From: a virus
DNA: 38,787 bases
Virus record (IMG/VR): IMGVR_UViG_3300043395_003362
Span: 1-38,787 of that record
Reading direction: 5' to 3' (one strand)
Shown here piece after piece: positions 1-38,787 of this stretch. The position numbers and the translations under genes were made by a program. Under the pieces are notes generated by a model that saw only the letters and a program-made list of their open reading frames with translations, was not told the DNA's origin and ran no database searches. The first letter of the stretch is position 1, and each line of letters starts with the position of its first letter.

Positions 1-209
1 CCTATCGGGCCTGTCGAGGGACTTCCAATCGGGTAATACGCAATTGGGTGCCAACGCATCGGGCCGTGCGCAGATCGTCCTTGACGACATTCAGAGCGAC
101 CGCTTCGCGCTCTTTCAGTTGCACGACTCGCTCAGCATGGTCGACGTCGGCGCGCTCGTAATCGACGAGGCGCGCGCCATCGCGGCCGAGTGTCCCAAGA
201 GCGAGCAGG
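1..209. repeat. terminal overlap, left copy
   Basis: These bases recur at the right end (38579-38787) with one difference, T at 82 versus C at 38660, which leaves a Leu codon of the portal gene unchanged. The portal reading frame continues across the junction. This is best explained as assembly overlap of a circular or circularly permuted genome. A true short terminal repeat inside a portal gene is much less likely. Confidence 0.9.
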
Positions 210-808
210 CGCCGTGGATCCGCGAACACAAGTGGGGGAAGGTCGAGCTTGACGAAGGGCTCTACCAACTCAAGCTCGAACCGATGAGCTACCTACCCGA
301 CACGCGCGCGGGTCAGCTCGCGGCGATCGAGCAGTACGCGCAGGCTGGCCTCATCTCGGATCCGACCGAGGTGCTCGACCAGATGGATAACCCCGACCTT
401 CAGCGGATGAATCGCAGCAAGCTCGGGCCCCGTCGCGCCATCGAGCGCGTGATGGAAGGTCTGGCCGACGTCGACGTCGACTTGTACACGCTCTCGCCGG
501 ATTCGTTCTTTCCCCTCGAGCAAGGCATCGCCACGGCGAGGGCCGAACTCGACGATGCATGGGCCAACGATGCCCCCTCGGAGGTCTGCGAGCGGTTCCG
601 TCAGTGGATCCGCCTTGCGGACTACCAACTCCAACAGATGCAACCACCGGCACCCGCTGCCGCAGCTCCCCCGCCCGCGGTTCAAGGCCCGGGCGGTCTC
701 CCACCTCCTGGTGGCGGAATGCCGGTGGGTGCAGCTCTGCCTGCCGACATGGCGATGGCAGCGCAAGCCGCGCCAGCTGACATGGCGATGGCGCAAGGAC
801 TCGCATGA
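1..808 (+). CDS. portal protein, C-terminal part (continues from 38787)
   Basis: This completes the portal gene begun at 37449; codons are read from base 2 and the stop is TGA at 806-808. The segment holds the conserved LSRDFQSG and GANASGRAQ stretch, then helical sequence typical of the portal wing and crown. The last 55 or so residues are a low-complexity Pro/Ala/Gly tail in which PADMAMA occurs twice. The downstream gene starts at 805, so stop and start overlap by four bases (ATGA), suggesting translational coupling. Confidence 0.9.
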   Translation, partial: LSGLSRDFQSGNTQLGANASGRAQIVLDDIQSDRFALFQLHDSLSMVDVGALVIDEARAIAAECPKSEQAPWIREHKWGKVELDEGLYQLKLEPMSYLPDTRAGQLAAIEQYAQAGLISDPTEVLDQMDNPDLQRMNRSKLGPRRAIERVMEGLADVDVDLYTLSPDSFFPLEQGIATARAELDDAWANDAPSEVCERFRQWIRLADYQLQQMQPPAPAAAAPPPAVQGPGGLPPPGGGMPVGAALPADMAMAAQAAPADMAMAQGLA

Positions 809-1902
809 GCGACGCAGCGATCACGATTGACCCCGGCGCCGGTGCGCCTAGCGCGCCCCCTGAGGCCCCGAGCGCGCCCGCAGAGAGCGTTGAACTCCAA
901 ACCTGGTACGAGCCGAAGAAGCTCGACCCGGCGCTCATAGAGCGGCTCATGGCGAAGCAGGCCGAGCGCGAGGCGCCCCCGGTGGCTGCCACTGCGCCCG
1001 CGGAGCCAGCGCCGGACCAGAAGCCGCCCGCGCCAGCGGCTGCCGACGCCAAGGCCGAACCCAAGGCCCAGACCCCGGCGGAGGCCGTGGCGGCATGGGA
1101 GCGCGTCAACCTGCGCAACGCCGAGCTCGAACGCCGTGAGAAGGAGCTGGCCGAGCGCGAGAGCAAGGTGCGCGACGTTTCGGCCCGGTTTGGACAGGAT
1201 CCGCTCGAGACCATCCGCGACCTCGCACGCGCGAGCCTCGGGCCTGGCGCGACGCCAGAAGAGATCGAGGAAGAGGTCGCGGATCAGATCTACGCACTCA
1301 ACCTCCGCACCACCGGCCTCGAGGTCGACAAGAACAACCCCGCCTACCTGGCTCGCCGCAACGCCCGCGAGACACGCGCGATCAAGGCGGAGATGCGGCG
1401 CGTGCAAGAGCAAGCGAAGCTCGAGCGCGAGATGGCCGCGAAGTCCGCGGCCGAACTCGAGCACCGGCAAAAGGTTGCTGACGCAACGAAGCTCGTCGGC
1501 GCCGCCTACAAAGAACTAGCGCCGAACTTCCGCTACCTCAATTACTCGCAGCAAGACCCAGCCGAGTTGATCGTCAACTTCGTCCTACAGGAGCACGAGC
1601 GCACCGGCGAGGTCCTCGAGATCCGCCAAGCCGCCGAGGCTCTCAACAAACACTTTGAGCAGATGTACCGCCCAATTTTGGAGCGGCATGCGGCCGAGAC
1701 CGCCTCTGCTTCTAGTCCGCCGAAAGCAACTGAGCCACAGGGAGCGCCACCAGTCCGGCCTCGCTCGTTGACGAACGCTGACGCCTCCGAGGGTGCGACC
1801 GCTCATCGTTACACGATGGATGAGTACGGTCGCCCACCGCCTCAGGAGGTACGTTGGCGTGACTCGATGGAGCGATTCCTGGCCAAGCAACGGCCCGGCT
1901 GA
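805..1902 (+). CDS. putative capsid scaffolding protein
   Basis: A 365-residue protein placed exactly between portal and major capsid, the usual place for a scaffold. Residues 1-95 are Pro/Ala-rich and probably disordered. Residues about 96-230 are rich in Glu, Arg, Lys and Ala with heptad-like spacing, so long helices or coiled coil are expected. The C-terminal 60 residues are Pro/Ser-rich and then basic. Scaffolds guide procapsid assembly and are then removed. The assignment rests on position and composition, not on a recognised motif. It is coupled to portal by an ATGA overlap. Confidence 0.65.
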   Translation: MSDAAITIDPGAGAPSAPPEAPSAPAESVELQTWYEPKKLDPALIERLMAKQAEREAPPVAATAPAEPAPDQKPPAPAAADAKAEPKAQTPAEAVAAWERVNLRNAELERREKELAERESKVRDVSARFGQDPLETIRDLARASLGPGATPEEIEEEVADQIYALNLRTTGLEVDKNNPAYLARRNARETRAIKAEMRRVQEQAKLEREMAAKSAAELEHRQKVADATKLVGAAYKELAPNFRYLNYSQQDPAELIVNFVLQEHERTGEVLEIRQAAEALNKHFEQMYRPILERHAAETASASSPPKATEPQGAPPVRPRSLTNADASEGATAHRYTMDEYGRPPPQEVRWRDSMERFLAKQRPG

Positions 1903-1933
1903 TCCCTCGTCGAGTGGCGGACTCCTTTTACGC

Positions 1934-1940
1934 AAGGAGA
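1934..1940 (+). promoter_or_regulatory. strong ribosome-binding site of the capsid gene
   Basis: AAGGAGA lies seven bases before the ATG at 1948. It supports this start over the second Met five codons later and fits the high expression expected for the major capsid protein. Confidence 0.7.
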
Positions 1941-1947
1941 TCCGACC

Positions 1948-3225
1948 ATGGGTATCGACATGTCTACGTACGCTGCAATGTTGAAAGAACATTACAGCCC
2001 AGGTGAGGTAGAAAACATCGGCTTTGACGGCAACGCCTGCTTTGCGCTGATGAAGAAGAAGCGCCAGATGTTGGTGGGCGGCAAGAAGTGGATCCAGCCT
2101 GTCGGCACATCGCTCGTTAATCGAGGATCGTCGACGTTCTCAACCGCTAACGGTGCGTCCGGCGGCGGCGTCGCGAACAACCAATCAAACTACGATGCGT
2201 TCGAGGTCGAGCGCGCTGCGCACTACCGCGTTGCGCGCCTCGACAATCAGACCCTCGAAGCGTCCGATACTGGCAAGATCGACGCATTCGAGCCGGCGAT
2301 CGACGAAGTGAACAGGTGCATCAAGGCGGAAGGCAACTGGGCCAACTTCCGTATGTACCGCGGTCGCGGCGGGTGGATCGGGAGGATGACTAACACGGCC
2401 TTTAACACCACCGCGATCACTGTCGACGATCCGGCGGCGCTCTGGGCCGTCAGCAAGAATGACGTGATCCGGTTCTCGTCGACGGATGGCACGTCCGGCG
2501 CGTTGCGTGCCGGCTCGCTGACCGTTGCTAGCGTCGTGCACCCGGCTCCGGGAGGCACTGGCATCATCAACGTGACCGCGAACATTGACCCGACGATCAC
2601 GGGCCCGACGACGAACGACTACATCTTCCTCGACGGCGACTTCGGCGCCGCTCCCGCCGGATTTTCGGATTACGTTCCGGACACCGCGGCCGAAGCGGCC
2701 ACGACCCTCTTCGGGTTCGATCGAAGCGTCGACAACCGGCTCGGCGGAGCGCGCGTTGATGGTCGCTCGATGTCGATCCATGAACTCATCACCGACATGG
2801 TGTCGGTGCACGTGTCGTTCAGTGGCGAGTACGCGAGCGGTCGTAAGACGCTGTTCGCGCACCCGTTCACCTTGGGCAACCTGAGTAAGCAGATCGACGG
2901 TAAGTGGATTATTATGCAGGCCGCGAGCTACGAAGGTGGCAAGTCGGCGTCGATCGGAGTGCGCGCCTTCCAGGTGGACATGATGGGCGTTCAGCTCAAC
3001 ATCATCCCGGACCGCATGTGCCCGGTGAAGCGCACCTACCTGATCGACCTCGAAGCGTGGACCCTCTTCCACACGGCCACCTTCCCGCACTTCCTCCTCG
3101 AGAAATATGGAAATGGCGTGCTCAAGCCATCTGAGACGCTCGATGGTTGGGAAACCCGTGTAGGCGGTTATTTGAATAGCTGTACAAAGTCGCCTCAAAG
3201 TAACGTCGTCGGGCTAGTCGCCTAA
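1948..3225 (+). CDS. major capsid protein
   Basis: A 425-residue protein after portal and putative scaffold, as expected for the major head protein (HK97 fold expected). The N-terminus (MSTYAAMLKEHY) resembles the opening of podovirus capsid proteins. A central part, about residues 160-235, alternates short beta strands with turns (NDVIRFSS, TNDYIFLDGD), a pattern seen in many capsid proteins with an inserted or A-domain beta region. The end is an Arg/Gly-containing stretch (DGWETRVGG). No protease gene is seen nearby. The call rests mainly on gene order, length and the strong ribosome-binding site. Confidence 0.85.
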   Translation: MGIDMSTYAAMLKEHYSPGEVENIGFDGNACFALMKKKRQMLVGGKKWIQPVGTSLVNRGSSTFSTANGASGGGVANNQSNYDAFEVERAAHYRVARLDNQTLEASDTGKIDAFEPAIDEVNRCIKAEGNWANFRMYRGRGGWIGRMTNTAFNTTAITVDDPAALWAVSKNDVIRFSSTDGTSGALRAGSLTVASVVHPAPGGTGIINVTANIDPTITGPTTNDYIFLDGDFGAAPAGFSDYVPDTAAEAATTLFGFDRSVDNRLGGARVDGRSMSIHELITDMVSVHVSFSGEYASGRKTLFAHPFTLGNLSKQIDGKWIIMQAASYEGGKSASIGVRAFQVDMMGVQLNIIPDRMCPVKRTYLIDLEAWTLFHTATFPHFLLEKYGNGVLKPSETLDGWETRVGGYLNSCTKSPQSNVVGLVA

Positions 3226-3235
3226 GGGAGAACTC

Positions 3236-3649
3236 ATGGCCTTTAACCGAACAGTACAGTTGGTCAAGAGCACGGCGGTTGAGGCCGTCATGGTCTTCGC
3301 CGACTTCACGGGAGCGGGCGCGGCGGCACCGACGGTGTCGGCGTCGACCGTGCTCCTCCCCAAGGACAACTTCGCCAGCTCGATTGACCTCACGGACACG
3401 ACGATTACGCGGAACGGGGCCGGTGACTACACGTTCCTATTCCCGCAATCGCCGGCGACGGTTCTCAACGTGTCCGCGGGTGCGCGCGGGGCGACCGATC
3501 TGGCCGCCACCGTGTCGACCTGGTCCATCTCAGATGGGCGTCTATCGGTGACGGTCAAAACGTGGACGCCAGCCGGCGTCGCGACGGACCTGGCCGATGG
3601 GACCGACTTCTTGCGGGTCGCCATCGTCGGCAACTTGAGCACCACGTAA
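3236..3649 (+). CDS. putative head decoration or minor structural protein
   Basis: A 137-residue protein immediately after the capsid gene, with GGGAGAA before its ATG. The sequence is almost entirely short beta-strand-like Thr/Ser/Val/Ala segments (for example NGAGDYTFLFPQ and DGRLSVTVKTW) without Cys or a catalytic motif. Small all-beta proteins here commonly bind the capsid outer surface in other phages. No specific family is recognised, so the role is inferred from position. Confidence 0.5.
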   Translation: MAFNRTVQLVKSTAVEAVMVFADFTGAGAAAPTVSASTVLLPKDNFASSIDLTDTTITRNGAGDYTFLFPQSPATVLNVSAGARGATDLAATVSTWSISDGRLSVTVKTWTPAGVATDLADGTDFLRVAIVGNLSTT

Positions 3650-3655
3650 TCGACT

Positions 3656-3661
3656 AGGAGG
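3656..3661 (+). promoter_or_regulatory. strong ribosome-binding site of the adaptor gene
   Basis: AGGAGG lies four bases before the ATG at 3666, fixing the start of the head-tail adaptor gene. Confidence 0.6.
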
Positions 3662-3665
3662 CCCC

Positions 3666-4343
3666 ATGCCGGTCACGCTCACGTTGGCACAGCTTAGGAC
3701 ACGCGTTCGATTCCTCGGGGACTTCGAGAACTCGAGGGTGATCAGCGACGCGCGTCTGAACGAGGTGATCAACACGAACTTGCGCCGGCTATGGGACCTC
3801 CTGCTCGACCACCGTGTAACGCCCTATGTTGTGCAGCAGGGCGGCAATCCGACCACGGTCGCCGGACAGTCCGATGTCGACCTGGCTGCGAACTTCTACC
3901 GCTTGCGCCAGGTCCTGGTGCAAAACAGCGGCTATTGGTATCCGCTCCACGAGGTCAACCGCACCGAGGCGTGGCGCTACCAGCAGGGGCCGCAGCCGTG
4001 CGGCCTGCGGTACACGTTCCGCAGTAACACGCTCCGGTTCTTTCCCACGCCGGACGCGGAGTACCCGTTACAGATCGAGTACTACCCGACAATGACGGCG
4101 CTCACCCTGGATGCGTCGACGTTCGACTTCGTATCGGGGTCGGATGACTGGCTCGTCACGAGGTGCGTCTACGATCTGAAGATGCGCGAGTCCATGCCGG
4201 CCGGCGAGTGGCTGCAACGCGCACAGCTGCGCGAGCAGGAACTCGTCGACAGCATCTCGGACGTGAACGGCGGCGAGCCGTTCCTCTTGTCCGGCGGCGT
4301 CGACACGTATTACGGCGACGGTTGGGGCGGGTGGAACTGGTGA
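3666..4343 (+). CDS. head-tail adaptor protein
   Basis: A 225-residue protein matching the short-tail adaptor family of P22 gp4 and T7 gp11 type, which binds beneath the portal and carries the tail nozzle. Seen: an N-terminal helical part typical of the family (LAQLRTRVRFLGD, then DARLNEVINTNLRRLWDLL), a middle with FYRLRQVLV, PLHEVNRTE and a beta segment ending in LQIEYYP, and helices at about 160-195 (DDWLVTRCVYDLKMRES). The last 20 residues are Gly/Trp/Tyr-rich. Its place between head genes and the nozzle gene supports the call. Confidence 0.75.
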   Translation: MPVTLTLAQLRTRVRFLGDFENSRVISDARLNEVINTNLRRLWDLLLDHRVTPYVVQQGGNPTTVAGQSDVDLAANFYRLRQVLVQNSGYWYPLHEVNRTEAWRYQQGPQPCGLRYTFRSNTLRFFPTPDAEYPLQIEYYPTMTALTLDASTFDFVSGSDDWLVTRCVYDLKMRESMPAGEWLQRAQLREQELVDSISDVNGGEPFLLSGGVDTYYGDGWGGWNW

Positions 4344-4357
4344 GGGGGGCGCGGTAA

Positions 4358-5032
4358 ATGCCCCGCGCGTACCCGACACGCCCGGCGCAGGCGCGCGTGG
4401 TGGCGGCGCCGCTGGTCGAAGATCCGACCGTGGCGCGTGCCATTGCGCAGGTGTCAGACGCAGTCGCCGAGGAACAGCGCAACCCGATCATTCCGCGCTC
4501 GGGCGTTATGGGTGAACTCTTTTACCGCCAGCGGAATGGGACGCTAGCCGCCTTGGCCCCGGGGGCCGAGGACGAGCAACTCCTGGTCGTGGACAACGTT
4601 CCCGCCTGGCGGAGCGCCGCGGTGCATGGCGACTACGTGATGACCACTGCGGGCAGCTCGCTGACGCAGCTCGCAGCCAACTGGGCCTATGGGATCCTCG
4701 GGTCCTATGGGCTCATCACGTCAACTGCCGCGACCGTTGCTGCGTGGTCGCCGCCGCTCATCGTGGGAGATCGGGCGAAGTCGCTCACGCTTCTGCTCGG
4801 GGGAGACAGCGCCGTCGATGCTACAATTACCGTGATCCATCGGGCCGCGAATGGAACGAACGTATCGCTTCAGAGCACCACGTTCTCCAACGTGGGGCCC
4901 GTGTCGCCGCTGTCATACGACTTCTCCGACTTCACGCTCGCGCCTGGTGAGTCGATCGTGGTTGGTGTCGCTGCGAATGCTGCGAACCTAACGGTATACA
5001 CGCTCCGCCTTACCTACGATCACCCAGCCTGA
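4358..5032 (+). CDS. structural protein with shared C-terminal beta domain
   Basis: A 224-residue virion protein of unknown role. Residues 1-50 are helical and basic; the middle includes GELFYRQRNGTL, typical of fibre-like proteins. Residues 118-224 closely resemble the C-terminal domain of the next gene: both read G-I/L-x-x-T-A-A-T-x-A-x-W, then PL-x-x-GDR-x-K, then TTFSN, and end in L-T-Y/F-D-x-P. This points to a duplicated beta-sandwich module, possibly for trimerisation or surface binding. The gene lies between adaptor and nozzle, where head-fibre or tail-fibre genes are sometimes found. Confidence 0.6.
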   Translation: MPRAYPTRPAQARVVAAPLVEDPTVARAIAQVSDAVAEEQRNPIIPRSGVMGELFYRQRNGTLAALAPGAEDEQLLVVDNVPAWRSAAVHGDYVMTTAGSSLTQLAANWAYGILGSYGLITSTAATVAAWSPPLIVGDRAKSLTLLLGGDSAVDATITVIHRAANGTNVSLQSTTFSNVGPVSPLSYDFSDFTLAPGESIVVGVAANAANLTVYTLRLTYDHPA

Positions 5033-5042
5033 GGACGCCGCC

Positions 5043-6230
5043 ATGCCATTGCCGCCTAGCACGTACATGTCCCTCGTTCTCCCGACGCCCGGCGCCGATT
5101 CGGGAGTGTGGGATGACTACCTGAACGCGGCACTCGGCGGCCTCGTCGACGCGCACACGCACATCCCCGGCGAAGGGCGCCAGGTGCCGACGGCGGGCAT
5201 CAACATCAACGAGGACCTGTCCATCGGGAGCAACCGTCTCACGTTCGTGAACGGCACGGCGTACAACAACCTCCCGGCAGTACTCACGACGGGAGCGCGT
5301 GAAACGTTCGTCTCTGGCGGCAACCTGTACTACCGCAACAACTCGGGCCAGAACGTACGCATCACGCTCGGCTCGACGATCGACTTCACGGGATTCGGGG
5401 GCATCGGCGGCGATTACGCAACGGTCGGCGCGCTCCTCCAGTACGTCGACTCGGGCGACAAGTACCAGTTCCTCCAGGAGGATGTTCTCGGGGTCCGGCA
5501 CTTCGCGAAGAACGAATCGGCCGACGTCATCCTGCACCCATTCCACGCTGCGGGCGCGCCTGGCGACGTCGTACCAGCGACGACAATCAAAGCGAACGCA
5601 TCGCTCGCGGCTTCGTACTCCCTCACGTTGCCGACGGGGCTGCCGGCCGGGTCTACGGTGGTCAAGGTCGACAATACCGGCGCATTGTCGTTCCCCGACA
5701 ACGCCGGCAATCTCACCGTCGACGACCTTACGGTCGAAGGGGCGGCGACGTTCGAGGCTAACGCGACGTTTGAGTCCACAGCGACATTTGAGCAGGACGC
5801 GACGTTTCAGGCCGATATCAAGCATGGAGATCGTGTTCTCGCCGTTACGTCCTACGCGTTCCAGCTCGGAACCGCCGCCGACTGGAACGTCCTGGGGCTC
5901 GGCATCATTAATACGACGGCGGCCACTTTCGCGTATTGGACATCCCCGCTTCTCACCGGCGACCGCGTTAAGACGATCACGTTTCGCATGGAGGGGAACA
6001 TCGGAACGACCGGCGATGTCAACGCAACGGCGTTCCTAGTCAGCGCGACAGGCACGACGAACATCATCGGCAGCACAACGTTTTCAAACTTGCCCGTCGC
6101 GGATGACGATTACGTTCTCGATCTAACCGACTCCACCCTTGCGGCCGGCGAGACCGTGTTTTTCTCGTTGGAGTTCACCGAGTCCGGCATGGGCCTCTAC
6201 AACGCTCGCCTAACGTTTGACCGCCCCTAG
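5043..6230 (+). CDS. fibre-like structural protein
   Basis: A 395-residue virion protein. The N-terminal 60 residues (GVWDDYLNAALGGLVDAHTH and following) resemble the attachment end of many phage fibre or structural proteins, where a W-x-x-x-L-N and D-x-H-x-H pattern is common. Residues 222-258 hold LTVDDLTVEGAATF and then four hexapeptide repeats (ATFEAN, ATFEST, ATFEQD, ATFQAD), as expected for a triple-stranded beta stalk. Residues 287-395 are the beta domain shared with the preceding gene. It may be a head or tail fibre; receptor or partner is unknown. Confidence 0.6.
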   Translation: MPLPPSTYMSLVLPTPGADSGVWDDYLNAALGGLVDAHTHIPGEGRQVPTAGININEDLSIGSNRLTFVNGTAYNNLPAVLTTGARETFVSGGNLYYRNNSGQNVRITLGSTIDFTGFGGIGGDYATVGALLQYVDSGDKYQFLQEDVLGVRHFAKNESADVILHPFHAAGAPGDVVPATTIKANASLAASYSLTLPTGLPAGSTVVKVDNTGALSFPDNAGNLTVDDLTVEGAATFEANATFESTATFEQDATFQADIKHGDRVLAVTSYAFQLGTAADWNVLGLGIINTTAATFAYWTSPLLTGDRVKTITFRMEGNIGTTGDVNATAFLVSATGTTNIIGSTTFSNLPVADDDYVLDLTDSTLAAGETVFFSLEFTESGMGLYNARLTFDRP

Positions 6231-6233
6231 ACC

Positions 6234-9200
6234 ATGGCCCTGAGCGAAATCGCCATACCGATCGCCTTCGCCGGCGGCGTCGACACGAAGGGGGATCCAA
6301 AAACGATCATCCCGGCGAAGCTACTCGACTTGCAGAACGCGACGTTTACGCGTTCGGGCACTCTGTCGAAGCGCACCGGCTACGACGCGCTCTCGCGCCT
6401 CGTCGACGGCCAGGATGATCCGTATGTGTCGCCGCACTCCATCGCCGCCCGCGGCGAGGAGCTCGTCCTGTTCGCCGACGATCACCTGCTGAGCTACCGC
6501 GAGTCATCGGACACGTGGAGCAAGGTCGGTTACGCGTATCCGATCACCGACACCGAGCGCGACATCGCGGCGACGTCGTCCGACCAGTCGCTCGCCGACT
6601 TGGCGACGCTTGATGGCATCACGGTCGTGGCGTGGGAGGACTCGCGGGGGGGCGTGTGGTACTCGATCGCAGAAAGCGCAACGGGGCGTCTCTTGCGCGC
6701 CCCGGGACAACTCGATGCCGCCGGCGAGCGCCCACGGGTCGTGGTGTGCGGTGACCGCCTCCATGTGTATTACGTGGTCGCATCTGCGTCGCAGATCCGC
6801 GTGCTGGTCGTAAATCCGTCGACATATGACGCCAACGCGACGACGGCCATTCTGGTCGACGACATCAACGCCGCGGTGCCGAACTATGACGCCATGACGC
6901 TACCGCCGCTCCTCGGCGCCGGCGCGTGCATTGTGTGGATCTTAGCGACGGGGGGGTACCGGGTTGGGTACGTCGACCCGTCGGGAGTGATCGGCGGCGC
7001 CGGCATCGGCTGGCCGTCGGCGGCGTCGTGGCCAACGGATGCGATCGATGGCCCGGTGTCGATCGCCGCGGGTTCGCAGGCCGGCATCGATGAGCCGTTC
7101 CTGGCGGTGTTCTGGGGCGACGGGTTCGATCTGAAATACCGCTTCCTACAGGCCGCGTCGCTTTACACGAGCATCGCCAACGGCACGCCGCTCACACGCA
7201 CGAGCACGTATGCGCGGATCGCAACGGCGACGCGTATAAACACTGCGGCGGCGAAATTCTGCGTGAACGTGTGGGCCGAGGAGGAAGCGACGGCGGGCAT
7301 CGCCAACGATCCGGACAACCGCGTGTGGTTCGCCACCGTGCAGATCGACGGCGGCGATTCCGTGAGCTCCGTGCCCCTCCGAGGTCATGGCCTCGTGAGC
7401 CGCGGGTTCACCCACAATAACCGGTGCTACGCGTGCGTCGTGCACCCGGTGCCGTTCTTCCCGTACGTGGCGCTTGTGAACAATCACATCGAGGACACGG
7501 GGACCCCAATCTATAGCGCCGCCGGTCGGTTCTGCGTCGGCACGTCCGATGGCCTTCCGACCCGGCGCCATTTGCCGAGCATGAGCGCCATCGCCGGGGG
7601 TTTTCAGTTCGCCGCGCTCGCGCGCGAGCAAGTGGACGCCAATCCGAGCGGCCAACAGTTCACAGAGACCGGCATCCGGCAGATCCGTCTGATGATGGAT
7701 GACCCGAATGCGCTCCAGTCGGTCACCTGGGCAACGGACCTCATCATCGCCGGCGCGCTCCCGATGCGTTACGACGGCGATACTATCGCCGAGTTCTCGT
7801 TCCTCACGGCACCCGACGATATCGCTCCGGCGGTGGCGTCCACGACCGGCGGCGATGGGCTCACGCTCCTGGGGACGTACCTCTATCGGTGCTGCTATGA
7901 GGAGGTCGACGCGCAAGGGCTCGTCCATCCGGGCGGCATGTCGATCGACCTCGCCGTGCAACTCACCGGCACCGAGAACACGGTGACGATCCAGATCCCC
8001 ACGTACCGCCTCACGGCCAAGCGTGAGTCATCGGTGCGCATCGGCGTGTTTCGGACCGAGGCAAACGACACCGCGGGCGATGTGCCGGCGTTTTACCGCG
8101 TGACGTCGCTCAACCCGTCGAGCACCACGGGTCCCAACCGGTACGTGCCGAATGACACGACCGTTGACACGGTCGAGTTCGTCGACCTGTTGCCGGACCT
8201 GGCACTCCTCGAACGGGAGCGCGCGTACACAAACGAAGGCGTTCTCAGTAACGACCCGGCGCCGCTTGGGTCGGTGATCGTAAGCGGTAAAGATCGGATC
8301 TTTTGGTCGGATCCGACCGATCCGAATCTCGTCCGTTATAGCCAAACGCGACGTGACGGCTACGGCCCCGAGTCCTCGTTCGACCTATCGCTGCGCATCG
8401 ACCAATCCGGCGGCGACATCGGTGCGATGGCCATCCTCGACGATGCGTTGTTCGTGTTCGAGGAGCGCGCGGTTCTATTCGTGTTAGGGCCGGGCCCGCT
8501 CGCGAACCCCGATGCGGCGCCGCAGATCGGGTTCTCGCCGCCGGTCGAACTGCCGACGGATGCGGAGGGTTGCACGCGTCCGCGTAGCGTGGCGCAGACC
8601 AGTTCGGTCATCCTGTACCAAACGCCCGACGGCGCAATCAAACAGATCGACCGCTCGCGCCAAGTCTCGTACATCGGCGCCCCCGTCGAAGCATACAACG
8701 GACAGACCGTGACCTCCGCCGACGAGATTCCGGGCAAAGAGCAGGTCATCTTTCTGACCTCGTCGGGCCGGACGCTGCTCTATGACCACTTCCACGGCCA
8801 GTGGTCGACGTACACGAACCACACCGGCCTCGATGCTACCGTCGTCGGTGAGACGTATCACTACGTGCGATCGAACGCGTCGGACTACCGCGTATTCCGC
8901 GCGGACTCGGCGCTCTACCTCGACGCCGGCGTTTCGTACTCCATGTACATTGAGACCGCGTGGATCAAGTTCGCGCAGTACCTGCAAGGTTTGCAGAAGG
9001 TCTGGTACGCGCTGATCTTGGGCACGTACATCAGCCCGCATCAGTTGGTCGTGCGCATCGGGATCAACTACGAGAACAACTGGGGCCAGCCGTACGTCAT
9101 CGACGTTGACGCGGACCACGCGCCCACCTATTACGGCGAGGGCGGCTACGGCGTCGGCGTCTACGGCGGCGACCCGGACACCGTCTACCAGCAGAGGATC

Positions 9201-9353
9201 CACGTCGGCGCCAAGTGCGAGTCGATCCGGTTCTCGTTCAATGATGCGCTGTCCCCGGCGCCGCAAGGTGCGTCGTTTGAGTTGACGGAGTTGCTCTTGA
9301 CCGGCGGGATCATGCGGCCGAGCATGGTCTTCGGGGCCGGTCGCACACAGTAG
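6234..9353 (+). CDS. tail nozzle protein (tail tubular B-like)
   Basis: A 1039-residue protein placed where podoviruses encode the nozzle (T7 gp12 or P22 gp10 type), which prolongs the channel below the adaptor. The N-terminus is diagnostic for this group: GGVDTKGDPKTIIPAKLLDL followed by LQNATF and LSKRTGYDAL. The rest is mostly beta with repeated blade-like units (for example EELVLFADDHLLSY, DRIFWSDPTDPN, DALFVFEERAVLFVLG), consistent with the beta-propeller of nozzle proteins. The gene begins four bases after the preceding stop. Confidence 0.8.
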   Translation: MALSEIAIPIAFAGGVDTKGDPKTIIPAKLLDLQNATFTRSGTLSKRTGYDALSRLVDGQDDPYVSPHSIAARGEELVLFADDHLLSYRESSDTWSKVGYAYPITDTERDIAATSSDQSLADLATLDGITVVAWEDSRGGVWYSIAESATGRLLRAPGQLDAAGERPRVVVCGDRLHVYYVVASASQIRVLVVNPSTYDANATTAILVDDINAAVPNYDAMTLPPLLGAGACIVWILATGGYRVGYVDPSGVIGGAGIGWPSAASWPTDAIDGPVSIAAGSQAGIDEPFLAVFWGDGFDLKYRFLQAASLYTSIANGTPLTRTSTYARIATATRINTAAAKFCVNVWAEEEATAGIANDPDNRVWFATVQIDGGDSVSSVPLRGHGLVSRGFTHNNRCYACVVHPVPFFPYVALVNNHIEDTGTPIYSAAGRFCVGTSDGLPTRRHLPSMSAIAGGFQFAALAREQVDANPSGQQFTETGIRQIRLMMDDPNALQSVTWATDLIIAGALPMRYDGDTIAEFSFLTAPDDIAPAVASTTGGDGLTLLGTYLYRCCYEEVDAQGLVHPGGMSIDLAVQLTGTENTVTIQIPTYRLTAKRESSVRIGVFRTEANDTAGDVPAFYRVTSLNPSSTTGPNRYVPNDTTVDTVEFVDLLPDLALLERERAYTNEGVLSNDPAPLGSVIVSGKDRIFWSDPTDPNLVRYSQTRRDGYGPESSFDLSLRIDQSGGDIGAMAILDDALFVFEERAVLFVLGPGPLANPDAAPQIGFSPPVELPTDAEGCTRPRSVAQTSSVILYQTPDGAIKQIDRSRQVSYIGAPVEAYNGQTVTSADEIPGKEQVIFLTSSGRTLLYDHFHGQWSTYTNHTGLDATVVGETYHYVRSNASDYRVFRADSALYLDAGVSYSMYIETAWIKFAQYLQGLQKVWYALILGTYISPHQLVVRIGINYENNWGQPYVIDVDADHAPTYYGEGGYGVGVYGGDPDTVYQQRIHVGAKCESIRFSFNDALSPAPQGASFELTELLLTGGIMRPSMVFGAGRTQ

Positions 9354-9358
9354 GGAGG
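9353..9358 (+). promoter_or_regulatory. ribosome-binding site of the first ejection gene
   Basis: GGGAGG lies five bases before the ATG at 9364 and overlaps the last base of the nozzle stop codon. It supports the chosen start. Confidence 0.6.
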
Positions 9359-9363
9359 CATCA

Positions 9364-10149
9364 ATGTGGACCCCGCAAACAGTGACCACGACAGATCCGA
9401 TCGAGAAAGCAGCGAGGGACGCTGTTATTGCGAACCGCGAGGCGGCACGTAAGAAGGCACAGGAAGAGCAAGACTTCCTCCAGAACAACATTCGGCAGGG
9501 GATAGGCGATGCACGTAACCGACAGGCTCCGCAGATGGTCGGCGCACAAGTTGCTCCTGTGCGCACAATGGATACTGGCCAGAGTGACCAGTTTCGTGCT
9601 GCGCAGATGGGACTACTTAACCAGTATCAAGCCATCGCCAATGGCCAACAGGCAGGAGCGGGGGAGCTCGGCGTCCAGCGCCAAGCGCAGCGCGCGCTCG
9701 GCAACGCAGCCGGTGCCGCGACTATGGCTCGAGGAAATAGCGCGATCGGCGGGTCCCGGGCTGCGGCCCGAGCGGCCGGGGCGATTGGGCTGGGAGCCGC
9801 TGGACAAGCTCAACAAGCCCAGCTGAGTGATCAGGCTGCTGCACGCCAAGCGATGATGGGCATCACGGGCCAAGGTCGCGAGCAAGATATCGGCATCGCC
9901 GGCGCCAATCAGCAAGCCGAGAACCAACGCATTTTCCAGCAAGCGGGCATCGACCAATCGACGTCGATGGAGAACGCACACATGAAGCTCCAACAGATGG
10001 GGCTCAATGACGCGCAGATCGCGAACATGCTCGGGATGCTCAATGCACAGCGACTTGCCCAGATCAGTAAGCCACGCGAGCCGGGGTTCTGGGACTACTT
10101 CACGAACCTAGCGGGGCCCGCCGCCGCCTACGCCTCCGGGAAGAAATAG
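9364..10149 (+). CDS. putative internal virion (ejection) protein, small
   Basis: A 261-residue Ala/Gln/Gly-rich, helix-favouring protein. Residues 15-50 are charged; 95-160 contain small-residue patterns (GNAAGAATMARG, RAAARAAGAIGLGAAG) resembling glycine zippers that can insert into membranes; the tail ends near PGFWDYF. Short-tailed phages carry three such proteins in the capsid (T7 gp14-gp16, P22 gp7/gp20/gp16) and eject them ahead of DNA to bridge the cell envelope. Order and relative size (261, 759, 975 residues) fit that trio, with this the smallest. Function is inferred. Confidence 0.6.
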   Translation: MWTPQTVTTTDPIEKAARDAVIANREAARKKAQEEQDFLQNNIRQGIGDARNRQAPQMVGAQVAPVRTMDTGQSDQFRAAQMGLLNQYQAIANGQQAGAGELGVQRQAQRALGNAAGAATMARGNSAIGGSRAAARAAGAIGLGAAGQAQQAQLSDQAAARQAMMGITGQGREQDIGIAGANQQAENQRIFQQAGIDQSTSMENAHMKLQQMGLNDAQIANMLGMLNAQRLAQISKPREPGFWDYFTNLAGPAAAYASGKK

Positions 10150-10155
10150 GCACTG

Positions 10156-12435
10156 ATGCCCATGTTCCAGCCAACGCCGTACGGGCAGATCTGGCAACCC
10201 GACGACGCGCATCTCTACGCGCTCCCGGAGGAAGCGATCCTTCCTTCCCCTGCGACGGCGTTCGTCGACCCGACGGGGAGCGCGCCGCCCGTTCCGGAAC
10301 TGCCGCCACCGCCGATCGGCGGCACGCTCGGGATTCCGTCGAACGTTGCGCCGCCTCCCGAAGTCCTCGAGCCACCGCCGGCGCCGCCTGTAACGCCATG
10401 GGGGCTTGGCCGACCGGCGGAGGAACCGGCCCCGCCGCCCGCGCAGGTGGCACCAGAGGTCGCTGTACCGCCGCCGGCCGGCGCCCCGGCGACAGCGCCG
10501 GGTCAGGTGGAAAAGCCCGCGTACAAGCCTCCTGCGGGCTCCTACGAGTTCAACGTGGGCGGGGCCCCCGTCTACTTCGACGCGAGTGGCGAGCTCCTCG
10601 CGGATCAGGAACTTGCCCCGGCGACGAAAGACGCGTTGCTAAAGCCTGGCGTCCTCCGCGGCCTCGTCGATTCCGTTGGGATCAAGGAGAAGGACCGCGG
10701 CGTCGACCTTGCGAACAAGCAGCTCGAGATCAAGCAACGGGTTGACGATCAAGCCGCAGCACAGACACGCGCGAACATGGCCGACGCGCAGCGTGTCGTC
10801 GACAAGAAGCAGCAGCTCGTCGATGCCGCGACCATGCGCGAGACCGACGCGATCAAGAAGGGCGCCGACTTCGAGATGGGCCAGCCGGAAACGCCGGCGT
10901 GGCGCAAAGCCCTCGCACTCGTTGCGATCGCGCTCTCGGGTATTGCACAGACGCGCAACGGCGGACCCAACGTCGCCTTTGAGATGCTCATGCGCATGAC
11001 CGAGGAGCAAGCGAAGGAACGCGCCCGAACCTACGCGAAGCTGCAAAGCGACATCGAAGGCGCTCACGGCGCCGTGGCCAACGCGCAGGATATCCGCGAC
11101 AAGACCGCCGCCGAACAGTTCCGACGGGCGGCGATCGGACAAGAGACGGTTGCGCGCATGTTCGAAAAGGCGGCGCTCACCACGAAGACCGAGCAAGCCA
11201 GGGCGGAGGCGAACGCCAAAGCCGCCGAGGCGCGATCCAAGTCGCTCGAGAATGCCGCAGCGGCTGGCCTTGCAGTCGCCGAGTTCGACGAGAAGGTTGC
11301 CAAGCGTAAAGCCGACGCCGAACAAGCCGCAAAGGAACTAGCCGAGCGCACACGGGCCGCGAAGGCTGGCGAGGCCACGGCGCGTTTTAACGCGCAGACG
11401 GGTCGCCTCGGGTACAAGCTCGACGTACTTCAGGAGCAGAACGCCGAGAGGAACCGGGCATGGGAGCGTGAGCATCCGGATCCATCGAAGGCGCTCGCGT
11501 TCGCCACGACGCCGGCCGAGATCCAGGGGCGCCAAGTGGTGGACCTATTTGCCTCGGACGCCGACAAGAAAGCCGGCAAGGCATACTTCTTACAGCCGGA
11601 CGGTAAGACGCCCATCTTGCTGGACGACGCAACGAACAAGAAGGTCAAGCCCAAGATCTCCGCCGGCATCGAGGTCGCGAACACCGTCGCGGACATCAAG
11701 CGGCTACTCAAGAACCACTCCCTATTCGACAAGGGAATCTCGTCGATCCCCCTGATCGGCGCCAGGACGACCGTCGAGCGCGATATCAAGGCGAGGATGT
11801 CGGATCTGAAGACATCGTATCAGCGGCTTCGCGACATGGGAACGATGGATGTACAGGGCGAGCGCATCGCGGAGGACTGGGCCGGCGGCGATCCGACGGA
11901 CATACTGGCCGACTCGTCGTCGCTTGATAAGGCCCTCGACAGCGTCGAGAACTTCGTCAATGCCGATCTCCAAGCAACCGGCATGTTTACGCATCTGGAT
12001 CGGCCGTGGAGGATCCCGAGGTTCGTCGCAAAGGAAGCTCCGGTCGACAAGAACGTCGACACGGTCTTTAGCCGGGGGGCATTACGCAAGCCGGAATGGA
12101 AAAAACGCCAAGATGAAATCAGGAGCGTGCTTGGGGCGGACCCCACGGAGACCGATGAGGAACGGAGTGCCAGCTACGCTGTAAACTCGGCGCTTGAGAA
12201 GCTCACCGACGAAGATCTGCTTCGCGCAGCTCGCGAGGGAGAAACGAACCCCGAAGTGCGCAAGGCCGCCGAAAGGGTCGCATGGGGTCGGATGAGGGAC
12301 CAATGGGCGCTCCCCGCCGACAAGCGGAGCGGGCTCATCGAGAAAATGATGTCCGAGAAGTGGGTGCAGAAGCGCAAACCCGAGCAGGAGAGCGACCTGC
12401 GCCGGTGGATCGAACGCATCTCGAAACCGAAATGA
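10156..12435 (+). CDS. putative internal virion (ejection) protein, middle
   Basis: A 759-residue protein. Residues 35-125 are strongly Pro/Ala-rich and probably disordered. Residues about 165-440 are highly charged and Ala-rich (long runs of Gln/Glu/Lys/Arg with Ala), predicting extended helices or coiled coil. The C-terminal third is mixed helical. Size and place match the second ejection protein of T7-like and P22-like particles, thought to form part of the trans-envelope conduit. No lytic transglycosylase motif was recognised. Confidence 0.55.
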   Translation: MPMFQPTPYGQIWQPDDAHLYALPEEAILPSPATAFVDPTGSAPPVPELPPPPIGGTLGIPSNVAPPPEVLEPPPAPPVTPWGLGRPAEEPAPPPAQVAPEVAVPPPAGAPATAPGQVEKPAYKPPAGSYEFNVGGAPVYFDASGELLADQELAPATKDALLKPGVLRGLVDSVGIKEKDRGVDLANKQLEIKQRVDDQAAAQTRANMADAQRVVDKKQQLVDAATMRETDAIKKGADFEMGQPETPAWRKALALVAIALSGIAQTRNGGPNVAFEMLMRMTEEQAKERARTYAKLQSDIEGAHGAVANAQDIRDKTAAEQFRRAAIGQETVARMFEKAALTTKTEQARAEANAKAAEARSKSLENAAAAGLAVAEFDEKVAKRKADAEQAAKELAERTRAAKAGEATARFNAQTGRLGYKLDVLQEQNAERNRAWEREHPDPSKALAFATTPAEIQGRQVVDLFASDADKKAGKAYFLQPDGKTPILLDDATNKKVKPKISAGIEVANTVADIKRLLKNHSLFDKGISSIPLIGARTTVERDIKARMSDLKTSYQRLRDMGTMDVQGERIAEDWAGGDPTDILADSSSLDKALDSVENFVNADLQATGMFTHLDRPWRIPRFVAKEAPVDKNVDTVFSRGALRKPEWKKRQDEIRSVLGADPTETDEERSASYAVNSALEKLTDEDLLRAAREGETNPEVRKAAERVAWGRMRDQWALPADKRSGLIEKMMSEKWVQKRKPEQESDLRRWIERISKPK

Positions 12436-12440
12436 CCTAG

Positions 12441-15368
12441 ATGCCACCGCAGCAACACTCCCTCATCCCGCCCGGCGGAGGAGATCCGGTTTCGGTCTCC
12501 GAGGACGATCCGCGTTACCGGTGGTACCTCCAAAACCGTTGGACCGAGGAGACGCCGGAGGCACTCAGCGAACGGACCGTGTCCGCTCGGCGCGAAGCGG
12601 ACTATCCGATCGCTGAATCGGTGGCACGTGCCGTTCCGCGCGGTCTTACGTTCGGCGGATCCGATGCGCTGATCGGCCTCTTCGGCTCGGCCGAACAAAA
12701 GCTCGATACGATCCGTTCAAAGGAAGCGCACCCGGTCGCGTCGGTTGTTACGGAACTTGGCGCCGGCGCAGTTCCCACACTGTTTACGGGCGGCGCCGGA
12801 ACCGCCGGAGCGCTTAGCCGTGCGTCGATTCCCGGCGTCGTGGAACGCGTCGGCGCACGCGTCACGGCGCTTGGCGCCGAGGGCGGCACGCTGGCCCGTA
12901 CGGCCGCCGCTGCCGGCGGCGCGGCGACGGAGGCAGGGATTCAGTCGGTCGCGCAAACGGCCGGCGACGCGCTCCTGCGGGATAAGGACCTGGACGCCGA
13001 GGCGTTCATGGGGAATGTTTTTAGGGACGCATCCCTCGGCGCGGGCCTGAGTGGCGCATTCGGCCTCGGTGAGAAGCTGTTCACTCGGGCACAGAAGCTG
13101 TTTCCGAACGAGCAGATCACGAAGCTGGCCGGCCGCCAGGCCATCGACGAGGCCGGTAGCACCTTTACGCGCGCCGCCGGCGACGGCAAGCAACTCGATG
13201 AGGCGGCAAAGCACGCGAGCCGGATGCGCCGCCAGGCACGTGAGCTACTCGATCCGGAGGCCAAGCGCCTTGCGGATGAAGCGCGCGCGTTACGCAATGA
13301 CAAGCTCCGCGCGCAGACCGAACGCGCACAGGCGTCACGCGACAAGGCGCTGCTCTCGCTGGAACGCGAACGCACAAAGGTCCCAGGTCGCCGCGCAAAG
13401 ACGCCCGCGCCAGAGGCGCCTGCCACGCCGCAGCGCGCACTCCCGGCGCCGAAATCCCCGGCCGACGAGTCACTGGAGACGCTACTCACCGGCGGCAAGC
13501 GCGTCGAAGCACCCGCGCTGACCGCGCCCCCGAAGCCTGCCGCAACGCCGGACGAGGAGCTCGAGGCACTCCTAGGTCAGAGCGCCAAGCGCATCGAGGC
13601 CGGCGAAACTCCCGCCGACCTTGCCCGCACGGGCCGCACCGTAGAAGACGAGATCGAGGATGCCGCCGACTCGGCGGTCGCCACGACCGATCCGGTCGCC
13701 CAGGAGCTGCTCGACGCCCGCGCCGAGATGAGCGCCGCCGGCCGTGACATGCACGAAGGTCTCGCTCCCGACATGGCGGCCGTGCGCGCGCTCCCGAGCG
13801 AAGGGAAGCTCGCCAAAGCGAAGGCCGTAACGGAAGGCGCTGAACAGGCGCTCCCAAGCCACATCACCGCCGAGCAGTTGATCGCTGCGCTGAAGTCGCC
13901 CACGGTAAACCTCGAGCGCGACTTCGCCTACATGATCCCGCGGATCCAGCGTTACGAGGCGGCGAATGCGCGTCTAGTAAAGGCCATGCAGGCGGCGGAT
14001 GCGGCGCCGATGATCCCATCCGGCAGCGCAGCGCACGCCGCCGAGTATGAGAAGGCCGTCGCCGGCGTGGCCGACAGCCAGATGCAACGCGCGGGGGAGA
14101 TGGCGGACGACCTAAGCAAGCTCGGGCCGCAAGTCGCACAAGCGACCGCTACGGATGAACTCGCACAGGCGACGCGTGCCGCGACCGAGAGCATGGCGCA
14201 ACGTACGCGCCCCCTGGCATTCACCCGCGAAGGCGGCATTCGCGGCGCCGGCCCCGAGGGCCCTGTACGTGGCCCAGTTGTCGACGAAGCGGCCCAGGCA
14301 GCTGCGGCCGACACGATGAATCGCGAGGCCATGGCGACCATTGGCCTTCCTGACGTCGGGGACAACGGCGCCGGGCGTGGACTCGGCGAGGCCGCCGCCG
14401 AAGCGGGGACTGCTCTCGAACTGTTGAACGCAATGGGAATCACGGGCCTCTCCCTCGGCAGCCTTCCCGTCGTCGGTCCGCTCCTGCGCATGTACCTCCT
14501 GGCGCGCACGAAGTTCGCGGCAGCGAACAAGATCGGCGGTCGGCTCGGCGTGTCTGCTGAGACACGCATTGCACAGAACGCCGCAGAGGCGACGAACAAG
14601 CGGCGCGCCGTGGTGCGCTCCATCCTCGGCGGCGCGGCGAAAGTGTCCGAGCGAGCGCAACGCATGGCGCCGCAAGGCGTGGCGGTGTTGCACCGGGCGA
14701 TTTTCTCGGATGACACCGACCGCAAGCGGCCCCCACACGGCGACGACCTCACGGCCATCTGGGAACGGCGTCAGAACGAACTCGAGCGCGCATCGATGCC
14801 GGGCGTCCTCGCCGATAGTATCCGTCGCGCATCGCCGTCCCTGAACCCTGACATGCAGGCATCGCTCATCGCCGTGGCCGAGCGCCAGGTCGCCTACCTC
14901 CGCGAGAAGGCCCCGAAGCCACCACCGAACTGGTCGATCGGCGGGAAGGTGCTTCCGTGGCGTCCGCCCGATAGCGAGATGCTCGAGTATGCTCGCATCG
15001 TGGAGGCGGTGAGAGATCCATCGGCGGCGCTCGCCCGGGTCGCCGCTGGCGATGCCGCGGTCGAGCAAATCGAGGCCATTCGGGAGGTCTATCCGCTACT
15101 ATATCGCGAGGTGCAGATCGACCTCATCACCGAGATGCAAGAGCTCGACAACGTCGAGCATGAGCGCCTCGTGCAGATCGGCACGCTATTCGGGATCCCC
15201 CTCGATCCAACCCAAGAACCCGACTTCGGTGCTCGCCAACAAGCCGGCTTCGCCCCCGCACCTCCCGCGCAGCCCGCACCTCCCGCCGGAGCGCAACCTT
15301 CGCCGGGCATCACGGCCCCCATTACGCTGTCCAAATCCGTCGCCCCGTCCCAGGGTCGCGCCATCTAA
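12441..15368 (+). CDS. putative internal virion (ejection) protein, large
   Basis: A 975-residue protein, third of the putative ejection set. Residues 65-190 contain hydrophobic, Gly/Ala-rich segments (GLTFGGSDALIGLFG, TLFTGGAGTAGAL, AGGAATEAGIQSVAQTAG, GLSGAFGLG), which suggest membrane insertion on ejection. Residues 240-320 are heavily charged. A further hydrophobic segment lies near LSLGSLPVVGPLLRMYLLAR. The C-terminus is Pro/Ala-rich. No peptidoglycan-cleaving active site was recognised, so a structural conduit role is the cautious inference. Confidence 0.55.
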   Translation: MPPQQHSLIPPGGGDPVSVSEDDPRYRWYLQNRWTEETPEALSERTVSARREADYPIAESVARAVPRGLTFGGSDALIGLFGSAEQKLDTIRSKEAHPVASVVTELGAGAVPTLFTGGAGTAGALSRASIPGVVERVGARVTALGAEGGTLARTAAAAGGAATEAGIQSVAQTAGDALLRDKDLDAEAFMGNVFRDASLGAGLSGAFGLGEKLFTRAQKLFPNEQITKLAGRQAIDEAGSTFTRAAGDGKQLDEAAKHASRMRRQARELLDPEAKRLADEARALRNDKLRAQTERAQASRDKALLSLERERTKVPGRRAKTPAPEAPATPQRALPAPKSPADESLETLLTGGKRVEAPALTAPPKPAATPDEELEALLGQSAKRIEAGETPADLARTGRTVEDEIEDAADSAVATTDPVAQELLDARAEMSAAGRDMHEGLAPDMAAVRALPSEGKLAKAKAVTEGAEQALPSHITAEQLIAALKSPTVNLERDFAYMIPRIQRYEAANARLVKAMQAADAAPMIPSGSAAHAAEYEKAVAGVADSQMQRAGEMADDLSKLGPQVAQATATDELAQATRAATESMAQRTRPLAFTREGGIRGAGPEGPVRGPVVDEAAQAAAADTMNREAMATIGLPDVGDNGAGRGLGEAAAEAGTALELLNAMGITGLSLGSLPVVGPLLRMYLLARTKFAAANKIGGRLGVSAETRIAQNAAEATNKRRAVVRSILGGAAKVSERAQRMAPQGVAVLHRAIFSDDTDRKRPPHGDDLTAIWERRQNELERASMPGVLADSIRRASPSLNPDMQASLIAVAERQVAYLREKAPKPPPNWSIGGKVLPWRPPDSEMLEYARIVEAVRDPSAALARVAAGDAAVEQIEAIREVYPLLYREVQIDLITEMQELDNVEHERLVQIGTLFGIPLDPTQEPDFGARQQAGFAPAPPAQPAPPAGAQPSPGITAPITLSKSVAPSQGRAI

Positions 15369-15377
15369 GAGGCAACC

Positions 15378-15791
15378 ATGCGCGTAAATGACTTTGACGT
15401 AACCCTGTACAAGAGCGACGGGACCATCGTCCCACAGGGGAACCACCTCCTAACCCTCACTAATGGGACCACGTATTACGCGGAGATCGCCGGCGGTGGC
15501 GAGGGAAGCGTGAGCGCGTGGCAGTGGATCTGGGCCGCGACCATCGTCGCCGACATCTCCTACGAGTCGACGAACTTGTCGAACCAAGAGATCACGGTAT
15601 TCGCCGCTGCGTCGGCGGGATGGTCCGCGGAGTCGACGTCGCTCGACCTCAACATTCCCGGCGGCGCCGCGGGCTCGCACATGGAGCATATGTCGAACTT
15701 CGGTGCGCGGCGCCTTCGCGCGAAGATCGTGGTCACCACAGGTGGAACGGCACAGCTCCGGGGGCGGTGTCACGTCAAGGCGCCGGTCTAA
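15378..15791 (+). CDS. small putative tail or fibre accessory protein
   Basis: A 137-residue protein of beta character (FDVTLYKSDGT, TYYAEIAGGGEG, RLRAKIVVTTGGTAQLRG), with no Cys except one near the end. It starts ten bases after the large ejection gene and is followed after three bases by another structural gene. No family is recognised. By context it is a virion component at the tail or spike base. Confidence 0.45.
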   Translation: MRVNDFDVTLYKSDGTIVPQGNHLLTLTNGTTYYAEIAGGGEGSVSAWQWIWAATIVADISYESTNLSNQEITVFAAASAGWSAESTSLDLNIPGGAAGSHMEHMSNFGARRLRAKIVVTTGGTAQLRGRCHVKAPV

Positions 15792-15794
15792 GCC

Positions 15795-16418
15795 ATGACA
15801 ACGAAGCCGACGCCGTCCCCCGCGTGGTTGTACTACCAGGACTGGATCAACTTTCTTGATTCGGATCTGATCGAGTTCCCCAACACGACCAAGATCGTCA
15901 CGGGCGACTTCGAGACGCTTGGCGGCATTGCGTGCGGCGTTTCCCTCGAAACCGCGTATGACGTGATCGCCGGCGAGGACGTTACCGTCGGCGGTACGCT
16001 CTATACGGGCACCGATCAGATCATCGTGCCGGGCTGCGCGTTTCAGCAAATCAACGGCGGCGGCGGCGTGCTCGGTAATACCAGCATTTGGGGCACAACG
16101 CCGGCCGGTACCACGCTTCTGGCTCCTGTCATGATCCCGGAAGGGCGCCGGATCACCGGCGTCGACTGGAAATACAACCGGGGCGGCAGCGGCTCGATCG
16201 GCTTTGCGATTCATCGCCAGCTGAACGGCAGCCTGCCGGTCGAGGTATACGGAGAGTCCGTGTCCACGGGCACCGGATGGACCACGCTGTCATGGACGGG
16301 GGTCGACTACACGCTCGGCAGCGTGGCCGGGTCGCAAACGTTCTTGTATGCCCAACTGACGGCGAACACCCAGCTGCTTGGGTGCGCGATCGTCACGTAC
16401 GACCGCCTGCACCCGTAG
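15795..16418 (+). CDS. structural protein with possible shared C-terminal domain
   Basis: A 207-residue protein. Residues 35-80 are short beta strands rich in Gly, Thr and Val (DVIAGEDVTVGGTLYTG). Residues 100-207 have the same general layout as the C-terminal domains of the genes at 4358 and 5043: hydrophobic APVMI-x-EGRRI at the start, an H-R-x-x-N-G turn in the middle, and an end reading TYDRLHP versus TYDHPA and TFDRP. This third match is weaker than the other two. It is probably a receptor-facing or base protein of the tail. Confidence 0.45.
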   Translation: MTTKPTPSPAWLYYQDWINFLDSDLIEFPNTTKIVTGDFETLGGIACGVSLETAYDVIAGEDVTVGGTLYTGTDQIIVPGCAFQQINGGGGVLGNTSIWGTTPAGTTLLAPVMIPEGRRITGVDWKYNRGGSGSIGFAIHRQLNGSLPVEVYGESVSTGTGWTTLSWTGVDYTLGSVAGSQTFLYAQLTANTQLLGCAIVTYDRLHP

Positions 16419-16422
16419 AACC

Positions 16423-17862
16423 ATGGCCGGATACAACTACACCTCCGACAACCTTACCGGCTTCGACTTCGCCGGCAGCGCGTTCACACAGGTCTATGCC
16501 GCGACCTTCGCGGACTTGCGAAGCGCGCGCGGTACGATCGCCGTGCTCGCGGGGTATTACGCGGCCGGCGACGGAGGTGGCGGCACGTTCGTGTGGTCAG
16601 ACGTTGCAGCGGTCGACGACGGCGGTGTGGTGGTGAACCCAACGCCGGGCGCAACCTCGGCCGGATGGCGGCGCCTACTCAACGGCGACCTTCTCAATAT
16701 CCTATGGTTCGGCGCGCAGGAGAACGAGACGGCGGATGCGACCCGCGAGGCACGCAACTCGGCTGCGATCGCGGCAGCCATTGCGGCAGCAGCGGCGACC
16801 GTGCTCGGGCTGACGATGCGCAGGACGGTGTACATCCCGCCGGGTACGTGGTGGTTTGCAGATCCGATCGTGATCCCGCTAGGCCGGGGCCTGCGCATCG
16901 CCGGCGCGGGGCCTCTCACGACAACCCTGTGCAACCAACACGGGACCATGTTCTCGTTTGCAGCCGGCGCCGGGCTCATTAGCCATTTTGAGCTGGCGGA
17001 ACTTGGCACCCTCGCGAGCGCGGGGCGTGTATTTGAGGCCGTCGGATCGTCTACGGGGATTTACCGGCCCACGTTTACGCACGTACAACTCCGCGGCACA
17101 TCGACGAGCCACGAGCTGTTCTACCTGGAGGACCGTTACCTCCAGGGAGCGCTCTTTGACAACTGCATATTCTCGCACGTTTCCGGGTCGACCGTCCCGG
17201 CCGTGTATCTCGTCGGAGACATCAACGCCAACGAGTGGCGGCACTGCGCGGCCGTCTCCTGTGGTCGCTACTTTTTCCGCCTCGAGTCGACCTCGGATAC
17301 CGCCTGGGTCATCAACAATCAGTTCCGCTCCATCCTCTTCGCGGGCAACACCAAGGGAGCGATCGAAGCGCTCGGCGCCCGCAACTTGCTCGTCGACGAG
17401 TGCAACTACAACCTCGGGACGATTAGCGAGAACGTGTTCTCGATCGGCCCTAGCACGAACGCGGCCCCGCTCGCCTCGCAGGACATCACGTTCCGCGACT
17501 GCCATCGCAACGCCGGGGCCTTGACCGGCTACGACATTGCGCTCGACGCGTCGACCGTAAGCACCGTCATCGACCACTGCCACGCGGAGGGCGGCACCGC
17601 GTACAAGCTCTCGCTCGCCGACACGCCGGTGCTTATGTACGGCGTCCGCGGCATCACGACCGTCGACGGCGACGCGCAACTCACGTGGCTACGCCAGGCG
17701 GCGCTTGTGCTCGACAATAAGACAGGCGTCTACACCGGCACCGGCGATCCCAATACCGTACAGGACGGCGCCAAGGGCTCGCTCTATCTCGACGAGACAA
17801 ACGACACCCTGTACCGCAAAACAACCAACGCCGGCATCCTTACCGGCTGGGTGGTGGTGTAA
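16423..17862 (+). CDS. tailspike protein with pectate-lyase-like beta-helix
   Basis: A 479-residue tailspike. ATG 16423 is chosen over an in-frame codon 45 bases upstream because MAGYNYTSDNLTGFDF then matches the N-terminus of the next gene. Residues 25-95 are the usual spike entry (YYAAGDGGGGTFVW, then DDGGVVVNP, then WFGAQ). Residues 100-420 look like a right-handed beta-helix: RRTVYIPPGTWWF, then repeated short strands such as FDNCIFSHV and FRDCHRN. The C-terminus (GSLYLDETNDTLYRKTT) is a common fibre tip motif. Such spikes bind or cut surface polysaccharide; no catalytic residues can be assigned by eye. Confidence 0.8.
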   Translation: MAGYNYTSDNLTGFDFAGSAFTQVYAATFADLRSARGTIAVLAGYYAAGDGGGGTFVWSDVAAVDDGGVVVNPTPGATSAGWRRLLNGDLLNILWFGAQENETADATREARNSAAIAAAIAAAAATVLGLTMRRTVYIPPGTWWFADPIVIPLGRGLRIAGAGPLTTTLCNQHGTMFSFAAGAGLISHFELAELGTLASAGRVFEAVGSSTGIYRPTFTHVQLRGTSTSHELFYLEDRYLQGALFDNCIFSHVSGSTVPAVYLVGDINANEWRHCAAVSCGRYFFRLESTSDTAWVINNQFRSILFAGNTKGAIEALGARNLLVDECNYNLGTISENVFSIGPSTNAAPLASQDITFRDCHRNAGALTGYDIALDASTVSTVIDHCHAEGGTAYKLSLADTPVLMYGVRGITTVDGDAQLTWLRQAALVLDNKTGVYTGTGDPNTVQDGAKGSLYLDETNDTLYRKTTNAGILTGWVVV

Positions 17863-18608
17863 TGGCCGGTTACAACTTCACGAGCGACGTCACGACAGGG
17901 TTTGACTTCACCGACGGCGATGGCGGTGGGGGCGGCGGGGGGACGGCGACCGTAACGGGCGCACAACTCGAGAGCTGGCTCACGGATAACGCGACGGAGC
18001 CAGTCGGCTGGACGTTCGCCGGATCTGTTGGATCGATCCGCGGCTACGCCGATCCTGTCACCGGCGTTCCGTTCCGCTATGTGCAGCTGTCATGCGCCGC
18101 GGCAGCTGATGCGACGATCACTCTGTCGCAGCTGCCGATCACGGACCTTGGCGACGCGCAGCGAGTCGCTACTGAATGGCTCGTGCGCACCGGGCCGGCC
18201 ATCACGGGCCAGGGCGACATGACCTACTTGGGCGCCATCGCATTCCGTCACGCTGCCGCGTGGGATCACTATGTGGCGATCAGACTCGCGCCGACGGTGT
18301 CGGCGAACATCGCAGGGGTGATCGTCGGCAGCTCGACGGTCGCCTTTGACAGCGGCGTGCCTATCGCGATCAATACCACCTACAAATTCCGCGTCGAGAT
18401 CATAGGCCCTGGCGCCGACCCGGGGCCCGGCGGCAACCCGCGCGCGGTCTTTTCGGTAAACGACGTCGTTTTCGGATCGCAGACCTTCTCGACGCCGGCA
18501 ACGGACGTTCTTCGTTTGCAGCATTTTCTCGGGAACGGACCGGACAACCCTAACGACAGTTACACCGTATTCCTCGGCCCGCAGGCGGCCAGCTGGAGAG
18601 TCCAATGA
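17862..18608 (+). CDS. tail protein sharing the tailspike N-terminal adaptor
   Basis: A 248-residue protein whose ATG overlaps the tailspike stop (TAATG). Residues 1-18 (MAGYNFTSDVTTGFDFTD) nearly repeat the tailspike N-terminus, followed by a run of Gly (about 20-27) as a flexible linker. The rest alternates beta strands (RVATEWLVRTG, YKFRVEIIG, RAVFSVNDVVFG), in keeping with a jelly-roll lectin-like domain, though no family is certain. The shared start suggests both proteins dock to the same virion site by this peptide. It overlaps the next gene by four bases (ATGA). Confidence 0.6.
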   Translation: MAGYNFTSDVTTGFDFTDGDGGGGGGGTATVTGAQLESWLTDNATEPVGWTFAGSVGSIRGYADPVTGVPFRYVQLSCAAAADATITLSQLPITDLGDAQRVATEWLVRTGPAITGQGDMTYLGAIAFRHAAAWDHYVAIRLAPTVSANIAGVIVGSSTVAFDSGVPIAINTTYKFRVEIIGPGADPGPGGNPRAVFSVNDVVFGSQTFSTPATDVLRLQHFLGNGPDNPNDSYTVFLGPQAASWRVQ

Positions 18609-19669
18609 GCACGACCCCGACCCTTGACCCGATCACTGCCGCCACCATTACGGCCGCGCTCGAAACGTCCGGCCAGTGCACCCTCGGGCCCGGCATGATC
18701 GAGATCGACGAGCCCATCCTGATTAAGGGCCCGTGCTCGCTCATCGGCGCCGGGTTCGGCACGCGCCTTCACGCGTCGGGCGACTTCCCGATCATCGACA
18801 TGAGCCAGGCGCCGACAATCCCCGTCGGTGTCTCGATCAGTGGGCTGCGTCTTACGAGGCAGAACACGCAGAACGGCCCCGGCGGTAACTCGCAATCGCA
18901 AGGGATTGTGCTGTGGGGCCAGTTCGTCACGGTGCGCGAGGTCTGGATCGAGGATTGTCTAACAGGAATCCAGTTTGCGACAGGTCTAGGGGTGAGCTCG
19001 CAGGTTCGCCTCGATGGGATCAACATCTCCAACATTCTCGCGAACGCGGTCTTCACAGGGATCGACGTCGACGAAGCGACCGACGTGACGCTATTCAACT
19101 GCGCTCCCGACGCAAAGCGGAACTATTGCCGACTTAACATCGGCAACTTCGCAACCGACCTGCATGGCTCGCTCGAGGTCTTTCGCACACTCCCGGCCGG
19201 CGCGGATGGCAGCCGCTACCTGACCGACCTCGCCGGCGACAACCCGACTTCTACGTTTGCTCCTGACAACCAACCCGACATCCCGCGCAATGTCACCGTC
19301 GACTTCGATCCGGATTGGGACGGCGGCGACATCACGGTGATCGGGAAGGACCAATTCGGCCTTGGCATTTTCGAGGTGCTGCCGTCGACCCCCGGCGCCT
19401 TTGTCGCCGGCGAGAAAACGTTCGCCACAATCTCGGAGATCCAAAAATCCGCCGTGGGCGCCGACCCGGCGGTCTGCAACGTCGGGATGGGCGTCAGCAT
19501 CGGCGTCGCCAAGCGCATGATCGCTGAAAGTCCGAATAGTATGCTGTTCGTCGACGACATCGGGACGGGGATCACGAGCGTTAGCCGCGTTTACAGCTCG
19601 TTCATTAGCGACGAGGCACCGAACGGGACCCGGCTATTCAAGTTCTTTACGCCTGTGATCGGCAGCTAG
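18605..19669 (+). CDS. beta-helix tail protein (putative second spike)
   Basis: A 354-residue protein. Residues 25-150 have the beginnings of a pectate-lyase-like beta-helix (GPCSLIGAGFGTRLHASG, VGVSISGLRLTRQN, VTVREVWIEDCLTG). The remainder is mixed beta with VTVDFDPDWDGGDITVIG near residue 230. It lacks the MAGYN adaptor of the two preceding genes. It is the last gene of the rightward virion block and stops at a CTAG sequence whose other strand reads as the stop of a lysin gene remnant. Confidence 0.6.
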   Translation: MSTTPTLDPITAATITAALETSGQCTLGPGMIEIDEPILIKGPCSLIGAGFGTRLHASGDFPIIDMSQAPTIPVGVSISGLRLTRQNTQNGPGGNSQSQGIVLWGQFVTVREVWIEDCLTGIQFATGLGVSSQVRLDGINISNILANAVFTGIDVDEATDVTLFNCAPDAKRNYCRLNIGNFATDLHGSLEVFRTLPAGADGSRYLTDLAGDNPTSTFAPDNQPDIPRNVTVDFDPDWDGGDITVIGKDQFGLGIFEVLPSTPGAFVAGEKTFATISEIQKSAVGADPAVCNVGMGVSIGVAKRMIAESPNSMLFVDDIGTGITSVSRVYSSFISDEAPNGTRLFKFFTPVIGS

Positions 19670-19771
19670 GTCGCGTGCATCTCGATCACCCGCGCACGCG
19701 GTAGCGATGTCCCCATCGCCACGCGCAATGACTCACGATCTACCGCGCGCACGCTGCGACCCCGGCGACCG
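19665..19771. repeat. 107-bp direct repeat, copy 1: remnant of endolysin 3' end
   Basis: It matches 20405-20511 with nine mismatches over 107 bases. On the minus strand it reads as the last 34 codons of the endolysin gene including its TAG stop. Eight of nine differences are silent and one changes Tyr to His. That bias means the two copies diverged while both were coding, so copy 1 probably came by recombination with a related phage and is not a decayed local duplicate. Similarity ends just after 19771. Confidence 0.9.
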
Positions 19772-19827
19772 GCATCTCGCCGGATAGCGAAGTATTCCGG
19801 CTACAAGTGCCGGTCATGCGCCGGTAG

Positions 19828-19835
19828 AAAGGAGG
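19828..19835 (+). promoter_or_regulatory. near-perfect ribosome-binding site for a 12-residue peptide
   Basis: AAAGGAGG lies five bases before the ATG at 19841. It is one of the strongest Shine-Dalgarno sequences in the window and is the main reason to take the tiny reading frame seriously. Confidence 0.75.
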
Positions 19836-19840
19836 ACATC

Positions 19841-19879
19841 ATGGGCAAGAAAAAGGGCGGCAAGAAGTACGGCTGCTAG
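19841..19879 (+). CDS. 12-residue Lys/Gly peptide
   Basis: The reading frame is MGKKKGGKKYGC followed by TAG. The peptide is strongly basic (five Lys), with Gly, one Tyr and a terminal Cys. It is preceded by AAAGGAGG at ideal spacing and lies inside the accessory cassette between the lysin repeats. Its stop is embedded in GCTAGGTCGC, as at the ends of the genes before (19669) and after (20409). I recognise no family. Possibilities include a small antimicrobial, nucleic-acid-binding or regulatory peptide, or a site where translation initiation itself matters. Confidence 0.5.
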   Translation: MGKKKGGKKYGC

Positions 19880-19912
19880 GTCGCATGTAGACAAGAGGTC
19901 GCACATCGGCCT

Positions 19913-20206
19913 ATGACCACGAGCATGGAGCAAGAGAAACCTGTACTCGTAACGACGGCCCATCGTGGCGTGTTTTTCGGCTACGCCACCGACATCGCCG
20001 GGGATACGATCTTTCTGCGCGCTGCACGACTATGCGTCTACTGGTCGGCTGACATGAAGGGCTTTATGGGGCTGGCGTCCATCGGGCCGTCTGACACATG
20101 TCGCATCGGCCCACCAGCCGACATCACGTTGCGTTCGATCACCGCCGTGGTCGACGTAACACCGGATGCCGTTGAACGATGGGAAAGCGGCCCATGGACC
20201 AAGTAG
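19913..20206 (+). CDS. DUF6948-like phage protein
   Basis: A 97-residue protein. It resembles a small phage family (DUF6948) with the pattern VxTxHRGVFFGY, LRxARLCVYWSAD-x-KGFMGLA, CRIGP and VTPDA-x-x-x-W-E. Function is unknown; the compact beta-rich layout suggests a small binding domain. It overlaps the next gene and sits between the two lysin 3' repeats, so it behaves as an accessory gene added at the end of the virion block. An alternative start is the ATG at 19925. Confidence 0.6.
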   Translation: MTTSMEQEKPVLVTTAHRGVFFGYATDIAGDTIFLRAARLCVYWSADMKGFMGLASIGPSDTCRIGPPADITLRSITAVVDVTPDAVERWESGPWTK

Positions 20207-20409
20207 CCGGCTACGGCTACGGCGACGGCTACGGCTACGGCTACGGCGACGGCTCCGGCGACGGCGACGGCTACGGCTACGGCTACGGCTACGGCGACGG
20301 CTCCGGCGACGGCTCCGGCTACGGCTACGGCTACGGCTACGGCGACGGCTCCGGCTACGGCTACGGCGACGGCTACGGCGACGGCTCCGGCTCCGGCTGC
20401 CACCGCTAG
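20194..20409 (+). CDS. Gly-Tyr/Asp/Ser repeat protein
   Basis: A 71-residue protein (MDQVAGYGYGDGYGYGYG and on), almost wholly Gly alternating with Tyr, Asp or Ser, ending SGSGCHR. The upstream ATG at 20179 would add five residues. The DNA is a tandem array of GGCTAC, GGCGAC and GGCTCC units (about 20209-20398). It overlaps the end of the DUF6948-like gene by 13 bases, so the two are probably made together. Low complexity with aromatic and acidic side chains predicts disorder or an adhesive, phase-separating or metal-binding role; none is established. Confidence 0.6.
   Translation: MDQVAGYGYGDGYGYGYGDGSGDGDGYGYGYGYGDGSGDGSGYGYGYGYGDGSGYGYGDGYGDGSGSGCHR
20209..20398. repeat. GGCTAC/GGCGAC/GGCTCC hexamer array
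   Basis: About 190 bases of tandem six-base units, each GGC followed by TAC, GAC or TCC, with no spacers. It encodes the Gly-Tyr/Asp/Ser repeat. The other frames read as runs of Leu/Arg or Ala/Val and are artefacts of the repeat. Such arrays are prone to slippage, so length may vary between isolates. Confidence 0.9.
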
Positions 20410-20511
20410 GTCGCGTACATCTCGATCACGCGTGCGCGTGGTAGCGACGTTCCCATTGCCACGCGCAGTGACTCACGATCTACCGCGCGCACGCTGCGGC
20501 CCCGGCGACCG
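20405..20511. repeat. 107-bp direct repeat, copy 2: 3' end of intact endolysin gene
   Basis: This is the intact partner of the repeat at 19665-19771 and forms the C-terminal 34 codons of the endolysin gene on the minus strand. At its left edge CTAG serves as the stop codon for both converging genes, the Gly-Tyr repeat gene and the endolysin. The same arrangement occurs at copy 1. Confidence 0.9.
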
Positions 20512-21041
20512 CCGTGGCAATGCACGACCGTTACGCGGTCGGCGGCCTCGAGTAACCCCGGCCACTCAAGGCAGTTGATCGCGACGATCGTGACCACGTG
20601 GCCGATGGAGCCGCGTGTCTTAACACCCCGGTCATACGTCGCCGGGAACACCACGAGGTGCCCCGGCTTCGGCGTGGTCGTCACGGGCCGAAACATGGCC
20701 TGCACCGGCTCGCGCATCCCTCCGCCGGTGACGGCATATTCGCCGACGGCATCCATGAGCATCGAGTCGGTGTTGATCCAGCCGGCGTACAAGGGGAAGC
20801 GCTTGAGCTGGTACCTGTCAATCCCTTGCCCCCAACACGCAACGCCGGTGCAGTCGGCGGTGTAGCGACGATCGGACTCACGCAACGCGAACGGGTGCGC
20901 CGCCGACGGGTCACGGCCGCCGGTCTCTCCACGCGCGAGCGAGTACAGCGCCGGGAAGCGCGCATTCAGCTGCTCGGCGGCGAGCTCGTTCAGACGCGCG
21001 ACGCGTTGGTCGAGCGTGAGCGGAAAGATCGAGCCGTTCAC
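20406..21041 (-). CDS. endolysin, NlpC/P60-like cysteine amidase/peptidase
   Basis: A 211-residue protein with a papain-like peptidoglycan hydrolase signature: ADCTGVACWGQGIDRY with likely nucleophile Cys64, PGHLVVFP at 126-133, and SIGHVVTIV with likely catalytic His148, followed by VVHCHGG. These enzymes cut the peptide part of peptidoglycan to release progeny. No signal peptide is seen, so export would depend on the holin. It converges on the Gly-Tyr repeat gene with a shared CTAG stop. Its ATG overlaps the upstream gene's TGA by four bases. A diverged copy of its 3' end lies at 19665-19771. Confidence 0.75.
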   Translation of the reverse strand: MNGSIFPLTLDQRVARLNELAAEQLNARFPALYSLARGETGGRDPSAAHPFALRESDRRYTADCTGVACWGQGIDRYQLKRFPLYAGWINTDSMLMDAVGEYAVTGGGMREPVQAMFRPVTTTPKPGHLVVFPATYDRGVKTRGSIGHVVTIVAINCLEWPGLLEAADRVTVVHCHGGRRGRSVRAVDRESLRVAMGTSLPRARVIEMYAT

Positions 21042-21643
21042 GTAGGCCCGACGATGTGGTGCGATAGGCGGCAGCGGTACAGGCCCGCGCCGAAGGACTC
21101 GAGCGACACGTCATGGCGACCACACAGGGGGCCGAGGTCCGTGTGTACGTACGTGCAGACCGCAGGAACTCGTGGCGCCGAGGTGTACAGCGTGGTATCG
21201 GTGGAGTCGTCCCGAACCGAGGCCGGTGGGGCCGGGGGGCTAGGGGATGCCTCGGTCCAAGGCGTGCCCGGATCTGCGGGGACGAGATCATCGTCCTCGG
21301 CTACGGTGATCGCGAGCATGGCGCTAGCCAGCAGGTGCGCCAAGTGTGGCAGACCCGAGTCGGGATCCTGGACGCACGCCGCCGCAGTGAGGTTGCCGCC
21401 GGTGCCGATCGCACGGTTGAGGGACTCGGTCACCGCCGTAGCGTGGCGCAGGATGGCGTCGAGGTAGACGAGGAGACGCTCCTCGGGTCGTACGCCGTCG
21501 GGTGGCGGCCCATAGTAATTACCCCGTCGGTATCGAAAATCCCCATATTCCATCGCGCGCGCAGCGTAGACGAGCGCGGCGCGGGGGAGCGTGGACATAG
21601 GCGGCTTCGTTGGGCCGCGCAGGGCCGCCTTCTTGTCAGTCAC
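21038..21643 (-). CDS. dATP/dGTP diphosphohydrolase N-terminal-like protein (DUF5664 type)
   Basis: A 201-residue protein starting at GTG. Residues 18-110 follow the family pattern: AARAMEYGDFRYRRGNYY, then LLVYLDAILRHATAV, then DPDSGLPHLAHLLASAMLA. This matches the helical domain named after dATP/dGTP diphosphohydrolases and found in many phages, thought to act on nucleotides. Residues 115-155 are an acidic, Pro/Ser-rich linker. The last 45 residues hold a Cys/His set (CTYVH, LCGRH, CRLSHH) that could bind zinc, an unusual addition. It lies among lysis genes. Confidence 0.6.
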   Translation of the reverse strand: MTDKKAALRGPTKPPMSTLPRAALVYAARAMEYGDFRYRRGNYYGPPPDGVRPEERLLVYLDAILRHATAVTESLNRAIGTGGNLTAAACVQDPDSGLPHLAHLLASAMLAITVAEDDDLVPADPGTPWTEASPSPPAPPASVRDDSTDTTLYTSAPRVPAVCTYVHTDLGPLCGRHDVSLESFGAGLYRCRLSHHIVGPT

Positions 21644-21968
21644 CGAGCCATGCTCCCACGGCGACGCCGGTGCCCATCGAGACCACGGCCAAGATCACCC
21701 AGCCGAGTACCGGCGTATCCGATACCCGGCGGAGCTCGAGGTTCTCGGCCCGCAACCGGACTTCGGCCGCTTCGAGGCGCTTCATCTCGGCGTCGAGGCT
21801 ATTCCAGTGGGCCTCGCTGATCACGTAGACCGGCGGCAGCTCGTAGCGTAGCCCGGATGCGCTCACGAGCTCCGAGGCGCTGCGGAAGTGCAGCGGGGCC
21901 GATAGGTCGACCTGCACCGGAACGTCGGCTGTAGCCAGTTGGCAGAGCGCCAGGAGGCTAGTCAACAT
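21636..21968 (-). CDS. putative unimolecular spanin
   Basis: A 110-residue protein. ATG 21968 is preferred over a codon 63 bases upstream because it gives a signal-like start, MLTSLLALCQLATA. Cys9 could be lipidated, but the box LALC has Leu before Cys where Gly, Ala or Ser is usual. Residues 54-80 predict coiled coil (HWNSLDAEMKRLEAAEVRLR and on), and residues 87-108 a transmembrane helix. Outer-membrane anchor plus C-terminal inner-membrane helix is the layout of T1 gp11-type spanins, which fuse the two membranes at lysis. It overlaps the holin-like gene by 11 bases. Confidence 0.5.
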   Translation of the reverse strand: MLTSLLALCQLATADVPVQVDLSAPLHFRSASELVSASGLRYELPPVYVISEAHWNSLDAEMKRLEAAEVRLRAENLELRRVSDTPVLGWVILAVVSMGTGVAVGAWLGD

Positions 21969-22575
21969 CGCGCGGCTTCCCGGTGACCTTGCGCAGACCC
22001 TGCGGAGGGGTCTTTTGGGCAGCGATCTCACCGGCGATCACCGCCGCTTCGATGCGGTCTTTCTTAGGCACATGCGTAAACGGCCATAGAAACACTTCGA
22101 TAACGGGCCGCGCCCAGGCCGGCGCCTTGCGGGCCAGCGGTCGCAACAGCGGGTCCACCACTAACTGCTTCAGTAAGCTGTAGCCTCCCGAGGCGCCCAC
22201 GGCGACCACGAGAGCCTGCCAAGCGAGGCCCCAGCTGGGCTCGCTACCGCCAGTCATGGCAGACGCTGCGGCGGCGCCGAAGCTCCCCACGAGCACGGTG
22301 GCCGCGCTGCCGAGCTCCGAGTTCAGCACCGGGAAGCGAGCCGAGCCGTACCTGCGCACGAGGGCCGCGGCGACGACCAGCATGAGGGCCGCCGCCAGGA
22401 CGGGTCGACCGGTGCGCAGGGCGTCGACCACGGGCTGAAGGAGATCGAGGCCGTCGGGGTCGACGGCAACGGACGTGGCGACGAAGGCGAGGGCAGTAAG
22501 CACGGGGAGTCCGATCCAGTCCACCGCCGGATGTGCGTGGGCCGTTAGGGTGTCGTGTCTCGAGTGGCACCGCAC
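21958..22575 (-). CDS. putative holin, four membrane segments
   Basis: A 205-residue protein read from GTG. Hydrophobic segments lie at about residues 20-38, 58-73, 88-107 and 115-135; the C-terminus from 140 is basic and soluble. It lies directly upstream of the spanin candidate in a lysis cluster, so a pore-forming holin that frees the endolysin is the likely role. An alternative GTG start at 22524 would remove 17 residues and reduce the overlap with the upstream small membrane gene. Confidence 0.55.
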   Translation of the reverse strand: MRCHSRHDTLTAHAHPAVDWIGLPVLTALAFVATSVAVDPDGLDLLQPVVDALRTGRPVLAAALMLVVAAALVRRYGSARFPVLNSELGSAATVLVGSFGAAAASAMTGGSEPSWGLAWQALVVAVGASGGYSLLKQLVVDPLLRPLARKAPAWARPVIEVFLWPFTHVPKKDRIEAAVIAGEIAAQKTPPQGLRKVTGKPRDVD

Positions 22576-22694
22576 GAGCTAAGCACCAGCCCGCACACCA
22601 CCTGGTAGTGGTGCGGAAGGGCGTTGCAGACGATCGCCAGCACGATGCCGATCGCGACCGCTACACGAGCCCTCGTTCTTTGCGCGGACGTCAC
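22545..22694 (-). CDS. small membrane protein (49 residues)
   Basis: A reading frame from GTG at 22694 to TAA at 22545, starting MTSAQRTRARVAVAIGIVLA. Residues 11-23 and 32-41 are hydrophobic, with Cys at 23, 34 and 41. Third codon positions in the middle are strongly GC-biased as in neighbouring real genes, and AGGCTGG lies just before the start. It overlaps the holin-like start by 31 bases. It could be a second holin or an antiholin. It is short and has no recognised family. Confidence 0.45.
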   Translation of the reverse strand: MTSAQRTRARVAVAIGIVLAIVCNALPHHYQVVCGLVLSSCGATRDTTP

Positions 22695-22741
22695 CCAGCC
22701 TATGGTAACCCAACGAGCGGACAGCCCGCATGATCAGCTCC

Positions 22742-22879
22742 TCAGTGGTACGCGGCGAGGAACGCCCACACGATCGCGAGAACCACGAGGGTTCCGATCA
22801 CATCGGCGGCGATGGGCGGCCGAGTCGGTGGTTCTACGTGTCGAACGAGACGCATCTCACCCCGGTGGTTTGACCGCAT
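22742..22879 (-). CDS. small single-span membrane protein
   Basis: A 45-residue protein (MRSNHRGEMRLVRHVEPPTR and on) with a basic N-terminus and one C-terminal membrane helix, DVIGTLVVLAIVWAFLAAYH. It begins one base after the exonuclease stop. Size, topology and place at the head of the lysis cluster suggest a holin or antiholin partner. An internal ATG eight codons in is an alternative start. Confidence 0.5.
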   Translation of the reverse strand: MRSNHRGEMRLVRHVEPPTRPPIAADVIGTLVVLAIVWAFLAAYH

Positions 22880-22880
22880 C

Positions 22881-23759
22881 TTACTCCTCCTCCGTCTGCC
22901 AAGCCATCGTCGGACGGGGCGGGAGTGGCACCGGCCCCGTCGCGTATCCAGGCCAACTATCCGCCGATTCACAGCGGAGTAGTAGGTCAATCCACGACCT
23001 GTACACAGCCCGCGCTTGTTCGATTGTCTCGTCCTCAAGCCGCAATACAGTTACAGGGTAGGGGGCGGAATTTTCCACACACACTAGATACGGGTGACGC
23101 CACCCTAGGCCCGCGGCGGCGAGGCCGTCCGCGTACCACACGACCTGCGTCGCCCAGTGTTGCGCATGGGCCTGACGCATGAGGCGACGAGGGTCGGAGC
23201 TCTGCGTGGTCTTGAGGTCGATCACCGCGTCGGCGGTGTAGGCGTCGATGCGCCCCGCGCAGCGCCGGCCCATGATCTGCCACTGCACATCCTGCTCGTG
23301 CTTCGCGCCGGCGCCGAACAGGAGCGAGTCCGCGGTCATGTCGGACGTGATGGCGTGCGCCATGTCGGAGGCGATGGCGTACTCCTTGGGGGAGAGGATG
23401 AGCGCGCCGGCGTTGGCCATCGCGAAGGCCTTCCATGCGTTGCCGGCGCGGCGTTGCGTGTATTGCACCACGGGCGGCGTACCGAACGTGAGCGCATGGG
23501 CGCCGCTGCCCAGGCGCATCGACAGCGTGTCGTACACGTGATGGTCGAGTGCATAGCGGTACCGCAATGGGCACTCCGCGATGTACTTGAGCACCGAGAA
23601 ATGGACGTCGCGCTCGGATGGCTCGACGACGGGCCCACGTGCAGCGTTACGCTCCTCCGCTTCGTTCGCCGCCATCTCGGAGATGAGGGCGAGCGAAATG
23701 CGGCGGACCGCTTGCTCCTGGGTCTCTTGGATCTCAGGCTCGTCGTCGAAGATCATCAT
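22881..23759 (-). CDS. RecB-like PD-(D/E)XK exonuclease
   Basis: A 292-residue nuclease of the phage exodeoxyribonuclease VIII-like group. Motifs in order: RLGSGAHALTFG with His88, EQDVQWQIMGRRCAGRID with Glu155, and AVIDLKTTQ with Asp181 and Lys183, a D-x-K pair of the PD-(D/E)XK metal site. It would degrade one strand of DNA ends to supply ssDNA to the ERF-type annealing protein encoded upstream in the same unit. The first Met is followed by a second Met; either could be used. Confidence 0.75.
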   Translation of the reverse strand: MMIFDDEPEIQETQEQAVRRISLALISEMAANEAEERNAARGPVVEPSERDVHFSVLKYIAECPLRYRYALDHHVYDTLSMRLGSGAHALTFGTPPVVQYTQRRAGNAWKAFAMANAGALILSPKEYAIASDMAHAITSDMTADSLLFGAGAKHEQDVQWQIMGRRCAGRIDAYTADAVIDLKTTQSSDPRRLMRQAHAQHWATQVVWYADGLAAAGLGWRHPYLVCVENSAPYPVTVLRLEDETIEQARAVYRSWIDLLLRCESADSWPGYATGPVPLPPRPTMAWQTEEE

Positions 23760-23762
23760 GCG

Positions 23763-24035
23763 TTACTCCTTGGCCGGTACACCGTCGTAGAACTCGGACA
23801 TCATCCTGTCAACGGCGTCAATTCGCGCGGAGGCTTTGTCCCACATTGTCTCAATCCCGACGTGCGCCGCCTGTACATGTAAGAGCGCGTGAAGGATGTG
23901 AGCGATCTGCTCAAGCGTACAGTACGCTGCCACGCCATCGCCATCGGTGCCGCCGAGAGTCTCGTTGATCGCGTCAAGGTGATTCGTGACCTCGCGCAGT
24001 TCGCGGCCAATGTCGAACGCATAGGTGTCGCTCAT
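23763..24035 (-). CDS. hypothetical helical protein
   Basis: A 90-residue protein of mostly amphipathic helices (FDIGRELREVTNHLDAINET, LEQIAHILHALLHVQAAHV). No Cys/His motif or known domain is recognised. Its ATG overlaps the stop of the upstream HTH gene by four bases (ATGA), so it belongs to the same leftward unit. Role unknown. Confidence 0.6.
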   Translation of the reverse strand: MSDTYAFDIGRELREVTNHLDAINETLGGTDGDGVAAYCTLEQIAHILHALLHVQAAHVGIETMWDKASARIDAVDRMMSEFYDGVPAKE

Positions 24036-24478
24036 GACATGCGCTCCGCGAGATGCACCTGTGCGAGCTTGGCGAGTGCGTCACGCTCGGCCGTGACGCG
24101 TGCAAGATGGCCGCGCAACGATGCAAGCTCGGCGCCGGCGTCTGCATCACGGCGGGCGATAAGCGCTTCCAGTTCGGCGATTCGCTTACTCAGCTGCGCG
24201 TTGCTATCGCCGAGAAGGATGTTGTCGAACTCGGTCGCCGGGACATCATCGACGTGCGGCGGCGTGTATGGTTGGCGGTGGCCGTTGCCGTTGTGGCCGT
24301 TCGGGGGCACCGGCGCCGGCGGGGTGGGCGCATCGCCCCATCCTTCCTGCTTCCAACGCCAGAGGGTGGTGGTGGTGGTATCGAGGTCCTTCGCAACCTT
24401 GGTGGCGCTCTCGCCGGCGGCGAGGCGGCGGACGGCTGCGGCCTTAAACTCTTCGCTGAACCTGCTCGTTTTCGTCAT
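24032..24478 (-). CDS. transposase OrfA-like HTH protein with coiled coil
   Basis: A 148-residue protein starting at 24478, with CAAGGAG before the ATG; an open frame extends upstream but lacks coding character. Residues 1-48 (RFSEEFKAAAVRRLAAGES, ATKVAKDLDTTTTTLWRWKQ) match the helix-turn-helix at the start of IS3-type OrfA transposases. A Pro/Asn/Gly/His linker follows (50-75), then a coiled coil (95-145, LSKRIAELEALIARRDADA and on). There is no OrfB, no inverted repeats and no catalytic domain. It looks like a domesticated DNA-binding protein, probably a regulator or replication factor. Confidence 0.6.
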   Translation of the reverse strand: MTKTSRFSEEFKAAAVRRLAAGESATKVAKDLDTTTTTLWRWKQEGWGDAPTPPAPVPPNGHNGNGHRQPYTPPHVDDVPATEFDNILLGDSNAQLSKRIAELEALIARRDADAGAELASLRGHLARVTAERDALAKLAQVHLAERMS

Positions 24479-24531
24479 GGGGCTCCTTGTAGGTGAGGGG
24501 GGCGGGAGCGCGCAACTTCTGGGTGCGGGAA

Positions 24532-24954
24532 TCAGTTGCGCTTTGCGGGCTGGCTTGCCTTCGCGCCGACTCCCAACAGCTTGTTGAGCAACAAGCGGTT
24601 CATGATTCTTCGCGGCTTCTCCGGAGTCATTTTTGCGCACTTGCTAACGCGCCCTCCCTTCCCGCGAGTGGCCGCGCCACGAAGGATTTCGCACATTGCG
24701 GCCTCCTTTGTGGCGAACACCCACGCCGCTCCGTCGCCTTCGTCCCATCCCAAAAACGTATACGCATGTTTCGCTATGGTGCACTTGCCGCTGGGGGAGG
24801 CGGGAACGCACTCCGCGTAGCTCGTAAAGCACAGGCCATCCGGGTGCGCACAAAACCACCAGTCCTGCTCAAGATCGTCGGACGTATAACCTTCGGCCCA
24901 TGCGGCGCTAAGTAGCAATGTTGCCAGGACGGCTACGATTAGTGCGAACTTCAT
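24532..24954 (-). CDS. secreted six-cysteine protein
   Basis: A 140-residue protein with a clear signal peptide, MKFALIVAVLATLLLSAAWA, cut likely after residue 20. The mature part has six Cys (35, 42, 49, 58, 88, 106), suggesting three disulfides in the periplasm, and a basic C-terminal tail (PEKPRRIMNRLLLNK). No family is recognised. A periplasmic phage protein expressed from an early-type unit could act in superinfection exclusion, envelope change or lysis control. Its ATG overlaps the TGA of the upstream HTH gene by four bases (ATGA). Confidence 0.55.
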   Translation of the reverse strand: MKFALIVAVLATLLLSAAWAEGYTSDDLEQDWWFCAHPDGLCFTSYAECVPASPSGKCTIAKHAYTFLGWDEGDGAAWVFATKEAAMCEILRGAATRGKGGRVSKCAKMTPEKPRRIMNRLLLNKLLGVGAKASQPAKRN

Positions 24955-25286
24955 GTCGTGCTGCTATCGTTGGCGGATGGGTCGGAGTGCCCATGGACGA
25001 TGTGGGTAAGGAGGCACGCAAAGCAGGTCGGCTTTCTGAGCTGCGCGATTGTATCGTCACGCAGACGCAATTCGTCGCAAAGCTTGCTGATCACGCGCGC
25101 CTTCTCGTCGAGTTGCGCCCGCAGCCTTTGAGCGTGAAGGTTGCTTGCGTTCATCTTGCGATTGGCGAGGAGCACGGTCTGCTCGGTCACTCCATATTTC
25201 TTGGCGACGACCGCGGTCACCACGCCGCTTCGCCACTCGTCAACCATTGCGTCACGCTGTTTTTCCGTCAGCCTCTGTTTCGTCAT
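24951..25286 (-). CDS. HTH and coiled-coil protein
   Basis: A 111-residue protein starting at ATG with AGGAG upstream. Residues 5-46 (LTEKQRDAMVDEWRSGVV, AVVAKKYGVTEQTVLLANRK) form a transposase-like helix-turn-helix; residues 48-85 predict a coiled coil. C-terminal Cys88, Cys91 and two His follow. The layout is the same as the HTH protein at 24032-24478 although the sequences differ. Likely a small DNA-binding protein of the phage. Confidence 0.55.
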   Translation of the reverse strand: MTKQRLTEKQRDAMVDEWRSGVVTAVVAKKYGVTEQTVLLANRKMNASNLHAQRLRAQLDEKARVISKLCDELRLRDDTIAQLRKPTCFACLLTHIVHGHSDPSANDSSTT

Positions 25287-25310
25287 TACTGCTCCTGTTT
25301 GGGTACAGTG

Positions 25311-25544
25311 TTAATCCCTCAAAACGCGCTCGCTGTCCAATAGCTGCTCGAGTTGCTCGAGGTCTGGCGGCGTGTCGGCGGTATAGACGTCGACCGTGTC
25401 CTTCAGTAACCGGTGCAGAATCAGCGGGTGCGGGTAGTGCGGGTCGTGCCACCGTTCGATCGCGGGCGACTCAACCTTGCACGTTGCGCCACGCCGCTCG
25501 AGGAGCGCGCGTACTGCGTCGTATGTCACAGGGGAACCCTCCAT
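25311..25544 (-). CDS. hypothetical protein, 77 residues
   Basis: A small protein (MEGSPVTYDAVRALLERRGA and on) with a helical N-terminus, a His/Pro/Trp-rich middle (ERWHDPHYPHPLILHRLL) and an acidic helical end. It overlaps the preceding gene by 19 bases in another frame. No known domain. It is a member of the leftward unit by position and GC-rich third positions. Confidence 0.5.
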   Translation of the reverse strand: MEGSPVTYDAVRALLERRGATCKVESPAIERWHDPHYPHPLILHRLLKDTVDVYTADTPPDLEQLEQLLDSERVLRD

Positions 25545-25726
25545 CGCATTGCTTTATCGAGGCCAATCTTCTGTCGCTGCGATTGCAGCTCGATGCGTAA
25601 CGCGTATCGGTCGGCGTCGGTGAGCGTAAGGCCGGCGATGTACTGCGCCATGCGGCGGAGTTCGTCGAGATGCTCCATGTCGCGGATCGCGAACATGCAG
25701 TTGGAGACGTCGTCGGGGGTTGTCAC
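25526..25726 (-). CDS. hypothetical protein, 66 residues
   Basis: GTG at 25726 is chosen because it overlaps the TGA of the ERF gene (GTGA), a coupling pattern common in this unit; the open frame further upstream shadows the ERF gene. The protein, MTTPDDVSNCMFAIRDMEHL and on, is helical, with LDELRRMAQYIAGLTLTDAD resembling small phage proteins of unknown function. Confidence 0.5.
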   Translation of the reverse strand: MTTPDDVSNCMFAIRDMEHLDELRRMAQYIAGLTLTDADRYALRIELQSQRQKIGLDKAMRWRVPL

Positions 25727-26361
25727 GACGCCTGCCTCCCGCTCCGGATCTCTGCCGCGCGCTTGGCGTAGCCGGCACGTAGCCGTGCGTGGCTCGCCGC
25801 CGTGATGTCCGGGGGCACGCGTGCGCCCACGGCACGAAGGTCGTCCTCCGTTGCACACGCGGCCATGTCGACTAGCAGCGTGTCGATGCGTGCGTCTCCA
25901 TCATCACGGTTGCCGTTCGCCGCGGGGCGTTGCGGCACCTTCGGCCGGTCATCACGCCGGTCCACCTCGTGGGACTCGTCGACACGCGGCAGTAGCAGGA
26001 GGCCGCGGAGGAAGTAGCCGAGGGCATAGGTCGACGCCGTGGCGACGGCCTTGTCATGAGGCCGCCCTTTCTCGGCGATGCACGGCGTTGTACTCACGCA
26101 CGTAACGGCCTGACCGGATGCGTGCGTTACAAGGTACTCGGCGCGCAGGTCTGCGAAGTAGCCGTCACCCTCACGCGGCACGAGTGTGTGCGACAGGGGG
26201 ATGACGGCGAGGCCTTCGGAGGCGAGGGCGATGCGTGCCTCGTCGATCAGCGATTCGGCTGAGGCGTACTTGTACTTGTGGAACGCATTGAGGGCGCCTT
26301 TGTCGACGGGGTTGGCGCGGGCGATCGCGCGGGCGAGGGCGGCGTTTAGATCGGGGGTCAT
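25723..26361 (-). CDS. erf: ERF-family single-strand annealing protein
   Basis: A 212-residue recombinase. The conserved ERF pattern is present: YKYASAESLIDEARIALASE near residues 30-49, VPREGDGYFADLRAEYLVTH, and GRPHDKAVATASTYALGYFL then RGLLLLPRVDE. ERF proteins bind ssDNA and anneal complementary strands, promoting circularisation or recombination of phage DNA. Residues 130-155 are a charged linker and the tail is a small helical domain. It pairs with the exonuclease at 22881-23759 in the same leftward unit. Confidence 0.8.
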   Translation of the reverse strand: MTPDLNAALARAIARANPVDKGALNAFHKYKYASAESLIDEARIALASEGLAVIPLSHTLVPREGDGYFADLRAEYLVTHASGQAVTCVSTTPCIAEKGRPHDKAVATASTYALGYFLRGLLLLPRVDESHEVDRRDDRPKVPQRPAANGNRDDGDARIDTLLVDMAACATEDDLRAVGARVPPDITAASHARLRAGYAKRAAEIRSGRQAS

Positions 26362-26813
26362 TTGTCGGCCTCGATTGCGGCAAAGGCGGATGCTTCAGCT
26401 TCCAGCGCTGCAACTTGGCCGATCGTGATCGCCTCATACTTCCGACGTATCTCCTCGGAGCGGATCCGTGCAATCACAGCAATGCGTTGCAGGACTTCTG
26501 GCGACTCCAGGTCGGCGCCGCAGATTTGCGTGCTCCACGACCTTCCCCTGTAGGTTTTGTCAGTGTCGTACGGCTTCCGTTGGTGGCGGTATTCGTTAGA
26601 GCCCTGATCGCTCCAATGTAGCGTGACCCCCAGATCTTCGATCTGATGCTCTTCCTTGATCCAGTAGTCATTGCCCGGAGTGCGCGATGCCGCCATAGCC
26701 TGCGCCGCAGGCTCCATGGTCAGCTGGATGCGTTCTAACGCAGCCTTGCGCTCCGCGTCCGCGCGCGCTGTGGCGACGAGGGTGCGCTGATAGGTCGTCT
26801 CTTCATTGCTCAC
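26358..26813 (-). CDS. hypothetical protein, 151 residues
   Basis: Starts at GTG 26813 with GGAG nearby and overlaps the ERF start by four bases (ATGA). Residues 1-45 are helical and basic; 46-90 hold aromatic and charged residues (NDYWIKEEHQIEDLGVTLHW, YRGRSWSTQICG); the end is helical and Ala/Glu-rich. No known domain. It may assist the recombination proteins, as adjacent genes often do, but this is only context. Confidence 0.55.
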   Translation of the reverse strand: MSNEETTYQRTLVATARADAERKAALERIQLTMEPAAQAMAASRTPGNDYWIKEEHQIEDLGVTLHWSDQGSNEYRHQRKPYDTDKTYRGRSWSTQICGADLESPEVLQRIAVIARIRSEEIRRKYEAITIGQVAALEAEASAFAAIEADK

Positions 26814-26863
26814 GTTCTTACTCCTGTCCTGTGTTGCGTTACGTACTACGTACCGAGCGTGGG

Positions 26864-27322
26864 TCAGTCCCTCTCATAGCGCGCAACGATCGCGCGCACC
26901 TGCCGGTCATACGACCGCCGGAACTCGACCTCCCACAGCCCCGCATCGGCGCCGGCGGGGGCGTCCGGGATCTCGGACACGTCCTCAACCGCCCACCGCA
27001 CGCCCGAGGGCCAGTCTGACTCAATATCCGCCCAATCATACTCGGCCTGCTCCTCGCCGAGTTGGTGTGCGACGGCGATCACGGAGCGCTCGTGGATGAT
27101 CGCGACCTCGGCGGCCGAGAGTTCGTCGTTAATCGCGCAGCTCTCATTGAACGCGACGATCGACACGCGAGCGGCGGCGATCAGGTCCGCGGATGTGGCG
27201 TAGGTGTCGGGCGGAATCTCGTCGATCTCCTGCGCCAGGTTGCGCAGCTGCGTCGCCGTGAGGCGCGTGCGCGGGACCAGGAGCAACGAGCGGAGGCGGG
27301 TGCTAAAGTCGTTTGCTTCCAC
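26864..27322 (-). CDS. hypothetical acidic protein, 152 residues
   Basis: Starts at GTG 27322 with AAAGGA before it. The protein is Ala/Glu/Asp-rich and helical (LTATQLRNLAQEIDEIPPD, LSAAEVAIIHERSVIAVAHQ) with a Trp-containing acidic stretch (YDWADIESDWPSGVRW). No domain is recognised. It is the second gene of the leftward unit. Confidence 0.55.
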   Translation of the reverse strand: MEANDFSTRLRSLLLVPRTRLTATQLRNLAQEIDEIPPDTYATSADLIAAARVSIVAFNESCAINDELSAAEVAIIHERSVIAVAHQLGEEQAEYDWADIESDWPSGVRWAVEDVSEIPDAPAGADAGLWEVEFRRSYDRQVRAIVARYERD

Positions 27323-27334
27323 GGTGTTAATCCT

Positions 27335-27613
27335 TTATCGACGAAGAGCTGCGAGGTTGACCTCGTAGCAGTCATTGCAATCGCAGGTGTACTTGTGCTC
27401 GGCGTGCACGGCGCGGTAGTCCGCAGCGACCATCGCGAGAGTACAGAGGCCGCTCGCAGTGAGGGCGACGGTGTACCGGAGCGACATGACGTCTTTCTCG
27501 ATCGCCGGACCGCAGCGGTGGCCGCCGACGGTGTCACGGATGGTTTTGCGCAGGCCTGCATTGCTGCGCCCTTCAAAGTGACGCTCGAACTTCCGCTTGG
27601 TGGCTGCTTCCAT
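27335..27613 (-). CDS. hypothetical protein with C-terminal Cys cluster, first leftward gene
   Basis: A 92-residue protein from ATG 27613; an upstream codon at 27694 would run into the promoter region. The N-terminus is basic (KRKFERHFEGRSNAGLRKT), the middle is a short hydrophobic stretch (TASGLCTLAMVAA), and the end carries CDCNDC, possibly a metal site. As the first gene from the leftward promoter it is probably made early. Function unknown. Confidence 0.5.
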   Translation of the reverse strand: MEAATKRKFERHFEGRSNAGLRKTIRDTVGGHRCGPAIEKDVMSLRYTVALTASGLCTLAMVAADYRAVHAEHKYTCDCNDCYEVNLAALRR

Positions 27614-27753
27614 GCCCACGTCATACCTCGCACCCCTGCCATTGGCTAGTGTTATTATCTGAAAGATCGCAGCTATTTCACAACCCCGTGACAACGCTAA
27701 TGTTTTTAGCCTATATCTTGCATTGTCAATAACGCTGGCGTAGAAGAGATCTT
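27614..27753. promoter_or_regulatory. divergent promoter and operator region
   Basis: About 140 bases, more AT-rich than the rest, between the leftward unit and the XRE regulator. Leftward: TTGACA on the minus strand (27729-27724) with TAAAAA at 15 bases (27708-27703). Rightward: GTGACA (27688-27693) and TATATC (27712-27717), 18 bases apart. Three related half-sites are seen: AGTGTTATT on the plus strand at 27648-27656, and on the minus strand AGCGTTGT (27698-27691) and AGCGTTATT (27736-27728). Two overlap the promoters, as repressor sites would. Confidence 0.55.
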
Positions 27754-28026
27754 GTGGGACGCCGTATCGACAAGCACACGACCATCCTCCGGTTACGCCT
27801 GGGCGCGTACATTCGCGCCGAGAGGCACCGTAAGGAGATTGGCCTCAACGAGTTCGCGGAACGTTGCGACGTGATAAGGGGCGCCGTGACGGCATGGGAG
27901 CGGGGCGTCACGTTCCCGGCGATTGACCGCCTGCCGAAGATCGCGGACGCTCTTGGTGTGTCGCTCTTCGAGATCTTGCATGTGATCTACGGCGCGCTCC
28001 TCGAACGGCCCCGCAAGGCCGCCTAG
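27754..28026 (+). CDS. XRE-family transcription regulator
   Basis: A 90-residue protein from GTG 27754. Residues 13-75 form a Cro/CI-type helix-turn-helix: GLNEFAERCDVIRGAVTAWE gives helices 2 and 3, and FPAIDRLPKIADALGVSLFE helices 4 and 5. It lacks a self-cleaving protease domain. Sitting next to the divergent control region, it probably binds the half-sites there to balance leftward and rightward transcription. It could be a Cro-like switch protein or a simple early repressor; no integrase is seen. Confidence 0.75.
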   Translation: MGRRIDKHTTILRLRLGAYIRAERHRKEIGLNEFAERCDVIRGAVTAWERGVTFPAIDRLPKIADALGVSLFEILHVIYGALLERPRKAA

Positions 28027-28511
28027 TGGCGGACCTGTCGCGTGAGGCCCGCGCGCTGCTCCTCTTGCTCGACCATATGCTGGCGCCCCTCAATGAGCTC
28101 GTAGAGCAGAGCTATATACGGTGGGGGCAGAGCGGCATCGAACGCGCCGAGTCGCCACGGGCGACGCCGAAGCCACCGCCGGCGAGTCGCGCGGTCCTGT
28201 CGATCGACGAAATCTGGGAGCGCCACATGTCGCGCACCCGCTATGTCACCGAGGTCGCGGGCGATGCGATGACGGGCGAACCGGTGCCGCTACCTGCGGA
28301 CTGGATCCCATCGCGCAACGCAGCGCTCCTCGCGCGCGACCTCGGCCTCAACCTCGCCGACGAGGTGGCCGAGTTCCGCCGGCTGCATACCCATAGGGGG
28401 ACGGTGCGTACGCGGTGGCATCAGAGCTTCGCGTGGCACTTGTACGCGGCGGCGAAGCAAGCGGCAGCGGACGAAGCGCAGGTGCCGCTGGCGCTAGGGC
28501 CACGGACGTGA
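28026..28511 (+). CDS. putative replication protein with DnaT-like domain
   Basis: A 161-residue protein whose GTG overlaps the regulator's stop by one base (TAGTG). Residues 1-50 are helical and 45-60 Pro-rich. The C-terminal part, PLPADWIPSRNAALLARDLG then DEVAEFRRLHTHRGTVRTRW and HQSFAWHLY, matches the short DnaT-type ssDNA-binding domain found in phage primosomal proteins (W-x-P, E-F-x-x-x, W-x-x-x-F-x-W/H). It may load the phage helicase encoded downstream. Confidence 0.6.
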   Translation: MADLSREARALLLLLDHMLAPLNELVEQSYIRWGQSGIERAESPRATPKPPPASRAVLSIDEIWERHMSRTRYVTEVAGDAMTGEPVPLPADWIPSRNAALLARDLGLNLADEVAEFRRLHTHRGTVRTRWHQSFAWHLYAAAKQAAADEAQVPLALGPRT

Positions 28512-29119
28512 TCGCTGCGCTCTTTGTGGCAACGGGCGGTTGTTACTTCGGGCTGCCCGAGGTTGATCCATGGGATGAGTCGCGCGATGCTCGGCGTTAC
28601 ACCGGGCCATGGCCGGTCGTCGCGCATCCCCCGTGCGCGCGATGGTGCCGCCTGGCTGGCCTCGTGGAAGCGCGCTGGGGCCACAAGCGCGGCGACGATG
28701 GCGGATGCTTTGCCGCAGCCCTAGCGGCCGTGAGGCGCTTTGGCGGCATCCTCGAGCATCCGGCCTACAGTGACGCATGGGATGCGTTCGATCTGCCGCG
28801 CCCGCTGCGGGGCGGCGGCTGGCAACGGGGGATGTGTGGCGGTTTTTCGACGCACGTTGAACAGGGCCGCTACGGGCATGTCGCGAAAAAGGCGACGTGG
28901 CTGTATGCGTACGGCACGGATCTACCGGCGATGCGCTGGGGCTACCAGGGCGACGCGAGCAGCAATGCGGCGGTAAGCTGGTGCGGGAATCGCACGGGCA
29001 AATTTGGCAAACGCGCCAGGGTAGGGGCGACCGCAGGCGCAGCGACCCCCGTTGAGTTTCGCGATCAGCTCGTCGCAATCGCGCGCAGCGCGCTATTGAC
29101 GCCAACAAACCGAACATAG
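28508..29119 (+). CDS. small C5-methyltransferase-like protein
   Basis: A 203-residue protein from GTG 28508, which overlaps the previous TGA (GTGA). Motifs appear in the order of cytosine C5-methyltransferases: LFVATGGCYFGL (like motif I) at 5-16, AHPPCARW (motif IV with possible catalytic Cys43), GGILEHPAYS (motif VI, Glu83), and VEQGRYGHVAKKATWLYAYG (like motif VIII). It is much shorter than a normal DNA methyltransferase and has no room for a full target-recognition domain. It may modify a nucleotide, or be an inactive or divergent relative. Confidence 0.5.
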   Translation: MIAALFVATGGCYFGLPEVDPWDESRDARRYTGPWPVVAHPPCARWCRLAGLVEARWGHKRGDDGGCFAAALAAVRRFGGILEHPAYSDAWDAFDLPRPLRGGGWQRGMCGGFSTHVEQGRYGHVAKKATWLYAYGTDLPAMRWGYQGDASSNAAVSWCGNRTGKFGKRARVGATAGAATPVEFRDQLVAIARSALLTPTNRT

Positions 29120-29263
29120 CGACCACGCTCGATCGCGGCCACGCATCGCGATCATCACCGGCCGTACCTCGCCGCATGTCTCACATGGGCGTGATAGGTC
29201 GTCGGTGTGCCATGGGGCAGGGGAGCGCGCCTGTGGGTTGCGAGCGCGCCACGCGTTACCCAC
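29093..29263 (-). CDS. small zinc-finger-like protein
   Basis: A 56-residue protein from GTG 29263, which overlaps the nuclease stop codon region; a longer frame to 29320 lies inside the nuclease gene. It contains CETCGEV and CSVC, two Cys pairs spaced 21 residues apart, a typical zinc-ribbon. Its 3' end converges with and overlaps the 3' end of the methyltransferase-like gene by 27 bases. Role unknown; probably co-transcribed with the nuclease. Confidence 0.5.
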   Translation of the reverse strand: MGNAWRARNPQARSPAPWHTDDLSRPCETCGEVRPVMIAMRGRDRAWSLCSVCWRQ

Positions 29264-29597
29264 GGATGGACTCGTCGATCTGGCGTAGCACCGCGAGGGC
29301 TTCGTCCGGCGTCCGGACAATCGACGGCGGCGCCCCGAGCCACGTCGCCCACCACTTCTGTTGACAGGGTGTGAGGCCGCGCGCGTCGGGGCGTTGGCCC
29401 TGCGAGGTTTGGCGCAGTGTCTTGCCCGTCACCGTGAGGTGCTTGACCTCGAGAAGTCGATCGTGGCCGCGGTAGCCGACGAGCAAGTCCGGCACGCCGT
29501 CCTGTGAGATCTTGGTCACGCTAGCGCCCGCGGCGCGCAGTGCGTCGACGATCGGCCCCTCGTTGGTGTCGCGTTGCGCGAACCGACGCATCCCCAT
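29256..29597 (-). CDS. VRR-NUC-like PD-(D/E)XK nuclease
   Basis: A 113-residue protein from ATG 29597. The motif GVPDLLVGYRGHDRLLEVKH has the Asp and E-x-K of the PD-(D/E)XK fold as arranged in small VRR-NUC proteins, and LTPCQQKWWATWLGA follows as in that family. Phage members are thought to act on branched or replicating DNA. It is on the minus strand among rightward replication genes and has its own divergent promoter region to the right. Confidence 0.65.
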   Translation of the reverse strand: MGMRRFAQRDTNEGPIVDALRAAGASVTKISQDGVPDLLVGYRGHDRLLEVKHLTVTGKTLRQTSQGQRPDARGLTPCQQKWWATWLGAPPSIVRTPDEALAVLRQIDESIRG

Positions 29598-29882
29598 GGC
29601 CGGTAGCGTACCCCTGGGGTGCGACACCCAAGGGATGGCGTAGATCGGTCCGGATTGCTGTTCACTTCCGGAGCCAAATTGTGGACTCTGAGCGCGGGAT
29701 GGGGGAGAACCGCGTGCGCAGCGCATTCGAAGACCACCGGGCTGCAACCCGGTTGTCCTCAGCCTGGATCGAGATCCAGGCCGATTGTCTGCGGAAGGAC
29801 CGTCATCCTTGCGACAACTAAAGACCGTTTATCACGCGCCCAGGGCGCTATCAAGTTTCTTCGCCACCGACGAGAAACCGGC
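29598..29882. promoter_or_regulatory. divergent intergenic region with dyads
   Basis: A 285-base gap between nuclease and primase starts. Visible dyads: CCTGGGGTG-cga-CACCCAAGG (29613-29633, one mismatch), ACCGGG-ctgcaa-CCCGGT (29736-29753), and CCTGGATC-ga-GATCCAGG (29763-29780, perfect). GGAAGGA lies at 29793-29799 without an in-frame start close behind. The primase frame is open through here but shows no convincing coding signal. The dyads could be operators, terminators or RNA hairpins. No clear tRNA is present. Confidence 0.4.
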
Positions 29883-30935
29883 GTGAAAACGCCGGACTAT
29901 ATCGAGCGAATGCGGGGGCGTCGTGTGATCGACGTCGCGCGAATGTTGGGGCACGAGGTGCGCGAGTCGGCTGGCAAGCCGTCGATCGTTGGTTGCCCGA
30001 ATCCGAAATGCCGGGCCGCCAAGCGGCACACCAAGAGCGGCGACAAGCGCGGAGCGATCTTCGTCCTCCCCGATGGCACTGGGTGGTGGTGCGTCCAATG
30101 CGAGGAGCGTGGAGATTCGATCGCGTTCGTTGCGCTCGACCTCGATGGAACACGTGATCCGATCGGGCCCCAAGCGCGCGAGTGGATGATCGCATACACG
30201 GGGGCGGAGCGCGTCGCCGAGCGTGAGAAGCCGCTACCGAAGTACGTCGCCGCACCAACGCCGGCGCCGCGATATCCGCCCACGGAGGAGGTACTCGAGC
30301 GGTGGCAGTCGACGCAGTTCGTCACGCGCCTGAAACTGTGGACCGACGAAGAATGGCGCGAAGCGTACCCGCTCCACGAGTCGCAGATCACGACGGCAGA
30401 AAAGTGGTTGTTGTCCAAACGCATCAACCCAACGGCGGTACGCGAGCGCGATTTGGCGCGCGTCTGCTGCCGACTGCACACATGGGGTCGTCTCATCGTG
30501 CCGCTCTTCGATGTCGAGGGCGTGATGCGGTCGATGATCTACCGCAGCGTTAAAGGCGAGGAGCCGAAGTCGCTATTCATCAAGGGCTATGAGCGACGCG
30601 GCCTGTGTTTCGGCGTGATTCCGACGACGCCGACGAAGCTCATCATCGTCGAGGGTGAGAAGAAGTACCTCCAGCACGTCGCCAATGAAACGCCGCTTCC
30701 CGACGGAACATCGTGCATCGGGATCGAGAGCGGCGCGTGGACGGATGCGCACGCCGCGCGCCTCGCCGACGGCTCGTCGGTAATCGTACGGACAGATCCG
30801 GACAAGCAAGGCGCGTCCTACGCGACGCACATCCGGCGAACGCTTGAAGACAGAGTTAATGCCGGAACCATCCGGCTTGGTTACCAGGGGCTCACTTTCA
30901 ACCGACAAACAGGTCGGGTGGAGGTGCGCAAGTGA
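29883..30935 (+). CDS. DNA primase with zinc ribbon and TOPRIM-like motifs
   Basis: A 350-residue protein if read from GTG 29883; ATG 29910 is an alternative and the true start is uncertain because the frame is open further upstream. Residues 35-80 hold a zinc ribbon (GCPNPKC and WWCVQC). Near residues 260-310 are KLIIVEGEKK and VIVRTDPDKQG, the Glu and D-x-D of a TOPRIM site. It would lay primers for host polymerase at the fork opened by the helicase downstream. Its TGA overlaps the helicase GTG by four bases. Confidence 0.75.
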   Translation: MKTPDYIERMRGRRVIDVARMLGHEVRESAGKPSIVGCPNPKCRAAKRHTKSGDKRGAIFVLPDGTGWWCVQCEERGDSIAFVALDLDGTRDPIGPQAREWMIAYTGAERVAEREKPLPKYVAAPTPAPRYPPTEEVLERWQSTQFVTRLKLWTDEEWREAYPLHESQITTAEKWLLSKRINPTAVRERDLARVCCRLHTWGRLIVPLFDVEGVMRSMIYRSVKGEEPKSLFIKGYERRGLCFGVIPTTPTKLIIVEGEKKYLQHVANETPLPDGTSCIGIESGAWTDAHAARLADGSSVIVRTDPDKQGASYATHIRRTLEDRVNAGTIRLGYQGLTFNRQTGRVEVRK

Positions 30936-32206
30936 GCGAGGGACCGATGGAGCCAGTGGATGACATCATCGAGGCAACGGGCGAGCTTCCCGGCGAGGAC
31001 AACCTGGAATGGGAAGCGCCGAAGCCGCCAAGTCTCAAGATCGTCGACGCGCCAGAGGCGCCCCCGCTTAACTGGTATCAACCCGATACCGCCGATTTGC
31101 TGATCGGAAATTCAGAACTGCCGTGGGTGAGCTTTCACCTCAGCGGATTCGAGATATCCCGCCTGCGTGTCGGGACGGCCGCGGTGATCACAGCGCCCAC
31201 CGGCGCTGGCAAGTCGAGCTTGGCGATTCAGCTCGCCGCTGAGCACGCGCGCAGAGTCGGCCCAGTTGTGTATCTTTCGCTCGAGCTCGACGCCGATGTC
31301 GTGTCCGCGCGCATCGTAGGTCAAGAGTGCGCCGCCTCATGGGAAGGAGTCCTTAGGCTGTCCGAGGTCTCGCGCGAGGACGTGCATCGCGTCCTCGGCG
31401 AACTGCACCGCATGTACACGCTGAGCGAAGGCGATGCCACGCTCGAAAAGACCGAGCGCGCCCTCGGCATCTTGCGCGATCGGTGTCCAGGCGAACCGCC
31501 ACTCGTCGTGATCGATTACCTCCAGCTGCTCGAAAGCTCCGAAAGAGAGGAACGCACCCGCGTCTCCCGGATCGCCGAGCAGGTCCGGCAGTTCACCGTG
31601 CGGCACAAGGTGGTGACGCTTGCGGTCGCACAGACCTCGCGCGGCAACGCCAAGAGTTTGCGAGATGGCGAGCTGTTCGGCGCCGACACGACGTCGACGG
31701 CCGCGGAGTCGTCCCAGATCGAGAAGATGGCGACGCGGACATTCTCGATCGGCGGCGTACGGGAGCGAGATGATGGCTGCTTCGATATCGACTTAAATAC
31801 CGGGAAGTCCCGTTTCGGCGGCGGGGATCAGGTCTGGCCGGCTATCTACAACGGCCGCACGGGCCGCTGGTCCGTCATGGGTGCGGCGTCGTCCGCGACG
31901 CAGGTGCGGGAGGAGCGCAGAGAAAAGAAGACGGACGCGCGCGGGCTCGGCACCGCCAGGGCGATCCAAGCCGAGCTAGAGCAGTCTCCGGAGCCACGGT
32001 CCCGGGCCGCGCTCGCATTGGCCCTCGGCTTTCGAAAAGCGGACGTATTGACGGCAGTTCGTTCTCTCGTTCAGGACCCGAGTTCAGGTGTCGTCGAGGT
32101 ACGAGGATCTCGCACAGGCGGTGCTTGGCCCCTGTGGACTAAGAAAAATGCTGATACAAATGGCCTGGACATCGTGCCGCTAGGCGCCTCCGAGTTCACG
32201 GACTAG
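30932..32206 (+). CDS. DnaB-like replicative helicase
   Basis: A 424-residue RecA-fold helicase. Walker A APTGAGKSS is at 88-96; VVYLSLELD at 112-120 corresponds to the motif holding the catalytic Glu; Walker B is VVIDYLQLL with Asp195; LAVAQTSRGNAKSLRDG follows. The N-terminal DnaB domain is replaced by about 60 acidic, probably disordered residues, as in phage RepA-type and AAA_25 helicases. Residues 340-400 look like a winged helix. It is coupled to the primase and is followed by a repeat array that may be an origin. Confidence 0.8.
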   Translation: MSEGPMEPVDDIIEATGELPGEDNLEWEAPKPPSLKIVDAPEAPPLNWYQPDTADLLIGNSELPWVSFHLSGFEISRLRVGTAAVITAPTGAGKSSLAIQLAAEHARRVGPVVYLSLELDADVVSARIVGQECAASWEGVLRLSEVSREDVHRVLGELHRMYTLSEGDATLEKTERALGILRDRCPGEPPLVVIDYLQLLESSEREERTRVSRIAEQVRQFTVRHKVVTLAVAQTSRGNAKSLRDGELFGADTTSTAAESSQIEKMATRTFSIGGVRERDDGCFDIDLNTGKSRFGGGDQVWPAIYNGRTGRWSVMGAASSATQVREERREKKTDARGLGTARAIQAELEQSPEPRSRAALALALGFRKADVLTAVRSLVQDPSSGVVEVRGSRTGGAWPLWTKKNADTNGLDIVPLGASEFTD

Positions 32207-32381
32207 CTTATTCACAGGACCGGTTCCCACCGGTTCCGGACCGGTACGGGAACCACCGTCCGGACCGGTTCCCGGACCTATATAGGTCCGGAACCGGAAC
32301 CGGTCTCCCGCGGAACCGAAAAACCTCCGGAACCGGTCTAGCCTGGCGTCGCCCATCACACCCCTGCGCTAAGGTTCAGTT
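32207..32381. promoter_or_regulatory. symmetric ACCGGTTCC repeat array, origin-like
   Basis: The gap between helicase and SSB holds ACCGGTTCC at 32219, 32229 and 32264, a variant at 32240, then a perfect 20-bp palindrome at 32272-32291 with TATATA at its centre, then inverse units GGAACCGG(T) at 32290, 32296, 32312 (variant) and 32329. Units point one way left of the centre and the other way to the right. Such ordered repeats with an AT core are typical of protein-bound origins, but an operator for SSB transcription is also possible. Confidence 0.65.
32272..32291. repeat. perfect 20-bp palindrome
   Basis: CCGGACCTAT then ATAGGTCCGG reads the same on both strands. The symmetry extends outward through CCGGTT on the left and AACCGG on the right with a single extra C, giving over 30 bases of cruciform-forming sequence. 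The central CTATATAG is the most AT-rich spot in the array. Confidence 0.9.
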
Positions 32382-32816
32382 GTGGACAAGAACAATGTGG
32401 AATTGGTTGGGACAGTAGACCAGCAGCCAAGCTGTAAAGAGGTCGGCAGCGGGCGCAAGCTGACGACCCTCCTGGTGCGCACGGTTGACCGCTGGGAAGC
32501 GCGGGACGGTCGCCAGGGAGAAAGGGTGGCCGTGATTCCGGTGACGGCCTGGGGCAATTTAGGCGCAGAGGCGATGAACCGCCTCCGGGCCGGCGATGGG
32601 GTCCGGATTGAGGGCCGGATCGGCAGCAAGGCGTACGAGCGGGATGGCGAGACCCGGTACTTCCTGGAGGTCACGGCCAGCCGGATTGAACCGCTGGCCA
32701 TGGCACCCGACCCGCGGCAGCGGTCTATCCCGGGCACCGATCGACCGCCCCCGTCCAAGCACACGACCCGCTATGCAGGCTCGATGCACGGCGATGACAG
32801 TGACATCCCGTTTTGA
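32382..32816 (+). CDS. ssb: single-stranded DNA-binding protein
   Basis: A 144-residue SSB from GTG 32382, with AAGG eight bases before. Residues 4-105 form the OB fold (NVELVGTVDQQPSCKEVGSG, LTTLLVRTVDRWE, VAVIPVTAWGNLGAEAMNRL, DGVRIEGRIGSKAYERDGET, YFLEVTASRIEPL). A Pro/Arg linker follows, and the acidic tip DDSDIPF matches the conserved end with which bacterial SSBs recruit partner proteins. It completes a primase-helicase-SSB set. Confidence 0.9.
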   Translation: MDKNNVELVGTVDQQPSCKEVGSGRKLTTLLVRTVDRWEARDGRQGERVAVIPVTAWGNLGAEAMNRLRAGDGVRIEGRIGSKAYERDGETRYFLEVTASRIEPLAMAPDPRQRSIPGTDRPPPSKHTTRYAGSMHGDDSDIPF

Positions 32817-32823
32817 TAGCCGC

Positions 32824-32850
32824 CTTTAATCCGGCGTCGCCCGGTTAAAG
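32824..32850. other. hairpin just after SSB
   Basis: CTTTAA-t-CCGG, loop CGTCGC, then CCGG-TTAAAG: ten pairs with one bulged T, starting eight bases after the SSB stop. There is no T-run after it, so it is not a classic terminator; it may protect the SSB message end or be the first element of the structured region that follows. Confidence 0.6.
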
Positions 32851-32854
32851 CGAT

Positions 32855-33019
32855 CAGCCGTTTGCTTTAAGGTGACCTTGGGTCTAGCCCACGAGGTCGC
32901 CGTAGGCGGCTGAAGTGCCCCGGGCGGGACCGCGGCAGGAGGCACGGTCCAGCTTCGGGTAATCAGTCCGAAGCGTGCCCGGGGCGCGCGCATCTTGCCC
33001 ACAAGATCGGCGTGCGCGC
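32855..33019. ncRNA. candidate structured noncoding element
   Basis: Three stems follow one another almost without spacer. Arm A: CAGCCG/CGGCTG (32855-32860, 32907-32912) enclosing GACCTTGGG paired with CCCA-cg-AGGTC. Arm B is a three-way junction: GCCCCGGGC/GCCCGGGGC (32917-32925, 32977-32985), with inner stems GGACCG/CGGTCC and GCTTCGG/CCGAAGC joined by one- or two-base links. Arm C: GCGCGC and ATCTTG paired with CAAGAT and GCGCGC (32986-33019). All are perfect or nearly so. It could be an RNA, or a DNA structure such as a packaging or single-strand initiation site. The strand cannot be fixed. Confidence 0.5.
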
Positions 33020-33081
33020 AAACCGGCGCCCCGATGTTGTGGGTTGACTGGCGCTCGAGTGCCGCCCGGCGGTAGTGGCGT

Positions 33082-33197
33082 CCACGATACCCCCGCCGTT
33101 TCGGTGCCCAATCGTGGCGGTCTGGGGAGGGACAATCTCGATGCACAGTTTGTCCCCCTCGGGTGGGACACATTGCGCGCGGACCTGTCCTCCCCAG
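33082..33197. promoter_or_regulatory. further dyads, including an attenuator-like set
   Basis: CCACGAT/ATCGTGG (33082-33088, 33111-33117) is followed by four segments that can pair in alternatives: GGGACAA (33129-33135), TTGTCCC (33150-33156), GGGACA (33165-33170), and TGTCC (33186-33190). Segments 1 and 4 also extend to a 12-pair stem with one bulge (33122-33134, 33186-33197). Mutually exclusive pairing is typical of attenuators and switches. No T-run terminator is visible after it. Confidence 0.45.
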
Positions 33198-33280
33198 CAC
33201 AAACCGACGCAGAAGAATAGCCCCCTGAACACTCTGCATTCTTCTACGTTGTCAGAGTCTTCGCGCAACCTGCGTTGATC
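33198..33280. other. leader of the adenine methyltransferase gene
   Basis: It holds an 8-bp perfect dyad AGAAGAAT/ATTCTTCT (33211-33218, 33238-33245) with a 19-base loop. No convincing promoter boxes and no good ribosome-binding site are seen before the methyltransferase start. Reading frames across 32817-33280 on both strands lack start signals and coding bias, so no gene is called. Confidence 0.4.
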
Positions 33281-33772
33281 ATGGGGGAATCGGCGGACGT
33301 CAATCCGTACGGCGGGGCAGATCCGGACGCGCGTCAGCACTGGTGCACGCCGAAATGGCTCGCAAACCTGATCGGACCCGTCGACCTCGACCCGTGTTCC
33401 AACGAGCGCAGCCATATCCAGGCGCGCATCAAGTGGCAGCCGCCGCGCGACGCGCTCGCGATCCGGACGTTTCCCACGGGCTGGACGATCTACTGCAATC
33501 CGCCGTACGGCCGCGGCGAGGTGGAACGCTGGGTCGCCTCGTTTTCGCGCGCGAACTTCCTCTTCCTGCTTCGATTCGATCCGAGCACCATATGGTTCGC
33601 GCGACTCATGAAGCATCGGCCGTACGTGTGGTTTCCTCGCGGTCGCCGCATTGCGTTCGAGCCACCCCCCGGCGTCGCGGCGAGCTCGAACCCGTTCCCG
33701 CACGCACTGTTTTGCAAGAGCGAGCCGAACCTCGCGCTACGCTCGGCGGGCTACGTGTTCCGCTGGGCGTAG
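33281..33772 (+). CDS. phage DNA N6-adenine methyltransferase
   Basis: A 163-residue protein from ATG 33281 (TTG 33275 is possible). It matches the phage Dam family: HWCTPKWLANLIGPVDLDPC near residues 20-40, with SNERSHIQ after it, and the catalytic motif YCNPPYGRGEVERW near 71-84. It would methylate adenine in phage DNA to evade restriction or regulate transcription. It lies alone between the structured region and the packaging genes. Confidence 0.8.
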   Translation: MGESADVNPYGGADPDARQHWCTPKWLANLIGPVDLDPCSNERSHIQARIKWQPPRDALAIRTFPTGWTIYCNPPYGRGEVERWVASFSRANFLFLLRFDPSTIWFARLMKHRPYVWFPRGRRIAFEPPPGVAASSNPFPHALFCKSEPNLALRSAGYVFRWA

Positions 33773-33889
33773 GGGGCCCCGCGCAGCAGGTGGGGACCGC
33801 TACACAGGAGCAGGCAGCGGTCAGGGGATGACCGCGCGAGGCCCGCGCGAATCCTACCATGCTATCTGCAACTGAGTTACAACTGGGTC
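33773..33889. other. intergenic stretch with one hairpin
   Basis: GCGGTC-aggggat-GACCGC (33817-33835) is a 6-bp stem with a 7-base loop and no T-run. Two copies of CAACTG(A/G)GT occur close together just before the next gene. A promoter for the packaging and virion block would be expected near here but none is clear by eye. Confidence 0.35.
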
Positions 33890-34252
33890 GTGGGGGTGCC
33901 GGCAAAAACGCCGCACGAAATCTTCGGCTCATCCGAGTCGCCGCTCGGCCGTGAGGCGCAGCGCGCTCTCGAGATGTTCGGCACCCTCGGCGAGCGCCTC
34001 AACGAGTCGCTCACGAGCGCCGACGGCCTACCATCGCCCGAGTGGGAGAAGCTCGCGGCGACGTACTCCAAGGTCGTCACGGCGTTGCTCAAGGAAGCGC
34101 GCAGCTATCACACGCTGCGACTCGACGAGGAACGCATGGGGCATCGGACGCTCTCGCCCGACGAGGAGTCGCGAGCGCTGGTCGATGCGGCCGTGACGCT
34201 CATGAGCGAAGACGAGTTCCACGAGGTTGTGCGGCGGAGGGGGAAGAGATGA
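33890..34252 (+). CDS. possible small terminase subunit
   Basis: A 120-residue protein starting at GTG 33890 (a second GTG follows two codons later). It is helical: LGREAQRALEMFGTLGERLN, WEKLAATYSKVVTALLKEAR, then RSYHTLRLDEERMG. Size, helical nature and position at the head of the block that contains the large terminase fit a small terminase subunit, which recognises the packaging site, but no certain motif is seen. The last bases overlap the next gene (ATGA). Confidence 0.4.
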   Translation: MGVPAKTPHEIFGSSESPLGREAQRALEMFGTLGERLNESLTSADGLPSPEWEKLAATYSKVVTALLKEARSYHTLRLDEERMGHRTLSPDEESRALVDAAVTLMSEDEFHEVVRRRGKR

Positions 34253-34500
34253 ACCCGCTGGAAGACCCAACAGAGCGAGAGATCGCGTCCGTACTCACCA
34301 ACACGATAAACGATCGATGGATTGCGGGCGTTACGGAGCTAAAGCTTTTGCACGAGGCTCTAACGAGAATGCTCGCGGCGGTTGACATTGTTCGCGGGCA
34401 GCCGGCTCCCGCTGGTCGCGCAGAGCTTGAAACTTGGGCCGACGAGGCGTTCGCGATCGCGCTGACATGGGTCCAGGAGCGTGGCTGGGAGACGCGATGA
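34249..34500 (+). CDS. hypothetical helical protein, 83 residues
   Basis: Starts at ATG 34249, overlapping the previous stop by four bases; GGGAAGAG precedes it. The protein (MNPLEDPTEREIASVLTNTI and on) is helical, with LKLLHEALTRMLAAVDIVRG in the middle and ETWADEAFAIALTWVQERGW near the end. No domain is recognised. It couples to the GNAT gene by another ATGA. Confidence 0.55.
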   Translation: MNPLEDPTEREIASVLTNTINDRWIAGVTELKLLHEALTRMLAAVDIVRGQPAPAGRAELETWADEAFAIALTWVQERGWETR

Positions 34501-34907
34501 TTCGCCCCGCCCGCGAGTCCGAGCTCGACTACGTCTACAGCACGTGGACGCACGCGATCGTGGGCCGCCAGCGGATTAACTCGCTCCGGGCCAAGCATCT
34601 GATCGCCCAAGTCGACGAGATACTCGAGCGCGCACCCACGCTCGTCGACGTACGGGCTAGCGCGAGGCCCGATGGCGAGGTCGTCGGGTGGATCTGTTAC
34701 ACTCCCTTGCAGACGATGGGGGTCGTGCATTGGATCTATGTGCGTAAAGCGCACCGGCGCGAGGGCATTGCACGCGGCCTGTGCGCCGCGGCCCGCGTCG
34801 ACCTCACGCGCATGGTCCCGTACACCTCCGAATCCACCGCGGCGAAGCAAGCCATTGCGGCGCTCCCGTTCCGCACCCATCACGTCCCGATGAAAGACGT
34901 TTTATGA
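34497..34907 (+). CDS. GNAT-family N-acetyltransferase
   Basis: A 136-residue protein from ATG 34497. The acetyl-CoA-binding segment is VVHWIYVRKAHRREGIARGL near residues 82-101, with the R-x-x-G-x-A pattern; the preceding strand GEVVGWICYTPL also fits the fold. Substrate unknown: protein, small molecule or modified base. It sits between the possible small terminase and large terminase genes, where some phages carry such enzymes. Start and stop both overlap neighbours by four bases, so it is part of one operon. Confidence 0.7.
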   Translation: MIRPARESELDYVYSTWTHAIVGRQRINSLRAKHLIAQVDEILERAPTLVDVRASARPDGEVVGWICYTPLQTMGVVHWIYVRKAHRREGIARGLCAAARVDLTRMVPYTSESTAAKQAIAALPFRTHHVPMKDVL

Positions 34908-35140
34908 CCCCACCGACACCAAAATTTGATGTGCCGCCCGAGTCGCCAAGGCCGGAAGTGTTGCGCGCCAAGTTCGCGCACGAGATCCGCATCGGCACCG
35001 TTGAAACGAGCCTGTGGACAAAGGAGCGTAACGGATTTACGTGCTTCGCCACCGTCGGCGGCCTCGTGTTCGAGCACGCACCGGGGATGCTCCTCATCGT
35101 CCCATACTCGAACGTGGTGAGCTATGACATTGCCCGGTGA
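34904..35140 (+). CDS. hypothetical protein, 78 residues
   Basis: From ATG 34904 (ATGA overlap with the GNAT gene). The sequence MTPPTPKFDVPPESPRPEVL is followed by beta strands: FAHEIRIGTVETSLWTKERN, FTCFATVGGLVFEH, LLIVPYSNVVSYDI. A small beta-barrel-like protein; no family is recognised. Confidence 0.5.
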   Translation: MTPPTPKFDVPPESPRPEVLRAKFAHEIRIGTVETSLWTKERNGFTCFATVGGLVFEHAPGMLLIVPYSNVVSYDIAR

Positions 35141-35306
35141 CGACGGCATGACGGAGCGCCAGCGCGCCTGTTATGCCGTTTACAACGAGGCTGTGCGGCG
35201 CCTGCACGCGTTCGAGCTCCGCAACCGCGACGAGTACGAGCAACTAAAAGGGGCTGCCGCTGCCGCGTTGCGTGAGTTCAATCTTGCAATCGTGAGCGCC
35301 GAGTGA
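35124..35306 (+). CDS. hypothetical small helical protein
   Basis: A 60-residue helical protein (MTERQRACYAVYNEAVRRLH, ELRNRDEYEQLKGAAAAALR). It may start at 35124, overlapping the previous gene by 17 bases, or at ATG 35148. Its stop overlaps the next GTG start (GTGA). No function is recognised. Confidence 0.5.
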   Translation: MTLPGDDGMTERQRACYAVYNEAVRRLHAFELRNRDEYEQLKGAAAAALREFNLAIVSAE

Positions 35307-35527
35307 AAAGCCACACCGCGCGCCGCCTTGAAATCGTTGCCACCGGGCTCGAGGGTCTGGCGCGCGACGTGCCGCTGCATTTGGCAGATCGAATCATCGC
35401 GCTTGCGCATGTAACCCACGCGGTCGCCGCGCAGGTGGACCAGCCGCGCACGCTGGCGCAGGTCAACAAGGACCGCGAACATATGGGACTGCCGATCATG
35501 AGCGGACCCCTTCGGGATGGCGAGTAA
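35303..35527 (+). CDS. hypothetical protein, 74 residues
   Basis: From GTG 35303, coupled to the previous gene (GTGA). It is helical, with LEIVATGLEGLARDVPLHLA and DRIIALAHVTHAVAAQVDQP. It overlaps the first codons of the large terminase gene. Its place just before that gene makes it an alternative small terminase candidate, but it is shorter than usual. Confidence 0.45.
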   Translation: MKSHTARRLEIVATGLEGLARDVPLHLADRIIALAHVTHAVAAQVDQPRTLAQVNKDREHMGLPIMSGPLRDGE

Positions 35528-37196
35528 CGTACTCACCGCGATCCGCCAGCGCGGCGAGAAGCTCGCCATCGGCTCCTCGCTGCAAGAGCGCACGGCCGAA
35601 TGGTTCCCCGAGCAACGCGCGTTCTACGAAGATCCAAGCCGCCTCGTCGCCGCGTTATGTGGCCGTCGCGCGGGCAAAACACGCGGCGGATGTCTGGCGA
35701 TGCTCCTAGCTGCCGCCACCACCGTTAACGGACGGTTTCTCTACATCAACGAGACCCGCGCTGAGTGCATGAAGCTCGCCTGGTACGGGCTCCGGGGCGA
35801 TGGGATGTACTCGCTCGCGATGAAGCTCGGCCTCGCGTGCCGCTTCAACTCGACGAACCTGTCCATCCACTTCCCGGACATCGACAGCTGGATCTACCTC
35901 CTCGGCGCCGACGACGATGCCGGCGTGCGCAAGGCCCTCGGCCTCGCGTACAACGAGATTTGGTGGGACGAGGCGCAAAAAATCCCCGACAAGCTCGAGC
36001 CCACCATCCGCTCGGTGCTCATGCCCACGCTCCTCGATTACTCGGGGCGGTTGCGCCTTACCGGCACGCCCGTGCGCAACATGACGGGCCTCTTTTACGG
36101 CGTTACGCGCACCGACGGCGAAGCGTCAAAGGGTTGGAGCGTTCATCGATGGAACCTTCTGCACAACCCGTTCTTCGGGCGTCATGAACTCGCCAGCGAC
36201 GGAACGTATCGAGTGATCGGCAAGTCGGGCCGTCCACTGCCGGAGAGCTACGCGACGGAGAATGAAGTCCGCGCGGCCGTACATGCGGAGCGGTATCGGT
36301 CGGGCGTTCTCGAACTGCAAGAGAGCTTCGGCGGTGCCGACGCCGCCCCGGTCGATGCTCCATTGATGCAGCGCGAGGCGTTCGGTCAGTGGGTTCACGA
36401 GGACGCACTTTACGTCTACGCGGTGCATCGCGTTCCACGTGACACACTCACATTCGCACCGGCGCGTTACGCGCCACTCGTCCTGCGCGTGCCGCGCATG
36501 GACGGCGACCAGATCAGTCACGACGACGTCGGCTTTCCGAGGTTCCCAGATATCGAGGCATCGCTCGCGGACCTCCCCGGCTGGCCCGAACGTGACTACC
36601 TTTTTTGCCTCGGCGCCGACATCGGCTACCAAGATCCGTTTGCGTTCTGTCTTGGTGCATGGTCAGGCCGTGACCCCGTGCTCTACGAGGTCGCCGCCTG
36701 GGGTGAGCAGCATCTCGACCAGCCCATCCAGGCCGCGATCCTGCGCTACCTCTGCGACAAGGTCGGCGTCGGGTTCGTCGTCGCGGACGGTGGCGGCAGC
36801 GTGCTCCCCACGGTCAAGGGCTGGTCGCGCGAGTGGGTCGGCCGTTACGGTGTCCCCATCGACGAGGCGGAAAAGACGAACAAGGCCGGCGCTATCGAAC
36901 GCCTCAACGGCGAACTCGTCCGCGGTCAGTTCCGCCTTCGTGTGGGCGGCCAGCTCCTCGAACAGATGGAACGCCTGCAATGGCAGGTCGTGCGCTCCGA
37001 TGGCGGACGCCTCATCGAGAATCCGCGGCAGCGTAATGACGTGGCGGACGCAGCCCTTTACATGTCACGTCGCTCATTCCCGCATAGGTACCAACCGGAA
37101 CCGGTTAAACCCAAATACGGTACCGAAGAGTATTACAAGGAACTCGAGGAGAAACTCTTTCATGCCACGCAAGAAGCCGACTCCATCTGGCATTGA
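35517..37196 (+). CDS. terL: terminase large subunit
   Basis: A 559-residue packaging motor. ATPase: Walker A CGRRAGKT (48-55), Walker B AYNEIWWDEAQ with Asp151 and Glu152, coupling motif RLTGTP (180-185). Nuclease (RNase H-like): FCLGADIGYQDP with Asp368, VVADGGG with Asp424, and NDVADAALY with Asp508 and Asp511. It pumps DNA into the prohead through the portal and cuts the concatemer. The packaging type (cos or headful) cannot be told by eye. It overlaps the preceding gene by 11 bases and the next by 35. Confidence 0.9.
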   Translation: MASNVLTAIRQRGEKLAIGSSLQERTAEWFPEQRAFYEDPSRLVAALCGRRAGKTRGGCLAMLLAAATTVNGRFLYINETRAECMKLAWYGLRGDGMYSLAMKLGLACRFNSTNLSIHFPDIDSWIYLLGADDDAGVRKALGLAYNEIWWDEAQKIPDKLEPTIRSVLMPTLLDYSGRLRLTGTPVRNMTGLFYGVTRTDGEASKGWSVHRWNLLHNPFFGRHELASDGTYRVIGKSGRPLPESYATENEVRAAVHAERYRSGVLELQESFGGADAAPVDAPLMQREAFGQWVHEDALYVYAVHRVPRDTLTFAPARYAPLVLRVPRMDGDQISHDDVGFPRFPDIEASLADLPGWPERDYLFCLGADIGYQDPFAFCLGAWSGRDPVLYEVAAWGEQHLDQPIQAAILRYLCDKVGVGFVVADGGGSVLPTVKGWSREWVGRYGVPIDEAEKTNKAGAIERLNGELVRGQFRLRVGGQLLEQMERLQWQVVRSDGGRLIENPRQRNDVADAALYMSRRSFPHRYQPEPVKPKYGTEEYYKELEEKLFHATQEADSIWH

Positions 37197-37428
37197 GCAA
37201 GCCAAGGCAATGCTGCTCTGGGCACGCGATCACAAGTTCGTTCTGTCCGGAATCTCCGTCGACGGTGTCGATGTAACGGTCGGCGCCGACCTCGGTACCG
37301 TGCCCAGCAACATCTCGATGCCGAACCCGCGGTCCGAGACCAACTTGATCGACGAGTTCGGGTCGCGCGTACTGGAACGGTTGCGGCGTGATTCAGGTGA
37401 CACGTCAGTGATTGACGAACCCGAGTAG
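37162..37428 (+). CDS. hypothetical protein between terminase and portal
   Basis: An 88-residue protein from ATG 37162, inside the last codons of the large terminase gene. It has a basic N-terminus (MPRKKPTPSGIEQAKAMLLW), a beta-like centre (HKFVLSGISVDGVDVTVGAD) and an acidic end (RDSGDTSVIDEPE). Small proteins at this site in other podoviruses are of unknown role; it may aid portal assembly or packaging. No domain is recognised. Confidence 0.6.
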   Translation: MPRKKPTPSGIEQAKAMLLWARDHKFVLSGISVDGVDVTVGADLGTVPSNISMPNPRSETNLIDEFGSRVLERLRRDSGDTSVIDEPE

Positions 37429-37448
37429 TCATGTGACCTTACGTATGC

Positions 37449-38787
37449 GTGTCTGATCCACAGTGGTGGCAGGCGAAACGGGGATCGCCGGAGCTAGCCT
37501 CCGACGTCTGGGGACGTGTGTCCCAAATGCGCCTCGGTCGCCGCGTAACGAACGGCTGGGACCTGATCTATGAGGGCATCTATCAGGGCCAGCAAGTAAC
37601 GGCGGGCCTCGTCGGGCCGACAGGCTTTGAGGCCCCGGCGCTGATGCAGAACATGGCGTCGCGTGCTGCGCCAGCCAGCATCAACATCACGAAGGCGAAG
37701 ATCGACGCCATCACGTCGCGCATGAGCAAGCACCGGCCGTATCCGGTGATCAGCGCCGAGGATGCGGGATGGACCGAGAAACGGTTCGCACGGCGTACCT
37801 CCTCGGTACTGCGCACAAAACTCGGCCAAGCGACGAACGAGTACCAACGATCACTCGTGAAGCGCGACGCGCTCATTCGCGGTACCGGCGTCATGAAGGT
37901 CGTGCGTACCGAGCGCAACGGCGTCTATGACGTTGGGATCGAGCGCTGTGTACGCTCGGAAGTCCTCGTCGGTTCCCGCGAAGCCTATTGGGGATGCCCC
38001 CGGCAGATGTTCCAGATCCGGACCTACCCGATGGAGGTCCTTCGCGCGTGTTACCCGGAGGCGAAGCGGCAGATCGAAGATCAGGCCACACGCGCCGGGT
38101 TCTCCGACGACGGCTGGTATGAGTGGGGTGATGCGTGGGTCGATAACTCGCAGCAGGTAAAGGTCGTCGAGGCGTGGCACCTGCCATCGGGTTACGGAAC
38201 CAAGGACGGGCGCCACGTCATTACGATCGCCGACAAGGTGCTCCTGGACGAGCCGTGGACGCGGCAGCGTTTCCCTTTTGCGTTCCTCCACTGGACGCCG
38301 CCGATCCACGGTCTATTCGGCTCGGGCCTCGTAGCGGACCTGTGTGGCCCACAAGCCAAGATCAACGACGTCGTGCGCGACATCCAGGAGGCGCTGTTCT
38401 ACGGGGCGCAGCTTACGGTGTTCGTGCCGCGGCAGAGCAAGATCAACAAGGACCACCTGCGCAGCAGGCATCCCAAGATCGTCGAGTACGAGGGTGCGCT
38501 CCCGCAATACGTGGCGCCACTCCCCGTGTCGCCGCAGTTGTTCCAGTTTCTCGATTGGCTCCTCAACATCTGCGACGACCTATCGGGCCTGTCGAGGGAC
38601 TTCCAATCGGGTAATACGCAATTGGGTGCCAACGCATCGGGCCGTGCGCAGATCGTCCTCGACGACATTCAGAGCGACCGCTTCGCGCTCTTTCAGTTGC
38701 ACGACTCGCTCAGCATGGTCGACGTCGGCGCGCTCGTAATCGACGAGGCGCGCGCCATCGCGGCCGAGTGTCCCAAGAGCGAGCAGG
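37449..38787 (+). CDS. portal protein, N-terminal part (continues at base 1)
   Basis: Portal protein forms the dodecameric ring at the capsid vertex through which DNA is packaged and ejected, and to which the short tail attaches. The frame opens with GTG at 37449 (MSDPQWWQAKRGSPEL), runs open to the window end and resumes at base 2, giving 645 residues, a normal size for podovirus portals. Seen: a segment reading PFAFLHWTPP, then GLFGSGLVADLCGP and INDVVRDIQEAL, matching the conserved core of P22-like portals. It follows the large terminase and one 88-residue gene, the usual terminase-portal order. GTG is used because the only upstream in-frame ATG (37431) is followed at once by TGA; no strong ribosome-binding site is visible. 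Confidence 0.9.
   Translation, partial: MSDPQWWQAKRGSPELASDVWGRVSQMRLGRRVTNGWDLIYEGIYQGQQVTAGLVGPTGFEAPALMQNMASRAAPASINITKAKIDAITSRMSKHRPYPVISAEDAGWTEKRFARRTSSVLRTKLGQATNEYQRSLVKRDALIRGTGVMKVVRTERNGVYDVGIERCVRSEVLVGSREAYWGCPRQMFQIRTYPMEVLRACYPEAKRQIEDQATRAGFSDDGWYEWGDAWVDNSQQVKVVEAWHLPSGYGTKDGRHVITIADKVLLDEPWTRQRFPFAFLHWTPPIHGLFGSGLVADLCGPQAKINDVVRDIQEALFYGAQLTVFVPRQSKINKDHLRSRHPKIVEYEGALPQYVAPLPVSPQLFQFLDWLLNICDDLSGLSRDFQSGNTQLGANASGRAQIVLDDIQSDRFALFQLHDSLSMVDVGALVIDEARAIAAECPKSEQ
38579..38787. repeat. terminal overlap, right copy
   Basis: Right-hand copy of the 209-bp contig-end overlap. It matches bases 1-209 except for C at 38660 (T at 82). Joining the ends restores one continuous portal gene of 645 codons. 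The single silent difference suggests population variation in the assembled sample, or an assembly error. Confidence 0.9.

Follow-up and report, generated by a model that had tools for sequence, protein, structure and literature searches.

Directly after the SSB gene of an uncultivated phage lies a gene-free stretch, island b (32817-33019), which folds beyond chance into a four-part chain of stems built around a compact three-way junction. At a probability of roughly 40%, we propose that island b belongs to an extended replication-origin region and acts there as folded single-stranded DNA, as a single-strand initiation structure. A second branched stretch, island a (32207-32360), lies 0.5 kb away behind the helicase gene and is probably the replication origin itself, read by the helicase as in P4 alpha and pRN1.

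The window analyzed is the whole virus contig, record IMGVR_UViG_3300043395_003362 (38,787 nt). An exact 209-bp direct repeat at its ends (1-209 = 38579-38787) means that the map is either circular (~38.6 kb) or terminally redundant. On the + strand, a primase gene (29763-30935, PHROG 47) is followed by the gene for a DnaB-like replicative helicase (30932-32206; Pfam DnaB_C, PHROG 19), the gap with island a, the SSB gene (32382-32816; Pfam SSB, E 1e-17, DDSDIPF tail intact), the gap with island b (32817-33274), a Dam-like DNA adenine methyltransferase gene (33275-33772; Pfam Dam, PHROG 111), and later the large terminase gene, 2.5 kb from island b. ERF and PD-(D/E)XK recombination proteins are also encoded (Pfam). 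The remainder of the second gap (33020-33274) contains weaker inverted repeats, for example at 33207-33249, by repeat and fold analysis. Elsewhere in the genome, an array of 12-bp units (GGCTACGGCTAC/GGCGAC) at 20207-20398 adjoins a duplicated 107-nt segment (19665-19771 and 20405-20511, 91% identity), with a GC-skew minimum nearby (20.8 kb).

The core of island b is the three-way junction at 32917-32985, which we checked base by base. Its 9-bp closing stem pairs GCCCCGGGC (32917-32925) with GCCCGGGGC (32977-32985) and holds a 6-bp arm (GGACCG, 32927-32932, with CGGTCC, 32945-32950) and a 7-bp arm (GCTTCGG, 32952-32958, with CCGAAGC, 32968-32974). The joints between stems are G, A and GT, and all 22 pairs of the junction are Watson-Crick. 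This is the arrangement described in the initial annotation, which had also placed a hairpin ahead of the junction; that hairpin (hairpin 1, 32824-32850) is present in the fold prediction with a single bulged base. The description of the whole chain as perfect stems holds for the junction, but hairpin 2 (32854-32913), with a 12-bp outer stem, needs G-U pairs on the + strand, and the last arm, hairpin 4 (32984-33019, from the fold scan), has two bases (32984-32985) in common with the closing stem. Because the G-U pairs of hairpin 2 are lost on the - strand, it is more stable on the + strand (-37 kcal/mol vs. -24 kcal/mol). Summed over island b, the gap between strands is -8.5 kcal/mol, which is not significant against the genome spread (sd 11.1). 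We therefore rejected strand preference as proof of an RNA; DNA and RNA cannot be told apart by this asymmetry. In the left part of island b, two folds compete: hairpins 1 and 2, with their G-U pairs, and an alternative fold (32818-32911), preferred with DNA energies, in which an 8-bp, entirely Watson-Crick stem (AGCCGCCT, 32818-32825, with AGGCGGCT, 32904-32911) closes over three arms. The three-way junction is present in every predicted fold, and RNA and DNA folds of island b are alike on either strand.

So much nested pairing had been thought unlikely to arise by chance, and comparison with dinucleotide shuffles bore this out: folded as RNA, 32855-33019 has a z of -5.81, with 0 of 200 shuffles as good. 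Over 32815-33025, z is -5.40 on the + strand and -4.38 on the - strand with RNA energies, and -5.93 and -5.01 for the two strands with DNA energies. When the whole genome was scanned in 160-nt windows, the most extreme window began at 32841. The second most extreme (1841-2000, z -5.06) falls at a putative scaffold/capsid gene junction. Compact three-way junctions, defined by a closing stem of at least 8 bp and arms of at least 6 bp, all Watson-Crick, occur once in this genome, at this site; 200 shuffled genomes and 12 related phage genomes contained no example. No gene overlaps island b, in agreement with the initial annotation. The frames that cross it have GC2 of 0.57-0.72 and GC3 of 0.62-0.69, compared with 0.46-0.54 and 0.74-0.84 in the genes of this phage, and they gave no Pfam or PHROG match.

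Has island b been seen in other phages? Searches through the SSB, helicase, terminase and capsid proteins returned no homologue of it among the matches listed, and a DNA similarity search of phage records gave no match. Sequence like island b is absent from all eight helicase relatives described below and from the other SSB loci examined, and a search of bacterial genomes by capsid and helicase found no prophages. We thus have no homologue of island b in which paired changes keep the stems. The phage is nearly an orphan: among the matches listed, relatives of its SSB are only ~25-37% identical, and there is no SSB match in 13 related records, several of which are fragments. A structure after the SSB gene is not a general phage feature either, as a comparable fold occurs at one of 81 other SSB loci. 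That one (L141, 3226-3291), in a different phage fragment whose SSB gene is immediately followed by a 16-bp hairpin with another nested inside it, is a loose parallel and is not homologous. Within the genome, island b and the right flank of island a have 9-10-mers in common, in a number reached by 0.9% of other windows. By 7-mer repeat count island b is ordinary, with no repeated word of the kind found in island a, and on this ground we rejected island b as another word-repeat island.

Searches for known RNA classes were negative. Using Rfam 15 at the gathering cut-off, there were no matches in the whole 38,787-nt window and none in the relatives; sub-threshold matches were weak and mostly on island a. 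One of these, to the DUF3268 RNA at 32218-32344 (E 0.0065, 26.7 bits vs. 65.3), was set aside because it is an effect of the island a repeats. ARAGORN found no tRNA or tmRNA, no intrinsic terminator (a GC stem followed by a T run) occurs in 32150-33350, and no promoter-like site matched in the island b region. These results bear on the possibility of a structured RNA at island b, which could be a small RNA or act in cis on the processing, stability or translation control of a polycistronic SSB-methyltransferase message. Lying between co-directional genes, island b would be transcribed, its folding as RNA is far outside the shuffled range, hairpin 2 has G-U pairs on the + strand that are lost on the other, and the two competing folds could form a switch. 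However, the difference between strands lies inside the genome spread, there is neither an Rfam match nor a promoter- or terminator-like site, and homologues with paired changes were not found, so we regard an RNA function as unlikely. The initial annotation had offered a noncoding RNA, a packaging structure and a single-strand initiation site as readings. The last of these fits the replication setting (primase, helicase and SSB upstream, and island a), while no positive evidence emerged for an RNA and no support for packaging.

Island a folds into branches around a central 20-nt perfect palindrome, CCGGACCTATATAGGTCCGG (32272-32291), and contains the words GGTTCC/GGAACC in both orientations, with eight copies in 32207-32381. 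Its 120-nt window has a z of -4.8 and ranks first in the genome. These fold residuals were computed with RNA energies, taken as a proxy for the potential to pair, and we used a fold scan because ranking by 7-mer repeats is weak in GC-rich genomes with coding repeats. By going from the capsid to related phages, and from these to helicase alignments, we obtained eight more phages whose helicase is related to this one: G005, G007, G030 (whose helicase region is copied in L091/L115), G032 (L117), G033 (L118), G034 (L119), G035 (L120) and G036 (L122). Each of the nine phages has its genome's strongest fold island immediately after the helicase gene; in G035 a second site is equally strong. The 120-nt z values of these post-helicase islands are -6.2 in G005, -6.5 in G007, -7.8 in G030, and -5.2, -4.2, -6.0, -4.0 and -6.2 in the other five. 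The islands are located at 6600-6800 in L086, 4780-4950 in L087, 6120-6300 in L093, 5689-5890 in L117, 6059-6230 in L118, 6105-6265 in L119, 6111-6320 in L120 and 804-970 in L122.

The sequences of these islands are divergent, but their position is kept, and so is a common plan in which a central hairpin is surrounded by a word particular to each phage, repeated in both orientations. The hairpin tip reads like CCC-YTWTA-GGG in several of the nine phages, and in the alignment the palindrome CCGGACCTATATAGGTCCGG corresponds to the relatives' hairpins of CCCYTWTAGGG type. The word has a GGTTCC core in this phage, L117 and L122; it is GGTACTTTCCC in L118, GTCCGGACG in L119 and GGTACC in G005, with weaker words in G007, G030 and L120. 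For most phages the words are nearly absent elsewhere in the genome, most clearly in this phage, L117, L118, L119 and L122. The island falls within an open reading frame in two relatives, namely in the C-terminal extension of the helicase in L087 (G007; 4795-4930) and in the N-terminal extension of the methyltransferase in L118 (6055-6230), which favors a DNA element. A gene similar to the methyltransferase gene of the present phage comes directly after the island in L118 (ORF 6055-6756). Among the replication genes of L086 (G005) there are also four copies of a short frame with a DLFFDLDPAALLVAWDAACEGGWWPLP-like start (4435-4701, 6298-6600, 6818-7207 and 7776-8033), and every copy continues into tandem repeats rich in serine and arginine. 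Four capsid relatives that yielded no helicase of this kind, several relatives being fragments, have no leading island of this type. GC skew was rejected as proof of an origin: its extremes (20.8 and 34.8 kb) fall near the island and not at it, and the pattern is inconsistent across relatives.

A candidate reader of the words is the helicase itself. The C-terminal part of the protein (~31934-32190) is predicted to form a winged helix, with an AlphaFold2 pLDDT of 89-95 over most of the domain. When this model was submitted to Foldseek, the best matches were mostly winged-helix DNA-binding proteins (MarR, ArsR), none of them below E 0.001. Across the nine phages, the more identical the start of the recognition helix, the more similar the islands tend to be in 6-mers (Mantel r 0.48, p 0.008, n=9), whereas identity over the whole C-terminal region shows no such correlation (Mantel r -0.02). 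The motif R[KR]xD at the start of the recognition helix occurs in this phage, L117 and L122, exactly the three with GGTTCC words (8, 7 and 8 copies, respectively, and none in the other six phages). We treat this correlation as a supported lead and not as proof, since the sample is small, the idea arose from inspecting the words in the same data and we ran several variants of the test, with p 0.08 for the weakest of those on the recognition helix. Two cultured phages have a related helicase that lacks the winged helix, and no leading island follows it (ranks 22 and 271). A helicase loader and a separate RepA-like initiator are annotated in Dropshot. Taken together, the position, the words, the predicted winged helix, its correlation with the words and the lack of an island behind helicases without the domain suggest that island a is probably the origin and bound by the helicase.

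Several known origins combine similar elements. In pRN1, a stem-loop needed for replication lies directly downstream of the gene for a winged-helix replication protein (PMC4234260). Both pRN1/BIP-1 and the present phages have a large palindromic structure directly 3' of a gene for a helicase with a C-terminal winged helix, with structure and position kept while the sequence changes (PMC4234260). In pRN1/BIP-1, however, an archaeo-eukaryotic primase and an SF3 helicase form one protein, and there is one long stem-loop; here there are a DnaB_C helicase and a PHROG 47 primase, and often several arms with repeated words. Such a structure directly 3' of the replication gene is found as island a here and in the eight relatives, while island b is separated from the helicase gene by the SSB gene. 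In phage P4, as outlined in PMC4234260, a winged helix linked to the helicase of alpha binds repeats at the origin, and the primase is of the TOPRIM kind, features that resemble those found or predicted here. In that account P4 alpha is a single protein, whereas our phage has separate primase and helicase and the binding is predicted. Multiple copies of a word beside the gene, as in P4, are found in island a (eight) and not in island b, and the winged helix of the putative initiator is a predicted structure.

For island b, the closer parallels are sites at which stem-loops form in single-stranded DNA. RSF1010 has iterons plus the ssiA/ssiB stem-loops (PMC4234260), and the layout of its oriV, with repeats in one place and separate priming stem-loops adjacent, matches that of islands a and b. 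RSF1010 differs in using three separate proteins; the chain of island b has four parts, one of them a three-way junction, and priming at island b is putative. In G4ori, three adjacent stem-loops in SSB-coated DNA place the primase (PMC6783573). G4 is a single-stranded DNA phage that uses host DnaG, whereas ours is a double-stranded DNA phage, and we claim no sequence match. Adjacent stem-loops in single-stranded DNA, as in these two systems, are predicted for island b, with DNA folding beyond the shuffles on both strands.

The course of events that we infer would start with recognition of the repeated words of island a by the C-terminal winged helix of the helicase, behind its own gene. The helicase would then assemble at island a and unwind rightward through the SSB gene. 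Once single-stranded, island b could adopt a set of fixed arms from which SSB is excluded and on which the phage primase or helicase is held, allowing priming to start. This role for island b gains from the replication genes directly upstream and from the proximity of island a, and we also count the DNA-energy folds and the 9-10-mers shared with the flank of island a in its favor. The support for island a does not carry over to island b, because b is found in no relative and has no repeated words. The eight other phages manage with island a alone, which counts against b as part of the origin.

A different DNA function, whether in starting packaging, in recombining DNA or resolving its branched forms, or as a barrier that separates the replication module from the packaging module, would suit the location of island b between replication and terminase genes, its palindromes and junctions, typical of such sites, and the recombination proteins that the phage encodes. 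Yet the terminase gene is 2.5 kb off, the 209-bp terminal repeat is elsewhere and nothing specific for packaging was found, and we consider such a function improbable. That island b is a functionless leftover of the arrival of the SSB gene, for instance the remains of a mobile element or a former copy of the origin, would agree with the lack of an SSB match in the 13 related records and with L118, which has helicase, island and methyltransferase but neither SSB nor island b, but is quite improbable, as decay should erode stems and those of the junction are perfect.

To our knowledge, the replication origins of most uncultivated phages are not known. For nine phages, the probable origin is named here by its constant position and fold signal combined with a reader domain in the helicase. 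Our tentative picture is of a lineage of uncultivated phages whose origin may be a branched DNA island behind a DnaB-type helicase with its own winged-helix reader and no separate initiator or loader, with word and recognition helix changing together; this phage may have added island b after a newly gained SSB gene. If so, a DnaB-type helicase would itself select where it starts, no separate initiator being needed, and the three-way junction beside the SSB gene would be a candidate counterpart, in a double-stranded DNA phage, of single-strand initiation sites.
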